Source: Fimbriimonadaceae bacterium (GTDB taxonomy: Bacteria; Armatimonadota; Fimbriimonadia; Fimbriimonadales; Fimbriimonadaceae). From it: a DNA stretch of 63,096 nucleotides. Positions 1 to 63,096 of the stretch are shown one piece after another. The stretch is from positions 1-63,096 of the forward strand of contig JAHBTB010000014.1 in assembly GCA_019638795.1 (NCBI GenBank). The letters are read 5' to 3'. The stretch's first letter is position 1. Every line of letters begins with the position of its first letter. The position numbers and the translations under genes are program-made. Under the pieces are notes generated by a model. The model saw only the letters and a program-made list of their open reading frames with translations. It searched no databases and was not told the origin of the DNA.

Positions 1-696
1 AGTGGCCGACAAGCAGTCCCCATAAGCGGCCTGGTAGTCGTCCCAGACCGCCCTTTCCGCCAGGTCAGCGCTGCTGAACTTCCAGTTCTTGGCGGGGTCG
101 TCGAGCCGGGCGAGGAACCTCTTGCTCTGCTCCTCCGGCGAGACGTGCAACATGAACTTGAGAATGCGAGTCCCGTTCCGGGTCAAGTGCTTCTCAAGGG
201 CGACGATGGACTTGTACCGGTGTTCCCAGAACTTGTCGTCTTTGGTGGCCTGCTCGGGTAGTCGCTGGGAGTCCAGGATGCTGGGATGCACCTTGACGAC
301 CAAGACCTCTTCGTAATACGAGCGGTTGAAGATACCGATGCGGCCCCGTTCGGGCAGGCAACGGGTCGTGCGCCACAGGAAGTCGTGGTCCAGTTCTTCG
401 GGACTCGGCCGCTTGAAGCTATACACCTGGCACCCTTGGGGGTTGACGCCCGACATGACGTGCTTGATCGCGCTGTCCTTCCCGGCGGCGTCCATCGCTT
501 GGAAGACGAGGAGCAGGGCGTACCGGTCATGAGCGTAGAGGAGGTCTTGGAGTCCGGCCAGCTTTTCGACCTGCTTGGCCAGGGCGTCTTCATAGTCCTC
601 CTTGGAGTCGTACAGGGGCTTGACGTCGGTCGCCCAGTCCTTGAGCCGGACCTTCTGACCCTCCCCGACGCGAAACTTGTCGGTGTCCACTTTCAT
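1..696 (-). CDS. ppk2: Polyphosphate kinase 2 family protein (C-terminus cut by window edge)
   Basis: PPK2-family phosphotransferase, which moves phosphate between polyphosphate and nucleotides (AMP, ADP or both depending on class). About 232 residues are visible. A P-loop MDAAGKDS lies near residues 68-75, followed by the PPK2 stretch [10 protein letters not shown] and later the lid-region signature [11 protein letters not shown]. These motifs resemble the class III-like PPK2 enzymes. The ATG at 696 starts [10 protein letters not shown]. The gene runs off the left edge, so the last few dozen residues are missing. The gap to the next gene upstream is about 50 nt. Family assignment is firm; substrate class is inference. 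Confidence 0.93.
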
Positions 697-745
697 CGGT
701 GCCCCTTAGTTTGGTCGGTCGAGACCAGGGTTGTGCTCGGGCTCC

Positions 746-1399
746 TTAAACGATCCGGACAAAGACGTATCCGGCTTTGAGAGGGCGGTCCTGGAGGACG
801 ACCTCGGTCCCGTCAGGGGAGCCTTGGTCGTTTGAGTTGCCCTCGATGGTTGTGATCGTCCCATGGGTTTTGTCGACCCCGACGACAAAGCCGATGTGGT
901 GGAAGCGGCCTGACTCGTCGGGAAAGAGGACGACCGTGGCCGGGGACGGCTCCGGGACGGTCAGCCGGTTCCGCTTCGCCCAACGGTACGTCTCCTGGCA
1001 AGAGGCCGACGGTACCCATCGTGACTTAGGATATGCGGTGTGGATCGTGTGGGCGACAAACGCGGCGCACCAGGGGCTTCCCGTCCGCGCCCGGCACGTG
1101 CGCAAGTAGGCGTCGACTTCCGCCCCGCGGTTGTCGCCCTCCTCGTCTTCGGCGATGCCCACCCTGCGCCGCGCCTCGCGCATCACCGCGTCGTCGCGCT
1201 TGGCGTTGGGGCGGTACTTTGCCGGAGAACGGGCGTCCAGCGCGACCACGAGCACCTTCGTGTCGCTCGGAAGGGGGCTTGGGCGGACGTGGCGTGACCC
1301 GAGGAGGCCGCGGGCCCGCGCCCAACTGAGCAACGGCCGGTGGCAAGCCACCGCGATGGTGACGAGAAGGACCGCGCCGACCGCGGCAACACGGGTCAT
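746..1399 (-). CDS. Exported CHAP-domain (amidase/endopeptidase-like) protein
   Basis: Protein of 217 residues with an N-terminal hydrophobic segment (signal peptide or anchor, about residues 5-20) and a C-terminal CHAP-type cysteine amidase fold. The catalytic Cys is in GSPWCAAFVAH and the His in RFHHIGFVVG, followed by an acidic/Asn region (TIEGNSND). CHAP domains typically cleave peptidoglycan peptide bonds. The ATG at 1399 overlaps the upstream gene's stop as ATGA, so translation is probably coupled; a longer start at 1420 is possible but would overlap more. Substrate is not deducible. Confidence 0.8.
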   Translation of the reverse strand: MTRVAAVGAVLLVTIAVACHRPLLSWARARGLLGSRHVRPSPLPSDTKVLVVALDARSPAKYRPNAKRDDAVMREARRRVGIAEDEEGDNRGAEVDAYLRTCRARTGSPWCAAFVAHTIHTAYPKSRWVPSASCQETYRWAKRNRLTVPEPSPATVVLFPDESGRFHHIGFVVGVDKTHGTITTIEGNSNDQGSPDGTEVVLQDRPLKAGYVFVRIV

Positions 1400-2364
1400 T
1401 CGGCGAGCGGCTCGTCCCACTTCCGGTTTTTCGCCTGTTCAAGGGTCGTGCGCACCATCAGCTTGCGCTCGGTGTCGTTGATCGCGCGGGTTTCGTACCG
1501 TTGCAGCTTGACCGGGCCACCGCCCGCGTTGCCGTATTGGGTGGCGAACCGCTGGGGGATCCCCACGTTCACGAGCATACGGTCGTACGACGCCCCGACG
1601 AGCCAAGACGCCGACCGCATGCCGAGAAGCATGGCGCAGACGCTCAGCTCATGGGCGGTGGCGTAGTCCTCGAACACGACGCCATGCTGGAAGACGAGGG
1701 CGGCGTTGTCGAAGTCGGCCGCCGTGGTCAAGCCACCCGCGGCGACAATCTCCTTGATCCGGGCCAACCGGGCCGCGTCGCCACGAGCCATATCGTCCAG
1801 TTGCTTGGGTGTGACCTTGCTGAAGTCGAAGTTTCGCGCCGCCTGGTCGGCATCGACGATCTTCTTGACTTCCGGGTTAGGTTGTCCGGCCTTGGCCCGC
1901 TTTTCCGCCTCTTCGGGGTCTTTGTAGACGCTGATGATGACCCGGGCTGTAGGGCTGACCACGAAGCGTTCGGCCCCGAAGGGGGGCATGGTGTCGACGA
2001 TTCCCAGCCGTCGGTTCCGACCGATGGCGAGGAGGAGGACGTCCCAGCGTGACCCGAGAGACCTTCGTGCCTCGGCGTCGCCTTCGGCGGCGGCGACAAG
2101 GGTCAGTTCGTAGGCGGCCTGCACGGGGACCACGTCGCCGTTGACCGGGGCGAAGAGTTTGGCCGCCCGACGGAAGTCCGACGCCGACTTCAGCTTGTCG
2201 CCCTCGATCAGGGCGACAAGCTTCGCGTCGACTTCGTCGTAGAGCGCGCTGCGGCGCGCGGGGTCGACGACGTCCTCCGCCTTGGTGTGCTTGGCCTCAA
2301 GCGTCGCAAGGTCGTCCGGGGCAAGGGCCGAAGCAATGGCGAATGCGGCGGCGACGATGACCAT
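1396..2364 (-). CDS. Exported protein of unknown function with repeated DFxxAAxxF motif
   Basis: Protein of 322 residues with a short N-terminal signal-like hydrophobic stretch (VIVAAAFAIASALA). Two related segments are visible: SASDFRRAAKLFAPVNGD near residue 60 and TAADFDNAALVFQHGVVF near residue 215. Each is followed by a helix-rich part with AHELSVCAMLLG and SYDRMLVNVGIPQRFATQYG. This resembles uncharacterised DUF6624-like proteins with a terminal QRFGTQ-type motif, but I cannot confirm the family. Its stop overlaps the start of the CHAP gene (ATGA), so the two are probably co-transcribed. Confidence 0.72.
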   Translation of the reverse strand: MVIVAAAFAIASALAPDDLATLEAKHTKAEDVVDPARRSALYDEVDAKLVALIEGDKLKSASDFRRAAKLFAPVNGDVVPVQAAYELTLVAAAEGDAEARRSLGSRWDVLLLAIGRNRRLGIVDTMPPFGAERFVVSPTARVIISVYKDPEEAEKRAKAGQPNPEVKKIVDADQAARNFDFSKVTPKQLDDMARGDAARLARIKEIVAAGGLTTAADFDNAALVFQHGVVFEDYATAHELSVCAMLLGMRSASWLVGASYDRMLVNVGIPQRFATQYGNAGGGPVKLQRYETRAINDTERKLMVRTTLEQAKNRKWDEPLAE

Positions 2365-2395
2365 CGCCTGTTACTACGCGGCTTTGCCCTCCGGG

Positions 2396-5017
2396 TTACT
2401 CCTCTGCTTTGGCGGTCGCCCCCAATTTGTCCCAGTTGGTGATCGCGTCGAAGACCATCGGCCATGAACCCAAGGTAGATTGCCGCCACATCGGGTTGAT
2501 CGCGAACAGCAGGACGTTGCCTTTGCCGACGGGGCACCGTACGAGAGCCGCCTTCCCGGCCAGTTCGTCACCATGGGCCAACCCGCCGCTGACCAAGAGT
2601 TTGTCTTCGGAGGCAAACCGGAGCAACACTTCGGGCCGCGGCCCTTGGGGCTGGTTGAAGAACCCGCGCTGGGATCCCCCGCCGTCTGACTCGAACGGTT
2701 TCGGCGTGTAGGGTGGTCGTCCCTGCACCACGTCCGGGTCACGGGCGTCTCCTCGGCCCGACGGTCGGTTTGCTCCCGGCCCGCCCTGCCCGCGGAACCG
2801 GCCAAACCCGCCGAACCCGACGGAGAGAAGGGGGTCTTCGGCAAAGTACACCCCGACCTGGTCGTCATATTTCGCGGTCACCGGCGAAGACTTTGCGACC
2901 TTTTCGGCCAGATACACCCCGCCGGGGGCGAAGAGCTCTCGGGGTTCCGTGACGGAGACACCGCTGACAAGGCCGTACTCGACGGGTACCCGGCAGGTGC
3001 CGCCGATGCAGACGAGCAGCCCACCGCCGTCGACGAACTTCTTGAGGTTGACCATGCCCTGGAGCTCGATGCCGCCCCGGATGTCGGGGCTGGGTTGGAC
3101 TCCGCCGAGGGCAGGAAACTCCGGCGTCGCGACCCAGGGGATCGGCTCGCCGACTTTCGGGCGGCCGTTCACGATGCTCTGGGCCGACCCGCCGGCCGGG
3201 CTGAACACCAGGACGTCGAACCGCGAGGCCAGGTCGGCGGTGTCGCGCAGGTCATGGACAGAAATGTATTCGTAGGGCACCTTGGCGGTGTCGAACGCCA
3301 ACCGCACCCAGCCTTCGTCCTGGGTGTTCTGCCACGTGTGGATCAGACCCACGCGCGGAACCTTGCCGTGGACGGGGTATGCGGGCGTGTCTTGCCATGC
3401 GGCTGGTGCCGGTGTGCTCGTGGACTTGAGGACGTCGGCGGACTTGACCCGGGTCGTCTGGACGTCGAAGAGCGGCCCAAGTGTCCAGCCGCAGTCGTCA
3501 TAGGGGGCCGGGTCGTCGGCCCGGTAGTACTGTTTGTCCAGAAGCATGTCGGCCATCCGGCAGTAGGGCTGGTCCATGCGGACGACCAAAGAGCCTTTGG
3601 CGAGCTTCTCTGTCCCAGAGGTGGTGTCGGCTTGCAACTCCCCGACCTCGACGCCTTGCCTCAGGAGGAGCGCCTTGAGGGAGGCCAGGTTCCATTCCCG
3701 ACCCTTCTTCGCCTGGAGCACGTAGGCGGCGGGGCCCTCCGTCCAGGGCTTGAGGACGCTGCGCTTGGACTTGAGGTAGTAGTTGCGCAGATACAACTCG
3801 TGGTTCTTGGCCACGTTCTCCATGCCCAGCAGCAGGGCTGACTGGCTGATGTTGCAGTTGTTGCGGGCCGACCACCGGACGTTGGGGAAGGGAGGGTTCG
3901 GTCGGAACCACTGGCGTTCGGTCTCGCCGGCCGACATCATGCGGGTGTCGGCCCCGCTGCCGCCGAACGTCTCATAGAACCGCCCGACCGCGTTATGCCC
4001 GTTGGCGAGATAGAAGGCGTAGTTCGGCGCCCAGCCGTCGTAAAAGCCGTGGGTCCAGACGCCGGGTACCCCTCGTTTGGTCATCTCGTCGACCTCGTGG
4101 TAGGCCATGATGTGCCACTCGTCGATCGTGATCGGGTCAAGCCAGGCGTTGTAGGGGCCGGTGCCTGTGCTGATATAGAGGTAGGGCACCGACTGGTGCA
4201 GGTCGTGGAGGACGGTCGGGTGGTTGGCGAGCCAGGCGCCGGCCAGATTCTTGCTGAGGGCAAGAGCCATGCCGATGTTGTCCCGGTTGTTGTCGTGGGC
4301 GACATAGTGCCCCCAATAGAGCAAGGGCACCGCCGGCTTGTTGGGATACTTCTTTTGGTAGAGGTAGCTGTCGACGTACCGGTCGCGACCGTCGGTCTCG
4401 ATGACGGGCGTCAGCATGACCACCGAGTGCCGGCGGATCTCCTGGATCCTCGGTGACTCCTCGACAGCCAGCCGGTAGGCCAGTTCCATCAGCATCTCGG
4501 GCGGGCCCGCTTCCGGCGAGTGCATGCCACCGGTCGCGTAATAAATCGGCAGTCCGTCCTTGATCAGGCGTTCGGCGGCCGCGTCGGCCCCGTCGAGTTT
4601 GCCGTCGCCCTTGTAGTCGACCAGCTTACGTGGGTCGCCGAGCAGGGCGGTGGTGCGCCGGACCGAGTCAAGGTTGCGGAGGTTTGCGGCGTCGGAAATG
4701 AAGACCGCGATCATCTCCCGGCCCTCTTCGCTCTTGCCGATCGACACGACCGAGACGCGGTCGGACGCCTTGTCCAACTCCCGCATGTAGGCGTTGATCT
4801 CCGCGACGTGGTGGAGCACGTTGGGGGCCCCGATGATGTCGCCGAAGTACTTCATCGGCGAGGGCACCGTCCGGCTGGCGGGCAGATGGTCGACGATGTC
4901 GGTCAGAAAGAAGGGCTCGGTCGTGTACTGACGTATCTTTGCCGCGTAGGCTTCGTCGTTCTGAGCAAGACTGAGACAGGCGAGCGCCGTTGCCGCCAGG
5001 GTCAGGATGGACCGCAT
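2396..5017 (-). CDS. Secreted M14-family zinc carboxypeptidase (large, multidomain)
   Basis: Protein of 873 residues with an N-terminal signal peptide (MRSILTLAATALACLSLAQ). The M14 domain covers about residues 60-400: the zinc HxxE motif is in GMHSPEAGPPEM, a DNNRDN stretch follows, and the third zinc His is probably in VLHDLHQS. The C-terminal third looks like a class I glutamine-amidotransferase-like sandwich (VLVFSPAGGSAQS, then FVDGGGLLVCIGG), as in large secreted M14 proteins of Bacteroidota and relatives. The ATG at 5017 has AATACT 7 nt upstream and no SD. It likely trims peptides outside the cell; the peptide substrate is unknown. Confidence 0.85.
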   Translation of the reverse strand: MRSILTLAATALACLSLAQNDEAYAAKIRQYTTEPFFLTDIVDHLPASRTVPSPMKYFGDIIGAPNVLHHVAEINAYMRELDKASDRVSVVSIGKSEEGREMIAVFISDAANLRNLDSVRRTTALLGDPRKLVDYKGDGKLDGADAAAERLIKDGLPIYYATGGMHSPEAGPPEMLMELAYRLAVEESPRIQEIRRHSVVMLTPVIETDGRDRYVDSYLYQKKYPNKPAVPLLYWGHYVAHDNNRDNIGMALALSKNLAGAWLANHPTVLHDLHQSVPYLYISTGTGPYNAWLDPITIDEWHIMAYHEVDEMTKRGVPGVWTHGFYDGWAPNYAFYLANGHNAVGRFYETFGGSGADTRMMSAGETERQWFRPNPPFPNVRWSARNNCNISQSALLLGMENVAKNHELYLRNYYLKSKRSVLKPWTEGPAAYVLQAKKGREWNLASLKALLLRQGVEVGELQADTTSGTEKLAKGSLVVRMDQPYCRMADMLLDKQYYRADDPAPYDDCGWTLGPLFDVQTTRVKSADVLKSTSTPAPAAWQDTPAYPVHGKVPRVGLIHTWQNTQDEGWVRLAFDTAKVPYEYISVHDLRDTADLASRFDVLVFSPAGGSAQSIVNGRPKVGEPIPWVATPEFPALGGVQPSPDIRGGIELQGMVNLKKFVDGGGLLVCIGGTCRVPVEYGLVSGVSVTEPRELFAPGGVYLAEKVAKSSPVTAKYDDQVGVYFAEDPLLSVGFGGFGRFRGQGGPGANRPSGRGDARDPDVVQGRPPYTPKPFESDGGGSQRGFFNQPQGPRPEVLLRFASEDKLLVSGGLAHGDELAGKAALVRCPVGKGNVLLFAINPMWRQSTLGSWPMVFDAITNWDKLGATAKAEE

Positions 5018-5039
5018 GGCGACCAGTATTCCATGAGGT

Positions 5040-7280
5040 TCAGGCGATTCGTCTCGCCCAGTGTTGTTCTGCGACATATCGGACGATCTCTTCAGGCCCC
5101 ATGGGGCGGCCGAACAGATAGCCCTGGGCGAGGTCGCACCCGACCGGTCGCAACTTTTCGAGTTGCTCTTCGGTCTCGATGCCCTCGATGACGACGCGGA
5201 TGTCGAGCACGGCGGCAAGCCGGGTGACCGCCCGGATGAGGACAAGGTAGTCGTCGCCCAACTCGAGGTTGTTGACGAACGACTTGTCGATCTTGATGTA
5301 GTCGAGCTGGAACTGATGGAGGGACGACAGCGACGAGTAGCCGGTGCCGAAGTCGTCCAAGGAGAGCCGGTGGCCCCGTGACCGCAGCTCGGACAGGATG
5401 ATCTGCGCGGCGGCAGGGTCACGCATCACCGTGCTCTCGGTGATCTCAAAGTGGATCGTGCCCGCCGGAATGCCGTTTTGCTCCACTGACCGGGACACCC
5501 GCTTGACAAGGTCTAGGTCGCCGAGTTGGTGGCGTGAGAGGTTGACGCTGATGTCCGGGGCTTTTTCCGGCCCGAGCTCGGCCAACCAGGCCGCTTCTTG
5601 TCGGCATGCTTGGTCCAAGACCCAGTCGCCGACCGCACCGATGACGCCGGACTCTTCGGCGATGGGAATGAACTCGTTGGGCGAGATGGGCCCATGGACA
5701 GGGTGGTTCCATCGCAACAGGGCTTCCACCCAGTCGAGCTTGCCGTCGTGGAGGGAGACGACCGGCTGGAAGACCAGGTGCAACTCACCGTTTTGGACGG
5801 CCGTCTTCAGGTCGTTCTCGAGACCCAGACGGCGCATGACCGTGGCCCTGAGGCTACTGTCGAACAATCGGAAGCAACCGCGTCCGGCGGCTTTGGCCGC
5901 AAACAGGGCGATGTCGACGTCGCGGAGGACCGCGCTGGCGTCTTCATACCGCGGGTCGCTCATGACAATGCCGATACTGACGGTCGGCATGACGGTGGTC
6001 CCCGAAATGCGATAAGGCTTGGACAGGGTGTCCAAGAGGCGCTTGGCGACACGTTCGGCGTTGGTGACCGACATGCGCTGGAGAAGGACGACGAATTCGT
6101 CGCCACCCAGCCGGGCGGCGGTGTCCTCGGTTGACCGCCGACGTGTCGAGGTGTCGGTGCGGACATGGCGGACCAGCCGCTTGGCCATCTGGGTCAAAAG
6201 CTCGTCGCCGGCGGAATGTCCCAGACTGTCATTGACCGATTTGAAGCTGTCAATGTCCACGAACAGGACGGCGAACCGGTCGGCGCTGTGGTTTTTGGCC
6301 CGTTCCAGGGCGTCGGCAAGCCGGTCGATGACGAGGCTCCGATTGGCGAGGCCGGTCAGGGGGTCAAGCCGCGACGAAGCGGCGAGTTCCTCCTCCAGCT
6401 TCCGTTGTTCGGTGATGTCCCGGATCGAACCGTGCCAATGCACTTTGCCTTCGTCCATGCAGACAGGGACAGCATGTCCCTCCGCCCAAACCATGCCTCG
6501 TCGGGGATGGTCGACCGCAAAGACGGAGTGCCACGGTGACAACGTCTCGGCGGACAGGGCGAGGTCAGACATGACCCGTAAGTGGAAGCGTGGCTGGATC
6601 ACTTCGAGCAAGTTCAAGAAATCTTGCTTGGCGGCCGCCACAGGCACTCCGAAAAGGTCGCGGACGCCGTCGTTGACGTAGGTCAGGCTGTATCCGCCGT
6701 CAGAGCCCCGCACCAGCTCGAAGACCATGTCGGCGACGTTGTGGGAGAGGTTGTTCAGCCGCCACTGAGCGTGGGCGGACTCCTCCGACGCGGTGACCTC
6801 GGCGGTGACGTCCACGGTCGCCCCGATGACGCTGAGGGCCCTGCCGTCGGCGTCCCGGCCCTCGGCGAGGCCCCGCACCCGCAGCCACAACACTTCGCCG
6901 TCCTTGACGACCCTGAAGAAGCACTTGAGGTCATCAGTCTCACCGCGGACATGCGCGCCCATCGCCTGATCAAGGTCGTGCAAGTCGTCGGGGTGGACGC
7001 AGTTGAGAAACTCTTGGACGGGAAACACGCCGTGGGTGTCGCTCAGGCCGAAGAACCGGCACGCCGCCGCGTTCCCCCAGGCGACGTCGCGATGCGTCTC
7101 CCACCGCCACAAGGCGATGCCCGCCGCGTCGCACACGTCGTCGAACGCACAGATCGCGGGCTCCGGGGATGGTTGGTCTGGCTGGGACAGGTGGAGGGGC
7201 CGCCTCTTGCCAGCACGCCGGGACGTGCTGGCAAGAGACTTTGCCGTTCCTTCCTTCCTCTGGATTCCTTGGTCGCCCAA
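5040..7280 (-). CDS. PAS-PAS-GGDEF-EAL cyclic-di-GMP signalling protein
   Basis: Protein of 746 residues. Two PAS/PAC sensor modules occupy about residues 45-165 and 170-300, followed by a GGDEF domain (intact RLGGDEFVVL) and an EAL domain (intact EALLRWNHP, DDFGTGYSSL and DYIKIDKSFV). Both diguanylate cyclase and phosphodiesterase motifs are therefore preserved and either or both activities are possible. No RxxD inhibitory site is seen directly before GGDEF. There is no transmembrane segment, so it is probably a cytoplasmic sensor. A GCCGATAA element lies 34 nt upstream of the start, resembling a motility-sigma -10 box. Confidence 0.93.
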   Translation of the reverse strand: MGDQGIQRKEGTAKSLASTSRRAGKRRPLHLSQPDQPSPEPAICAFDDVCDAAGIALWRWETHRDVAWGNAAACRFFGLSDTHGVFPVQEFLNCVHPDDLHDLDQAMGAHVRGETDDLKCFFRVVKDGEVLWLRVRGLAEGRDADGRALSVIGATVDVTAEVTASEESAHAQWRLNNLSHNVADMVFELVRGSDGGYSLTYVNDGVRDLFGVPVAAAKQDFLNLLEVIQPRFHLRVMSDLALSAETLSPWHSVFAVDHPRRGMVWAEGHAVPVCMDEGKVHWHGSIRDITEQRKLEEELAASSRLDPLTGLANRSLVIDRLADALERAKNHSADRFAVLFVDIDSFKSVNDSLGHSAGDELLTQMAKRLVRHVRTDTSTRRRSTEDTAARLGGDEFVVLLQRMSVTNAERVAKRLLDTLSKPYRISGTTVMPTVSIGIVMSDPRYEDASAVLRDVDIALFAAKAAGRGCFRLFDSSLRATVMRRLGLENDLKTAVQNGELHLVFQPVVSLHDGKLDWVEALLRWNHPVHGPISPNEFIPIAEESGVIGAVGDWVLDQACRQEAAWLAELGPEKAPDISVNLSRHQLGDLDLVKRVSRSVEQNGIPAGTIHFEITESTVMRDPAAAQIILSELRSRGHRLSLDDFGTGYSSLSSLHQFQLDYIKIDKSFVNNLELGDDYLVLIRAVTRLAAVLDIRVVIEGIETEEQLEKLRPVGCDLAQGYLFGRPMGPEEIVRYVAEQHWARRIA

Positions 7281-7314
7281 CCTGCACCCCGGGCATCTTC
7301 CTGCCCTGATGAGG

Positions 7315-7341
7315 TTATCGGCACAAACCTAACGATTCTGC
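7315..7341 (-). promoter_or_regulatory. Candidate sigma-28-like promoter for the GGDEF-EAL gene
   Basis: On the minus strand GCAGAATC (7341-7334) is followed by 11 nt and then GCCGATAA (7322-7315). GCCGATAA is the classic -10 octamer of FliA/SigD promoters, and an 11-nt spacer between octamers is also the classic layout; the -35 octamer does not match well. The same two blocks occur before the MerR gene near 39.7 kb. An overlapping sigma-70-like pair, TCGACA (7363-7358), 17 nt, CAGAAT (7340-7335), is an alternative. Confidence 0.5.
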
Positions 7342-7399
7342 CCGGTCAGATCGATATTGTCGAGAAAATGAAATAACGATATGCCGGTCTCACTTTGAA

Positions 7400-8695
7400 C
7401 TAGACCTCCCAGCCCTTCCTCATCTCCGGCCGGAGGATCATGTCGTACTCGTCGCTGCCCTTGACTTTCATGGCGCGGGCGTCCCATTCGAGGCGGGGCC
7501 CGGACGCCCAGATCGCCAGATTGCCCAGCAAGACGGTCTCGGTGAGGGGGACGGAGTTCTCAAAGTTCGAACCCGCCGGCTTCCCGCCCTTGATCGCGTT
7601 GTCAAGCTCGGTGAAGTGGCCGGGGGAGTGGTCCCATTTGACTTCGGGAAGGGCCGGGCCACCGATGACCTCGAAGGCGCCTCCGTAGGCACTCGCGCTG
7701 TAGACGGTCCCTTTCTCGAAGACCATGATCGAGCCGTTCGAGTCGAGCTCCTTGCCGCCGACCAGGTCGCGGCTCGGCTTGACGCCGCCGTCCATCCAGT
7801 GCATCTTGACCGGGCCGTGCTTGCCCCGCTGGCCGAACTCGTAGACGACATGCGAGGTCAAGGGGTAGCACTCCTTGTTGTTTCCGCTGGTCGTCGCTTG
7901 GACGGCGATCGGGTCGTAGAGGTCAAGGGCCTGGACAGGCAGGTTCATGACGTGGCAGCCCATGTCACCGAGCGAGCCCGTGCCGAAGTCCCAGCGGCCG
8001 CGCCATGCGAAGGTGTGGTAGCCGTCCGCGTAGTCGCGGAACGGGGCAGGGCCAAGCCAGCATTCCCAGTCAAGGGTGCGCGGGATCGGCTTGCGTGCGG
8101 GGCGCGGGGCGCCTTGGGGCCACCAGCCGGCGGGCCGGTCAGTCCAGCAGAAGACCTCCTTGGCCTGACCCAAAACACCGGTCTTGACGAGTTGGACGCA
8201 GTGACGCAGGGCGTCCTCGGCGGTGCCCTGGTTGCCCATCTGCGAGGCGACGCCCGCCTTTCGGGCGAGGTTGCGGAGGACCCGGGCTTCGTAGATCGAA
8301 TGGGTGAGCGGTTTCTCGGTGTAGACCGCCTTGCCTGCGCGCAAGGCGAGGGCCGTCGCGGGGCCGTGGTTGTGGTCGGGTGTGCTGACGATGACGGCGT
8401 CCACGTACTTGTGCACGGCGTCGATCATGCGGCGGTAGTCGCTGTACGTGCTGGCGGTGGGGAACATGTCCAACGCCTTGCCCCGGAACCCGGCGTCCAC
8501 ATCGCACAGGGCGACGATGTGGCCGTGCTTGGCGGCCGCCTCCATATTGCTGGACCCCTTGCCAGAAACGCCGACAATGGCGTAGCGGACAAGGTCGGAC
8601 GGCGTGGCGGCGTAGGCGCGGCCGCCCAGTGCGAGACCGACGGTCGTTGCGGCGGTCGTCTTGAGGACGTCGCGGCGGCTGTGCAGGCGAGACAT
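7400..8695 (-). CDS. TAT-exported Gfo/Idh/MocA-family oxidoreductase
   Basis: Protein of 431 residues starting with a twin-arginine signal (SRRDVLKTTAATTVGLALGG), then a Rossmann NAD(P)-binding domain (VRYAIVGVSGKGS), the family EKPLTHS motif near residue 140 and a C-terminal substrate domain. Such proteins oxidise or rearrange sugars and related polyols; export with a folded cofactor suits the TAT route. TAACCT sits 6 nt upstream of the ATG with no SD, so it is probably transcribed separately as a leaderless mRNA. The exact substrate cannot be told. Confidence 0.88.
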   Translation of the reverse strand: MSRLHSRRDVLKTTAATTVGLALGGRAYAATPSDLVRYAIVGVSGKGSSNMEAAAKHGHIVALCDVDAGFRGKALDMFPTASTYSDYRRMIDAVHKYVDAVIVSTPDHNHGPATALALRAGKAVYTEKPLTHSIYEARVLRNLARKAGVASQMGNQGTAEDALRHCVQLVKTGVLGQAKEVFCWTDRPAGWWPQGAPRPARKPIPRTLDWECWLGPAPFRDYADGYHTFAWRGRWDFGTGSLGDMGCHVMNLPVQALDLYDPIAVQATTSGNNKECYPLTSHVVYEFGQRGKHGPVKMHWMDGGVKPSRDLVGGKELDSNGSIMVFEKGTVYSASAYGGAFEVIGGPALPEVKWDHSPGHFTELDNAIKGGKPAGSNFENSVPLTETVLLGNLAIWASGPRLEWDARAMKVKGSDEYDMILRPEMRKGWEV

Positions 8696-8772
8696 GACCC
8701 CAGGTTAGCCGCAAGGAAGTCCCCCGCGCAACTCTGGTTCAAGTCAAGATTTTCAGGCGTCCAACTTGGGGC

Positions 8773-9886
8773 TCAGAACATGATCACCGAGCGGATGACG
8801 TCTCCAGTCTCCATAAGGTGGAAGGCATCTTCGACTTCGTCGATCGTGATCTTTCGCGTGACCATCCGGTCCAAGTCGATCCGGCCCTTCATGTAGAGGT
8901 CGGCGATGAGGGGAAAGTCGAGCGACGGCAGGGCGTCGCCGCAATGGCACACGCGGAGGCCGGCTTTGTTCCAGTAGACGCCGGTGGCAAAGTCGCCGAG
9001 GTTGAGCGTGACGGCGTCGTCGCGGGCCGGGAAGCCGATCGTCGTGGCCGTACCACCGTAGCTGAGCATCTTGACGGCCTGTTCGGTGCATTGGGGGATG
9101 CCAGTGGCCTCGAAGGCCGACTCCACCCCGCCGTCCCACCCGTCCTCGGTCAGGCGGCGGACCTCGGCGACGGGGTCGACCTTGCTGGCGTCGACGGTGT
9201 GGGTCGCGCCGAAGTCACGCGCCCACTGGAGCTTGACCGGGTTGACATCTACCGCGATGATCTGACGGGCCATTTGGAGCTTCGCGCCCATGATGACGCT
9301 GAGTCCGACCCCGCCGCACCCAATGACGGCGACGCGGGTGCCCGGCGCGACCGGCGCAGTGTTCATGGCCGCGCCGATACCCGTGACCACCCCGCAGGCG
9401 ATCAGGCACGCCTTGTCGAGAGGGCATCCCCTCCGGCATCTTGACCGCGGCCTTGGCATGGACCACGGTGTGGGTGCTGAACGTGCCGCACCGCAAGACC
9501 TGGCTGCAGAGGGCGCCGTCGCTGGCCCGCTTGATCCGCTGGCCCGGCCGCAGGGCCATGTAGCAACGGCGCGGGTCGCCGCGCCGGCATGCCGGACACT
9601 GTTCGCATGGCGCACGGTAGGCAAGGACGACGGGGTCTCCCGGCTGGAGGTGGGTGACTCCCTCGCCGACTTTCTCGACGGTCCCGGCCCCTTCATGGCC
9701 GAGCACGATCGGGAACGGCATGCCGTTCCCATTGAGGGTCTTGACGGTCAGGTCGGTATGGCAGACGCCGCTGGCGACAAGCTTGACGAGGACCTCGTTG
9801 GGGCCAGGGTCGTCGACGACGACGTCCCGGACGACGGCGGGAGTCCCAGGCTCCTCAAGGATGCAAGCACGACCGGCGGTTGCCAT
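8773..9886 (-). pseudogene. Zinc-dependent alcohol dehydrogenase, interrupted by a frameshift
   Basis: Medium-chain Zn alcohol dehydrogenase resembling S-(hydroxymethyl)mycothiol/class III dehydrogenases. The N-terminal part (9886 to about 9427) has the catalytic-zinc motifs GVCHTDL and GHEGAG and four structural-zinc cysteines (CEQCPACRRGDPRRC). The NAD domain and C-terminus (about 9427 to 8773) lie in another frame, with VAVIGCGGVGLSV. The frames join at KMPEGMP/LDKACLIACGV: one extra base in ATGCCCTCTCGAC breaks the gene. Everything else is well conserved, so this could be a recent mutation, an assembly error, or +1 slippage at CCC-T. TAAACT lies 6 nt before the ATG. Confidence 0.85.
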
Positions 9887-9938
9887 GGCGCGAGTTTACA
9901 TGGCGTGAGGCGTCCCGCGGGAGGGGCCACGACCAGGC

Positions 9939-10958
9939 TCAGTCACACAGGGCGTGGACAAGCCGGACGGTGAGGTCGGCCAGCCTGTCCATCGAGTCCT
10001 TGTGGATGATCTCGAAGCCGTGGGTGTTTTCCGTCGGGATACCCAGGGTGATGGGCCGGGCGCACAGGCCACGGCTGGCCGAAATGCTCGCGTCGCTGCC
10101 TCCCCGGGAAAGGACTTGGGGGACCACCGTCTTGTCCAGGGACTTGACCAGCCGAAGGTCCGCCGGGTGGATCGACGCGAAGGAGTCCTTCACCCAGACC
10201 GTCGGGCCCTCCCGGTGATAGGGTGGCGCGTCGGGGACGACCGGGCCGATCTCCAGCGCGACGCAGACTTCGGGGTTCAAGGACTGGAGTGCGTACTGGG
10301 CGCCTTCGCCGCCGACTTCCTCGCTGGTCGTGGCGACAAAGTGCACGGGGCAGTCCTTGAGGGATTCCAGGGCCAGGAGCCACGAGACCAAGTCGGCGCG
10401 GTCGTCAAGAAAATAGCCGCCGACATACTGCTTGAGGTCGAGGAGCCGTCGTCGCGACGGGTGGACGACCACGCGGAGCCCGGCATAGAGGGGGTCGTCG
10501 TCTTCGTCTTCGTAGTCGGTGTCACCGACAAACACCTCACAGTCTTCCCACCGGAACGCCTTCTCCCGCGCCGCGGTCATTGGGGACTCGGTGGACTCGG
10601 TGTGGACGCTCCCCATGCAGAGGACGCCGTCGACCGGCCCGTCGCTGGTTAGGATCTGGACTGGCCCCTCACCCAGCTTCCAGGGAAAGAGCCCGCCGAG
10701 AGGGCTGACCCGGTATGTCCAGCCGCACCGCACGCCGAGCATCATCGCGATCTCGTCCATGTGGGCGGTGACGACGACCTTGGGGTCGGGGCCGAGGGGG
10801 ACATGGAGGTTGCCCTTGGCGTCGACGGACCACGAGTGGCCCGCCGACTCGACCTTCCCGACCAAATAGTCGCGGACGAGGTCTTCCTGCCCGGGGGGGC
10901 CGGGGAGCGCGACAAGGTCTTGCAGCAGTTCGAGGGCGCGGGAGCTCACCGCTGACAT
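9939..10958 (-). CDS. M42-family metallo-aminopeptidase
   Basis: Protein of 339 residues, the usual M42 length. Metal and catalytic residues are visible in order: AHMDEI (His, Asp), YFLDDRAD (bridging Asp), ATTSEEVGGEG (catalytic Glu plus metal Glu), ALEIGPV and the terminal NTHGFE His. These cytosolic tetrahedral aminopeptidases remove N-terminal residues from peptides; some members are annotated as endoglucanases without support. It lies 33 nt downstream of ilvD on the same strand and may be the tail of that operon. Confidence 0.9.
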   Translation of the reverse strand: MSAVSSRALELLQDLVALPGPPGQEDLVRDYLVGKVESAGHSWSVDAKGNLHVPLGPDPKVVVTAHMDEIAMMLGVRCGWTYRVSPLGGLFPWKLGEGPVQILTSDGPVDGVLCMGSVHTESTESPMTAAREKAFRWEDCEVFVGDTDYEDEDDDPLYAGLRVVVHPSRRRLLDLKQYVGGYFLDDRADLVSWLLALESLKDCPVHFVATTSEEVGGEGAQYALQSLNPEVCVALEIGPVVPDAPPYHREGPTVWVKDSFASIHPADLRLVKSLDKTVVPQVLSRGGSDASISASRGLCARPITLGIPTENTHGFEIIHKDSMDRLADLTVRLVHALCD

Positions 10959-10991
10959 TGAAGCAGGAGAAGCGGACCAAATGCTACGGCT

Positions 10992-12662
10992 TCACCACGT
11001 GACCGCACCGTCGCAGGCGGGTCCGACTTGCCTTGCGTATTTGGCCAAGACGCCTCCATAGCGCATGGACGGGGCCGTCCAGGCCGCGCGTCGGGACGCC
11101 AACTCGTCGTCGGAGACAGCGACGGACAGCACCCCGTTCTCCGCGTCGACGGTGACCATGTCGCCGTCGCGGACAAGGGCGATGGTGCCGCCGACGGCCG
11201 CCTCGGGGCCGACGTGGCCGACCATGAGGCCGCGGGTCGCCCCGCTGAACCGGCCGTCGGTGAGAAGGGCGACGTCGTAGCCCAAGCCTTGCCCGACGAT
11301 CGCGCTGGTCACGCCCAACATCTCGCGCATGCCGGGACCGCCCTTGGGGCCCTCATAGCGGATGACGACGACGTCGCCCCGCTGGATCTGCCGGGACTGG
11401 ACCGCCGCCATGGCCGCCTCTTCCGAGTCGAAGCACCGCGCCGGTCCAGTATGGGCGAGCTTGCGGACTCCGGCGGTCTTGATGACCCCGCCTTCGGGGG
11501 CGAGGTTGCCCCAGACGATCGTCATGCCTCCGTTGGGTGACACGGGGTTGGCCAAGGTGCGGACCACCTCTTGCCCGTCGGGCACGGTCACCCCGGCCAG
11601 GTTTTCCGCCATCGTCTTCCCGTTCACGCACAAAGTGTCGCCGTGCAGGCACCCTGCGTCGAGCATGGCCCTCAGGATCACGGGCACCCCGCCGACGTTG
11701 TGGACGTCGTTGGCGATGTACTTGCCGCCCGGGCGCAGGTCGGCCAGGGTCGGCGTGCGGCGGCTGATCTTGTCGATTTCGTCGAGGGTCAGCGTCATGC
11801 CGAGCTCGTGGGCCAAGGCGGGCAGGTGGAGGGCAAAGTTGGTGGACCCGCCCGTCGCCGCCCCGATGGCGACGGCGTTCTCAAGCGCGCGCCGGTCCAT
11901 GACTTGGCGCGGCAATATGCCGGAGCGGAGAGCGTCCATGACAAGGGCGCCGGTCGCCTCCAGGTAGGGCGCCCGGTCAGGCGAGACGGCCGGAGGCCCC
12001 GACGAGCCGGGGACGGTCATCCCCAGGGCCTCGGCGATGCAAGCCATCGTGTTGGCGGTGTATTGGCCGCCGCAGGCGCCGGCTCCTGGGCAGACCGCGC
12101 ATTCGACGGCATGAAGCTCGGCGTCGTCAATCGTCCCGGCCGCGTGGGCTCCGGCCGCCTCAAAGGCGTCCTGGACGGTCACGTCCTTGTCATGGTGCCG
12201 CCCGGGCATTATCGTGCCTCCGTACAGGAAGACCGACGGCACGTTGAGGCGCGCCATTGCCATGAGCATGCCTGGCAAGCTCTTGTCACAGCCGGCGATG
12301 CCGACAAGGGCGTCGTAGCAATGGCCCCGCATCATGAGCTCGACAGAGTCGGCGATGACCTCCCGGCTGATGAGCGACGCCTTCATGCCTTCGTGGCCCA
12401 TGGCGATGCCGTCGCTGACGCTAATCGTGTTGAACCGTCGCGGGGTGCCGCCATGCCGGGCGACTGAGTCGGCGACCGCAGCGGCTTGTTCGTCAAGGTT
12501 GACGTTGCAGGGGGTGGACTCGCTCCACACGCTGGCGACCCCGACCCACGGCTGGCCCAGGTCCTTGTCACCCAGGCCCATGGCCCGCATCATCGCGCGG
12601 TTGGCGGTCTTGTCGACCCCTTCGCTGATCGTCCGAGATTTGTGTTTGATGTCGAATGCCAT
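10992..12662 (-). CDS. ilvD: Dihydroxy-acid dehydratase
   Basis: Enzyme of 556 residues that dehydrates 2,3-dihydroxy-isovalerate and 2,3-dihydroxy-3-methylvalerate to the 2-oxo acids in valine, leucine and isoleucine synthesis; it carries an Fe-S cluster. Cluster and active-site motifs are present: [13 protein letters not shown] near residue 125, [17 protein letters not shown] near residue 195, and [12 protein letters not shown]. Full length for the family. It is 81 nt downstream of the ABC-IlvA fusion and probably the fifth gene of the ilv operon. Confidence 0.97.
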
Positions 12663-12743
12663 GGCGTTGCTCAGCTGCTTGGTGGACCTAATCCTTGGGT
12701 TGTCGACGCCGTCGGCGTCGGGGAGGGCGCGGGTGGCCCTGGT

Positions 12744-15922
<3,179 letters not shown>

Positions 15923-16402
15923 TCAGTCGACCCGCATCGCCGCCGTCCCGGTGCGGACGACTTCACGCAGGCCATAGGGCTCCATGAGGGAGAGGAAATG
16001 CTCGATCTTGCGGGGCTCGTCGGTGAACTCCACGGTCAGGTCTTCTTTCGTGAGGTGGGCGACCCGCCCGCCCATGACGTGGACCACCTCGATGATCTCG
16101 CCCCGTTGCTGGGGCGTCGCGTCGACGCGGACCAGGGCGAGCTCGCGGCGGACCGAAGTCTCGACCTTGAGGTCTTGGATGTCCACGACGTCGAGGAGCT
16201 TGAGCAACTGCCCCATGACGACATGGAGGTCGTTGTCGTCGCCACTGACGACAAGGGTCATGCGCGAGTAGCCGGACTGTTCGCAGTCGCCCACGCTCAG
16301 GCTTTCAAGGCTGACGCCCTTGCGCCGGAAGACGGAGGTGAGACGGTTGAGCGTGCCCACCTGGTTTTCCAGAAGGGCGGTCACCACGTGCTGGCGGCGC
16401 AT
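15923..16402 (-). CDS. ilvN: Acetolactate synthase small (regulatory) subunit
   Basis: Protein of 159 residues with an N-terminal ACT domain (VVTALLENQVGTLNRLTSVF near residue 5) and the C-terminal ALS regulatory domain. It binds the IlvB catalytic subunit and confers valine feedback inhibition. ATG at 16402 (MRRQHVV) overlaps the ilvB stop as ATGA, a typical translationally coupled pair that gives balanced subunits. Longer upstream starts would lie inside ilvB. Confidence 0.96.
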   Translation of the reverse strand: MRRQHVVTALLENQVGTLNRLTSVFRRKGVSLESLSVGDCEQSGYSRMTLVVSGDDNDLHVVMGQLLKLLDVVDIQDLKVETSVRRELALVRVDATPQQRGEIIEVVHVMGGRVAHLTKEDLTVEFTDEPRKIEHFLSLMEPYGLREVVRTGTAAMRVD

Positions 16403-18099
16403 CAGGCCTTCACCTTCTCTTTGGTGGTCAAGGCCGGGTCCATGATCAGGCTGTCGTTTGACGCGCCTGCAGCGACCATCGGGAAGACGTTCTCTTCCAT
16501 CTCGACCACGCACTCGACCAGGACGGGGCCTTCGATGGCCCGGGCTTGGCGGACGGCCTCGTCCATGTCCGCTTGCTTGGTCACGCGGACGAACCCGACG
16601 CCGTAGGCCTCGGCCAACTTGCCGAAGTCGGGGTTTGGCATATGGGCGTGGCTGTAGCGGTTGTCATAGAAGAGTTCCTGCCACTGCCGGATCATGCCGA
16701 GGAAGCCGTTGTTGATCAAGGCGATCTTCACCGGCAACTTGTGCTCTGCCGCGACGATCAACTCCTGTAGGGTCATCTGGAACCCACCGTCACCGACCAC
16801 GCACCAGACCTCGGCGTCCGGCCTGGCGAACTGGGCGCCCATCGCCGCCGGCAAGCCGTAGCCCATCGTGCCGAGACCGCCGCTGCTGAGCCAGTTGAAC
16901 GGCTCGTGGAACTTGTAGAACTGGGCCGCCCACATCTGGTGTTGGCCCACGTCTGTGCTGACGACGGCGTCGCCTTTGGTGACGCGGTTGAGGGAGTCCA
17001 CGACGTGCCGGGCGAGGAACCGGCCGTCCTCAGGGACGATGAGCGGGTAAGCCTCGCGCCAGGCGCGGATCTCGGCCCACCATTCGGGGTGCTTGGCGGG
17101 CTTGACCGCCTTCGCGAACCGCGGAAGCGAGTCGGCCAAGTCCCCGAGGACCCGGCAGTAGGCGGGGATCGCCTTCCCGAACTCGGTGGGGTCGATGTCG
17201 AAGTGGATCTTGCGGGCGTTGGGGGCGAACCCGCTCATCTTGCCCGTCAGGCGGTCGTCGAACCGCATGCCGACGCCGATGACGAGGTCGGCGTGCTGGG
17301 TCGCGATGGTGCCGGCCGCTTCGCCGTGCATGCCCATCATGCCCAGGCTGCGCGGGTCGTCACGGTCGAACGAGCCGAGACCCAGGAGCGAGTTGATGAC
17401 GGGGACGTCGGCCTTTTCCGCGACTTCGGCCAGGGCCTTGTGGGTCGCCGACCAGACGACACCGGCCCCCGCGATGATGACGGGGCGTTCAGCCGAGGCG
17501 AGGAGCTCGGCGGCCTCGTCGATCGCCTCCTGTTTCGCCGGGCCGGGCAGGAGGTAACCGCGGCGTTGGGTCACCTCGGGGAAATCGACGTCCGTCTTGC
17601 CCTGGAAGACGTCCTTGGGGATGTCGATCAGGACTGGGCCCTTGCGCCCGGTGTTGGCCAGATAGAAGGCCTCGGCCATGACGCGAGGCAGGTCGTCGAC
17701 GTCGGTCACCAAGTAGTTGTGCTTGGTGATCGGGATCGTGATGCCCTGGATGTCGGTCTCTTGGAAGGCGTCGGTGCCGATCGCCCAGGTGCTGACCTGG
17801 CCGGTGAGCACGACCATGGGGACCGAGTCCATCATCGCCGTCGCGATGCCCGTGACCAAGTTGGTCGCGCCAGGGCCGCTGGTGCCCAGGCAGACCCCGA
17901 CCTTGCCGGTCGCCCGGGCGTATCCGTCGGCCATGTGGGCCGCGCACTGCTCGTGCCGCACCAAGACATGCTTGACTTGCGGCCAATTCAACATTTCGTC
18001 GTAGAGGGGCAGGACGACGCCGCCTGGGTAGCCGAACATCACGTCGACCCCATGGCGCGCCAGCGCCTCCATCACCACCGTGGCTCCTGTTCGTGTCAT
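16402..18099 (-). CDS. ilvB: Acetolactate synthase large (catalytic) subunit
   Basis: TPP- and FAD-dependent enzyme of 565 residues condensing pyruvate with pyruvate or 2-oxobutanoate. The N-terminal GYPGGVVLPLYDEM region and catalytic Glu in VRHEQCAAHMADGYARATG are present, as is the C-terminal TPP/Mg motif GDGGFQMTLQEL ending in ALINN. First structural gene of the ilv operon. It is preceded by about 180 nt of transcribed leader holding an attenuator, so expression should respond to branched-chain aminoacyl-tRNA levels. Confidence 0.98.
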   Translation of the reverse strand: MTRTGATVVMEALARHGVDVMFGYPGGVVLPLYDEMLNWPQVKHVLVRHEQCAAHMADGYARATGKVGVCLGTSGPGATNLVTGIATAMMDSVPMVVLTGQVSTWAIGTDAFQETDIQGITIPITKHNYLVTDVDDLPRVMAEAFYLANTGRKGPVLIDIPKDVFQGKTDVDFPEVTQRRGYLLPGPAKQEAIDEAAELLASAERPVIIAGAGVVWSATHKALAEVAEKADVPVINSLLGLGSFDRDDPRSLGMMGMHGEAAGTIATQHADLVIGVGMRFDDRLTGKMSGFAPNARKIHFDIDPTEFGKAIPAYCRVLGDLADSLPRFAKAVKPAKHPEWWAEIRAWREAYPLIVPEDGRFLARHVVDSLNRVTKGDAVVSTDVGQHQMWAAQFYKFHEPFNWLSSGGLGTMGYGLPAAMGAQFARPDAEVWCVVGDGGFQMTLQELIVAAEHKLPVKIALINNGFLGMIRQWQELFYDNRYSHAHMPNPDFGKLAEAYGVGFVRVTKQADMDEAVRQARAIEGPVLVECVVEMEENVFPMVAAGASNDSLIMDPALTTKEKVKA

Positions 18100-18218
18100 G
18101 TGTTTGCTCCCGGCCCGGCTTTGGGCGGGTTGTCCGACGGCGGTGTCGGGTGTCGCGCTCTCCTATTTTTCCTTCTGACCTTAGGGGAGGACGGCGATGT
18201 CCCTACCCCCAAAGCAGA

Positions 18219-18280
18219 ACGGCCCTCCCGGTTTCCCGGGAAGGCCGTCCTTGAAGATTTTCGTCTGTCAGCTTCCCGGG
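18219..18280 (-). terminator. ilv attenuator: terminator hairpin and competing antiterminator
   Basis: Terminator stem ACGGCCTTCCCGG (18248-18236), loop GAAA, CCGGGAGGGCCGT (18231-18219): 13 pairs with one G-T, followed by TCTGCTTT. Immediately after the leader-peptide stop, CCCGGGAAG (18280-18272) is a perfect complement of CTTCCCGGG (18243-18235) in the terminator's 5' arm, so the two structures exclude each other. A ribosome at the stop codon would cover the first copy and allow termination; one stalled upstream on Leu/Val/Ile codons would leave it free to antiterminate. The uridine tract is weak. Confidence 0.82.
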
Positions 18281-18406
18281 TCACGCTCTGGTAATAAGAA
18301 CGAGGACGAGAAGGCTGAGGAGGGCCAGGACGTCGAGGCGCAAAACCGCACCACCAGCCAAGTCGGCGGCGGGCAGCGTCAGCGCGCGGACGTCGTGTCG
18401 CTCCAT
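18281..18406 (-). CDS. ilv operon leader peptide (Leu/Val/Ile-rich)
   Basis: Open frame of 41 residues starting MERHDVRALTLPAADL and ending in a branched-chain run, LALLSLLVLVLITRA, directly before the attenuator. It is too short for most ORF calls. The run uses CTG, CTC, CTT, GTC, GTT and ATT codons, so charging of Leu, Val and Ile tRNAs would all matter. ATG at 18406 is 12 nt after a perfect TATAAT. The frame opens further upstream (to 18514), but those starts precede the promoter. Role is inferred from architecture matching enterobacterial ilv leaders. Confidence 0.8.
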   Translation of the reverse strand: MERHDVRALTLPAADLAGGAVLRLDVLALLSLLVLVLITRA

Positions 18407-18418
18407 CAGGTTGCGAGG

Positions 18419-18424
18419 ATTATA
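18419..18424 (-). promoter_or_regulatory. -10 box of the ilv leader transcript
   Basis: Perfect TATAAT on the minus strand in the gap between the dioxovalerate dehydrogenase stop (18448) and the leader peptide start (18406). No convincing TTGACA-like -35 is visible. Placement makes the ilv operon a transcription unit separate from the hydroxyproline operon upstream. Confidence 0.65.
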
Positions 18425-18447
18425 CCCACATCCGAACCACGTGGACC

Positions 18448-20058
18448 TCATGTCCCATGCACACCCGGGATTCTCACCGGGTCGTGGGTGAGCCGGCCGT
18501 CGACTTTCCTCCATATGTGCAAGGGGTTGCGGTCATGCAACTCCTCGGGAAGGAGTTCGGCGGGCATGTCTTGGAAACAGACGGGGCGCACAAACCGCAG
18601 GACCGCGGCGGTGCCGACCGAGGTCGTCCTCGCGTTGCTGGAGGACGGGAACGGCCCGCCATGTTGCATCGCGGGGCAGACTTCCACGCCGGTCGGGAAG
18701 CCGTTGTGGACGACACGTCCGGCCTTGCGCACAAGGAGGGGAAGGAGCTCCCGGACCTCGTCCGTCACCGTCCCTGCTGTCTGCAGGGTCGCGGTGAGTT
18801 GTCCTTCCAGGTTCCGGGCGACCCGCTTCATCTGGTCAAAGGTGTCGCAAACGACGACCAATCCAGCCGGGCCGAACACCTCTTCGCCAAGGGTGTTGTC
18901 GCTGAGGAACGTCTCGGCCCGGGTGGTGAAGAGGCTCGGCGCCGCCTGCCCCGTCCCCTGGGTGCCGCTGAAGACGGTCTTGACGTCGGGATGGCCGGCC
19001 AGACGGTGGGTACCGGCCTGGTACGCGTCGGCGATACCGGCCGTCAGCATGGTCCCGGGAGCCACTGCGGCCAGGGCCGCGGCGGTTTCGACGACGAACC
19101 GCTCCAATTCTTCGCTGACGACGCCGACCACGACCCCGGGGTTTGTGCAGAACTGGCCGACCCCCTGCGCCAGTGAGGCGGCGTAGCCCTTGGCGACGTC
19201 CGGCATCCGCACCCCGAATCCCGGCACCAGAAAGACGGGGTTGACACTCCCCATCTCGGCGTAGACGGGGACGGGGTTGTCCCGGTCGGCGGCGAGGCGC
19301 ATGAGCGCCCTTCCGACCGCCTGCGACCCCGTAAAGGCCACGGCCTGCGTCATCGGGTGGGTGACAAGGCGCTGGGCTGTCGTCACGTCGGTGTGGAGGA
19401 GAGAAAAGGTGCCCTCCGGCATGTCGGACTCTCGACAAGCCTCGATGACCGCCCGGCCCACCATCTCACTGGTGCCCGGGTGGGCAGGATGCGCCTTGAA
19501 GACGACCGGACACCCCGCCGCCAGGGCTGAGGCGGTGTCTCCGCCCGCCACGGAAAAGGCGAGGGGGAAATTACTCGCGCCGAAGACGACCACTGGTCCG
19601 AGGGGGACGAGAATACGGCGGAGGTCGGGCTTGGGCGCCGGCTTCCGGTCGGGCTGGGCAAGGTCGATGACGGCCTCCGGCCACGACCCTTCGCGGAGCA
19701 AGTTGGCGAACAAGCGGAGTTGGCCGGTCGTCCGGGCGCGCTCGCCCACAAGTCGCGCGGTAGGCAGCGCCGTCTCCTCGGCGCAGCGTCCGATGAGTCC
19801 GTCGCCCAAGGCGTCGATCGCGTCCGCGACCCTGTCCAGGAACGCGGCCCGGTCGGCCTGGCTTACCCGGCCGTAGGTCTCGGCGGCCCGGTCAGCCAGG
19901 GTCAAGGCGCGCTCGACCTCACTGGTCACCGCAAGAGAGAACGCTGGGTCAAGGTGGGAGCCGCTGGCCGGGTTGAACCCGCGTAGCGTCCGCTCCCCCT
20001 CGGATGACTCCGCGAACCCGACTAATTGGTTACCCGTCAACACCATCCGCTCCTTCAT
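18448..20058 (-). CDS. 2,5-dioxovalerate (alpha-ketoglutarate semialdehyde) dehydrogenase
   Basis: Aldehyde dehydrogenase of 536 residues resembling alpha-ketoglutarate semialdehyde dehydrogenases. Motifs: VVFGASNFPLAFSVAGGDT (cofactor region), FTGSQAVGRAL, AEMGSVNPVFL (catalytic Glu region) and GQFCTNPG with the catalytic Cys. It oxidises the semialdehyde to 2-oxoglutarate, the last step of 4-hydroxyproline catabolism, and the three enzymes encoded just upstream supply the earlier steps. ATG at 20058 (MKERMVLTG) overlaps the upstream stop as ATGA; the second ATG at 20046 is possible. The same enzyme family also serves pentose and glucarate routes. Confidence 0.92.
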   Translation of the reverse strand: MKERMVLTGNQLVGFAESSEGERTLRGFNPASGSHLDPAFSLAVTSEVERALTLADRAAETYGRVSQADRAAFLDRVADAIDALGDGLIGRCAEETALPTARLVGERARTTGQLRLFANLLREGSWPEAVIDLAQPDRKPAPKPDLRRILVPLGPVVVFGASNFPLAFSVAGGDTASALAAGCPVVFKAHPAHPGTSEMVGRAVIEACRESDMPEGTFSLLHTDVTTAQRLVTHPMTQAVAFTGSQAVGRALMRLAADRDNPVPVYAEMGSVNPVFLVPGFGVRMPDVAKGYAASLAQGVGQFCTNPGVVVGVVSEELERFVVETAAALAAVAPGTMLTAGIADAYQAGTHRLAGHPDVKTVFSGTQGTGQAAPSLFTTRAETFLSDNTLGEEVFGPAGLVVVCDTFDQMKRVARNLEGQLTATLQTAGTVTDEVRELLPLLVRKAGRVVHNGFPTGVEVCPAMQHGGPFPSSSNARTTSVGTAAVLRFVRPVCFQDMPAELLPEELHDRNPLHIWRKVDGRLTHDPVRIPGVHGT

Positions 20059-21302
20059 GAAAACCGCGCCGGCAAGGCCGGATGCAGGTCGAGCGACGTC
20101 GAGCGACCTTGCAACATCTGGGACACCACCAAACCTGTGGCCGGCCCCAGACTCATCCCCATCATGGCATGGCCGGTGGCCAAGACGAGGTTCTTCCACC
20201 CTGGCACTGGGCCGATCACGGGCACGCCGTCGGGCGAACAGGGCCGCAGACCCTGCCAAACGCCATCGTCCCGGAACTCGACCCCGCGGTACGCCGGGTA
20301 GAAGCGTCGGGCCCCTTCTCGAATGCCGCGGACCCGCGCCCAGTTGGTCGACGACAACGACCCGCCGATCTCCATGGTCCCCGAGAACCGGGTCCCGTCG
20401 CCGAGGGGCGCCACGGCCACCCGGGCGCCGACGAGGATTGACGGCACCCTCGGCCGGACGGGAGGGTCGTCGACGACAAAGCTGTATCCCTTGCCGCTGA
20501 CCAAGGGGGTGTGGTGCCCCGCCAATCGGGCGACCGCACCGGACCAGACGCCTGCCGCTATGACGAACGAGTCGGCTTCGTGGCGTCCGGTCTCGGTCAC
20601 GCAGGCCAGGACGCGGTCGGAGGCAAGCTCGAAGTCCACGACCTCTTGACCGTACAGTAGCTTCGCTCCTGCGCCGGTCAAGTGGCGGTGGAGTGACCAC
20701 AGGGTCGAGACGGGGTCGACGTGGGCGTCCCCACGGTAGTGGTATCCCCCGGCGACGTCGGGCAGGGCCTCGGGTTCGAGGGCATGGACTCCCTCGCGGT
20801 CGAGCGTCTCGACTTCCTGGCCCAGCCGCCGGGCCAGGTCGGCGGTGGCCCGGTCATGGCCCATCGACGCTTGGTCAAGGTGCAGTTCAAGGAGGCCCGT
20901 CCTCTCGAAGCGCAGCCCGCCGACCCGGCCCTCGAGGTCGGCATACAACTCGCGGCTGAGGGCGTTGAAGGCGTTCAAGAACGGCGCGGCCCGCTCGACA
21001 TGGCTCCTCGTGCACGACCGGACGAACTGCGCCGTCCACGAGACGAGTTCCCAACTGAACTGCAAATGGATCCCAAACGGGCTCGACCGGTCGAGGAGCA
21101 TCCGCAGGCCCAGTTGGACCATCCCTGGTGCGGCCAGGGGCACGATGTGACTGGGCACGACCATGCCGGCGTTGCCCCAGGAGCACGGCTTTCCGTCCTC
21201 CGGCCCGCTCTCCAATACGGTCACGTCAAGGCCGGCGTCCAGGCAGTAGAGCGCGGTGCACAGCCCGATGATCCCGCCGCCGATGACGACGACACGCGCC
21301 AC
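20055..21302 (-). CDS. FAD-dependent D-amino-acid dehydrogenase (probable D-hydroxyproline dehydrogenase)
   Basis: DadA/DAAO-fold flavoenzyme of about 415 residues. The N-terminal FAD motif is RVVVIGGGIIGLCTALY; the C-terminal FAD contact is in TGHAMMGMSLGPATG. Placed between hydroxyproline epimerase and the dehydratase/deaminase, it most likely oxidises cis-4-hydroxy-D-proline to pyrroline-4-hydroxy-2-carboxylate. GTG at 21302 lies just after the epimerase stop and puts the Rossmann strand at the N-terminus; ATG at 21341 would add 13 residues and overlap the upstream gene by 38 nt. Confidence 0.88.
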   Translation of the reverse strand: MARVVVIGGGIIGLCTALYCLDAGLDVTVLESGPEDGKPCSWGNAGMVVPSHIVPLAAPGMVQLGLRMLLDRSSPFGIHLQFSWELVSWTAQFVRSCTRSHVERAAPFLNAFNALSRELYADLEGRVGGLRFERTGLLELHLDQASMGHDRATADLARRLGQEVETLDREGVHALEPEALPDVAGGYHYRGDAHVDPVSTLWSLHRHLTGAGAKLLYGQEVVDFELASDRVLACVTETGRHEADSFVIAAGVWSGAVARLAGHHTPLVSGKGYSFVVDDPPVRPRVPSILVGARVAVAPLGDGTRFSGTMEIGGSLSSTNWARVRGIREGARRFYPAYRGVEFRDDGVWQGLRPCSPDGVPVIGPVPGWKNLVLATGHAMMGMSLGPATGLVVSQMLQGRSTSLDLHPALPARFS

Positions 21303-21303
21303 G

Positions 21304-22236
21304 TCAGGGGATCCCCCATTTGAACGGGTCTTCTTCGTCAATGACGACGACCCCCTCGCCTACGACGTGGGCCCGGCCGGTGATCGCGGGCACGACCCGC
21401 CCGTCGACGACCCGGTATCGGGCCTCGAACACGCTCCCGACAATGCTCTCTTGCCGCCAGACTTGGCCAGGGGCCAATTTGCCCGAGGCCGCCAAGCAGG
21501 CGACCTTGGCGCTGGTGCCGGTGCCACAGGGGCTCCGGTCGTACTCCATGCCGGGGCAGAGGACGAAATTGCGGCTGTCGGCGACCTCGCTCGGGCCAAA
21601 AACTTCGACGTGGTCGATCTGGGCGCCGTCGTCTCCCGTCACGCCTTGGTCGTCCAGGGCGCGGCGGACGTCGCCACAAAAGGCTTGCAACGCGGCGATG
21701 TTGGCCCTCTCGACGGGGACAGGAGAGTCACCGACAAGGAAGAACCAGTTTCCTCCGTAGGCGATGTCGCCGGTCACGATGCCGTGGCCGGGCACATCGA
21801 TTTCGACTCCCGTGCGGGCGCACCAGCAGTGGACGTTGTCGAAGCAGACTTGACCGTCGGGGAGCAGCCATGCGGCCACCGGCCCGGCCGGGGTCAGGAG
21901 GTCGATCCGCCCGACGTCGACCCGGCCAAGGTGCCGGAGCGTCTCGACGATGCCGATGGTCCCGTGGCCGCACATCCCCAAGTAGCTGGCGTTGTTGAAA
22001 AAGACGACCCGCCACGCCTCCGACCCTTGGGTCGGGGGCCACAGGTAGGCCCCGACGACGACGTCGGAGCAGCGGGGTTCACCGACGACGCTCCGCCGGA
22101 CATTGTCATGTTCCGCCGCCAACCACGCCCTCGCCGCCACCATGTCCGATCCTTTCAGCGAAGGCTGGCCGCCGACCACGGCACGTGTCGGCTCGCCGCC
22201 GGTGTGACTGTCGACGATACGGATCGGAACGGGCAT
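21304..22236 (-). CDS. 4-hydroxyproline 2-epimerase (proline racemase family)
   Basis: Protein of 310 residues from the proline racemase superfamily. Both catalytic acid/base cysteines are present: C89 in LGMCGHGTIG and C237 in DRSPCGTGTSAK. Two cysteines indicate a racemase or epimerase, whereas the related trans-3-hydroxyproline dehydratases carry Thr at one site. In this operon it should convert trans-4-hydroxy-L-proline to cis-4-hydroxy-D-proline. Start ATG at 22236, 9 nt after the DapA-like gene. Confidence 0.93.
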   Translation of the reverse strand: MPVPIRIVDSHTGGEPTRAVVGGQPSLKGSDMVAARAWLAAEHDNVRRSVVGEPRCSDVVVGAYLWPPTQGSEAWRVVFFNNASYLGMCGHGTIGIVETLRHLGRVDVGRIDLLTPAGPVAAWLLPDGQVCFDNVHCWCARTGVEIDVPGHGIVTGDIAYGGNWFFLVGDSPVPVERANIAALQAFCGDVRRALDDQGVTGDDGAQIDHVEVFGPSEVADSRNFVLCPGMEYDRSPCGTGTSAKVACLAASGKLAPGQVWRQESIVGSVFEARYRVVDGRVVPAITGRAHVVGEGVVVIDEEDPFKWGIP

Positions 22237-22245
22237 GGTCAGGCC

Positions 22246-23142
22246 TCAGAGGGTAGGACGCTTGGCGACGCCTTCGCGGACCACACGCAACGTCTCCTCG
22301 CGTTCGGCGCCGGTCAGGTTCAGTCGCGGTGGACGCACCGTCTCCTTGCCGAGACCGACTTCCTGCAGGCACAGCTTGATCTTCTGGACGAACTTCGGGC
22401 CGATGTCCAGGTGCAGGAGCGGCGTGAACCATCGGTACAGCTGGACCGCTTCGTCCCATCGGCCCGCCATGGCGAGGTCCCACAGCCGCTGGTTCTCCTT
22501 GGGGAAGGCGAGCCCGACCCCGGCGATCCAGCCCTTGGCCCCGAGCAGGGCGCACTCAAGGATCAGGTCGTCGACGCCGCCCATGATGACGTACCGGTCG
22601 CCGAGCCGGTTGACGAGGTCGGTGACGCGGCGCGGGTCGCCGCTGCTCTCTTTGGTCGCCTGGAACTTCGGGTCGTCGGCCAACTCTTCCAGCATCGCCG
22701 GGGTCACATCGATCTTGTAGGCGATGGGGTTGTTGTAGACGATGATCGGCAGGTCGGTGGCCTTGGCCACGGTACGGTAATGGGCGACCACTTCGCGGTC
22801 GTCGGCCGGATACACCATCGCGGGAAGCACCATCAAACCGGTGCAGCCGGCCCGGGCGGCCTCTTCGGCATGGCGGACCGCCTGCGACGTGCTGAACTCG
22901 CTGACCCCGCTGACCACGGGGACCTTGCCGCCGCAGACTTCGACGGCCGCCCTCAGGACGGCGACCTTCTCGTCGGGCTCGAGCATGTTGTTCTCCCCCA
23001 GGGAGCCCAGCATGACGACGCCCTGCACGCCCGCGTCGACAAGGACCTCCAGATGCCGCTTCGTCGCGTCAAGGTCAAGGGAGAGGTCGTCGTGGAACTG
23101 GGTGGTGACGGCGGGGTAGACGCCGTGGAAGAGCGGGCTCAT
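22246..23142 (-). CDS. DapA-family aldolase, probable pyrroline-4-hydroxy-2-carboxylate deaminase
   Basis: Protein of 298 residues with the DHDPS/NAL TIM-barrel fold. The Schiff-base lysine is K164 in FQATKESSGD and the conserved Tyr is Y136 in IVYNNP. In hydroxyproline operons this family dehydrates and deaminates pyrroline-4-hydroxy-2-carboxylate to alpha-ketoglutarate semialdehyde, fitting its position between the epimerase/dehydrogenase genes and the semialdehyde dehydrogenase. A true lysine-pathway DapA is less likely from context. It starts 4 nt after the GH127 stop. Confidence 0.87.
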   Translation of the reverse strand: MSPLFHGVYPAVTTQFHDDLSLDLDATKRHLEVLVDAGVQGVVMLGSLGENNMLEPDEKVAVLRAAVEVCGGKVPVVSGVSEFSTSQAVRHAEEAARAGCTGLMVLPAMVYPADDREVVAHYRTVAKATDLPIIVYNNPIAYKIDVTPAMLEELADDPKFQATKESSGDPRRVTDLVNRLGDRYVIMGGVDDLILECALLGAKGWIAGVGLAFPKENQRLWDLAMAGRWDEAVQLYRWFTPLLHLDIGPKFVQKIKLCLQEVGLGKETVRPPRLNLTGAEREETLRVVREGVAKRPTL

Positions 23143-23146
23143 CGCA

Positions 23147-25486
23147 TTAGTCCTCGTCCTCGACCGGTTCGACGCGCCATTGCAGGACGCCGGCCGCGTA
23201 GCCTTTCTTCATCTGCACGACCAGGCGGAGTCCCGTGGTGCTCACCGGGAGGAAGTGCACAGTATTCCATGAATCCTTTGATGTTAAATAGTTTTGGGTC
23301 GTTTTGACGGGTACCCATCGGCCGTCTTGCTGGGCCTCGACATGCCACGACTCCGGCAACCGGCAGACGCCGGCGCCCGTGTCGTCAAACCAATAGACCT
23401 GGCAACCCTTGACGGCCTGCGGCTTGTCCCAGGTGTAGCTGACCCACTCCCGGGTGCCCTCGTGGTTCCACCAGTGCGCGGTCAGGGCGCCCTTGTCCGC
23501 GCTTGACTTGGGCTCGCGGCCGTCACGGACACCCTCGGGCTGGCAGTTCCAGTTGACAAACGACATCGCGACCGTGGCGGCGCGCTCGGGCCCACCGACG
23601 ACGGGCGGCGCAGGCTGGGTGGGGACCCAGACTTCCATTTCACCGGCAGAGCGGTGGTCCCACGCGTAGTAGGGGACAGCGCGGACCTTGACCGGGGTGG
23701 GTCGGGCAAAGTCGGCGTAGAGGCCACCCGGCCACGTCTCACCCCGCCGCACCACGCCCTGGGTGGTCAGGGCGACGACGCCGCCCACCAAGCTGTCGTC
23801 CCACGTGGACTCGAACTTGGCCCCGGCCGGAACGGCGACCCCGTCCAAGCCCTCTTTGTTGTCGGCCTTCTCCAGGCAGTAGACGAGCGGGCCCCGGGCG
23901 ATCGCGAGGCGTCCGGTGTTCTGCTTGACCCGGGGGTCGGCCTCGATCTGACGGGCCGCCATGTGCAGGTCGAGCGAGACCGAGTCACCGGCATTGAGCC
24001 GTCGCTGGACTTTGACGTAACCGTCTTTTCCTGGCATGACCTTCTTGCCGTCCACGGTCGGGGCCGACGACCATGCCGGGATGCGGAGCCACACCTCCTT
24101 GTCCGTGGGTTTGTCTGCGGTCACGACCACCTTGCCGTCCCAGGGGTAGTTGGTCACGACCCGGAAGGCGACGTCGTCGGAGCCGACCTTGGCCTTGACC
24201 GACCCCGCCACGTACAGGTTGACGACGAAGGCCTGGGGGGTCGTCGCGTAGGCGTAGCCCCCTATGCTGGCGACCATACGCGAGGCGTTAGGCGGGCAGC
24301 AGGCGCAGCTGAACCATTCGGTGCGGTGGTGCCCCCCTTTGCTGGCCAGGGGGTTCACGTAAAAGAACTTGGTGCCGTCCCACGAGTAGCCCGCGAGCAT
24401 CCCGTTGTAGAGCGACGACTCCATGTTGTCAAGGTAGTGGGAGTCGCCGTAGAGCAGACCCATCCGGAACGACCACAGGGCCATGGCGACGCTGGCGCAC
24501 GTTTCCTGGTAGGCGGTCTCGTTGGGCAGGTCGAAGTCTTCGGTGAAGCCTTCGTTGCTGGCGCTCGGTCCGATACCGCCGGTGACGTACTGCCGCCTCC
24601 GGGTGGTGTTGCGCCAGACGCGGCGGAGGGCGGCCTCGATCTCGGGCTCGCGGGAACGGGCGACGATGTCGGTCGCCCCGGCCAGGAGGTACCCGCAGCG
24701 CACCGCGTGGCCCTCCATGACCTCAAGGTCCTTGATCGGCACCCGGTCTTGCCAATACGTGCCGTCATAGTCCTTCGCCGGTGTCTTGTGCTCAGTGGCG
24801 AAGAAATGGCTCCCGCGGGTCTCGATGAAGAACTTGGCGAGGTCAAAGTACTTGCGCTGGCCGGTGGCGTCGGCCAGCTTCACCAGGCCGAGTTCGATCT
24901 CCGGGTGCCCGGGGTATCCCGCCCGCTTTCCGGGGCCGAAGGTGGCGTCGATATGGTCGGCCAGCTTGACGGCGACGTCAAGGAAGGTGCGCTTGCCCGT
25001 GGCCCGGAAGTGGGCGACCGCCGCCTCAAAGAGGTGGCCCGCGCAGTACAGTTCGTGGTTGTCCCTCAGGTTAGTGAAGGTGCGGTCGGGTTCGTTGACC
25101 TCGTAGTGGGTGTCCAGGTAACCGTCGGGCCGCTGGGCGCGGCGGATCACGTCGATCCACTTGTCGAGTTCGGCCTCAAGCGCGGGGTCGGCGGTGACGG
25201 TGAGCGAATAGGCGACCGCCTCCAGCGACTTGTAGACGTCTGAGTCCATGTAGACCGGGCCGCTGTAACCGGTACGGCTGCCTTCGGCGGCGAGTTCGAA
25301 GTTCTTGAAGTTGCCGGCCTTTCTCAGCATGTCCAGGCTGTGGCGCAAGGTGACTTGGCGGTTGGTTTTCTGGCGAGGCGCCCAAAAGGTGTCGGTGATC
25401 TTGACCTGGTTGAAGGGAACCGGGGTCATGTTCACGTGGGGGGGAGTCGAGGCAATGACGGCGCCAAGGCCCATGGCTAAGACCAT
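23147..25486 (-). CDS. GH127-family beta-L-arabinofuranosidase, exported
   Basis: Protein of 779 residues with a signal peptide (about residues 1-18). The (alpha/alpha)6 catalytic domain carries the HypBA1-type zinc/thiolate site: E328-T-C330 in AYQETCAS and C394-A-C396-C397 in WFSCACCPPN, matching the Glu-x-Cys and CxCC pattern of characterised GH127 enzymes, which use a cysteine nucleophile. Beta-sandwich domains follow and the last 140 residues look like a discoidin-type module. Known members remove L-arabinofuranose from hydroxyproline-linked beta-L-arabino-oligosaccharides of plant extensins. It is the first gene of the operon, 4 nt before the DapA-like gene. TAAGGT lies 6 nt before the ATG. 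Confidence 0.93.
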   Translation of the reverse strand: MVLAMGLGAVIASTPPHVNMTPVPFNQVKITDTFWAPRQKTNRQVTLRHSLDMLRKAGNFKNFELAAEGSRTGYSGPVYMDSDVYKSLEAVAYSLTVTADPALEAELDKWIDVIRRAQRPDGYLDTHYEVNEPDRTFTNLRDNHELYCAGHLFEAAVAHFRATGKRTFLDVAVKLADHIDATFGPGKRAGYPGHPEIELGLVKLADATGQRKYFDLAKFFIETRGSHFFATEHKTPAKDYDGTYWQDRVPIKDLEVMEGHAVRCGYLLAGATDIVARSREPEIEAALRRVWRNTTRRRQYVTGGIGPSASNEGFTEDFDLPNETAYQETCASVAMALWSFRMGLLYGDSHYLDNMESSLYNGMLAGYSWDGTKFFYVNPLASKGGHHRTEWFSCACCPPNASRMVASIGGYAYATTPQAFVVNLYVAGSVKAKVGSDDVAFRVVTNYPWDGKVVVTADKPTDKEVWLRIPAWSSAPTVDGKKVMPGKDGYVKVQRRLNAGDSVSLDLHMAARQIEADPRVKQNTGRLAIARGPLVYCLEKADNKEGLDGVAVPAGAKFESTWDDSLVGGVVALTTQGVVRRGETWPGGLYADFARPTPVKVRAVPYYAWDHRSAGEMEVWVPTQPAPPVVGGPERAATVAMSFVNWNCQPEGVRDGREPKSSADKGALTAHWWNHEGTREWVSYTWDKPQAVKGCQVYWFDDTGAGVCRLPESWHVEAQQDGRWVPVKTTQNYLTSKDSWNTVHFLPVSTTGLRLVVQMKKGYAAGVLQWRVEPVEDED

Positions 25487-25492
25487 CCCTGC

Positions 25493-25526
25493 ACCTTACC
25501 GCGGGAGGCCGGGGACCGGCTATCAT
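25493..25526. promoter_or_regulatory. Divergent promoter region, GH127/hydroxyproline operon versus aldose epimerase
   Basis: The 51-nt gap between divergent starts at 25486 (minus) and 25538 (plus) contains TAAGGT on the minus strand (25498-25493, 6 nt before its ATG) and TATCAT on the plus strand (25521-25526, 11 nt before its ATG). Neither gene has an SD, so both mRNAs may be leaderless, and any regulator bound here could control both units. Confidence 0.5.
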
Positions 25527-25537
25527 GCCATGCCCCG

Positions 25538-26563
25538 ATGACCTTTGAGCCCACTCCTTTCGGCACGTTGCCCGACGGCCGTCCTGCGACTCTGTATACC
25601 CTCGACAATGGTCGGGGCCTGAGAGCGTCGCTGACCGACTACGGCGCCACCCTGGTCGATCTTCAGACCCCCGACCGCGACGGGAAGTGGGGGAGCGTCG
25701 TCCTCGGCTACCCCGATTTGGCGGGGTACATCGACGGGAAGTGGTACCTGGGGGCGGTATGCGGGCGGTTTGCGAACCGGATCGCGGGCGGCGCGTTCAC
25801 CCTCGACGGGCGACGGCACCAACTCAGCGTCAACGAGGGCGCCAACCATCTTCACGGCGGTGCCCAGGGGATTGACCGGTCGTTGTGGCGGGCCCGGCAT
25901 GTCCGTCGCGACCGGGTTGTCTTCGAACTGACGAGCCCCGACGGCGACCAAGGGTATCCGGGCAACCTGCGGGTCCGCGTCACCTACACCCTGACCCCGA
26001 GCAACGCGCTACGGCTGGAGTATTGGGCCGCGACCGACAAGGCGACGCCGGTGAACCTGACCCACCACGCTTATTTTAATCTCGCTGGTGCCGGTCCGGT
26101 CGGGGAGCACCGCCTGGCCGTGCGGGCCTCACGCTACCTCCGCACCGGTGAAGGCAGCATTCCCACCGGAGAGACTCTGCCCACCCGGGGCACCCCCTTT
26201 GACCTGGGGCACGGCACGACCTTGCGGGAACGCATGGCGTCCGACCATCCGGAGGTCAGGGCGGTGGGGGGAATTGACCACTGCTATGTCTTGGACTTGC
26301 GTCGCTTTGGCCTCGCCGCGGTTCTTGACGACCCGGCGAGCGGCCGGGTCATGAGGGTCTTCACCGACCTGCCCGGGCTCCAGGTCTACACGGGCAACTT
26401 TCTGGACGGGAAGCTCTTTCCCCGTCACGGAGCGGTCTGCCTGGAGACCCAGCGGTTCCCCGACTCGCCAAACCATGCGCACTTTCCCGACACGGTGTTG
26501 AGGCCGGGCCAGAAGTTCCGCAGTGTCACCGAGTATCGGTTCAGCCTGGGGGCGGGACGATGA
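25538..26563 (+). CDS. galM: Aldose 1-epimerase (galactose mutarotase)
   Basis: Protein of 341 residues that interconverts alpha and beta anomers of free sugars. Conserved GRFANRI, catalytic His in NLTHHAYFNL, the HCYVL segment and the C-terminal catalytic Glu in VCLETQRFPDSPN are present. No signal peptide. Divergent from the GH127 operon, so it may process released L-arabinose as well as hexoses (inference). Its stop overlaps the rnhC start as ATGA. Confidence 0.93.
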   Translation: MTFEPTPFGTLPDGRPATLYTLDNGRGLRASLTDYGATLVDLQTPDRDGKWGSVVLGYPDLAGYIDGKWYLGAVCGRFANRIAGGAFTLDGRRHQLSVNEGANHLHGGAQGIDRSLWRARHVRRDRVVFELTSPDGDQGYPGNLRVRVTYTLTPSNALRLEYWAATDKATPVNLTHHAYFNLAGAGPVGEHRLAVRASRYLRTGEGSIPTGETLPTRGTPFDLGHGTTLRERMASDHPEVRAVGGIDHCYVLDLRRFGLAAVLDDPASGRVMRVFTDLPGLQVYTGNFLDGKLFPRHGAVCLETQRFPDSPNHAHFPDTVLRPGQKFRSVTEYRFSLGAGR

Positions 26564-27210
26564 CCGGCGGCCGGGTCGGTGTCGACGAGAGTGGCAAAGG
26601 CGACTACTTCGGGCCCCTCGTCATCGCGGCCTGTTACGTGGACCCGTCCCTCGACGCGGAACTGGAGGGGGTGAAGGACAGCAAGAAGCTGACCGACGAG
26701 GCGGCCTTGAGGCTGGACCCCGTGATCCGTCGGGTGTGCCCGTTCGCCGTCGTGCGCGTCGACCCGCCGAAGTACAACGAACTGTATGCCAAGATCGCGA
26801 ACCTGAACAAGTTCCTGGCGTGGGGGCACGCCCAGGCGATCGAGAACGTCCTCGCCAAGGTGGACTGTGACCTCGTCATCAGCGACCAGTTTGCGAACCC
26901 GGCCGGCCTCCAGCGGGCGTTGAAAACGAAGGAGAAGGCGCAGCATGTCCGGCTCATCAGCCGGGTGCGGGCGGAAAGCGACCTCGCCGTCGCGGCGGCC
27001 AGCGTTTTGGCCCGCGCCGAGTTCTTGCGCCGCCTCCGGTCCTTGGGCGACGAAGTGGGGATGGCCCTGCCCAAAGGAGCGGGCACCCAGGTCGACGACG
27101 CGGCGCGGCGGCTGGTGCGGGAGCAGGGCCGCGAGGTCTTGCCGACCGTGGCCAAGATGCACTTCAAGACGACCCAGAAGGTCTTGGGCGGCCAGGCTCC
27201 CCCGCTATAA
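26560..27210 (+). CDS. rnhC: Ribonuclease HIII-type (catalytic domain only)
   Basis: Type 2 RNase H of 216 residues that cleaves RNA in RNA-DNA hybrids. The start of the catalytic domain, VGVDESGKGDYFGPLVIA, has the GKGDYFGP signature of RNase HIII rather than HII; VKDSKKL and ESDLAVAAASVLAR supply the other acidic residues. Typical RNase HIII is near 300 residues with an N-terminal TBP-like substrate-binding domain; here the protein begins immediately at the catalytic core and that domain is absent. A separate rnhB occurs at 57.6 kb. Confidence 0.87.
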   Translation: MTGGRVGVDESGKGDYFGPLVIAACYVDPSLDAELEGVKDSKKLTDEAALRLDPVIRRVCPFAVVRVDPPKYNELYAKIANLNKFLAWGHAQAIENVLAKVDCDLVISDQFANPAGLQRALKTKEKAQHVRLISRVRAESDLAVAAASVLARAEFLRRLRSLGDEVGMALPKGAGTQVDDAARRLVREQGREVLPTVAKMHFKTTQKVLGGQAPPL

Positions 27211-27211
27211 T
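27206..27211 (+). promoter_or_regulatory. -10 box for a leaderless pyrR transcript
   Basis: Perfect TATAAT exactly 7 nt before the pyrR ATG, with TTGGGC 16 nt upstream as a possible -35 (27184-27189). Transcription starting at the usual distance would begin at or within a base or two of the ATG, leaving no 5' leader. Confidence 0.68.
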
Positions 27212-27218
27212 CACGGCC

Positions 27219-27746
27219 ATGGCGACCGTGCTCCTGGACAGCGAGGCGATGAAGCGCACGCTCGGGCGCATGGTGCACCAGATCCTCGACCACAACGGCG
27301 GCGCCGAAGACCTCGTCGTCGTCGGCGTCTTGCGCCGTGGTTACCCGGTGGCCAAGCGCCTTGCGTTCATGCTCACCCAAGCCGAGGGGTTCACCGTGCC
27401 CTGCGGCAAGCTCGACGCCCGTCGGAGCCGGGACGACCGCCCCACGCCCGACGAGGATCTGACCGAGATACCCTTTGAGGTCACCGGCAAGCACGTCGTC
27501 CTCGTGGACGAAGTCATCTACACCGGCCGCACCGTCAGGGCGGCGATGGACGAATTAATGAAGCACGGGCGGCCCAAGACCGTGCAGCTCGCCGTCTTGG
27601 TCGACCGGGGCCATCGCGAGTTGCCGGTCCAACCCGACTACGTGGGCCGAGAAGTGCAGACGGAGCGTGACGACCACATTGTCGTCAAGGTCAAAGAGAT
27701 CGAGGGCGAGGACGCGGTCGAATTGGTCGCGGGGGTGAGGCCGTGA
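27219..27746 (+). CDS. pyrR: PyrR bifunctional regulator / uracil phosphoribosyltransferase
   Basis: Protein of 175 residues with the PRPP-binding motif VVLVDEVIYTGRTVRAA near residue 95 and GVLRRGYPVAKRL near residue 37. In Bacillus PyrR binds pyr mRNA leaders to control attenuation and has minor UPRTase activity. First gene of pyrR-pyrB-pyrC; its stop overlaps the pyrB GTG as GTGA. Because its own -10 box abuts the start codon, leader-based attenuation upstream of pyrR looks impossible, so its action here is uncertain. Confidence 0.95.
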   Translation: MATVLLDSEAMKRTLGRMVHQILDHNGGAEDLVVVGVLRRGYPVAKRLAFMLTQAEGFTVPCGKLDARRSRDDRPTPDEDLTEIPFEVTGKHVVLVDEVIYTGRTVRAAMDELMKHGRPKTVQLAVLVDRGHRELPVQPDYVGREVQTERDDHIVVKVKEIEGEDAVELVAGVRP

Positions 27747-28657
27747 GCCGGAGCCTTCTCGCCGTCCGTCACCTTGAGGCACCGGTCCTGAAGTCCCTGG
27801 TCGACCGGGCCGCCGAACTCAAGGCCAGGGTCGCCAAGGACGGCCCGGCCAAGCCCGCCCGGCCCCATGTCATCGGCCTCCTCTTTTTTGAGAACTCGAC
27901 CCGGACGCGGGTGAGCTTCGAGCAGGCTGCGTTCTATCTGGGGCACAAGTGCGTGAACTTCAACTCGTCGGGGAGTTCGCTCAGCAAGGGCGAGACGTTG
28001 AAAGACACGATCCTGACCCTGAAGCACGAGGGGCTGGAGGCGATGGTCATCCGCCATAACGCCAGTGGGGCATGCGCTTTGGCGGCCAAACACTTTGATG
28101 GCCCGGTCGTCAACGCGGGCGACGGCCAGCACGAGCACCCCACCCAGGCCCTCGGTGACGCCCTGACACTGCTGGAGCGGAAAGGGACGCTCACCGGACT
28201 GAAGGTCGCGATCGTCGGAGACGTGATGCACAGCCGGGTCGCCCGGTCGAACGCCTGGTTGCTGAGCAAGCTCGGCAACGAGGTGCGGTTTGTGGGGCCG
28301 AGGACGCTCATCCCCAGCCACACCTCGATGTTGCCCGGGCAAGTGTTCTACGATCTGCGCGCCGGGATCGCGGACGCGGACGTGGTCATGTGCCTGCGGC
28401 TACAGAAGGAGCGCATGGCCGACGGCATGATCTCCTCGGTCTCGGAGTTCGTCCGGCTCTACCAAGTCAACCGGTCGAGTGTCCGGGCCGCCAAGCCCGA
28501 CGCCATCGTGATGCACCCTGGCCCGCTGAACCGGGGAATCGAGTTGGACGACCATGTCGCCGACGGCGCCCAGAGTGGCGTCACCCAGCAGGTCACGAAC
28601 GGGGTCTACGTCCGGATGGCCGCGCTGGAATGGGTGTTCGGGGAGGAAACGAAGTGA
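27743..28657 (+). CDS. pyrB: Aspartate carbamoyltransferase, catalytic chain
   Basis: Protein of 304 residues catalysing carbamoyl phosphate + aspartate to carbamoyl aspartate. The carbamoyl-phosphate motif FFENSTRTRVSFEQAA (residue 46 on), HPTQALGD and the C-terminal aspartate-loop region (MHPGPLNRGIE) are present. GTG start at 27743 overlaps pyrR; its stop overlaps the pyrC GTG. No pyrI is next to it. Confidence 0.97.
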   Translation: MSRSLLAVRHLEAPVLKSLVDRAAELKARVAKDGPAKPARPHVIGLLFFENSTRTRVSFEQAAFYLGHKCVNFNSSGSSLSKGETLKDTILTLKHEGLEAMVIRHNASGACALAAKHFDGPVVNAGDGQHEHPTQALGDALTLLERKGTLTGLKVAIVGDVMHSRVARSNAWLLSKLGNEVRFVGPRTLIPSHTSMLPGQVFYDLRAGIADADVVMCLRLQKERMADGMISSVSEFVRLYQVNRSSVRAAKPDAIVMHPGPLNRGIELDDHVADGAQSGVTQQVTNGVYVRMAALEWVFGEETK

Positions 28658-29979
28658 GGACCCTGTTCAAGAACGGCCGTATCCTTGACCCAAGCCAGGA
28701 CCTGGACGTCGTCGGCAGCGTCATCGTCGAAGACAGCCAGATCGCGGAGGTCGGCCCAGACATTGACGAGGGCGGTGTCGACGAGGTCTACGACTGCACC
28801 GGCTTTTGGATCACCCCCGGACTGGTGGACATGCACACCCACCTCCGTGAACCGGGCCACGAACGCCGGGAGACGATCAAAAGCGGTACCCAGGCCGCCG
28901 CGGCAGGCGGTTTCACGACGATCTGCTGCATGCCGAACACCTCGCCGGCCCTCGACAACGCGGCCCTGGTCGACTTCATCCTGGACAAGGCCGCCGCCCC
29001 CGAAGCCGGCGGGGTCTTCGTCGCGCCGGTCGGTGCACTGACGGTGGGCAACGAGGGTGCGGTGATCGCCGACCTCGCCGCCCTCAAGAAGGCGGGGATC
29101 GTCGCAGCGAGCGACGAGGACGCCCCGGTCCAGGACTCGCGGGTCATGTTGCGGGCGATGGAGTTCGCCCTGCAACTCGACCTACCTCTGATGTTGCATT
29201 GCGACGACCGCGCCCTAAGCCGGGGCGGCAGCATGAACGACGGGGCCACCAGCGCCATGCTGGGCCTGCGCGGCGTCCCCCGCAGCGCCGAGGTGACCAT
29301 GATCATGCGGAACTGCGAGCTGGCCCTGAACACGGGTTGCCGGATCCATATCATGAGGGTCAGCACGTGGGGCGGTGTCGAGGCGATCCGTCAGTTCAAG
29401 TATCTGGGCGCGCCGGTGACATGCGAGATCGCCCCCCACCACTTCGTCTTTACCGACGAGGCGGTCGGCGAGTTCGACCCCAATTTCAAGACGACGCCGC
29501 CCCTGCGCACCCAGGTCGACATCGACATCCTGCTCCAAGCGCTCAACGACGGCACGATCGACTGCATCGCCAGCGACCATTCGCCGTACGCGCCGTTCGA
29601 AGTGGAGGTGCCGTTTGAAGAAGCCCCGTTCGGTTTGGTCGGCTTGGAATCGACCGTCGCCGCCAGCCTGACCTATCTCACCCAGCGTGGTGTCCTCAGT
29701 CCGCTGGAGACCGTCCGCAAGCTGAGCACGGCGCCCGCCGAGGTGTTGCGGCTGGACGCCGGCACCCTGCGACCCGGGCGCACCCCGGTCGCCCAGATCA
29801 CCGTGGTCGACCCGAACAAGGAGTGGACATTTGACGTCAACCGGACGTTCAGCCGAGGGAAGAACTCGCCGTTCCATGGAACGACCTTCCAAGGAAAAGC
29901 GGTTGTGACCTATTGCGGTAATGAGATCTATCGCGACCCCGGGTTCAGCGACGAGAGGTACCGGCTTGCCTTGGCATAG
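28654..29979 (+). CDS. pyrC: Dihydroorotase (type I), one metal-ligand His replaced
   Basis: Amidohydrolase of 441 residues cyclising carbamoyl aspartate to dihydroorotate. HxH plus substrate Arg in DMHTHLREPG, MPNTSP, LHCDD and the catalytic Asp in ASDHSPYAP are present. At the usual HxxHVS motif the sequence reads IHIMRVST, so the second His, a metal ligand in characterised type I enzymes, is Arg. The protein may be a weak, mononuclear or non-catalytic (PyrC'-like) partner of PyrB. GTG start (GTGA overlap with pyrB). Confidence 0.9.
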   Translation: MRTLFKNGRILDPSQDLDVVGSVIVEDSQIAEVGPDIDEGGVDEVYDCTGFWITPGLVDMHTHLREPGHERRETIKSGTQAAAAGGFTTICCMPNTSPALDNAALVDFILDKAAAPEAGGVFVAPVGALTVGNEGAVIADLAALKKAGIVAASDEDAPVQDSRVMLRAMEFALQLDLPLMLHCDDRALSRGGSMNDGATSAMLGLRGVPRSAEVTMIMRNCELALNTGCRIHIMRVSTWGGVEAIRQFKYLGAPVTCEIAPHHFVFTDEAVGEFDPNFKTTPPLRTQVDIDILLQALNDGTIDCIASDHSPYAPFEVEVPFEEAPFGLVGLESTVAASLTYLTQRGVLSPLETVRKLSTAPAEVLRLDAGTLRPGRTPVAQITVVDPNKEWTFDVNRTFSRGKNSPFHGTTFQGKAVVTYCGNEIYRDPGFSDERYRLALA

Positions 29980-30727
29980 GTCGGCCGCCGTTGCCGCCCT
30001 TTCTCTCCTTTTGGTCGGATGCCGGGTCGTGCAGATGCCCGACCCCAACGACCCCGTGTCGGTCGCCCAGAACCCCGAGATCGCCCTGCAAAACATCCGC
30101 GAGGCCTACCGCATCATGGCCAACCGGGTGTTCAAGGGCCAGATGACCGTCCAAGAGCGCGACGCGAAGATCAAGGAGCTGGTCGACTCGTACGTGGGCG
30201 TGATCGACGTGGACAAGGTGCCGTCGAAGCAAGCATGGCAGTACGCCGACCTGATGCGCCAGGCGGGTCGGTGGGAGGACGCTTACCGCCTCCTGCTCGT
30301 CGCGGTGAAAGTGGCTGCAGACGACGACCGGCGGGTGAACGACACCCTCCAACTGGCCCGGGTGGCGGCCCATCTCGGCAAGGTCGACGAGGCGATCAAG
30401 GACTGCCGCTCGGTGTTCGGTGTCGCCGACAACCAGAAGGCGCCGATCATGATGTCGGTGCTCTACGAGGTAGTCCCGGAAGGCCTGGGCAAAGGCAAGG
30501 ACCTGGAACTGGGCAAACTCCTGGAAGACGCGATCGCGGAGCACGAACAGACCATTGTCGACCCGACGACGGAGGCGGGGAAGGAGTTCTTGGCGAGCCG
30601 CCCCCACCACGTCAAGGCGGCGTGGGCCAAAGTCGTGCAGATCTATGTCGGGGCCGACCGCAAGGACCTGGCCCGCGAGGCCCTGGCCCGCATGGAAAAG
30701 GCGGCCGGCAGCCGGGCCAAAGTCTAA
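29966..30727 (+). CDS. Putative lipoprotein with helical (TPR-like) repeats
   Basis: About 253 residues. A lipoprotein signal ends in the lipobox LLLVGC. The mature part is alpha-helical, with helix pairs reminiscent of tetratricopeptide repeats (KQAWQYADLMRQAGRWEDAYRLLLVAV, LARVAAHLGKVDEAIKDC). Function unknown; such proteins usually scaffold envelope complexes. TTG at 29966 gives a compact signal peptide and a 14-nt overlap with pyrC; ATG at 29921 is an alternative with a longer overlap. Confidence 0.75.
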   Translation: MPWHRSAAVAALSLLLVGCRVVQMPDPNDPVSVAQNPEIALQNIREAYRIMANRVFKGQMTVQERDAKIKELVDSYVGVIDVDKVPSKQAWQYADLMRQAGRWEDAYRLLLVAVKVAADDDRRVNDTLQLARVAAHLGKVDEAIKDCRSVFGVADNQKAPIMMSVLYEVVPEGLGKGKDLELGKLLEDAIAEHEQTIVDPTTEAGKEFLASRPHHVKAAWAKVVQIYVGADRKDLAREALARMEKAAGSRAKV

Positions 30728-30784
30728 CCGGACGAACCCGCCAAGTGGTATCCTGGCCAGCCCGACGAGGAGCGACTACCCCGC

Positions 30785-30979
30785 ATGAGAGTCCGTAACA
30801 AAGAACTGAGGAACCGCCGCCGACGCAAAGAGAAGCGGGTCAAGGACCTGATCAAGGAAGCGATCGCCGAGACGAAGTCTGGCGGCAAGGCCAAAGTGGC
30901 CAAGCCCGCCGCCAAGAAGGCCGAGGCCGCAGAGAAGCCCAAGCGGGCGGCCAAGCCGAAAAAAGACGCGGCCGAGTGA
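30785..30979 (+). CDS. Small very basic Lys/Ala-rich protein
   Basis: Protein of 64 residues: an arginine-rich head (MRVRNKELRNRRRRKEKR), an amphipathic helix, and a tail of AKPAAKKAEAA-like repeats recalling histone H1-like or ribosomal-protein extensions. Probably binds nucleic acid; no family recognised. One of the few genes here with an SD-like GAGGAG (30767-30772, 12 nt before the ATG), and it has TATCCT at 30749-30754. Confidence 0.62.
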   Translation: MRVRNKELRNRRRRKEKRVKDLIKEAIAETKSGGKAKVAKPAAKKAEAAEKPKRAAKPKKDAAE

Positions 30980-31054
30980 CCTGTTCCTCGGCACGCCGGG
31001 CGCATCGCAATCGTTAGTTTCGAACAGGACGGCTAAAATGCCGTCACTTCCCCC

Positions 31055-32824
31055 ATGGCCCAGGCGCTGGAGAGGCTGGATGTCGAACCGGACGGGAATG
31101 ACCCGTATATCCGGCTGGCCCGCTACGTCCAGGAATCGCCCGGGCGTATCCACGAGCCCGCCGCCGAACTAGCCGCCCGGTTCGGCCTGCCCGAGGCCTT
31201 CGTCCGTGACGTCCAGGAGTCGCTGGAGGATCAGGGTGAAGCCCATGACACCCTCGGGGCGGTCGTCCATGTGGCCCGTAAGTTCAGCCTGGGAATACGG
31301 GGTCTGGCCACGGAACTAGGCAGCGCCGTCGCCAAGGTTTGGTGCCGGCTGACCGCGTTGCCCCTGCGCTTCGTCTTGGTCAGCGGTCTGGCCTTTCTCG
31401 CCGTCTACTTCGCCAGCGCGCCGTTCTTCGTCTTGCGGACAATGGCCCTGGACGGGGCGGTCGGTTTGCTGTTCGTCGTCGTGTTTGCCAGCCACCTGGC
31501 ATGCTTTGCGCGCCACGCGACGATCCGTGTCCCGCTGGTCGCCTCCGCCGCGCTGGCCCCCGGACTCGTGGCCTTTGGGCTGACCCTTCCCTTGGCCCCC
31601 CGGGCCGAGCGCCTGCCGATCCAGCACATCGCCTTTCTCGCCCTCGGCCTGACCGCGTTCTACGCCGCCGTCGGTGTAGGTGCGGCGGTCGTGGGTGGGC
31701 TCGTCAAGATGCGCCTCGCCCATCGGCGCGAGTCGCAGTTCTCCCGCCAGGAGCAACTGGACCGGTTGTTCGACTTGGAGCGAAGGTTCCACGAGATCGT
31801 GAAGGTGCCCGGCGCCTTGGCCCGGTCGCTCGGCTGGGCCCAGACGGTCAGGCGTTGGGCGGGCTTCCCCCTCGCCGCCTTTCTCGCCGGCGCGGCGTTC
31901 GGTGTCTTGCGGGTGTTGCTCGTCGGCGGCGCCCAGACCCTCCATCTGCAGCGGTACACGCTGATGATCCTCCTCCAGATGTTGCTCGTGCCCCTGGGGG
32001 TCGCCGTGTTTGCGACGGTCGGCTACTTGGCCGGCGGCGTCCGCAAGGGGATCGCCGCCCTGCTGGTGGCCTTCGGCGGTTACGCCCTCAGCCTGGCCGT
32101 TCCGGTCGGGGAGTTTGGCCCCGAGCACCTCTTCGCCTACTTTCGCAGTGGAAGCGCCCTCAACTTCACCGCCGGGCTCATCGTGCTGGGCGTCTTGACG
32201 GGCCTTGCCTCACGGGTCGAGAACCAGACGATGCGGGCGGTACGACTCGACCAAAGCGACCCGGTGGCCCTCTACGCCGAAGTGCTCCGCCTGCAAAGGA
32301 AACTGCGGCCGGCGTCGCTGGCCACCTGTGTGCTCGTCGTCGACGTCGCCGGTTCTACGTCGATGAAGATGGAGGCGGACCCGCTCAAGATCGAGTACAG
32401 CTTTCGGGCGTACCAAGACCTCGTCAGCCAGATCGCGACCGAGAACGGTGGGACAGTCGTCTCCCGGGCGGGGGACGGAGCGGTCGTCTCGTTCCCCGAG
32501 AGCGCATTGGCCGTCCACGCGGCCCGGGTGATCCAGTCGGCGATGCCAGAGTTCAACCAGACCAAAAACCTCCTGGACCGCCGGTTCCGCCTGCGCATCG
32601 GGCTTCACTCGGGCAAGACGACGGCCGAACTGGAGGAAGTGCCTTTCAACGAGCTGATCGACATCGCCGCCCATGTGGAGCGGGTGTCACCGGTCGGTGG
32701 CGTCGCCCTGACCGAGGCGGTCGCCAAGCAGGTGCCGCAGGAACCGACCGCGGCCCTCCAAGACACGGTCGACGGCCATGGCGTGAGGATCGTCCTCAAC
32801 CCGACTCTGGAGGACCGGCGCTGA
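31055..32824 (+). CDS. Membrane-bound class III adenylate/guanylate cyclase-like protein
   Basis: Protein of 589 residues. N-terminal cytoplasmic region of about 90 residues with a helix-turn-helix-like pattern, then multiple transmembrane segments (about 110-380), then a class III nucleotidyl cyclase domain: VLVVDVAGSTSMKM (metal Asp) and VVSRAGDGAVVSF (second metal Asp), then FRLRIGLHSGK. Both metal aspartates are present, so activity is plausible. ATP or GTP specificity was not resolved. TAAAAT lies 15 nt before the ATG. Confidence 0.85.
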   Translation: MAQALERLDVEPDGNDPYIRLARYVQESPGRIHEPAAELAARFGLPEAFVRDVQESLEDQGEAHDTLGAVVHVARKFSLGIRGLATELGSAVAKVWCRLTALPLRFVLVSGLAFLAVYFASAPFFVLRTMALDGAVGLLFVVVFASHLACFARHATIRVPLVASAALAPGLVAFGLTLPLAPRAERLPIQHIAFLALGLTAFYAAVGVGAAVVGGLVKMRLAHRRESQFSRQEQLDRLFDLERRFHEIVKVPGALARSLGWAQTVRRWAGFPLAAFLAGAAFGVLRVLLVGGAQTLHLQRYTLMILLQMLLVPLGVAVFATVGYLAGGVRKGIAALLVAFGGYALSLAVPVGEFGPEHLFAYFRSGSALNFTAGLIVLGVLTGLASRVENQTMRAVRLDQSDPVALYAEVLRLQRKLRPASLATCVLVVDVAGSTSMKMEADPLKIEYSFRAYQDLVSQIATENGGTVVSRAGDGAVVSFPESALAVHAARVIQSAMPEFNQTKNLLDRRFRLRIGLHSGKTTAELEEVPFNELIDIAAHVERVSPVGGVALTEAVAKQVPQEPTAALQDTVDGHGVRIVLNPTLEDRR

Positions 32825-32844
32825 GAGTCCAAGACTGGGGCCGC

Positions 32845-33462
32845 ATGGCTTACCGCCCGGCATGGGACCGCCAGTTGGAGGTCCATGCCGAGGTGCTCGC
32901 GGGCGGCGACGATACGCTGGTCCTCGTCGAGCACGAACCCGTCGTCACCCTCGGGGCGAACTACCATCCGGCAAACCTCCGGCTCGCCGAGACGGAGTAC
33001 GCCAAGAAGGGGATCGAGGTCGTGCAGAACGACCGTGGCGGCGACGTGACGTACCACGGCCCCGGCCAGCTTGTCGCCTATCCCGTGTTCGACCTGAGGC
33101 GCCATGGCCAAGACCTGCACCGGTGGATGCGCGAGCTGGAGGAGACGATGTTGCTGGTCTGCGCCTCGCACGGCCTGTCCGGGCGACGGTTCGCCCCCCA
33201 CACCGGGGCATGGGTCGGCGACAAGAAGATCGCCGCGATCGGCGTGAAGGTGCGGAAGTGGGTCAGCTTCCACGGGGTCGCCCTGAATTGCGAGCCACAG
33301 CCGAACTTTGCGACGATCGTGCCGTGCGGTATCCCGGGCTACGGGGTGACGTCGCTCACCGAAGAAGTCGGGCGGCTGGTCGGGGTCGAGGAAACGAAGC
33401 CCCGGGTCGTCATGGCGTTCGAGCAAGTGTTCGCCGAGGCGAGGAAGGCCGCCGCCCCCTGA
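32845..33462 (+). CDS. lipB: Octanoyltransferase (lipoate biosynthesis)
   Basis: Transfers octanoyl from ACP to lipoyl domains. Motifs: LVEHEPVVTLGANYHPANL, GGDVTYHGPGQLVAYPVFDL, catalytic Lys in GDKKIAAIGVKV and catalytic Cys in IVPCGIPGYGVTS. About 205 residues from ATG 32845. Conserved LipB sequence (a DWG segment before MAYRPAWDRQ) extends upstream of that ATG in the same frame without ATG, GTG or TTG; a CTG at 32821 overlapping the cyclase stop (CTGA) would recover it, so the true start may be non-canonical. Confidence 0.93.
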   Translation: MAYRPAWDRQLEVHAEVLAGGDDTLVLVEHEPVVTLGANYHPANLRLAETEYAKKGIEVVQNDRGGDVTYHGPGQLVAYPVFDLRRHGQDLHRWMRELEETMLLVCASHGLSGRRFAPHTGAWVGDKKIAAIGVKVRKWVSFHGVALNCEPQPNFATIVPCGIPGYGVTSLTEEVGRLVGVEETKPRVVMAFEQVFAEARKAAAP

Positions 33463-33496
33463 CTCTGGACGAGCCCGGAGACGGCGGGGCCGAGGT

Positions 33497-34729
33497 CTAC
33501 TTGATGACCGGCAGACGGTTGAACGACTCGCCGAGGATCACCTTGCTGTCGTTGCCCATCCAGTCTTCGAGGGCCGAGGCGTACACCGAGCGGAAGTCAA
33601 CCTGCCAGCGCAGGTCGCCGTCTTGGAGGGCGGCAAAGTCGGGGCTGGCCCCGTAGAGTCCGCCTTTGACCCGGGATCCGATCAGGAACATCGGGGCGGC
33701 TTGTCCGTGGTCGGTGCCGCCGCTGCCGTTCTCGTAGGTGCGTCGGCCAAACTCACTGAAGACGAGGACCATGACCTTGTCGGCGCGGCCCGCTGCCTCG
33801 ACCTCCTGTTGGAAGGCGGTCACGCCGTCGCTCAGGCTCTTAAGGAGCTTTTCGTGTTGCTCGGCCTGCTTGGCGTGGGTGTCGAACCCGCCGGCGCTGA
33901 AGTACACCACGCGGGTCTGGGGCGAGGCGCAGACGAGTTGGGCGATCTGCTTGAACCCCCGGCCGAAGACGTCGTTGTTGTAGGTCTGCTTGGGCGTGAA
34001 ACCGCCGAGCTTCGCCTTGAGCGCGGACATCGCGTCGAGGGCGGAGGTGTTGGCTTGCTGGATGATGCGGGTCGCGCTGCCTTCGGCGGCGTCCATACCC
34101 TGGATTTGGCGGAGCATCTTCTCCATGTCCGCGTCCCCGACCATCTGCTGGACGTCGGTCAGACCGGCGAAGCAGGGGATCGAGGCATGGGTGCCGACGA
34201 GGGCGCGGGGTTTCTCGGTCGACAGGCCGACCGCGGCGAGCGGGTCCACCTTGCCATGGTCCATGCGGTCGTCCATGTAGCGGCCGATCCAGCCCGACTT
34301 CAGCTTGCCGTCGGGGCTGGCCGACTGCCAGATGTCCATGCTCTTGAAGTGGCTTCGGTTCGGGTTCGGGTAGCCGACGCCCTGGATGACGGCCACCTTG
34401 CCCTGCTTGAACAGGCCGTGGAGGCCGCTCATGGCAGGGTGGAACCCGAGGCCGGAGCCCAAGTCAAGCACCTTGTCCTTGGGAATGCCGATCGTCTTGC
34501 GGGCCTCGTAGTACTTTTCGAGGTTGTAGGGGACGACGGTGTTTAGGCCGTCGTTCCCGCCGCTGAGCTGGATGACGACGAGCACGGTGTCTGGGTCGGC
34601 CTTCTCGCCTTTCGCCGCGCGGACGACATCGGCCTTGGCCACGGCGGACAGCCAGGGCGGGGCCATCAGTCCGACAGCCAGCACACCGGAAGTCCGCAAG
34701 ACGTCACGTCGGGAGAAATCTGTGCTCAT
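33497..34729 (-). CDS. TAT-exported DUF1501 protein
   Basis: Protein of 410 residues with a twin-arginine signal (SRRDVLRTSGVLAVGLMAPPWL) and a DUF1501 alkaline-phosphatase/sulfatase-like fold: VLVVIQLSGGNDGLNTVVPY near residue 50, YFSAGGFDTHAKQAEQH, and VLVFSEFGRRTYENGSGGTDHG. Usually paired with DUF1800 proteins, not seen here. Function is unknown. ATG at 34729 has TAGGAT exactly 7 nt upstream. It converges on lipB with a 34-nt gap that holds no clear terminator. Confidence 0.9.
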   Translation of the reverse strand: MSTDFSRRDVLRTSGVLAVGLMAPPWLSAVAKADVVRAAKGEKADPDTVLVVIQLSGGNDGLNTVVPYNLEKYYEARKTIGIPKDKVLDLGSGLGFHPAMSGLHGLFKQGKVAVIQGVGYPNPNRSHFKSMDIWQSASPDGKLKSGWIGRYMDDRMDHGKVDPLAAVGLSTEKPRALVGTHASIPCFAGLTDVQQMVGDADMEKMLRQIQGMDAAEGSATRIIQQANTSALDAMSALKAKLGGFTPKQTYNNDVFGRGFKQIAQLVCASPQTRVVYFSAGGFDTHAKQAEQHEKLLKSLSDGVTAFQQEVEAAGRADKVMVLVFSEFGRRTYENGSGGTDHGQAAPMFLIGSRVKGGLYGASPDFAALQDGDLRWQVDFRSVYASALEDWMGNDSKVILGESFNRLPVIK

Positions 34730-34751
34730 AGTCGTTATCCTACTGTAGTGT

Positions 34752-35225
34752 ATGGTCGGAATGACGGCGGGGTCCATGGTAAGTTCAGTGATTCGTGACC
34801 AGTCACCGTTTGACCCGGTGAAAGAAAACCGTCGTTCGATCGGGGTCGCGGCCGGACTGGCCTTGCTCACCCTGGCCACGTTCGCCTCCGCCGCCGGCCG
34901 TGGCCCGGAGAGCGCGATCAAGAAATTCCACGAAGCGGTGAAGGAGAACGACGTCGCCGCCTTGGCCCAGGTGACGCTCCAACCACCGGACGACCCGGAC
35001 GTCCAACGGCTGGCCGGAGTGGTCAGGCAACTCCTGTCGATCGAGCCGCATGTCGAACTGGGCAAAGTCCAGTCCATCCGCACCGACGCCGTGGTGGACG
35101 TGACGTACAACCGCGGCCGGTTTGGGAGGCAGACCGTCCGGTTTGTCCTTAGCCAAAAGAAGCAGGTCTGGCAGGTCGACGCCCGCGAAACCCTAGACCT
35201 GTATCGGCGCCCCTTCGGCCTTTGA
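34752..35225 (+). CDS. Membrane-anchored/exported NTF2-like protein
   Basis: Protein of 157 residues: an N-terminal segment, a hydrophobic stretch (GVAAGLALLTLATFASAA, about residues 31-48), then a small alpha+beta domain (PESAIKKFHEAVKENDVAALAQVTL) typical of NTF2-like/DUF4878 proteins. The next gene has the same architecture, so the two look like tandem paralogues. Start uncertain: ATGs at 34752, 34761 and 34776 are all possible; TACTGT and TATGGT hexamers precede them. Function unknown. Confidence 0.65.
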   Translation: MVGMTAGSMVSSVIRDQSPFDPVKENRRSIGVAAGLALLTLATFASAAGRGPESAIKKFHEAVKENDVAALAQVTLQPPDDPDVQRLAGVVRQLLSIEPHVELGKVQSIRTDAVVDVTYNRGRFGRQTVRFVLSQKKQVWQVDARETLDLYRRPFGL

Positions 35226-35247
35226 ATCTCGGGTTTAATTGAAGCTT

Positions 35248-35685
35248 ATGAAGAGGTCGGGCCGCGCCAGCATCGTCGTCGTCGGGGGCGTCGTCGGAAT
35301 CCTCGTCATCCTATTTTTCGCGTTGACGTCCGGGGAGGCGCCGAACACGGTCGCGAACCGGTTTATGTCGGCATTGGCCAAAGGGGACGCCAAGACCCTT
35401 GCCGAGGCGAGCATGATCGGGGACATGTCCACCGCTGACATGCAGAAGGCCTGGGAGAGCACCTTGGCCGCCTCCAAGCACTACACGTTCATTTACCGGG
35501 TCATCTTGGTCGAGCAACCTAGCCCCGAACAGGCCAACGTCAAGGTGGGCGTCGAACGGAACTTCCGCCCGGGGGGCGCGAGCTACGAGGAGAACTACCA
35601 ACTTCCCATGCGGAAGAAGGACGGCAAGTGGCTAGTAGAAGTCCCGAGCATCCCGCGCGACATGTACCCTTGGCTACCTCGGTGA
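35248..35685 (+). CDS. Membrane-anchored NTF2-like protein, paralogue of the upstream gene
   Basis: Protein of 145 residues with one transmembrane segment ([18 protein letters not shown], about 9-26) and a periplasmic domain opening [24 protein letters not shown], resembling the domain in the preceding gene. The ATG at 35248 has TTTAAT 8 nt upstream; an in-frame TTG at 35239 lies inside that hexamer and is unlikely. Function unknown. Confidence 0.72.
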
Positions 35686-35769
35686 AGCCTGAGTTGAGCG
35701 ACCGCTAGGACTTGCGGACGCGCCATCCCGGAGGCCGTCCGTGGCCCGCCGGTATCCTCGGCGGCGTCC

Positions 35770-37596
35770 ATGACCCCAGAGAACATCCGGAACATCGGGA
35801 TCATCGCCCACGTCGACCACGGTAAGACGACCTTGGTCGACGCGATCTTTCGCCAGGCGGGGTTGTTCCGGGACAACGAGGCCGTCCGCGACCGGGTCAT
35901 GGACAGCAACGACCTGGAGAGGGAACGCGGCATCACGATCCTCAGCAAAGTCGCGAGTTGCGTCTACCAGGGCACCAAGATCAACATCGTCGACACTCCG
36001 GGCCACGCCGACTTCGGCGGCGAGGTCGAGCGGGTGCTCAGCATGGTCGACGGCGTGTTGTTGGTCGTCGACGCGTGCGAAGGCCCGATGCCCCAGACGA
36101 GGTTTGTCCTCAAGAAGGCTTTTGACAACGGCTTGAAGGTCGTCGTCTGCATCAACAAGATCGACCGGGACGGCGCACGGCCGGTGGACGCCTACGACAA
36201 GACGATCGACCTCTTCATCGACCTGGGTGCCAACGAGGACGACCTGTTCTTCCCCCACCTTTACGTCAGCGGAGCAGGCGGCTTCGCCCGGTTGGAGCCG
36301 AACGGGCACGAGACCGACCTCCGGCACCTCTTCGAGGCGATCATCAAGCACATCCCCGCCCCGGCGGTCCAGCCAGACGGTCCGTTCCAGATGCAGGTGA
36401 ACAACCTGGACTACAGCGACTACCTGGGCCGGATGTTCGGCGGCAAGGTGCGCCGGGGGAGGGTGCGGGTCGGCGACCGCATGACCCAAGTCCGTGAGGA
36501 CGGGAAGCAGATCAGCTTCAACGTGACCAAGGTCTGGAACTACGAGGGTCTGAAGATGAAGGAGGTTGAGGCGGGCGAGGCGGGTGAGATCGTCATGCTG
36601 AGCGGCCTCGACGAGGTCCTCATCAGCGACTCGATCTGCGACGCGAGCTTTGTCGAGCCACTCCCCCGTATCCAGGTCGAGCCCAGCACCCTCACGATGA
36701 ACTTCTTCGCCAACAGTTCGCCGCTGGCGGGCAAGGACGGCGGCAAGTTTCTGACGATCCACAAGATCCGTGAGCGGCTGGAGAAGGAAGAGAAGACGTC
36801 GGTCAGCCTGAAGATCAGCAAGGAGAGCGGGCCCGAGACGGTGACGGTCGCCGCACGCGGCGAAATGCAGCTTTCGGTGCTCATCGAGACGATGCGGCGG
36901 GAAGGGTACGAGATGGCGATCGCCCGTCCCCAGGTCATCTTCCGGGAGAGTGACCTAGGCAAGCGCCTGGAACCGGTGGAGCAACTGACCTGCGAGTTCG
37001 ACGACACCGCGATGGGCGACGTCATGGAAGAGTTGAGCCGCCGCAAGGCCGAGGTGCAGACTATGGAGTCGCTGGGCAACGGCCGCAGCCGCGTCGTCTC
37101 CTCGATCCCCACCCGGGGGCTCATCGGGTTTCGGTCCAACTACCTGACGATGACGCGCGGGAGCGGCATCATGGCGTCCATCTTCGAGGGGTACGAGGCC
37201 TATCGCGGCGAGGTCATGTCGCGGGCCAACGGCTCCCTTATCGCCAAAGACCCCGGCAAGCTGACCCGTTACGCCTATGAGCACATCCAGGAGCGGGGCC
37301 AATTCTTCTTTCCCGTAGGCGTCGACGTTTACGCCGGCATGATCGTCGGGCAAGCCAGTCGTGACGAGGACATGGTGGTCAACGCGACGATCCAAAAGGC
37401 CGCCACGAACATGAGGTCGGCGACGTCCGACTCGACCACCGTTTTGGACGCCCACAAGGAGTTTTCGCTGGAACAGGCGCTGGCCTGGTTACGCGACGAC
37501 GAGCTCCTTGAGGTCACGCCGAAGATGTTGCGGTTCCGCAAGAAAATCCTCGACCACAGCGAGCGCAAGGTCGCTGAGCGTCGGGCGACGGTCTGA
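35770..37596 (+). CDS. typA: Ribosome-associated GTPase TypA/BipA
   Basis: Translational GTPase of 608 residues. G1 [19 protein letters not shown] switch I (G2), G3 [16 protein letters not shown] and G4 [10 protein letters not shown] are intact, followed by domains II, III and V and the BipA-specific C-terminal domain ([29 protein letters not shown]). It acts in ribosome assembly and stress or low-temperature growth. TATCCT lies 11 nt before the ATG and no SD is seen. Confidence 0.97.
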
Positions 37597-37613
37597 CGGA
37601 GCGGCAAAAAGAG

Positions 37614-37636
37614 AGCCCGCCCTGGGCGGGCGGGCT
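37614..37636. terminator. Hairpin after typA
   Basis: AGCCCGCC (37614-37621), 7-nt loop, GGCGGGCT (37629-37636), 18 nt after the typA stop. The plus-strand side has little uridine; on the minus strand the hairpin is followed by CTCTTTTT, so as an intrinsic terminator it reads better in the minus direction. A transcript 3'-end role for typA is the simplest inference. The rest of 37640-37849 holds a CACGTACGTG palindrome (37771-37780) but no gene. Confidence 0.45.
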
Positions 37637-37849
37637 ACGAACTGCTTGTTGTGATCGCGGCCCAAGCCTTCTTCGAAGCTTTGTTCGGCGACCGGAGTCG
37701 CCCGACCGACAGAGACAATTACGCCTGACGATTGTTAAGAAACTGTTGTCTGACGGGACACTCTGGGCCTCACGTACGTGAAACAGGGCCTTTAGGGCCA
37801 CGGGACTGGTATGGGGTGGAGCCGAAGCTCGTCCACAATAAAGCTAGGC

Positions 37850-38461
37850 ATGATCCTCGTCATCGACAATTACGACAGCTTCACCTACAACCTGGTCCAG
37901 TATTTGGGGCAGTGCGGGGAAGTTGTCGAGGTCGTGCGTAACGACGAGGTCTCGCTGGAGGACATCGAGGCCAGGCGGGCGGACGGGATCATGGTGTCGC
38001 CGGGGCCCTGCACCCCGAACGAGTCGGGCATCTGCGTCGACACCTTGCGGGCGGCCTTGACACCGGGCAGCCCCCTCCACAAGGTCCCCCTGTTTGGCGT
38101 GTGCCTGGGCCACCAGACGATCGCCCAAGTGGCGGGCGGGGTGGTGCGCCAGGCCAAGAACATCATGCACGGCAAGGCGTCGACGGTGAGACACGACGGG
38201 CTCGGCCTCTTTGCCGGCATGCCCAACCCGTTCTCGGCGATCCGGTACCACTCGTTGGTCGTCACGAAGGACTCCGTGCCTCCGGGGTTTGTCGTCAGCG
38301 CCACGGCCGAGGACGACGGCGAGATCATGGGCCTGCGCCATGAGTCTTTGCCCGTCGAGGGGGTGCAGTTCCACCCCGAGTCGATCCTCACGGAAAGCGG
38401 TATGACCATCATCGAGAACTTCGTCGCCCGCGTCCGCCAGGCGTCCCCCGCCCGGGCCTGA
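37850..38461 (+). CDS. pabA: Glutamine amidotransferase of anthranilate/aminodeoxychorismate synthase
   Basis: Class I amidotransferase of 203 residues (TrpG/PabA). IDNYDSFTYNLVQYLG at the start, SPGPCTPNESG, nucleophile Cys in GVCLGHQTIAQVAGG, and His/Glu in VEGVQFHPESILTESG. It delivers ammonia from glutamine for p-aminobenzoate or tryptophan synthesis; no pabB or trpE partner is adjacent, so the same protein may serve both. ATG at 37850; CACAAT lies 10 nt upstream. Confidence 0.93.
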   Translation: MILVIDNYDSFTYNLVQYLGQCGEVVEVVRNDEVSLEDIEARRADGIMVSPGPCTPNESGICVDTLRAALTPGSPLHKVPLFGVCLGHQTIAQVAGGVVRQAKNIMHGKASTVRHDGLGLFAGMPNPFSAIRYHSLVVTKDSVPPGFVVSATAEDDGEIMGLRHESLPVEGVQFHPESILTESGMTIIENFVARVRQASPARA

Positions 38462-38480
38462 CCCTGCCAGAATCTGGGGC

Positions 38481-39359
38481 ATGGCCCGCATTGTCGTGCC
38501 GGAGGCCGAGGAGCTTCTGGACCGCGAAATCCCCGTCTTGGACAAAGGGTTTGTCCGCCTCGTCGATTATCTAGGGGGCGACCAGCGCATCGTGCAAGCG
38601 GCGCGGGTCAGCTATGGCGCGGGCACGAAGAGTTTCCGCCAAGACCGCGGCCTGATCCACTACCTGCTCCGGAACGACCACACCTCGCCGTTCGAGCAGG
38701 TGATCCTGACCTTCCATTGCAAGATGCCCGTCTTCGTGGCCCGGCAGTGGGTGCGCCACCGCACCGCCCGCCTTAACGAGATCAGCGGGCGCTACTCGGT
38801 GATGAAGGACGAGTTCTATGTCCCGGAGGCCGGGCAACTGCGTTACCAGAGCACGGACAACAAGCAGGCCCGGAGCGAGGAGACCCTGCCGGCTGACACC
38901 GCCAGCGCGATGCTGGAAGAACTGCAGGCCGACCAGGCCACGCTCTACCGCCACTACACCGGCATGATCGAGCAAGGCCTGGCGCGCGAAGTGGCCCGGG
39001 CAAACCTGCCCCTGTCGCTTTACACCGAGTGGTATTGGCAGATCGACCTGCACAACCTTCTGCGGTTCCTGCATCTGCGAATGGACGCCCATGCCCAGTA
39101 CGAAATCCGCGTCTACGCCGAAGCGATGGCGACGTGCGCCAAGGCGGTGGCCCCCATGGCCTACGAAGCCTTTGAGGAGCACCTGTTGGGTTCGTTGCGG
39201 TTCTCGCGGGCCGAGTTGGCCGCATTGTCGGCGATGGTCGAACAACGGCCCCATGGCCTGGAAGGACGGTCGGCCGCGGTCTTTGAGCAGAAGGTGGCGC
39301 GGATGAAGTCTCTCGTCCCCGCCGAAGAACCGGAGGAACCCGAACTCCCCCGGCCCTAA
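38481..39359 (+). CDS. thyX: FAD-dependent thymidylate synthase
   Basis: ThyX of 292 residues, methylating dUMP with methylene-THF, FAD and NADPH. The RHRx7S signature is present (WVRHRTARLNEISGRYS), as is RxxxPxxLYTEWYWQIDLHNLLRFLHLR. The C-terminus has a proline/glutamate tail. CAGAAT lies 7 nt before the ATG. The stop overlaps the convergent MerR gene's stop by 4 nt. No ThyA is seen in the window. Confidence 0.97.
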   Translation: MARIVVPEAEELLDREIPVLDKGFVRLVDYLGGDQRIVQAARVSYGAGTKSFRQDRGLIHYLLRNDHTSPFEQVILTFHCKMPVFVARQWVRHRTARLNEISGRYSVMKDEFYVPEAGQLRYQSTDNKQARSEETLPADTASAMLEELQADQATLYRHYTGMIEQGLAREVARANLPLSLYTEWYWQIDLHNLLRFLHLRMDAHAQYEIRVYAEAMATCAKAVAPMAYEAFEEHLLGSLRFSRAELAALSAMVEQRPHGLEGRSAAVFEQKVARMKSLVPAEEPEEPELPRP

Positions 39360-39631
39360 GCGGCTTGGGGGGCGAGGAGGCGCTTCAGGTGCTTCTTTGC
39401 GCCGGCGATGCTGAACATCTCCTCGCGGAGCAGTTGCTTGAGCGAGAAGACGGTCTGGATGTCCTGCGGCCGGTAGCGCCGCTGGCCGCCTGCGGTGCGA
39501 ACGGGGTTCAGGTACCCGGAGAACTCGCGTTCCCAGTAGCGGAGCGTGTGCACCTCGACGCCGGTGATCTGGCTGGCGACACTGATGCTGACGTACTGCT
39601 CGCCCTTACCGCTTCGACCTGTCTGCGTCAT
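39356..39631 (-). CDS. MerR-family transcriptional regulator (DNA-binding domain only)
   Basis: Protein of 91 residues with a winged-helix MerR domain: YVSISVASQITGVEVHTLRYWEREF (helix-turn-helix) and GGQRRYRPQDIQTVFSLKQLL (wing and dimer helix). No effector-binding domain, as in HspR/MlrA-type short members. Divergent from the 650-residue gene at 39782, which it may regulate. Its upstream region shares two sequence blocks with the GGDEF-EAL gene at 7.3 kb. Confidence 0.9.
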   Translation of the reverse strand: MTQTGRSGKGEQYVSISVASQITGVEVHTLRYWEREFSGYLNPVRTAGGQRRYRPQDIQTVFSLKQLLREEMFSIAGAKKHLKRLLAPQAA

Positions 39632-39643
39632 GCTGGATCCTGA

Positions 39644-39696
39644 CTCCGGCGACCGGAGGTTCTGTAATCCTTATCGGCACAGCCTGGTGATTTTGC
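39644..39696 (-). promoter_or_regulatory. Regulatory region of the MerR gene: sigma-28-like motif and dyad
   Basis: On the minus strand GCAAAATC (39696-39689), 10 nt, GCCGATAA (39678-39671) mirrors the arrangement before the GGDEF-EAL gene; TGTGCCGATAA is identical in both. GCCGATAA ends 39 nt before the start codon. Between it and the ATG lies CTCCGG-CGA-CCGGAG (39644-39658, plus-strand reading), a perfect dyad that could be an autoregulatory operator or an RNA hairpin. Confidence 0.5.
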
Positions 39697-39781
39697 AGGG
39701 TGGCGTCCTATCGGGCCGGGCCAATCCGCTCCATGGTGCCACAATGTCGCGCTGGCCGCCGTATGGTGGAGATGGGTCCCG

Positions 39782-41734
39782 ATGGAGTCTGCCTGTCGGA
39801 AGAGGGAAGAGGTTTTTGCCGAGCTTGCGGAGCGTGCGCCGGACGCTCCCTTCCTGGCTTTGGGCCAGACGGTGTTCTGGGACGAGCCGATGAAGGCGGG
39901 CGTCGTCCTGGCCGCTCGGGCGGCAGGCGACCACCGGCGCTTCGTCGCCGGGGTGCACGACACCGACTATTTCGCCAAGTTTGCGTTGCGCCAGCAGTCC
40001 GTCGGGTTCAAAGCCCTTCCCCACAACGACACGACGACACGAGGGTTGTGGAGTGCGGCCGGCGAGTTCAGTGTCCTCTTCGGGTCCGAGACCGTGGTGA
40101 CGCGGGACACCCTCGCCCGGGCCGGCGCACGGTTGGCCAAGGTCGCCGCGGCCCGGCCCGGCTATCTGGACCAAGTGACCGAAGCATGGGGTTGGCGGGG
40201 CGTCGTCGGCCTTGACTCGGTCGCCCAGATCACCGCCGAAAAGAAGCTGGGCCCCCTGTTTCCTGAGTTGTTCCGGACCTTCGAGTGGGCGGTCGACAGT
40301 TCCCTCGCCATGGTGACGGGGCCCCACCGCGGGGAGGCCGAAGCGGCACGGGACCGTGTCGTGGAGATGGTGTGCCGTGCCAGCGAGGGCGACGGCGTCG
40401 ACACCCTGGCCGACTACTACGAGCGGCTTCTGCCCCAGATGTACGACCTGACCGCAGGCCGGCACGTCGGCGTCGACACGACCCGCACCAGCCGCCTGCT
40501 CTCCCTTGACCCTGACAACGTCAAGAACCCCCGGTTCGACCTGGTGCGGGCCTTCATCGACCCAGCGACCCGAGAGTTGGCCACCCGAGCCTACGACGAC
40601 GCCGTCCGGGGCTCCGAGATCTACACCCTTGACCGCTTCGGTACCGGTGCCCTCCCGTTCGACCTGATCATCCCGGGCGTCGGGCGCGGCACGTTGCGGC
40701 TAGGCAACCGTGGCGGGGTGGTGATGACCCCCGATCCTGTCGGTTTCTCGTTCAAGCGGCCACCCATGAGCCTGGACGAACTGGCCGGTCTGATTTGCCA
40801 CCGGTTCGGGCCGGGTTGCGTGCTTGTGGGAAAGGCGGTCTCCCTGATCGGCATGCTCGCCCGGGAGTTCGTCTTCGTGTTCCACGAGGGGGCCAGCAGC
40901 TACATCTCCGTGTCGCGCCGGTTCCACCGGGCCCTGGCGGCAGGTGGTGTCGACCTCAAGCTGAACCCCGTCCTCCGTGTGCGCTACGAGCCTTGGGACG
41001 CGATGACCGACTGTTGCACGTGGGTGAAGTTGCCTGAGCCGCTCCACCGGCCGTTCGGGGTGAACGAACTGAGCGCGCCCAGCCTCGCCATCCGCTGGCG
41101 CAAGGTGCGGGACGAGCAGGCGGTCCGTCTGGAGAAGCTGGCGGCGGCACGCCGCACCGTCGAGCTCATGGCACTCTTGCAAGAGTCTCTCGGCGGGATG
41201 TGGTCGTGCCTGGCCACCGACTACGGCCAGATCCACGCCCAACTGTCCGATTTGCAGCCCTTTGTCGAGGCAGGCAAGGCGGAGCGTCGACGCCTGGCAG
41301 GCCGAATCCGCGAGACCAAACTCAAAGTGAACGCGCTTGAGGCAGAAAAGGGCCGGCACTGGCGAGACCGGGTCTTTGAGAAGGAGCCCGCTCAGGAAGA
41401 CCTGGACAAACGGGCGGGATACAACGCCGAGATCGACCACCTGTGCGGAGTGGTGAACGACTTGGAGCATGAATGGAGGCAATTACTCGCCCAACAGGAG
41501 GAACACTTGGCGTCCGAGGCCGTCACCCGGGCCAAGCAACGGCGCGACGCCATCGCCCTGGAGGCTGAGATCATGCGCCTGACCCTGGCCCGGGAGGCCG
41601 TGGTCGCGACGGAAGGCCTCAAGAAGGCAGGGCATCGGCCCAGCGCGTGGTGGTTCCCCTTGATCTGTCCCGGCGGAGCTTGGTTCAACGCCACCATGAA
41701 GGGCGCCGAGATGTGGTTGGAGTCGGTGGATTGA
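39782..41734 (+). CDS. Large protein of unknown function with C-terminal coiled coil
   Basis: Protein of 650 residues, not recognised. An N-terminal mixed region contains FLALGQTVFWDEPMKAGVVLAA and GVHDTDYFAKFALRQQ; a central region has GRGTLRLGNRGGVVMTPDP and LICHRFGPGCVLVGKAVSLIGML. A long helical stretch (about 440-610) is rich in Glu, Lys, Arg and Leu and likely forms a coiled coil; the C-terminus is aromatic (SAWWFPLICPGGAWF). No signal peptide. Divergent from the MerR gene, and its stop overlaps the dapF TTG start, so it is co-translated with dapF. TATGGT lies 13 nt upstream. Confidence 0.8.
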   Translation: MESACRKREEVFAELAERAPDAPFLALGQTVFWDEPMKAGVVLAARAAGDHRRFVAGVHDTDYFAKFALRQQSVGFKALPHNDTTTRGLWSAAGEFSVLFGSETVVTRDTLARAGARLAKVAAARPGYLDQVTEAWGWRGVVGLDSVAQITAEKKLGPLFPELFRTFEWAVDSSLAMVTGPHRGEAEAARDRVVEMVCRASEGDGVDTLADYYERLLPQMYDLTAGRHVGVDTTRTSRLLSLDPDNVKNPRFDLVRAFIDPATRELATRAYDDAVRGSEIYTLDRFGTGALPFDLIIPGVGRGTLRLGNRGGVVMTPDPVGFSFKRPPMSLDELAGLICHRFGPGCVLVGKAVSLIGMLAREFVFVFHEGASSYISVSRRFHRALAAGGVDLKLNPVLRVRYEPWDAMTDCCTWVKLPEPLHRPFGVNELSAPSLAIRWRKVRDEQAVRLEKLAAARRTVELMALLQESLGGMWSCLATDYGQIHAQLSDLQPFVEAGKAERRRLAGRIRETKLKVNALEAEKGRHWRDRVFEKEPAQEDLDKRAGYNAEIDHLCGVVNDLEHEWRQLLAQQEEHLASEAVTRAKQRRDAIALEAEIMRLTLAREAVVATEGLKKAGHRPSAWWFPLICPGGAWFNATMKGAEMWLESVD

Positions 41735-42531
41735 TCAAGTTTTGGAAGGTCGAGGCGGTCGCCAACAGCTTTGTCTTGGTGCACCGCGACGATGTCGCCG
41801 GACGTGACCTGGAGGTGTTGGCCCGACAGATGTGTCAACCTCGCTTCGGGGTCGGCTCCGACGGCCTCCTTGTCGTCTCACCAGACCTCGAGCTTCGGAT
41901 GTTCAACCCGGACGGGACGGAGGACTTCTGCGGCAACGGCCTCCGGTGTGCGGCATGGCATATCTGTCAGCTGGGCTGGGGGCAAGGCTCGTTCGTGATC
42001 CACCACCACGGTGTCGACGTGCCTGCCCGCGTCCATGCGGACGGTATGGTCGAGGTGACGCTCGTCCCGGCGTCGTTTGACCCCGCAGTGGTGCCCCTCG
42101 ACCCGCAGCAGCACGAAGGTGAGTTGTGGATGGAGGAGCGTTGGGGCGGGCTCGCCTCCTCGGTAAGCACGGGCTCCACCCACACGGTGGTCTTTGTCGA
42201 CGAGCTTCCCGACGACCAGACGTTCTTTGGCCTCAGCCCTCAGATCGAGACCGACCCCCTGTTTCCCGAGCGGACAAGCGTCATGTGGACGCAGGTCGTG
42301 GGTCCGGGCCGCTTACGTCTCCGCATATTTGAGCGTGGCGCGGGCGAGACGCAGGGTTGCGGCACCGGTTCGGCGGCGGCGGCGGTGGTCTACGCCCGGG
42401 CCCGAGGCCACGCAGGCCGGGTGGAGGTCGAAAACCCGGGCGGGGTCGTCGTGGTCGACCTGGACCGCTGGGACGGGCCGGTCAAGATGTCCTCGGTCAC
42501 CTCGGTCGTGTTCGAGGGAGTCTGGGCCTGA
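41731..42531 (+). CDS. dapF: Diaminopimelate epimerase
   Basis: Protein of 266 residues converting LL- to meso-diaminopimelate for lysine and peptidoglycan. Both catalytic cysteines are present: FCGNGLRCAAW and GCGTGSAAAAV. An N-terminal ANSFVLVHRDD replaces the usual GNDF region. TTG start at 41731 overlaps the previous stop as TTGA; no ATG or GTG is close enough to the conserved N-terminus. It converges on the mntR-like gene with a 3-nt gap. Confidence 0.94.
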   Translation: MIKFWKVEAVANSFVLVHRDDVAGRDLEVLARQMCQPRFGVGSDGLLVVSPDLELRMFNPDGTEDFCGNGLRCAAWHICQLGWGQGSFVIHHHGVDVPARVHADGMVEVTLVPASFDPAVVPLDPQQHEGELWMEERWGGLASSVSTGSTHTVVFVDELPDDQTFFGLSPQIETDPLFPERTSVMWTQVVGPGRLRLRIFERGAGETQGCGTGSAAAAVVYARARGHAGRVEVENPGGVVVVDLDRWDGPVKMSSVTSVVFEGVWA

Positions 42532-42534
42532 TCC

Positions 42535-42942
42535 TCAGACCTTTCGGGCGGTGAACCGCCGCATGGCTTCCAGGGTCTCGTCGGAGACGTGGTGCTCGAT
42601 ACCTTCGGCGTCGGTTTCCGCGGTCGCGTCGCCGACGCCGAGCGCCAAGAGAAAGCCGACGACGACTTGGTGTCGCCGGCGCGACTCTTCCGCCATTCGT
42701 TGACCCTCCTCGGTCAAGAACACCGCGCGGTAGGGCTGGGTCGTCACCAATCCGTCACGCATCAGGCGTTGGATGGTCTTCGTCACCGTCACCTGGCTGA
42801 CACCTAGTCGTGCGGCCATGTCGACCGCCCTCGCCTCGCCGGTCTCGGCGGTAAGGGCTTGAATGAGTTCCACGTAGTCTTCGGCGGTCTCACGGCTATG
42901 GTCCTCGCGGACCCGTCGGAAGCGCTCGGCAGTGCTGATCAA
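42535..42942 (-). CDS. mntR: MntR-like DtxR-family manganese-dependent repressor
   Basis: DtxR-family winged-helix regulator close in sequence pattern to E. coli Mnt[21 protein letters not shown], then [24 protein letters not shown] (HTH) and [20 protein letters not shown] (metal and dimer region). It represses Mn uptake or activates export when Mn is bound. The TTG at 42942 begins where family similarity begins (135 residues); an ATG at 42993 would add 17 residues but overlap the divergent gene. TACAAT sits just upstream of the TTG. No Mn transporter is adjacent. Confidence 0.85.
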
Positions 42943-42980
42943 CCTATTGTAGCCTGGCGGGCACCGGTATCCTAGCCGCC

Positions 42981-43343
42981 ATGCTGTGGGCACAGGCGGG
43001 AGCGAGTTGCGTCGTGTGGGTCGTCGCCGGCCTCGCCTTGGCCCGGTGGGCGGCGGCCCGTTGGGTGCCGGGCCTAGGGAGGCGCGCCCTGGGCGCGCTC
43101 GGGCCGGGCTCTTTGCTTGCCGGCCTCGCTGCCTTGGTGGCGGGTTTGTCGGCGGCTTGGGCGGCGGGCGGCGTCTCGAACGGGGCCCTCTTGCCGTTGC
43201 CTTGGCTCCTGGCGACGCTGACCGGGGTGCTGTTCACGGCGATGCAATCCTTTGGCGCCCTGTGCCTGCTGGCCGCCTCGCGCCCCGCCCGACCCGCAGA
43301 AACCCCGGCGACCTGCCGGGCGTCCGAACTCCCGGAGAACTGA
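42981..43343 (+). CDS. Small integral membrane protein, unknown
   Basis: Protein of 120 residues with three predicted transmembrane segments (about 5-25, 40-62, 72-98) and a short hydrophilic tail. No family recognised. TATCCT stands exactly 7 nt before the ATG, implying a leaderless mRNA. The stop overlaps the next start (TGATG), so the two are co-translated. Confidence 0.72.
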
Positions 43344-43927
43344 TGACCCGTCGACCCCTCGCCCTTGTCCTCGCCGTCCTGACCCTCGTGCCGTGCTTGG
43401 CCTATGCCCAGCAGGCGTCGAACCCCGTGGCCGACCGCATCGCGGTGAAGGTCCGGAAGCTGGACTTGCTCAACCAGATCCTTCCCGTGCTCATGACCAA
43501 GGAGCAAATCCGGAAGTTGCTCCCGACGATCGAAAAGGCCCGCCAGGCTGAGCGCGACCAGACCGCCAAGGAACTGGACATTATGAAGAAGTACGAGGGC
43601 AAGCTGGACGCGGCGATCTCGGCGGCGCTGAACAAGAAACAGGTGACCAAGGTCGAGGTCCTCCACGACCTGCGGGCGATGGTGCGCGGCATCTCCATCA
43701 GCCGCATGGCCATGGTCGGGACTTACTCCGAGACCGTGCGGAAGAAGTTTGTCGAAGTGATGAACGCGGGGCAGGTGAAGGCGGCGACGAACGCCCTTGA
43801 CCCCCGCCTCGTCGACCCCAACGCCGACGTCAGCAAGATGTCGTCGGACCAAAAGCTCAATATGTGGGTACGGGGCATCCTTCTCGACCCCTTGGCCTAC
43901 GACCTCCTTGTCCAACTTTCCAAGTGA
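43343..43927 (+). CDS. Exported helical protein, unknown
   Basis: Protein of 194 residues with a clear signal peptide ([24 protein letters not shown]) and a mature part that is almost entirely alpha-helical (repeated Lys/Glu/Leu helices such as KEQIRKLLPTIEKARQAERD). Function unknown; possibly an envelope-associated or chaperone-like protein. Start ATG at 43343 overlaps the upstream stop. Confidence 0.75.
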   Translation: MTRRPLALVLAVLTLVPCLAYAQQASNPVADRIAVKVRKLDLLNQILPVLMTKEQIRKLLPTIEKARQAERDQTAKELDIMKKYEGKLDAAISAALNKKQVTKVEVLHDLRAMVRGISISRMAMVGTYSETVRKKFVEVMNAGQVKAATNALDPRLVDPNADVSKMSSDQKLNMWVRGILLDPLAYDLLVQLSK

Positions 43928-43983
43928 ACACCCCAGCGTGATTGCCTGGCGGGAACAAGTGCCGGACCGGGAACAAGCCAGGT

Positions 43984-44883
43984 ATGGCGTCATGTGTCCG
44001 GCAGTTGGTCGTCGTCGCGTTGTCCGTGGTCGTCATGGCTCCTGCCGCCATGGCGCAAGACCCGGTCAAGACCTATCTCAGTGCGCCAGACAAGGCGCGC
44101 CAGGTGGCGGCGGAGGAAAGTCGCCGAGCTTACAAGGGTGACGAAGATAACCCCGGCGGTAACGCCGTCGCGTTCTCGCCGGAAGTCCAGAAGCGCCTTG
44201 CCGAACGGCTGGCGGGCATCGAGAAGAAGTTTGGGGTGACCTTTTCGACGAAGCACCCCTTTGAGAATGCCGCCGCCCTGAAGGCCAATATGGCCAAACC
44301 GGCCTGGTCGATGGACGAACTGGTCGGCGCGGTGCGGCCAGACCCCAAGGGCGCAGGCTTGAAGTGCGTCGGTCGCGCGGTCAATGTCGAAGGGACCGTC
44401 CTTTCCGTCGAGAAGCAGGCCCATGGCCGCACGGTGACCGTCGGTGACCCAAGCGGCCAGTCCGACCATATCGCCGCGTTTGTCGTCGACGACTCGTGCA
44501 AGACCCCGTTTGCCGTCGGTGACCACTTCAGCGGCATGGGGGTCTTCCTGTTGCAAGGCGCCAAGAAGGGTGAGGCGCAGGACATGTACATGTTCGCCTA
44601 TGTCCCGGAGAGTGCCCAGGCGGGAGGCCCGGCCCCCGCGGCGGCCGCGTCACCCACGGCCGAGCCGAAAGGCGAGTTCACTGACGTGCTCAAGGGCTGG
44701 CGCCTAGTCGGCGTCGTGTCCGACGAGCAGGGCGCGGTCGGGGTCTTTGTCAACAAGGACGGGGCGAAGAAGTACTGCCGCACCGGACAAAAGCTCGACG
44801 AGGGCATCTACCTCAAGGCGCTGGTCGACGGCCAAGCACGCCTGAAGGTGGGCAAGAAGACTTTCGACGTTTGGCCCTGGTAA
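43984..44883 (+). CDS. Exported protein with PilP/GspC-like C-terminal domain
   Basis: Protein of 299 residues from ATG 43984 with a signal peptide (CVRQLVVVALSVVVMAPAAMAQ). The central region is a beta-rich domain with CVGRAVNVEGTVLSVE. After an Ala/Pro linker (PAPAAAASPTAEPKG) the C-terminal 70 residues (DVLKGWRLVGVVSDEQGAVGVF to TFDVWPW) look like the small beta domain of PilP/GspC pilus or secretion assembly proteins. This is a weak match; PilC-like genes lie 7 kb away. A longer start at 43942 is possible. Confidence 0.68.
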   Translation: MASCVRQLVVVALSVVVMAPAAMAQDPVKTYLSAPDKARQVAAEESRRAYKGDEDNPGGNAVAFSPEVQKRLAERLAGIEKKFGVTFSTKHPFENAAALKANMAKPAWSMDELVGAVRPDPKGAGLKCVGRAVNVEGTVLSVEKQAHGRTVTVGDPSGQSDHIAAFVVDDSCKTPFAVGDHFSGMGVFLLQGAKKGEAQDMYMFAYVPESAQAGGPAPAAAASPTAEPKGEFTDVLKGWRLVGVVSDEQGAVGVFVNKDGAKKYCRTGQKLDEGIYLKALVDGQARLKVGKKTFDVWPW

Positions 44884-44905
44884 GGGGAGCCACCAACCAA
44901 ACGGA

Positions 44906-44937
44906 GACGAGCCCCGGCCGATTGGCCGGGGCTCGTC
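44906..44937. terminator. Bidirectional terminator between convergent genes
   Basis: Perfect 14-bp stem GACGAGCCCCGGCC (44906-44919), loop GATT, GGCCGGGGCTCGTC (44924-44937). It sits between the end of the exported-protein gene (44883, plus) and the end of pnp (44958, minus). No strong T-run on either side. Confidence 0.75.
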
Positions 44938-44957
44938 AGCATGGGCGTCAGCCTAGC

Positions 44958-47345
44958 TCAGCGGCGCGGGCGGAAGCGAGGGTTGACCTCGTCGTCACCG
45001 CGGGACTTCTTCGGGAACTCGGCGGCGTCGCCGCCGTTGTCGTCCGCCTGGGTCACGGCCGCCCGGTCGGGGGCCTCCGACGCCTCGTTATCGCGGGGCC
45101 CGCGGTCGCGGTCCCGGTAGCCGCCACGGTCGCGGTCTCGCCCGCCGCCCCGGCGGTCGCGGTCACGCCCGCCACCTCGGCGGTCGTCACGGTCGCGGAA
45201 GGGGGGACGGTCGTCAGTCTCGCTGATGACAGCGTTACCGTTGAGCTTGGGATTGTCCGGGTTCAGGCCGATGGCGGTAAGGTTCACGCGGCCCATCCCG
45301 TCGATCTCGGCCACGCGGACCTTGATCACGTCGCCCTCGCGCACCACGTCGTCGGGCCGTCGGATGCGTTGGGTGGTCAGCTGGTCGGTGGGGACCATGC
45401 CGTCCTTGCCACCGGGCATCTGCACCATGGCGCCCCGGCCCATGATGCGCGTCACGGGGCCGCTGAACTCCATGCCGACTTCGACCACGAGGGTCGATGC
45501 GCGGATGAGCTCGATGGCGGCGATGGCCGCCTCGCCGTTGTCGCTGGCGACCAAGACGCGGCCGTCCTGCTGGATGTCGACCTGCGCCCCGGTGGTCTCG
45601 GTGATCTTGCGGATGTTCGCACCGCCGGGGCCGATGAGGGCGCCGATCTTCTCGGGGTTGACTTGGACGACCTGGATACGCGGCGCCGACCGGCTGAGGG
45701 TGTTCCTGGGCGCAGGGATCTCGGCCTCGATGACGTCAAGGATTTGGAGACGGGCCTCCAGGGCTTGGCGCAAGGCGTCGGCGAGCACCTTTTCGGGAAT
45801 GCCGTCGAGCTTCGTGTCCAACTGGAGCGCGGTGATGCCCTTGCGGGTGCCCGCGACCTTAAAGTCCATGTCGCCGGTGAAGTCTTCGACGCCTTGGATG
45901 TCGGTGAGGACCTTGAACTTCTTGCCGTCACTCATCAGGCCCATGGCGATGCCGGCCACGGGAGCCTTGATCGGGACGCCCGCGTCCATCAGGGCCAGGG
46001 TGGAGCCACAGACTGAGGCCATCGAGGTCGAACCGTTGGACTCGAGCACCTCGGAGATGAGGTGGAGCGTGTAGGGGAACTCTGGGTCGTCAAGGGGGAT
46101 CACCGGCTTGAGGGCGCGCTCGGCCAGAGCGCCGTGGCCGACCTCGCGGCGACCGGCGCCACGCAGCATGCGGACTTCACCGACCGAGTAGGGCGGGAAG
46201 TTGTAGAAGTGCATGTAGCGCTTGTCTTCGTCTTCCTCGTCCAGCGTGTCTTGCATCTGGGCGTCCTTCGGCATGCCCAAGGTGAGGACGGTCATGACCT
46301 GCGTCTGCCCGCGGGTGAAGAGGCCGGAGCCGTGCACCCGGGGAAGAAGTCCGGCGACCGCTTCGAGCGGACGGATGTCCTTGAGGCCGCGTCCGTCGGG
46401 CCGCTTTTCGTCCTCGATGACGAACTTCCGGATCGTCTCTTTGACCGCCTTGTCGACGGCACCCGGAAGTGCCTTGATCTTGGCCTCGTCGCCGGCGAGC
46501 TTCTCTTTGTACTTCTCGGTGATCTCCTTGATCACGTCGTCCATCGCGGACTCACGCTTGGCCTTGTCGGGGTCGAAGAGGCCCTTTTCGATGGTCTTGG
46601 CCTCCTTCTTCTTGATCTCCTCGGCCAACTCCGTGTCGACACCGGCGATGATCGGTTCGCGCTTGGCCTTGCCGACCTTCTTGGCGAAGACCTCGAACTC
46701 CTTGCAGATCTCTTGGATCGCCTTGTGGGCGACGCCAAGGGCCTTGATCATCAGGTCTTCGCTGACTTCGCTCGCACCCGACTCCACCATGCTGATCGCG
46801 TTCTTGTGACCGGCGACGACCAGGTCCAGCTTGCTGGACTTGAGCTGCTCGTTGCTGGGGAAGAGGACGAACTGGTCGTCGATGTAGCCGACGCGGACGC
46901 CGGCGACGGGACCGGCGAAGGGGATGTCGCTGACGCTCAGGGCGGCGCCGGCGGCGCACACGGCCAAGACGTCGGGCGGACACTGCTTGTCGACGCTAAA
47001 GGCCATCGTGATGACCTGGACGTCGTTGCGCATGCCTTTCGGGAAGAGCGGGCGGATCGGCCGGTCGATCAGGCGGGAGATCAAGACGGCTTTGTCGCTG
47101 GGGCGGCCGCCGCGCTTGATAAAGCCGCCGGGGATGCGCCCGACCGCGTACTTGCGCTCTTCGAAGTCGCAGACGAGCGGCAGGAAGTCGATGCCCTCAC
47201 GGGCGGTCTTGCTCATGGTGGCGGTGCCGAGGACGACGGTCTCGTCCATGCCCAAAAGGACGGCGCCACCCGCTTGTTTGGCCACGCGGCCAGTTTCGAG
47301 GGAGAGCGTCTTGCCCCCGACCTCGAAGGTGTGGGTGATGATCAT
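44958..47345 (-). CDS. pnp: Polyribonucleotide nucleotidyltransferase with Arg/Asp/Gly-rich tail
   Basis: PNPase of 795 residues, a 3'-to-5' phosphorolytic RNase. Two RNase PH domains with an all-helical linker are followed by a KH domain (IGALIGPGGANIRKITETTGAQVDI) and an S1 domain (FSGPVTRIMGRGAMVQM). The last 87 residues extend beyond S1 with runs such as RDRDDRRGGGRDRDRRGGG, an RGG-like RNA-binding tail absent from E. coli PNPase. ATG at 47345 begins MIITHTFEVGG. Its long leader (to about 47500) contains a CGCGTG-CGG-CACGCG hairpin (47392-47406). Confidence 0.97.
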   Translation of the reverse strand: MIITHTFEVGGKTLSLETGRVAKQAGGAVLLGMDETVVLGTATMSKTAREGIDFLPLVCDFEERKYAVGRIPGGFIKRGGRPSDKAVLISRLIDRPIRPLFPKGMRNDVQVITMAFSVDKQCPPDVLAVCAAGAALSVSDIPFAGPVAGVRVGYIDDQFVLFPSNEQLKSSKLDLVVAGHKNAISMVESGASEVSEDLMIKALGVAHKAIQEICKEFEVFAKKVGKAKREPIIAGVDTELAEEIKKKEAKTIEKGLFDPDKAKRESAMDDVIKEITEKYKEKLAGDEAKIKALPGAVDKAVKETIRKFVIEDEKRPDGRGLKDIRPLEAVAGLLPRVHGSGLFTRGQTQVMTVLTLGMPKDAQMQDTLDEEDEDKRYMHFYNFPPYSVGEVRMLRGAGRREVGHGALAERALKPVIPLDDPEFPYTLHLISEVLESNGSTSMASVCGSTLALMDAGVPIKAPVAGIAMGLMSDGKKFKVLTDIQGVEDFTGDMDFKVAGTRKGITALQLDTKLDGIPEKVLADALRQALEARLQILDVIEAEIPAPRNTLSRSAPRIQVVQVNPEKIGALIGPGGANIRKITETTGAQVDIQQDGRVLVASDNGEAAIAAIELIRASTLVVEVGMEFSGPVTRIMGRGAMVQMPGGKDGMVPTDQLTTQRIRRPDDVVREGDVIKVRVAEIDGMGRVNLTAIGLNPDNPKLNGNAVISETDDRPPFRDRDDRRGGGRDRDRRGGGRDRDRGGYRDRDRGPRDNEASEAPDRAAVTQADDNGGDAAEFPKKSRGDDEVNPRFRPRR

Positions 47346-47543
47346 GTTGTTGTCTCGCTCGCGTGACGCCGGGCCTCCGGGCCTTCCCGGACGCGTGCGG
47401 CACGCGCAGGGTGGCCAAGCGAGACTGAATGCCGCTCTGCGCAACGCCCTGATGAAAAAAGGCGCTCCGAAGAACGGCACGCATCCAGGACTTGGCCGAG
47501 GCTGATCTTACCTGCGGGAGGGGACTGCCTTTCGGGACAAAGG

Positions 47544-47571
47544 TGGACAATTCCTCCACTCTTCGTATATA
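47544..47571 (+). promoter_or_regulatory. Sigma-70-type promoter of the 160-residue exported protein
   Basis: TGGACA (47544-47549), 16-nt spacer, TATATA (47566-47571), then GAGGG (47581-47585) 5 nt before the ATG at 47591. One of the few units in the window with a complete -35/-10 pair and an SD. The rest of 47346-47540 is pnp leader on the other strand, with a possible TAAGAT -10 at 47510-47505. Confidence 0.62.
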
Positions 47572-47590
47572 GTGAACCCAGAGGGAAACT

Positions 47591-48073
47591 ATGACAAGCC
47601 TCATCCTATCTGGTCTGATTCTTGTTTCACCGGTCCCTATGGACGACCGGGCTGCCTTCGAGCGACTGAAGGGTCTGACGGGCACGTGGACGGGGGTCGC
47701 TTCGCACGGCGAGACCATCCCCGACATGTCGGTGGTCTACAAGACCACGGCGGCGGGGACGGCGGTGGTGGAGACTCTCTTCCCCGGCAAGCCACATGAG
47801 ATGGTGACGGTCTACACCTTGGACGGCGGCAAGCTCCGGGGCACCCACTATTGCTCGATGGGGAACCAGCCCACCCTCTACATGACGGGCGGCGATGACA
47901 AGTCGATCACGCTCGAGTTCAAGGAAGGAGGCAACATCAAGGCCGGTGACAGCCATATGCACAAGGCGGTCATCACCTTCCTCGGTGCCGACCGCCTGAA
48001 GTCGGCCTGGTACCCCATGGTCGGGGGCAAGCTGGGAGAGCCGGCGACCTTCGACCTGAAGCGGCAGAAATGA
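47591..48073 (+). CDS. Small exported beta-rich protein, DUF1579-like
   Basis: Protein of 160 residues with a short signal-like N-terminus (MTSLILSGLILVSPVP) and a beta-barrel/calycin-like body: AFERLKGLTGTWTGVASHG, then MVTVYTLDGGKLRGTHYC and KSITLEFKEGGNIKA. Similar to DUF1579/heme-binding-like families, without a confirmed function. It sits on the opposite strand between rpsO and pnp, separating that usually adjacent pair. Confidence 0.75.
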   Translation: MTSLILSGLILVSPVPMDDRAAFERLKGLTGTWTGVASHGETIPDMSVVYKTTAAGTAVVETLFPGKPHEMVTVYTLDGGKLRGTHYCSMGNQPTLYMTGGDDKSITLEFKEGGNIKAGDSHMHKAVITFLGADRLKSAWYPMVGGKLGEPATFDLKRQK

Positions 48074-48076
48074 AGA

Positions 48077-48108
48077 CGCCCGTGCCCCTCGTGAGAGGGG
48101 CACGGGCG
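48077..48108. terminator. Bidirectional terminator between the exported-protein gene and rpsO
   Basis: Perfect 14-bp stem CGCCCGTGCCCCTC (48077-48090), loop GTGA, GAGGGGCACGGGCG (48095-48108). Placed 4 nt after one stop codon and 22 nt after the convergent rpsO stop, so it can end both transcripts. Confidence 0.8.
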
Positions 48109-48129
48109 CAAACTCCGTGCGACGGCAGC

Positions 48130-48411
48130 TTACTTCGGCTTCACTTCGCGGATGCCGAGCCGCTGGATGAGCTGGCGGTACTTGACGACGTCGCGGTTGC
48201 GGAGATAGGCCTCCAGGCGGCGGCGCTTACCGACCAGCTTGAGCAAGCCGGTGCGGGAGTGGAAATCTTTCTTGTTGGTGCGCAGGTGGTCGGTGATCTG
48301 CTCGATGCGCTTTTGCATGATCGCGATCTGCACCTCGGTGGAACCGGTGTCGCCGTCTTTCAGGCCGTATTCCTTGATGACTTGTTGCTTGAGTTGGGGG
48401 TCCAAAGGCAT
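48130..48411 (-). CDS. rpsO: 30S ribosomal protein S15
   Basis: Protein of 93 residues binding 16S rRNA during small-subunit assembly. Family motifs: [49 protein letters not shown] and [13 protein letters not shown] at the end. ATG at 48411 ([10 protein letters not shown]). A strong hairpin follows the stop, so the transcript probably ends before pnp. Confidence 0.98.
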
Positions 48412-48569
48412 GTTTCGAGTCTCGGCCTCTTGTTGAGGCTCCCCGCTCCGCCGGTCGGGCCGGGCGTCGCAGGTGGCCCGGTGCGGGCCGGGGCACATGG
48501 TACCCAATGGCCATTGTCGGGCCGTCGGGCCCTCCGGCTCACGACGCCACCGAGAGGTATCGTCGCCTC

Positions 48570-49562
48570 ATGACGGTGACGGTTGTGGGGGCGGGCAGTT
48601 GGGGGACCGCTTTGGCGATCCTCCTGGGTCGCAACGGCCACGATGTCGCCTTGGTCGGCCGCGACAACGACGGGACACGGTCGATGAGGTCGTGCCGGGA
48701 GAACCTCCGGTACCTGCCGGGGCACCGGCTGCCCGAGGAGGTCTCGGTGTACATCGAGGACGAGGCCCGGCCCGAGGCCGAGATGGCCGTGCTCGCCGTC
48801 CCCGCGTCGGCAGTCCAGGACTCCGCCAGGGGCCTCGGACCGACCCCGGTGGTCGTCTTGGCGTCCAAGGGCCTGGAGCCCACGGGTACGGGCGTGCTCA
48901 GCGACGCGGTGGGGCTGGTGAGGCCGGAGTCCAAGTTGGCGGTGTTGAGCGGCCCCAACCTCGCTGTCGAACTGGCCAAGGGGGTGCCGACGGCCTCGGT
49001 CGCGGCGAGTCCTGACGAAGAGACGTCCCACCTGGTCCGTAACGCCTTTAAGGGGCCTAACTTGCGCGTCTATTCAAGCCGCGACATGCGCGGCGTCGAA
49101 ATCGCCGGTGCGCTCAAGAACGTCGTGGCGATCGGGGCGGGGATCAGCGACGGCCTTGGGTTTGGTGACAACACGAAAGGAGCCCTCGTCGCCCGTGGGC
49201 TGAACGAGATGGCCCGGCTTGGCGTCGCGATGGGTGGGCAGATCGAGACGTTCATGGGTATCGCCGGGGTCGGCGACCTGTTCGCCACGGCGAGCTCCCG
49301 GCTTAGCCGCAATTACCGGGTGGGGGCTGCCGTCGGCTCGGGCAAGTCTCTCCAGGTCGCCGTCGACGACCTGGGAGGACAAATTGCCGAGGGTGTCGCG
49401 ACCTGCCGCATCGCCTGTCAATTGGCCCGGCGGATGCAGGTCGACCTTCCGATATTTGGCGCACTCGAACTGGTCTTGGCGGGTCGGTTGAGCCCCAAGG
49501 AAGCCGTGCTCCGTCTCATGGAAAGAAGCACTCCCGACGAAGGGGTGACCACGCAGCGTTGA
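48570..49562 (+). CDS. gpsA: Glycerol-3-phosphate dehydrogenase (NAD(P)+)
   Basis: Protein of 330 residues reducing dihydroxyacetone phosphate to sn-glycerol 3-phosphate for phospholipids. N-terminal GAGSWGTALAILLGRNGHDV, LSGPNLAVELAKGVPT and catalytic Lys in IAGALKNVVAIGAGISDGLGFGDNTK are visible. TATCGT 6 nt before the ATG suggests a leaderless message; a longer start at 48507 would be non-conserved. Confidence 0.96.
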   Translation: MTVTVVGAGSWGTALAILLGRNGHDVALVGRDNDGTRSMRSCRENLRYLPGHRLPEEVSVYIEDEARPEAEMAVLAVPASAVQDSARGLGPTPVVVLASKGLEPTGTGVLSDAVGLVRPESKLAVLSGPNLAVELAKGVPTASVAASPDEETSHLVRNAFKGPNLRVYSSRDMRGVEIAGALKNVVAIGAGISDGLGFGDNTKGALVARGLNEMARLGVAMGGQIETFMGIAGVGDLFATASSRLSRNYRVGAAVGSGKSLQVAVDDLGGQIAEGVATCRIACQLARRMQVDLPIFGALELVLAGRLSPKEAVLRLMERSTPDEGVTTQR

Positions 49563-49647
49563 CGCACGCCAACGTTCGCCGGTGGGAAGCTCTGCAGGTA
49601 TCCTTTACGGGTACCGAACATCTGAGGGAAGGGGAAGCAGCAAAGTC

Positions 49648-51099
49648 ATGTCGATCAAGTCTCAGTGGGTTTCCATCGCGTCGTCCGCGGCGCTCTTTGT
49701 GGCGGCGGGATTCGTCGTGGGTTGCGGCGGCGGTGGCGGTGGAGTCGGCGGCGGCGCGACAGCGTCCGGCGGCGGGAGCGGCAGCGGCGGTTCGACCGGA
49801 CTGACGACGGGCACGACCACCGGTACGACGACTGGTACGACAACAGGCGCCACGACCGGCACGACCACGGGCACCACCACCGGAACCACGACCGGCACGA
49901 CCACGGGCACCACCACCGGAACCACGACCGGTTCGACCACGGGCACCACCACCGGAACCACGACCGGTTCGACGACGGGTAGCACCACCGGCAGCACGAC
50001 CGGCTCGACGACGGGTAGCACCACCGGCAGCACGACCGGTTCGACGACGGGTAGCACCACGGGAAGCACGACCGGCTCGACGACGGGTAGCACCACGGGC
50101 AGCACGACCGGCTCGACGACGGGTAGCACCACCGGCAGCACGACCGGTTCGACGACGGGTAGCACCACGGGCAGCACGACCGGCTCGACGACCGGCAGCA
50201 CCACGGGAAGCACGACCGGTTCGACGACCGGTAGCACCACGGGCAGCACGACCGGCTCGACGACGGGTAGCACCACCGGTAGCACCGGCGGCGGCCAGCC
50301 GCAAGTCGTGTATTCCGTGCTCTCGGCCAGCAACCTCTACACGATCCACAAGATGAACATGGACGGCACCAACAACACCGTGGTGGGGGCGACTGCATTC
50401 AGCAATTTCAACCCGACGATGGACGGCGCCAAGACGACCCTGGTCTACGAGACCGACCGCAACCCGTTCGTCCAGGTCTACAAGAGTGCCCTCAACGGCT
50501 CCAGTGAGGCCCACCTGGCTTCGAGCAGTTCCGACGACGACCAACCGGTCATCAGCCTTGACGGCTCGAAGATCGTGTTCCGCAGCGGCCGTAACGGCAC
50601 GCCGGGCATTTTCCTCATGAACAGCGACGGCTCGGGCATCACCCAGGTGGCGAGCGGGTTTGTCGAGGCGCCAAGCCTGAGCGCCAACGGCAGCCTCGTC
50701 CTCTACTCCAGCACGAACAGCGGCCCCGCCCAGATCTTCCGGGTGAACGCCGACGGTTCGGGCACAGTCAGCCTGTCGAACAACCTGAACGTCGACGACT
50801 TCGACCCCGCCTACAATCACACCGGCACCAAGATCTGCTTTGTGCGCATCGAGCAGGCGACAGTGGCTCGGCTGTGGGTGATGAACGCCGACGGTACGGG
50901 CCAGGCCAAGGTCGTCGACCTAGGCGGCCCGGTTCAGTCCCCGTCCTTCTCGCCCGACGGGACCCGGATCATCTTCATGTACGACGACGGCACGGGCTGG
51001 GACATCTGCTCGGTCAAGACGGACGGGACAGGGTTCCTCCGGCTGACGAGCACGATCGGTGTCGACGAGTTCAAGACGAACGGGTTCGTCTCCCCGTGA
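49648..51099 (+). CDS. Lipoprotein with GSTT-repeat stalk and TolB-like beta-propeller
   Basis: Protein of 483 residues. Lipoprotein signal ending FVVGC (Cys26), a Gly-rich linker, then about 160 residues of G-[ST]-T-T tetrapeptide repeats (51-213), then a six-bladed-type propeller with TolB/PD40 blades (NMDGTNNTVV, FLMNSDGSGITQV, FRVNADGSGT, VMNADGTGQAKV, SPSFSPDGTRIIF). It probably displays the propeller on a flexible, perhaps glycosylated, stalk. TATCCT (49599-49604) and an AGGGGAAG SD-like box precede the ATG. Its stop overlaps folK (GTGA). Confidence 0.85.
   Translation: MSIKSQWVSIASSAALFVAAGFVVGCGGGGGGVGGGATASGGGSGSGGSTGLTTGTTTGTTTGTTTGATTGTTTGTTTGTTTGTTTGTTTGTTTGSTTGTTTGTTTGSTTGSTTGSTTGSTTGSTTGSTTGSTTGSTTGSTTGSTTGSTTGSTTGSTTGSTTGSTTGSTTGSTTGSTTGSTTGSTTGSTTGSTTGSTTGSTTGSTTGSTTGSTGGGQPQVVYSVLSASNLYTIHKMNMDGTNNTVVGATAFSNFNPTMDGAKTTLVYETDRNPFVQVYKSALNGSSEAHLASSSSDDDQPVISLDGSKIVFRSGRNGTPGIFLMNSDGSGITQVASGFVEAPSLSANGSLVLYSSTNSGPAQIFRVNADGSGTVSLSNNLNVDDFDPAYNHTGTKICFVRIEQATVARLWVMNADGTGQAKVVDLGGPVQSPSFSPDGTRIIFMYDDGTGWDICSVKTDGTGFLRLTSTIGVDEFKTNGFVSP
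49798..50287 (+). repeat. 12-nt tandem repeat encoding (Gly-Ser/Thr-Thr-Thr)n
   Basis: About 41 imperfect copies of a 12-nt unit, reading GGC/T-AGC/TCG/ACC-ACC/ACG-ACC/ACG. The first third encodes mostly GTTT, the rest GSTT. Neighbouring units group into a 36-nt higher-order pattern (three GSTT units with distinct synonymous codons), suggesting recent expansion by slippage or unequal crossover. The unit is a multiple of three, so copy changes alter stalk length without breaking the frame. Confidence 0.93.
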
Positions 51100-51614
51100 C
51101 CCTCGCGCCGGTACCGGTGGCAGTCGCCCTGGGGGCGAACCTCGGGCCGGCGGAGCAGACCCTCGGCCAGGCGCTGGTGCGCCTGGCCGCAATTCTTGAC
51201 GGGATGAGCACAAGCGGACTCTACAAGACCGCGCCGATGTACGTGACCGAGCAACCCGACTACCTGAACGCGGTGGCGGTGGGTCACACCACGCTCGGCC
51301 CACTGGCCCTGGTCGCTTGGTGCAAGCAGACTGAGCGCGAATTGGGACGGCGGCCCGGCGAACCGAACGGCCCTCGACTCATCGACCTCGACGTCCTGCA
51401 GTACGGTTGCCTCCAGCTTGAGTCTCCCTGCCTGCGCGTCCCCCATCCCCGCGCCCATGAACGGCGGTTTGTCATGGAACCTTGGGCGGAGGCCGACCCC
51501 GACGCCACTTTGCCGGGCGGGAGGCGTATCCTGGATTGGCGGGCCGACCCGGAGCTGACGGGCCAGGCCGTGAAGAGAGCAAGCGATGCCCCTGTACCGG
51601 TTCCAGGCTGTTGA
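51096..51614 (+). CDS. folK: 2-amino-4-hydroxy-6-hydroxymethyldihydropteridine pyrophosphokinase
   Basis: HPPK of 172 residues, transferring pyrophosphate from ATP in folate synthesis. Motifs: VALGANLGPAEQTL at the start, RRPGEPNGPRLIDLDVLQYG and the substrate loop VPHPRAHERRFVMEPWAE. GTG start at 51096 overlaps the preceding stop. Its C-terminus overlaps the downstream pilC-like gene by 29 nt. Confidence 0.93.
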   Translation: MTLAPVPVAVALGANLGPAEQTLGQALVRLAAILDGMSTSGLYKTAPMYVTEQPDYLNAVAVGHTTLGPLALVAWCKQTERELGRRPGEPNGPRLIDLDVLQYGCLQLESPCLRVPHPRAHERRFVMEPWAEADPDATLPGGRRILDWRADPELTGQAVKRASDAPVPVPGC

Positions 51615-52878
51615 CGCGGAGGGCCAGTCGACCGGCGGCACGCTGGACGCGCCGTCGCCGGGCCACGTCGCGCGGACCCTTGCCGACCGGGGCCTCCAGG
51701 TGAAGTCCGTCCGCCCGGCCGACCTCGTCGCCCAGCCTTCTGTGACGCCTGCACCGGTCGTCGCCGCTTCACGTCCGGTGGTTTCCACGTCCAGCCCCGC
51801 GGTCGGGCCCGTGTTCCACACCGGACGGGCGAAGAACAGTGAGCTGAGCTTCCTTTTCCTCCAGATCGGCAGCCTATGGCGTGCGGCGGTCGCCCCGACG
51901 GTCGCCCTGACCCAACTGGCGGCGCAAGAGCGTAACCCGGCCATCGCCCAGGCCCTGCGGCATATGGCCTCCCACACTGCCGAACGGGGCAGCCTGGCCG
52001 AGGCGATGGCGGCGTTTCCCGACGTCTTCCCCGAGGGGGCGGTCGGGGCCATAGCGGCGGGAGAGGCAGGGGGCTACGTCCCCGAGGCGGCCACCGAACT
52101 CGGCGAGCGGTTCCGGGCGGCCCACAAGGTGGGGTGGGCGGCAAGGTTCTTCCGCTGGTCGGCGTTCTACCTGGGCTTTGTCGGGCTGCCGTTTGTCATG
52201 GCGGTCACGTCGGGGATGATGAAGCTGGTCGACACGGCGGTGAACGGCACCCAGCAGACCACTCCCGCCCAGTTGCTCGGCACGTTCGTCACGACCTCGG
52301 TGACGAAGTTCTTCACCTCGTGGCCGGTCATCGTCCTGGCCGTCGGATGCGCCGTCTATTTCGTCTCCGGCTGGTGGCTCCGCCAGACCGCCCAGCGGCC
52401 CCTTCGCCACCGCTGGGGTTACCGACTCCCCGTGTTCGGTCAGTTTGCCCGACAGGAGAACCTCTCGGTGTTCAGCAGCCACATGGAGCGGTTGAGTGCG
52501 GCGGGGATCAGCCCTCGGCAGTCATGGGAGCTCGCCGCGCGGGCGGTCCCGAACCACGAGTTCAGCGCGATGCTGCAAGGCGCCCTCGCCACCACCGGGC
52601 ATGAGACGCCGTTCTCGGACATCGCGGCGCGGTCGGGGATCGTCCCCCCGGAACAGGCCTCCCTCATCCGCACCGGAGAGATGACCGGCTCGTTGCCCGA
52701 CGCCTTCCGTCACATGGCCCTGATGGCACGTGACAGCGCCCAATCGTGGCAGAGGGGGAGGATGTACACCTTGTGGCTGGCCGCGTTCCTCCTGTGCATG
52801 CTCGGAGGACTTGTCGGTGCGGCGACGTTTTGGGCCGGTTACTACAACCAAGTCATCAACAGTGCCCTTCAGGAGTAG
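51586..52878 (+). CDS. PilC/GspF-family inner-membrane assembly protein (copy 1)
   Basis: Protein of 430 residues. N-terminal RFQAVDAEGQSTGGTLDAPSP, then two T2SF domains (about 85-200 and 285-410), each ending near membrane segments (FVGLPFVMAVTSGMM, VIVLAVGCAVYFVSGWW, LWLAAFLLCMLGGLVG). The family forms the inner-membrane platform for type IV pili or type II secretion. The first domain is more divergent than in the next gene. No ATPase (PilB/PilT) lies in the window. Confidence 0.87.
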   Translation: MPLYRFQAVDAEGQSTGGTLDAPSPGHVARTLADRGLQVKSVRPADLVAQPSVTPAPVVAASRPVVSTSSPAVGPVFHTGRAKNSELSFLFLQIGSLWRAAVAPTVALTQLAAQERNPAIAQALRHMASHTAERGSLAEAMAAFPDVFPEGAVGAIAAGEAGGYVPEAATELGERFRAAHKVGWAARFFRWSAFYLGFVGLPFVMAVTSGMMKLVDTAVNGTQQTTPAQLLGTFVTTSVTKFFTSWPVIVLAVGCAVYFVSGWWLRQTAQRPLRHRWGYRLPVFGQFARQENLSVFSSHMERLSAAGISPRQSWELAARAVPNHEFSAMLQGALATTGHETPFSDIAARSGIVPPEQASLIRTGEMTGSLPDAFRHMALMARDSAQSWQRGRMYTLWLAAFLLCMLGGLVGAATFWAGYYNQVINSALQE

Positions 52879-52883
52879 CCAAG

Positions 52884-54149
52884 ATGCCGATCTTCGAGTA
52901 CCAAGCTGTCGACAACCAGGGGCGGGTCCATCGCGGGACTGTGCTCGGCGTCGATTTCGACGCGGCGAGCCGCCAGTTGAAGGAGCAGGGCCTCCAGGTC
53001 CGGGGGCTGAGCGAGGCGAAGGGCGGCTTCGACGACCCGGTCGCCACCGCTCAAGAGCCGATGAGGCCGGTCGGTGCGGTGGCCGGACCGCCGGTCGAAC
53101 CCCGAAGCTATGTCGAGACCAACGTGGTCGGCGCCTTGGTCGGCGGGGTCGCCCTGACCAACCTTCACTTTTTCTTCCGCCAACTTGGGACCATGCTCCA
53201 TGCGGGCATCAACCCCGCCCAGGCCCTGGAGACACTGGCGACCCAGACGCCAAGCCCCAAGTTGCGCAAGGTCGTCCTCGAGACAAGAGACCATGTGATG
53301 GCAGGGCGCCCCATGACGAGCGGGTTCCAGCGGTACCCCGAGGTCTTCTCCCCTTTGATGGTGAGCATGTTGCGGGTCGGCGAAGAGGGCGGCTTCATGG
53401 CCGAGCAGTGCCGCCAGCTCAGCGAGTACATCCAGCGGGACATCGAGCTGCGCAACCTGATCCGGCGCGAGACCTTCTATCCCAAGGCCGTCATCGGCGC
53501 GTCGGTAATCATCATCATGGGCGTCAACGCGATCCTCGCGTCGATCGCGCCCGGCAAGAGCGGGATCGCGGCTCCGGTGGCGATTTGGGCGACGGCGGCG
53601 GCCCTGCTCGTCGGCTGGTTCCTCTTCAAGAAGTTCGGCCTGCCCCACGGCCCGGTCCGGTACACCTGGGACAACATCGTCAACAGCCTTCCGTGGTTCG
53701 GCAAGATGGTCCACGGCTTTGCGATGGCCAAGTTTGGTCGGGCTTTTGGCGCGCTCTACAAGGGTGGTGTCCCCACGCAGAAGGCGCTCCGGCTCGCCGC
53801 CGACGCCTGCGGGAACGAGGCGGTCCGGCTCAAGATTTACCAGGCGGCTGGCAAGTTGGAAGGCGGGGCGGGGATCACGGAGACCTTTGTGTCGACGGGG
53901 GCGTTCAGCCCGATCGTGATCGACATGGTGCGCACCGGGGAAATGACCGGCAACCTGGACGAGATGCTGATCAAGACCAGCGAGTACTACGAAGACGAAG
54001 GGCAGACCAAGGCGCGACAGTCGGCGACCTTGCTCGGCGTCCTCGCCCTCGTCATGGTCGGTGCCTACGTCGGCTACATCGCGGTCAGCTTCTACACCGG
54101 CTTCGGCCAAGGCGTGCAGCAGCAGATCAACGACGCCAACGCGCCATGA
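52884..54149 (+). CDS. PilC/GspF-family inner-membrane assembly protein (copy 2)
   Basis: Protein of 421 residues, canonical layout: N-terminal FEYQAVDNQGRVHRGTV, first T2SF domain with FFFRQLGTMLHAGINPAQALETL (about 95-215), membrane segments, second T2SF domain with FGRAFGALYKGGVPTQKAL and TGEMTGNLDEML (about 280-400). AGGAG (52871-52875) is 8 nt before the ATG. It follows copy 1 by 5 nt, a tandem duplication retained in one operon. Confidence 0.92.
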   Translation: MPIFEYQAVDNQGRVHRGTVLGVDFDAASRQLKEQGLQVRGLSEAKGGFDDPVATAQEPMRPVGAVAGPPVEPRSYVETNVVGALVGGVALTNLHFFFRQLGTMLHAGINPAQALETLATQTPSPKLRKVVLETRDHVMAGRPMTSGFQRYPEVFSPLMVSMLRVGEEGGFMAEQCRQLSEYIQRDIELRNLIRRETFYPKAVIGASVIIIMGVNAILASIAPGKSGIAAPVAIWATAAALLVGWFLFKKFGLPHGPVRYTWDNIVNSLPWFGKMVHGFAMAKFGRAFGALYKGGVPTQKALRLAADACGNEAVRLKIYQAAGKLEGGAGITETFVSTGAFSPIVIDMVRTGEMTGNLDEMLIKTSEYYEDEGQTKARQSATLLGVLALVMVGAYVGYIAVSFYTGFGQGVQQQINDANAP

Positions 54150-55285
54150 CGCCTGACTACTACGAGACGCTCGGCTTGGAACGATTTGCCTCTGCCCAAG
54201 CGGTGAGGGTGGCGTTCCGCCAGATGGCCAAAGAGCTTCACCCGGACCTTAACCCACGGGCCGACGCCCAAGAGCGGTTCATGCGCGTCCGCGAGGCTTA
54301 CGAGGCCCTGAGCGACCCGGAACGCAAAGCCTCGTACGACAAGCACCTGCATGAGTTGGACGAGGCGGGCCGGCGACGGGCTGCCCAAGAGGCCACCGTG
54401 CGCCCGACCCCCCGCGCGACGCCCCGTACCCCGCCACCGAGTCGGAAGCCGTCACCGAAGAGGCCCGCCGCGACCAAGGGCCCCGCACCTCGGTACCAAC
54501 TCCAAGACGGCAACGACGACGCGGCCAAACTCGCCCGGCTCCTCCGCCGCCACAAGTACGCGGAGGCCGACATGGTCGCCGAGCGGATCTTGCGGTCAAA
54601 CCCGCAAGAGGCGGCCGCCTATGCCGCCATCGCGGACGTGGCCCGCTACCGGGGCGACCTGGACCGGTCGGCCCGGTATTACGCCTACGCGGCCCAATTC
54701 GACCCGGACAACCCGGTTTTCGAGCGCAAGTACCTGGAGGTCGTCGACCTGCAAGCCTCGCACCCGGTGGCTGACGCGGCGGACCTGAACCGCGCGCCGG
54801 TCTACGCCGCCTTGGTGACCTTGGCCGTGGTCGGCGCGGCCTTGGTGTTTGCTCCGGAATCGGCGACGACGGGGATCAGGCCGTTGGCGGTCGGACTCGG
54901 TCACGTGGTGGCCTTGGTCGTCGCCGGCACCGTCACGGGGGCCGCCCTCGCGTCCGCGGGTTTGCTCGACCGGCTGGAGACGTTGGGTTCGGCGACGGGT
55001 TCCCGTGTCTCTCCCCCGGTGGCTCTGGCGCTGCTGAGCCTGGCATGCTTTTGGGCTTCGGTCTCGGCGTACTGGGTCGTGGGTGCAGGGCAGAAAGCGT
55101 TCAACCCGTCGCTGTCCCGGCTGTTGGGCGGATCCGTCGCCGCCTTGGTGGTCGTCGTGGCGTTCACTTTGGCGCGGAGCGGGGCCGCGGCGGGCCAGGT
55201 GTTTTTGCTGGGTGGCAACCTCTTGTTCCCTTCGGCCCTGGTGGGATGGGGATTGGCCGACGTGTTCCGTGGGCTGAAGGGCTGA
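54146..55285 (+). CDS. Membrane J-domain (DnaJ-like) protein with helical repeats
   Basis: Protein of 379 residues: J-domain (residues 1-70, DYYETLGLERFASAQAVRVAF with intact HPD in ELHPDLNP), a Pro-rich linker, a TPR-like region (AEADMVAERILRSNPQEAAAYAAIADVARYRGD) and four to five transmembrane segments (about 215-375). It should recruit DnaK to the membrane. ATGA overlap with the second PilC gene suggests a role in pilus or secretion assembly (inference). Confidence 0.87.
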   Translation: MTPDYYETLGLERFASAQAVRVAFRQMAKELHPDLNPRADAQERFMRVREAYEALSDPERKASYDKHLHELDEAGRRRAAQEATVRPTPRATPRTPPPSRKPSPKRPAATKGPAPRYQLQDGNDDAAKLARLLRRHKYAEADMVAERILRSNPQEAAAYAAIADVARYRGDLDRSARYYAYAAQFDPDNPVFERKYLEVVDLQASHPVADAADLNRAPVYAALVTLAVVGAALVFAPESATTGIRPLAVGLGHVVALVVAGTVTGAALASAGLLDRLETLGSATGSRVSPPVALALLSLACFWASVSAYWVVGAGQKAFNPSLSRLLGGSVAALVVVVAFTLARSGAAAGQVFLLGGNLLFPSALVGWGLADVFRGLKG

Positions 55286-55316
55286 CCGGGTCTCCCGAGT
55301 ACAATCGGTGCTTCCC

Positions 55317-57245
55317 ATGCCGAGCCGATTCACCATCATGACCGCCATCCCGTACGTCAACGGCATGTTGCACATCGGTAACTCGCTGACGACATTGGCG
55401 GGCGACGTGACGGCACGGTATCACCGGATGCTGGGCGAAGACGTCTGGTTCCAGGTCGGCACGGACGAGAACGGCACGAAGATCCGCGAGGCCGCCGAAC
55501 GGGCGGGGGAGGACCCTCACAAATTCGTCGACCGGATCGCCGGTCGCTTCGTCGACGTTTTCCGGGAGCTTAAAGTCTCTCACGACGACCTGGTCCGCAC
55601 CACCGAACCACGCCACGTCCACGCGAGCCAAGAGCTGTTCCGCCGGTTGCAGGAAAACGGGCACATTTACACGGGCACCTATGAGGGTTGGTACGACGTC
55701 ACCACGGAGACCTACTTCAAAGAGGAAGACCTCGTCGACGGCAAGTCGCCCGACGGCAACGAGGTCCGGTGGATCAGTGAGCAGAACTACTTTTTCAAGC
55801 TAAGTGGATTCCAAGAGGCCTTGTCCCAAGCCTATGCCGACGGCAAGATCAAGGTTGTCCCCGAGGCCCGGCAGAACGAGGTGGTCTCGTTCATCAACCA
55901 AGGTCTGCGCGACGTCTGCATCTCACGGTCCAACACCGGCTGGGGCATTCCCGTCCCGGGCGACGAGAGCCAAGTCATCTACGTCTGGTTCGACGCCCTG
56001 ATCAACTACATCACGAGTTGCGATTGGCCTGACGGTGACTTTGGCGCGAGGTGGCCCGCCGACGTGCAATGGCTGGGCAAGGACATCTTGACCAGGTTCC
56101 ACGCCACGCTGTGGCCCGCCATGCTGATGGGCGTCGGCCTAGAGCCGCCCCACGTCGTCGCCGCCCATGCCTGGGTGCTGTTCGGGGGCGAAAAGATCTC
56201 CAAGTCAAAGGGGACGGCGGTGGAGCCGCTGCCCTTGGTCACGGAGTTTGCCGAGAAAGCAGGGATCTCGCGAGAGCTTGCCGTGGACGCGCTCCGGTTC
56301 TGGCTTGTCTCGACGATGGGCTTTGAGAACGACTCGACGTTTACCTACGAGGAGTTCGACCGTCGCTACAACGCCGACTTGGCCAATGACTTTGGCAACG
56401 CGCTCAACCGGTCGCTGTCGATGGCGCACAAGTTCGTGGGGGGCGTCGTCCCCGACGTCGCCCTGGAACCGGAGGCCCAGGCCGCCATCGACGAGGCCAA
56501 GTCTCGCTATGAGGCGGCGATGGCGGGGTACCGCTTGGAACAAGCGGCGGAAGCGGCCATCGGCCTCATCCGCTGGCTCAACAAGTACATCGACTCCCGG
56601 GCACCCTGGGCTTTGGCCAAAGCGGCAGACCCGGCCCTGCCCGCGGTGGTCCGCTCGATGCTGGCCTGCGTCCGTGCCGCCGAGGCGATGGTGCGCCCGA
56701 CGATGCCCGACGCGGCGGACGCCGTGGCCGCCCAGCTCGGCGTCGCCCCGACCCTGTCGTGGCAGACGGTCGGCACCGACGCGGCGTTGCCGTCGGGCAC
56801 GAAACTGGGACAGCCGGTGCCCATCTTCCCGCGCCTCGAGACCAAGCCTGCCGCCGCACCTGCGCCGAAGCCGGCGTCAGAACCTAAGCCGGAGAAAAAG
56901 AAGACCATGGAACCGCCTGCCGTCATCGAGTTCGCGGACTTTATGAAAGTCCAACTCAAAGTCGCCCGCGTCATCGAGGCCGAGCCCGTCGAGGGAAGTG
57001 AGAAGCTGATGAAGCTCCAGGTCCGCATCGGCGACGAGCCCCGCCAGATCATCGCGGGGATCAAGAAGAAGTACACGCCGCTAGACTTGATCGGCCGGCA
57101 GGTCATCGTCGTGGCGAACCTGAAGCCGGCGAAGCTGATGGGCCTCGAGTCGCAAGGCATGCTCCTGGCCGCCGACGACGCCGACGGAAACGCGATCTTG
57201 CTCCAACCCGAGCACGAGGCTCCCGACGGCACCAACGTCCACTGA
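55317..57245 (+). CDS. metG: Methionyl-tRNA synthetase with C-terminal tRNA-binding domain
   Basis: Class I synthetase of 642 residues. HIGH motif HIGNSL, the TDENGTKI segment and KMSKS-type KISKSKGTA are present. No four-cysteine zinc knuckle is seen in the connective peptide, as in the B. subtilis-like form. After a Lys/Pro/Ala linker (residue 515 on) comes a Trbp111-like OB fold (FADFMKVQLKVARVIEAEPV, LMGLESQGMLLAADD). TACAAT is 11 nt before ATG 55317; a GTG at 55308 is less likely. Confidence 0.96.
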   Translation: MPSRFTIMTAIPYVNGMLHIGNSLTTLAGDVTARYHRMLGEDVWFQVGTDENGTKIREAAERAGEDPHKFVDRIAGRFVDVFRELKVSHDDLVRTTEPRHVHASQELFRRLQENGHIYTGTYEGWYDVTTETYFKEEDLVDGKSPDGNEVRWISEQNYFFKLSGFQEALSQAYADGKIKVVPEARQNEVVSFINQGLRDVCISRSNTGWGIPVPGDESQVIYVWFDALINYITSCDWPDGDFGARWPADVQWLGKDILTRFHATLWPAMLMGVGLEPPHVVAAHAWVLFGGEKISKSKGTAVEPLPLVTEFAEKAGISRELAVDALRFWLVSTMGFENDSTFTYEEFDRRYNADLANDFGNALNRSLSMAHKFVGGVVPDVALEPEAQAAIDEAKSRYEAAMAGYRLEQAAEAAIGLIRWLNKYIDSRAPWALAKAADPALPAVVRSMLACVRAAEAMVRPTMPDAADAVAAQLGVAPTLSWQTVGTDAALPSGTKLGQPVPIFPRLETKPAAAPAPKPASEPKPEKKKTMEPPAVIEFADFMKVQLKVARVIEAEPVEGSEKLMKLQVRIGDEPRQIIAGIKKKYTPLDLIGRQVIVVANLKPAKLMGLESQGMLLAADDADGNAILLQPEHEAPDGTNVH

Positions 57246-57254
57246 TCACGGGCC

Positions 57255-57593
57255 TTACTGAAACACGTTGATGTAGTGCCTCAGCCCTTCGGCGTCGATG
57301 GCGACGAGGTCATGGCGGGCGTAGAAGCTAGGCCCGGCCTCTTCGTCCAGGTACTGCCGGGCGGCGGCGGCCAGCCTCGCCCGCTTGGTCGCGGTGATCG
57401 CCGCCTCCGGAGCGACAAGGCCTGAGGTCCGGTGCTTGACTTCGACAAAGACGACGGTGTCGCCGTCCAGGGCGACGACGTCGATCTCACCCCGGCGCGC
57501 CTTGTACCGGCGCTTGAGAAGGGTGTATCCGAGGGTGAGAAGGTAGTCCGCGGCGCGGTCCTCGGCTTCGGCACCTAGACGTCGAGGAGGCAT
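57255..57593 (-). CDS. yraN: YraN/UPF0102-family nuclease-like protein
   Basis: Protein of 112 residues with a restriction-endonuclease-like fold: LGAEAEDRAADYLLTLGYTLLKRRY, then RRGEIDVVALDGDTVVFVEVKHR (the E-D-ExK catalytic pattern). The biological role is poorly defined. Overlaps rnhB by 19 nt, a pairing common in bacteria. Confidence 0.93.
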   Translation of the reverse strand: MPPRRLGAEAEDRAADYLLTLGYTLLKRRYKARRGEIDVVALDGDTVVFVEVKHRTSGLVAPEAAITATKRARLAAAARQYLDEEAGPSFYARHDLVAIDAEGLRHYINVFQ

Positions 57594-58180
57594 GGCTGGT
57601 TCACCATCGTCTTGACCGGCTCAAAGCTCCGGCGGTGGAGGGGGCACGGCCCCAATTCACGAAGGGCGGCGAGATGGCCCGGGGCGGCATAGCCAAAGTT
57701 GCTCTCGAACCCGTAGCCAGGGAACTCTTCGGCCGCCGACACCATGAGCCGGTCTCGGGTGACCTTGGCAAGGATGGACGCCGCGGCAACGGCGGCGTCC
57801 CTGCCGTCGCCCTTGACCCAGGCCTCGCACGGGCAGCACGGGTCAGGGGGCAGGGCGTTCCCGTCGATCCGGGCCGAGCGGGGGCGGGGTGTCAGCCCCG
57901 CCAGGCACCGGGACATCGCCGCCAGGGTGGCGCGCAGGATGTTATGCCGGTCGATGTCGGCGGGGCCGACGACCTCGATGTGCCAGGCCGCCGCCGCGAC
58001 GATACGGTCAAAGGCCGCCTCACGGTCGGCGGGGGTCAGTCGCTTGCTGTCAACGACGCCTTGGGTGTCGAAGCCCAAGGGGAGGACGACGGCCGCGACC
58101 ACGACCGGGCCGGCCAACGGGCCTCGGCCGGCCTCGTCGACTCCCGCCACGTGGGGGGCGAAGAGAAGGGACGGACTCAC
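57575..58180 (-). CDS. rnhB: Ribonuclease HII
   Basis: Protein of 201 residues that incises at ribonucleotides embedded in DNA. VAGVDEAGRGPLAGPVVVAAV holds the first DE pair, then VDSKRLTPADRE and DAAVAAASILAKVTRDRLM. GTG start at 58180 overlaps the upstream stop as GTGA. A second type 2 RNase H (rnhC-like) occurs at 26.6 kb. Confidence 0.96.
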   Translation of the reverse strand: MSPSLLFAPHVAGVDEAGRGPLAGPVVVAAVVLPLGFDTQGVVDSKRLTPADREAAFDRIVAAAAWHIEVVGPADIDRHNILRATLAAMSRCLAGLTPRPRSARIDGNALPPDPCCPCEAWVKGDGRDAAVAAASILAKVTRDRLMVSAAEEFPGYGFESNFGYAAPGHLAALRELGPCPLHRRSFEPVKTMVNQPCLLDV

Positions 58181-58692
58181 TTGAAAACGACGCGGGAGTT
58201 CAGGTCGCGCTTGTAGGTGGTCTCGCGGACATTGGTCTTACCGTCGGCGGTCTTGCTTTCGGCACGGACGACATAGCCACCCTCGGCAGTGAACGTGGTC
58301 TCTCCGTCGACCGTCGCGATCCCGCCCGCCTGGCCGACGACCTTCTCGTGAGTGACGATCTTGCCGGGCTTGAACTCCACTGTCCCGACGGTCATGAAGT
58401 CGGCGGTCGTGAAATAGTGGTAGGTCACCGCCTTCTTCTCCTCGTCCCAGCGGAAGATCGACTCGCCGCCGTACATGCCGTTGTTAAGCGAGTGGACGAG
58501 ACGGACCGCCTTGCCGTTCAAGGCCCGCTCCCAGTGGGCGACATCGACCAGCGGACTCTCGGGGGTGCTGTTCTTGAAAACTCCCTTAAACGTCATGCCG
58601 AGGAGCGGCTTGAGGCCTTCGAGGTGAGGGTCGAGATATTCCTGGGCAGGGTTGGCAGTGGCCATGACACAAAGCAGCGCAGCAGCGACCAT
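58177..58692 (-). CDS. Exported beta-rich protein, DUF1579-like
   Basis: Protein of 171 residues with a signal-like N-terminus (VAAALLCVMATANPA) and a beta-barrel-like body: LGMTFKGVFKNSTPES, WERALNGKAVRLVHSLNNGMYGGESIFRWDEEKKAVTYHYF. It belongs broadly to the calycin/DUF1579 type, like the protein at 47.6 kb. Function unknown. Co-transcribed with rnhB and yraN (4-nt overlap with rnhB). Confidence 0.77.
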   Translation of the reverse strand: MVAAALLCVMATANPAQEYLDPHLEGLKPLLGMTFKGVFKNSTPESPLVDVAHWERALNGKAVRLVHSLNNGMYGGESIFRWDEEKKAVTYHYFTTADFMTVGTVEFKPGKIVTHEKVVGQAGGIATVDGETTFTAEGGYVVRAESKTADGKTNVRETTYKRDLNSRVVFK

Positions 58693-58778
58693 GGGTCATC
58701 TTGGCATAGGACGGCCAAGCCGATGTGGTGGTCGAAGACCTCGGGCTGACAATGTCAATCCCGGAATATTGAGAAGGG

Positions 58779-58855
58779 ATGGGGCGGAAAACGGGACTTG
58801 AACCCGCGACCTCCTGAGTCACAGTCAGGCGCTCTAACCACTGAGCTACTCCCGC
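58779..58855 (-). tRNA. tRNA-His (GTG)
   Basis: Cloverleaf on the minus strand: D-arm GCTC-AGTGGTTA-GAGC, anticodon arm CCTGA-CTGTGAC-TCAGG with anticodon GTG, T-arm GCGGG-TTCAAGT-CCCGT. A genomically encoded G-1 opposite C73 (the histidine identity element) and an encoded CCA are present, giving 77 nt including G-1. Confidence 0.95.
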
Positions 58856-58869
58856 CACCCGGAGGCTTC

Positions 58870-58875
58870 ATTATA
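58870..58875 (-). promoter_or_regulatory. -10 box of tRNA-His
   Basis: Perfect TATAAT on the minus strand, 14 nt before the tRNA 5' end; no clear -35. It lies between the small lipoprotein stop and the tRNA. Confidence 0.55.
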
Positions 58876-58884
58876 CCGCCGGGC

Positions 58885-58995
58885 CTACTGAGACTGGGCC
58901 GCCGGCTCTTCGGGCTTGACGGTGCTGTGTCCACTGACCGCGTCACAGGCGGCGAGGCTCAAGAGTGCGAGTGCGAGGACGATCAGGCGTCGCAT
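58885..58995 (-). CDS. 36-residue lipoprotein
   Basis: Short frame MRRLIVLALALLSLAACD ending PEEPAAQSQ: a classic lipoprotein signal with lipobox SLAAC and only about 20 mature residues (Ser, Pro, Glu, Ala, Gln-rich). CATACT lies 6 nt before the ATG. Similar very short lipoproteins (entericidin or lysis-protein size) occur elsewhere, but no family assignment is possible. Confidence 0.65.
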   Translation of the reverse strand: MRRLIVLALALLSLAACDAVSGHSTVKPEEPAAQSQ

Positions 58996-59066
58996 ACCCC
59001 CAGTATGGGGACTCCTGGCTGGTCGTTTATGTAGACGCAGTTCTGGGTCGGTGGTATAAAGTGGGG

Positions 59067-61028
59067 GTGGCCCAGGACAAGATCGTCGTCGTCGGAGCGC
59101 GCGAAAACAACCTGAAGAACATCACCGTCGAGATCCCTCGCGACAAGTTGGTCGTCATCACGGGTCTGAGCGGCAGCGGCAAGTCGAGCCTGGCTTTCCA
59201 GACCATCTATGCCGAGGGCCAGAGGCGGTATGTCGAGAGCCTGAGCGCCTACGCCCGCCAGTTCCTCGGGCAGATGGACAAGCCAGACGTCGACCATATC
59301 GAGGGCCTGTCACCGGCGGTGAGTATCGACCAGAAAACGGCGAGTCGTAACCCGAGGTCCACGGTCGGCACCGTCACCGAGATCTATGACTACCTCCGCA
59401 TCCTCTTTGCGCGGGTCGGCGTCCCCTACTCCCCGGCGACCGGCAAGCCGATCAGCCGTCAGACAACGGACGAGATCGTCGATGCTGCCAAGGCCCTGCC
59501 CGAGGGGGCCAGACTCCAGATCCTCGCGCCGGTCGTCCGCGCCCGTAAGGGCGAGTACAAGAAGGAGCTGAAGGACATCCAAGCGGCCGGGTACGTGCGG
59601 GTCCGGGTCGACGGCGAGATGCACGAGGTGACCGACGACATCCCGATGGACCGCTACAAGCAGCACACCATCGAGGTGGTCGTCGACCGTTTGGTCATCA
59701 AGGAGGGCCTTGACCGGCGTCTGGCCGACTCGATCGAGACGGCCCTGAAAATGGGGAAAGGCTTGGTCACCCTGAGCCACCAGTTGGCGGACGCCAAGGG
59801 TGACGACTGGCACGACGAACTGTTCAGCGAGCACTACTCATGCCCCGAGTCGGGCTTCACGATGCCGGAACTGGAGCCCCGGATGTTTTCGTTCAACTCG
59901 CCGTTTGGCGCATGCCCTGAGTGCACGGGGCTGGGGACGAAGACGGAGTTTGACCGTGACCTTGTCGTCCCCGACCCGAGCAAGCCGGTACGCGACGGTG
60001 CGATCGCGCCCTTCGTCTACAAGAGCGGCGACGTCAAGGAGTGGTGGCCCCAGGTGCTCGACGGCGTGGGCCGGGCGGCGGGGTTCGACGCGTCGTTGCC
60101 CTTCGACAGCCTGTCAGAGGAGGCCCGCCGGGCGGTGTTCGAGGGCCTGCCCGAGCCGGTGTCCGTCATCACCCACTACGGCCGCACGGAGCGGACGTTC
60201 ACCAGCCAATGGGACGGCGTGCTGGCTGTCCTGCGCAAGAAGTACGACCAGACCGAAAGCGAGTGGGTGAAGCGCGACCTTGAGCAGTACATGAGGACGG
60301 CCGCATGCCCGGAGTGCCGCGGACAGCGCCTTAAGCCCGAGACCCTGTGCGTGAAGATCGCGGGGAAGAACATCGCGGACGTGACCTCGATGTCGGTGGC
60401 CGACGCTTTTGCCTTTTTCTCGGGCATCAACGACCACCTGAACGCCCGACAACGGGCGATCGGCGAGCGGGCGGTCAAGGAAGTCCTGGAGCGGCTTCGC
60501 TTTCTCAACGACGTCGGCCTCGCCTACCTGAACCTCGACCGGTCGGCGAACACCTTGGCGGGCGGCGAGGCGCAACGGATTCGGTTGGCCACCCAGATCG
60601 GCAGCGGTCTGATGGGATGCCTGTACGTCCTGGACGAGCCGAGCATCGGGCTCCACCAAAGGGACAACCACAAGCTGATCGAGACGCTGGTGCGCCTCCG
60701 CGACCTCGGCAACACCGTGTTGGTGGTGGAGCACGACGAGGACACGATGCGCCATGCCGACTGGCTTATCGACATCGGGCCCGGCGCGGGCGAGCACGGC
60801 GGCGTCATCGTGAACGAGGGGCCGTACGACGAGTTTGTCAAACGGTCGTCACCGACGGCCGACTACCTGAACGGCAAGGCCGTGATCGACGTGCCGAAGG
60901 AACGTCGACGACCCGCCATGCCGCACCCGCTGGCCTCGGTCGGACGGGCCGCCGTGACCATCTCAGAAGCGGCCCCTCCTCCAGCCAAAAGGAGCCGCGC
61001 GGCCAAGGCCGAAGTCAGACCTTCATGA
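59067..61028 (+). CDS. uvrA: UvrA N-terminal half (first ABC module) as a separate protein
   Basis: Protein of 653 residues covering the first half of excinuclease subunit UvrA: Walker A GLSGSGKSS (about 33-41), UvrB-binding and insertion regions, zinc-finger cysteines (FGACPECTGLG, CPECRGQRL), signature LAGGEAQRIRLATQIG (Ala498 where Ser is usual) and Walker B YVLDEPSIGLHQRDN. It ends with a 30-residue basic Ala/Pro tail just after the first module. The C-terminal half is encoded 548 nt downstream. GTG 59067 follows TATAAA by 6 nt. Its 3' end overlaps a convergent gene by 14 nt. Confidence 0.93.
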   Translation: MAQDKIVVVGARENNLKNITVEIPRDKLVVITGLSGSGKSSLAFQTIYAEGQRRYVESLSAYARQFLGQMDKPDVDHIEGLSPAVSIDQKTASRNPRSTVGTVTEIYDYLRILFARVGVPYSPATGKPISRQTTDEIVDAAKALPEGARLQILAPVVRARKGEYKKELKDIQAAGYVRVRVDGEMHEVTDDIPMDRYKQHTIEVVVDRLVIKEGLDRRLADSIETALKMGKGLVTLSHQLADAKGDDWHDELFSEHYSCPESGFTMPELEPRMFSFNSPFGACPECTGLGTKTEFDRDLVVPDPSKPVRDGAIAPFVYKSGDVKEWWPQVLDGVGRAAGFDASLPFDSLSEEARRAVFEGLPEPVSVITHYGRTERTFTSQWDGVLAVLRKKYDQTESEWVKRDLEQYMRTAACPECRGQRLKPETLCVKIAGKNIADVTSMSVADAFAFFSGINDHLNARQRAIGERAVKEVLERLRFLNDVGLAYLNLDRSANTLAGGEAQRIRLATQIGSGLMGCLYVLDEPSIGLHQRDNHKLIETLVRLRDLGNTVLVVEHDEDTMRHADWLIDIGPGAGEHGGVIVNEGPYDEFVKRSSPTADYLNGKAVIDVPKERRRPAMPHPLASVGRAAVTISEAAPPPAKRSRAAKAEVRPS

Positions 61029-61476
61029 TCTTGACCGGCACATAGACCTCGGTCACCCACCGGCTTGTGTCGGGTTCATCCTCGGGGTCCGTCACGTATC
61101 GTTCCCATGGCGGCCCGTCAGGTTGGAGCCCCAGCCTTGCGACTTCGGCCCACAGGGCCGCCCATGTCTCCTGCAGGCCGGCATGGGGTCCGGTGTGGGT
61201 GCCCATGAAGGCCTCGGTGCCCGGGAACTCCTTGATCGTCGCACCGGCGGCGGGCACGGTGCCCTCGGCCACGGGTACCACGCACTCCACCTGGACGTGC
61301 TGCGCCCACTCCAGGTAGTACACACACGGGGCGTCGGCCATGTCCGCCTCCGGGTTCGAGTTCCAGATGTAGCCGAGCAACCGTGGTATCTCGGCACCCA
61401 ATTGGTCGGCAGGGCATGTCGTCCCTGCGACTAGGCCGGTGTAGGCCGGGTAATCGACAACTTGAAAATCAGCCAC
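61015..61476 (-). CDS. GyrI-like small-molecule-binding domain protein
   Basis: Protein of 153 residues from GTG 61476: VADFQVVDYPAYTGLVAGTTCPADQ, then a GyrI/AraC-effector-binding type alpha/beta fold (CVYYLEWAQHVQVECVVPVAEG, then ATIKEFPGTEAFMGTHTGPHAGL and WVTEVYVPV). These domains bind small hydrophobic ligands or inhibit gyrase. It lies on the opposite strand between the two uvrA halves. Longer in-frame starts exist to 61617 but would intrude on the downstream uvrA half. Confidence 0.8.
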   Translation of the reverse strand: MADFQVVDYPAYTGLVAGTTCPADQLGAEIPRLLGYIWNSNPEADMADAPCVYYLEWAQHVQVECVVPVAEGTVPAAGATIKEFPGTEAFMGTHTGPHAGLQETWAALWAEVARLGLQPDGPPWERYVTDPEDEPDTSRWVTEVYVPVKIMKV

Positions 61477-61575
61477 GCCCCATTGTGCTTGCTTTGCTGA
61501 TATGGAGGTCAAGTGCAGGCCGGGCGACCCGACCCTAGCCGGAAGACCTTCTGTACGTGTAGACTGTCGTCGAGT

Positions 61576-62601
61576 ATGTCGCACGGTTGGCTGGTGCTGA
61601 GGAACGCCCGCGGGCACAACTTACGCGGCATAGACGTGGCGTTCCCGCTGGGTCTCTTCGTCTGCGTGACGGGAGTCAGCGGGAGCGGCAAGTCGACGCT
61701 GGTCCAGGACACCCTTTTCCCTCGCCTGATGTTTGAGGTGTACGGCACTCGTGGAGCCTGGGAGCCCCATGACGGCCTGGAGGGGCACGAGCAGGTCGAC
61801 AAAGTCATCGACATCGACCAGTCGCCGATCGGCCGGACACCCCGCTCCAACCCCGCCACCTACACCGGCACATTCGACATGGTCCGCGACCTCTTTGCGC
61901 GGACGCCCGACTCCAAACTGCGCGGCTACCAGCAAGGCCGGTTCAGTTTTAACGTCAAGGGAGGACGGTGCGAGGCGTGCAAGGGCGACGGCATCATCAA
62001 GATCGAGATGGTGTTCTTGCCCGACGTCTACGTGCCCTGCGAAGTGTGCAAGGGCAAGCGATACAACCGCGAGACCCTTGAGGTCAAGTACAAGGGCAAG
62101 AACATCTCGGAAGTCTTGGAGATGACTATCGAAGAGGCGTGCTCGTTCTTTCAGCCGGTGCCCAAGATCTACAAGAAGTTGGTCACGCTCCAGGAGGTCG
62201 GACTGGGATACCTCCGCTTGGGCCAGCCCGCCACAACCTTGAGCGGTGGCGAGGCGCAGCGCGTGAAACTCGCGTCCGAACTGTCCAAGCGGGGCACGGG
62301 GTCGACCTTTTACATCCTTGACGAGCCCACCACCGGACTCCACTTCGAGGACGTGCGACGGCTGCTCGCTGTCCTCCACCAATTGGTTGACCAAGGGAAC
62401 ACCGTCCTCGTGATCGAGCACAACCTTGACGTCATCAAGACCGCCGACTGGCTGATCGACATGGGGCCCGAAGGGGGCACCGGGGGAGGCAATGTCGTCG
62501 CGACGGGCACGCCCGAAGACATCGCCGCCGTCGAAGGCAGCTGGACGGGGCAGTACCTCCGGCCGATGCTGGCGGCAGCAAAGAAGCCCGGAAACGTCTA
62601 G
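61576..62601 (+). CDS. uvrA: UvrA C-terminal half (second ABC module) as a separate protein
   Basis: Protein of 341 residues equal to the second half of UvrA. It begins at the linker: [18 protein letters not shown], Walker [35 protein letters not shown], the DNA-binding zinc finger ([14 protein letters not shown] to [18 protein letters not shown]), signature [16 protein letters not shown], Walker [12 protein letters not shown] and the final [23 protein letters not shown]. All motifs are intact. ATG 61576 has TAGACT 10 nt upstream, so it probably has its own promoter. The stop overlaps the convergent glgP stop by 4 nt. Confidence 0.93.
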
Positions 62602-63096
62602 GACGCCGGGGGCTCCCAGGCGACCAGCGGTATCTCCGTCGTCACGTTCACGTCCTCATGGTGGGGCACGACGCGGACAAGATAGCCCCGGTGACCCGGT
62701 CCGTCGCACTTGGCCGTGCCGGTGAAGGTGTGGACAGAACCGTCCGCGGACTCCCACGTGAGGTCGTAGAGGTCGATGTGGCGCAGCTCCCGGTTCGAGG
62801 TGACTTGGCCGGCGACGACCTGGACGCGCACGTCGTCGGGGCACAGGGTGCCGAGGTCGATCTGCGCGGTGACGTGGAACCCTGACCCGATGGTGGCCGA
62901 CCGGTCTACCGTGTCGGTGACGCGCAAGATCTTCACGGCGGGCCACGCCTTGATCGCGTTGTCGCGCCATTGCAGGGAAGACTTCGCTCGTTCGAGACCG
63001 TTATCAACCAAACGGTTGAACATCTGTGACGCCGGCATGTAGCACCTCGACGTGTACTCGCGGACCATGCGCAGGGTGCTGAAGGTCGGGGCGAGC
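62598..63096 (-). CDS. glgP: Alpha-glucan (glycogen) phosphorylase, C-terminal fragment
   Basis: The last 165 residues of an alpha-glucan phosphorylase of the DUF3417-containing type: [21 protein letters not shown], then a beta-rich C-terminal domain ([32 protein letters not shown]). The rest, including the PLP site, lies beyond the right edge. Identification rests on this C-terminal pattern. Confidence 0.8.

Follow-up and report, generated by a model that had tools for sequence, protein, structure and literature searches.

A predicted operon joining a GH127 beta-L-arabinofuranosidase gene to hydroxyproline catabolism in a Fimbriimonadaceae bacterium

In the described clusters for trans-4-hydroxy-L-proline, genes of four families (4HypE, DAAO, DHDPS and ALDH) lie together, and transporters and peptidases are also mentioned (PMC4113996). 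Arabinose chains derived from hydroxyproline (Hyp) are the substrate of the HypBA1/HypBA2/HypAA system of Bifidobacterium longum, which includes a GH127 enzyme (PMC7263609, PMC10850190). A GH146 enzyme of Bifidobacterium removes the last Hyp-linked Araf (PMC10850190). In Xanthomonas euvesicatoria, the XeHypAA/BA2/BA1 enzymes likewise target arabinosides of hydroxyproline-rich glycoproteins, and their genes adjoin a broken prolyl oligopeptidase gene (PMC6085000). For Latescibacteria, known from single-cell genomes, a GH127 enzyme was proposed to free arabinose from the Hyp of extensins (PMC4454575).

The window analysed here is a 63,096-nucleotide stretch of contig JAHBTB010000014.1 from a Fimbriimonadaceae bacterium. 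On its minus strand, from 25486 to 18448, five genes follow one another head to tail. They encode a predicted GH127 beta-L-arabinofuranosidase of 779 aa (23147..25486), a DHDPS-family protein (22246..23142), a 4-hydroxyproline 2-epimerase of the two-Cys proline racemase family (HypE; 21304..22236), an FAD-dependent D-amino-acid (cis-4-hydroxy-D-proline) dehydrogenase (DAD; about 20055..21302) and an aldehyde dehydrogenase (ALDH; 18448..20058). No intergenic gap exceeds 9 nt; the successive junctions are gaps of 4, 9 and 1 nt and a 4-nt overlap. The start of the DAD gene was placed by coding score at GTG 21302; starting it at the in-frame TTG 21341 would create an overlap with the preceding gene. 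Together with Pfam scores far over cut-off, these coordinates bear out the order and families given in an earlier sequence-only reading. The row holds no transporter or peptidase gene. A promoter and terminator scan returned signals no better than shuffles, so that co-transcription is unsupported by such signals, and an Rfam search of 17000-27000 gave no matches. A divergent gene on the plus strand (25538..26563) encodes an aldose 1-epimerase of the GalM family (PF01263, 302 bits), which had been taken to strengthen the operon. The gene is real and is kept in the sister species (G117, 74% identity), but it lends the operon weak support because in the window it continues into an RNase HIII/pyrR/pyrB/pyrC-like row. 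Its membership of the unit is doubtful.

The first protein of the row belongs to GH127, with matches to the catalytic (PF07944, 349 bits), middle (PF20736, 56 bits) and C-terminal (PF20737, 86 bits) domains. Its architecture comprises a short hydrophobic N-terminus, an (alpha/alpha)6 catalytic domain, the GH127 middle and C domains and an extra beta-rich C-terminal domain (about 630-779). The AlphaFold model (pLDDT 84) matches the folds of 4qk0/4qjy, 6ex6 and HypBA1, in keeping with GH127 beta-L-arabinofuranosidases. In alignment, HypBA1 residues E322, E338, C340, C417 and C418, which supply the nucleophilic Cys, the acid/base Glu and the Cys3-Glu zinc ligands, are all identical, and the Glu-x-Cys/CxCC site is present as ETC and CACC. 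Alignment to 3wkw further retains all four sugar-contact residues (H142, Y145, H194 and R273), positions that differ in GH146 (PMC10850190). The designation HypBA1-type holds for the family and the intact active site, although the protein is closer to Geobacillus Ara127N and BT3674 than to HypBA1 itself. Aceric acid hydrolase is another activity within GH127, and that assignment was rejected on a score of 451.6 bits against a curated cut-off of 950 for NF049879. The protein is a predicted beta-L-arabinofuranosidase that probably strips arabinose off hydroxyproline. Its N-terminus carries about 12 hydrophobic residues without a positive n-region, and a similar one occurs in every orthologue checked; this signal-like segment suggests that the enzyme probably acts outside the cytoplasm, although its shortness counts against that.

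The remaining genes correspond to the published pathway families (PMC4113996), with the same predicted chemistry, which supports their earlier assignment to 4-Hyp catabolism. The epimerase (PF05544, 287 bits) carries both catalytic Cys motifs, MCGHGT and SPCGTG, as anticipated for a two-Cys enzyme. Its best NCBIfam models are for 4-Hyp epimerase (383 bits against a cut-off of 442), and models for proline racemase and t3Hyp dehydratase score much lower. For the FAD dehydrogenase (PF01266, 222 bits), D-amino acid dehydrogenase is the top NCBIfam match. The DHDPS-family protein (PF00701, 178 bits) has best NCBIfam models that all fall well under cut-off; it is a probable delta1-pyrroline-4-hydroxy-2-carboxylate deaminase because its position beside HypE and DAD is conserved in many genomes of the family. 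The ALDH (PF00171, 139 bits) is a probable 2-oxoglutarate semialdehyde dehydrogenase. Its top NCBIfam model is alpha-ketoglutaric semialdehyde dehydrogenase, at a score far under cut-off, and its nearest solved chains are 3v4c (an NADP+ ALDH) and 1eyy. Genes of the DAAO, DHDPS and ALDH families neighbour the epimerase gene on the same strand, a grouping likewise kept across many family genomes.

In the proposed mechanism, GH127 would remove beta-L-arabinofuranose from Hyp-O-arabinosides or Hyp-peptides, probably outside the cytoplasm. Once free, trans-4-hydroxy-L-proline would be epimerised to cis-4-hydroxy-D-proline, which may then be oxidised to pyrroline-4-hydroxy-2-carboxylate. Deamination would yield 2-oxoglutarate semialdehyde, and a final oxidation would give 2-oxoglutarate.

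Within the Armatimonadota, the core of DHDPS, epimerase, dehydrogenase and ALDH genes is common in the family, mostly without GH127. GH127 lies in one same-strand run with Hyp genes in two genomes of the window genus, in G095 and in G023. The sister species G117 keeps the five-gene order of the window. In L130, a tblastn match to GH127 covers the same 779 residues. In G095, from another genus (g6), a single strand carries GH127, DapA, HypE, DAD, ALDH, a LacI-type regulator and a GH146-like protein, the last being nearest to BT0349. G023, from another family, carries on one strand a partial GH127, an M24 aminopeptidase P, GH43, DapA, an arabinofuranosidase-type protein and HypE. The Hyp operons of G083, G144 and G093 begin with a YtfQ/R/T-like furanose ABC transporter. 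Linkages in G453, G473, G298, G498 and others are known from coordinates alone.

The pairing recurs in separate lineages that include Bacteroidota. Flavobacterium and Rufibacter loci hold Hyp genes, prolyl peptidases and GH127 together. In Flavobacterium aquicola, these comprise ALDH, HypE, DPPIV, DUF885, DAD, an amino-acid permease, GH127 and M61; in Rufibacter, HypE, DAD, DUF885, DPPIV, GH97, aminopeptidase P, GH127 and a GH51-like protein. The Bacteroidota samples were surveyed by tabulated coordinates rather than by full neighbourhoods. Among Flavobacteriaceae, GH127 or GH146-like genes lie within 12 kb of HypE in four genomes besides the ascertained one, where 0.32 would be expected under a Poisson model that presumes random gene placement, an assumption broken by polysaccharide loci. 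The excess in Cytophagales is modest. In a tree of GH127 proteins (with L235 represented by direct translation of its GH127 frame), the Hyp-linked members from the window genus, G095, G023 and Bacteroidota fall on separate branches. The coupling is more than an accident of a single genome.

Several readings of the row must be weighed. GH127 could be a beta-L-arabinofuranosidase of general use, acting on arabinan, AGP or RG-II side chains, whose gene came to lie ahead of an ordinary Hyp operon and shares its promoter but no joint substrate. PF07944 proteins pass the cut-off in 254 of 291 genomes of the phylum, and the window GH127 has about 32 orthologues in the family, the majority of them away from Hyp genes. 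Only three stand first in a Hyp operon, and a fourth is found at a distance of 8 kb. The outcome for conservation of the neighbourhood is thus mixed: it holds in the window genus and in G095, but the majority of orthologues are elsewhere. Several orthologues occur in arabinose-type operons with araBAD, GH51-like and furanose ABC transporter genes, a setting that fits arabinose as the product. Such a chance arrangement is nevertheless rather doubtful: the same GH127-Hyp junction appears in one more genus, and Hyp operons elsewhere, both in additional lineages and in Bacteroidota, include other arabinofuranosidase, GH146-like or furanose-transporter genes.

The fate of the sugar bears on two further readings. 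In the window's 99% complete genome, neither L-arabinose isomerase (araA, present in the sister species) nor an arabonate dehydratase candidate was found, the sole IlvD/Edd protein adjoining ilvB/ilvC-like genes. Hence no known L-arabinose route was detected, and the sugar half of the earlier claim that the operon uses both sugar and amino acid is unsupported. This absence is consistent with an operon for free Hyp or Hyp-peptides of any source, including animal collagen, in which GH127 would be a minor accessory for occasional arabinosylated residues and the sugar would be discarded. The glycosidase-less core common in the family fits such a role, as do S9-type peptidase homologues beside many Hyp operons (Pfam-checked in L069, L232 and L266). 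We consider this unlikely, since it leaves unexplained both why GH127 opens the operon in two genera and why G095 pairs it with a GH146-like gene; it overlaps the favoured explanation, the main substrate being the chief difference. The oxidative L-arabinose and Hyp pathways share 2-oxoglutarate semialdehyde, and a DHDPS-family protein and a gene of the 2-oxoglutarate semialdehyde dehydrogenase type are present, so both could in principle serve arabinose. That convergence is highly improbable and was rejected, because it needs an IlvD/Edd-family arabonate dehydratase, and across the family it is HypE, rather than sugar genes, that precedes DHDPS and ALDH.

We infer that the five genes probably constitute a single operon for breaking down arabinosylated hydroxyproline, supplied by the hydroxyproline-rich glycoproteins of plants or algae, in which co-transcription, export, natural substrate and uptake are all part of the inference. 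The recurring pairings suggest a route for consuming plant cell-wall glycoproteins. More tentatively, several phyla may have separately assembled loci that fully dismantle such proteins, in which arabinofuranosidases (GH127, GH146 and GH51) are joined by peptidases specific for proline and by the Hyp-to-2-oxoglutarate pathway, with plant extensin-type protein as a carbon and nitrogen source; we put this slightly below even chances. A locus that ties the release of Hyp-linked arabinose to the degradation of Hyp would account for recycling of the protein part. It would also assign a niche open to testing to Armatimonadota and to some Bacteroidota, and it singles out DUF885 proteins as candidate enzymes for Hyp-peptides.

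A literature search found no description of a beta-L-arabinofuranosidase paired with Hyp catabolic genes, in agreement with the earlier impression of novelty. Extensins and related glycoproteins are plant cell-wall components, and the accessible accounts of the compared bacterial systems describe sugar recovery only. The accessible reports on Bifidobacterium longum describe a GH127 with the same active site and no Hyp catabolic genes (PMC7263609, PMC10850190), whereas the window operon has the Hyp genes and lacks GH121, GH43 and a transporter. The Xanthomonas paper leaves a Hyp catabolic pathway unmentioned, with 0 occurrences of catabol- (PMC6085000), and the accessible parts of the Latescibacteria study describe no Hyp-catabolism operon (PMC4454575). 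The published trans-4-hydroxy-L-proline clusters come with 0 mentions of glycosyl hydrolase, DUF1680 or arabin- (PMC4113996), whereas the window operon opens with GH127. The row represents the known Hyp catabolic operon extended by a GH127 gene, most likely feeding on Hyp-arabinosides.

The five-gene row proposed by the sequence-only reading was borne out. On the minus strand of the window, from 25486 to 18448, Pfam assigns in order a GH127 enzyme (three GH127 domains), a DHDPS-family protein (DapA), a proline racemase, a DAO-family D-amino-acid dehydrogenase (DAD), and an aldehyde dehydrogenase (ALDH); the first four genes are spaced 4, 9, and 1 nt apart, and the last two overlap by 4 nt. For the third product, the top NCBIfam model is 4-hydroxyproline epimerase (HypE), with a score under the curated cut-off; the proline racemase and trans-3-hydroxyproline (Hyp) dehydratase models score far lower, and both catalytic cysteines are kept. 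Its closest solved chains carry the annotation "proline racemase family", those of the dehydrogenase are glycine oxidases, and those of the ALDH are 3v4c and 1eyy. Hyp transporter, peptide transporter, and peptidase are all absent among the operon genes. The operon is real and each component is ordinary taken singly; the combination of GH127 with Hyp genes is unusual, yet recurrent. It fits best as a variant of the trans-4-Hyp catabolic cluster, and its suggested tie to plant glycoprotein degradation is open to testing.

The GH127 protein shares H142, Y145, H194, H270, R273, E322, E338, C340, C415, C417, and C418 with Bifidobacterium HypBA1 in alignment. These include H142, Y145, H194, and R273, the HypBA1 substrate site according to PMC10850190. 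Structure comparison of its AlphaFold model (pLDDT 84) gives matches to Geobacillus Ara127N (42% identity), BT3674 (36%), and HypBA1 (35%), and the protein's score against the aceric acid hydrolase model falls far short of the cut-off. Pfam gave no name for the C-terminal beta-rich domain (about 630-779). The protein starts with ~12 hydrophobic residues, a feature shared by the sister species and all orthologues measured, but most of these N-termini lack the positive charges expected in a classical signal peptide; the enzyme is probably exported.

Across the phylum, 98 of 291 genomes carry a proline-racemase match over the cut-off. HypE is flanked by DapA, DAD, and ALDH genes in many of the 96 fetched epimerase loci, frequently in the window order; such counts are lower bounds because contig ends interrupt several loci. 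Full-length GH127 orthologues (46-83% identity) occur in ~32 of 85 family genomes. Conservation of the neighborhood in relatives holds in part: GH127 immediately precedes DapA in only three of these ~32 genomes (the window genome, its sister species, and G095 of a different genus), with a gap of 4 nt in the window genus versus 130 nt in G095. In another genome, G106, GH127 lies ~8 kb from the Hyp operon on the opposite strand. Outside the family, G023 carries on one strand a GH127 (partial, as the fetched stretch ends within the gene), aminopeptidase P, GH43, DapA, an alpha-L-arabinofuranosidase-C-domain protein, and HypE. Hyp-linked GH127s fall on separate branches of the tree.

Other arabinose-type genes also meet Hyp genes. 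The last genes of the G095 operon encode a LacI-type regulator and then a GH146-like enzyme closest to BT0349, and the Hyp operons of G083, G144, and G093 open with a four-gene YtfQ/R/T-like ABC transporter (overlaps or gaps up to ~30 nt). Elsewhere in the family, this transporter type accompanies the GH127 orthologue, which in G129 is grouped with araA, araB, araD, and a GH51-like protein. We read these neighbors as evidence that the GH127 enzyme releases arabinose, and that arabinofuranoside-handling genes were repeatedly recruited to the Hyp operon.

Furanose-type YtfQ/R/T-like ABC transporter genes lie immediately 5' of the Hyp operon in stretches L083, L095, and L113; their cargo might be an arabinoside, arabinose, or Hyp. 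The G129 arabinose operon (L215, 5588-17599) comprises araA, araB, araD, a YtfQ-like binding protein, GH51-like and GH127 genes, and a YtfR/YtfT-like transporter, with abbreviated forms in L204, L205, L208, L214, L216, and L217. In three genomes (L200, L206, L209), a conserved 506-aa protein is encoded 48 nt downstream of the GH127 orthologue; Pfam and NCBIfam searches with the L200 copy gave no match.

In Bacteroidota, GH127 relatives at ~38% identity are found together with Hyp genes. The Flavobacterium aquicola locus contains ALDH, HypE, DPPIV, DUF885, DAD, an amino-acid permease, GH127, and M61, then SusC/SusD, and that of Rufibacter psychrotolerans contains HypE, DAD, DUF885, DPPIV, GH97, aminopeptidase P, GH127, and a GH51-like gene. 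By coordinates, HypE lies ~13 kb upstream of GH127 on the same strand in five more Rufibacter/Sabulibacter genomes, presuming that handle contigs equal the named contigs. In Flavihumibacter, a GH146-like gene immediately follows HypE, with GH127 close by; its epimerase and that of Flavobacterium exceed the 4-Hyp epimerase cut-off. Among 33 sampled Flavobacteriaceae genomes having both families, five place a GH127/GH146-like gene within 12 kb of HypE. Excluding ascertained genomes, four linked genomes were observed versus 0.32 expected in Flavobacteriaceae, and three (one counted on a GH127 fragment alone) versus 0.61 in Cytophagales, a small excess; these expectations are rough Poisson values that presume random placement, ignore genome kinship, and were computed once the pattern was seen. 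A GH127 fragment at G498:C28:63049-63228 (84-aa frame, 68% identity to the Rufibacter enzyme, ~10 kb from HypE) is perhaps a decayed copy. Hyp loci from two phyla (L069, L113, L232, L266) repeatedly encode DUF885 proteins, and at three of these four loci the DUF885 gene adjoins one for DPPIV or aminopeptidase P, which suggests a part in Hyp-peptide breakdown.

The claim that the organism uses the sugar as well as the amino acid is unsupported, since the search of the window genome turned up no L-arabinose isomerase, and the genome's sole IlvD/Edd protein, inside the window, lies near ilv genes. The sister species has an L-arabinose isomerase (67% identity to the probe). Deglycosylation giving access to Hyp is the safer reading of the GH127 role. 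Separately, downstream of ilvB/H/C-like genes, a single 722-aa ORF (window 12744-14912, minus strand) encodes an ABC-transporter ATPase domain fused to a complete threonine dehydratase with its PALP and C-terminal regulatory domains, and is kept in the sister species (L130, 949-3117).

No description of a GH127 or arabinofuranosidase coupled to the Hyp pathway was found in the open-licence literature; as coverage was of open-licence papers only, this is weak evidence that the coupling is new. The closest published work includes a proposal that GH127 acts on extensin in Latescibacteria (PMC4454575). It also includes the arabinoside systems of Bifidobacterium (PMC7263609 and PMC10850190) and of Xanthomonas (PMC6085000), where a broken prolyl oligopeptidase gene adjoins the Xanthomonas genes.
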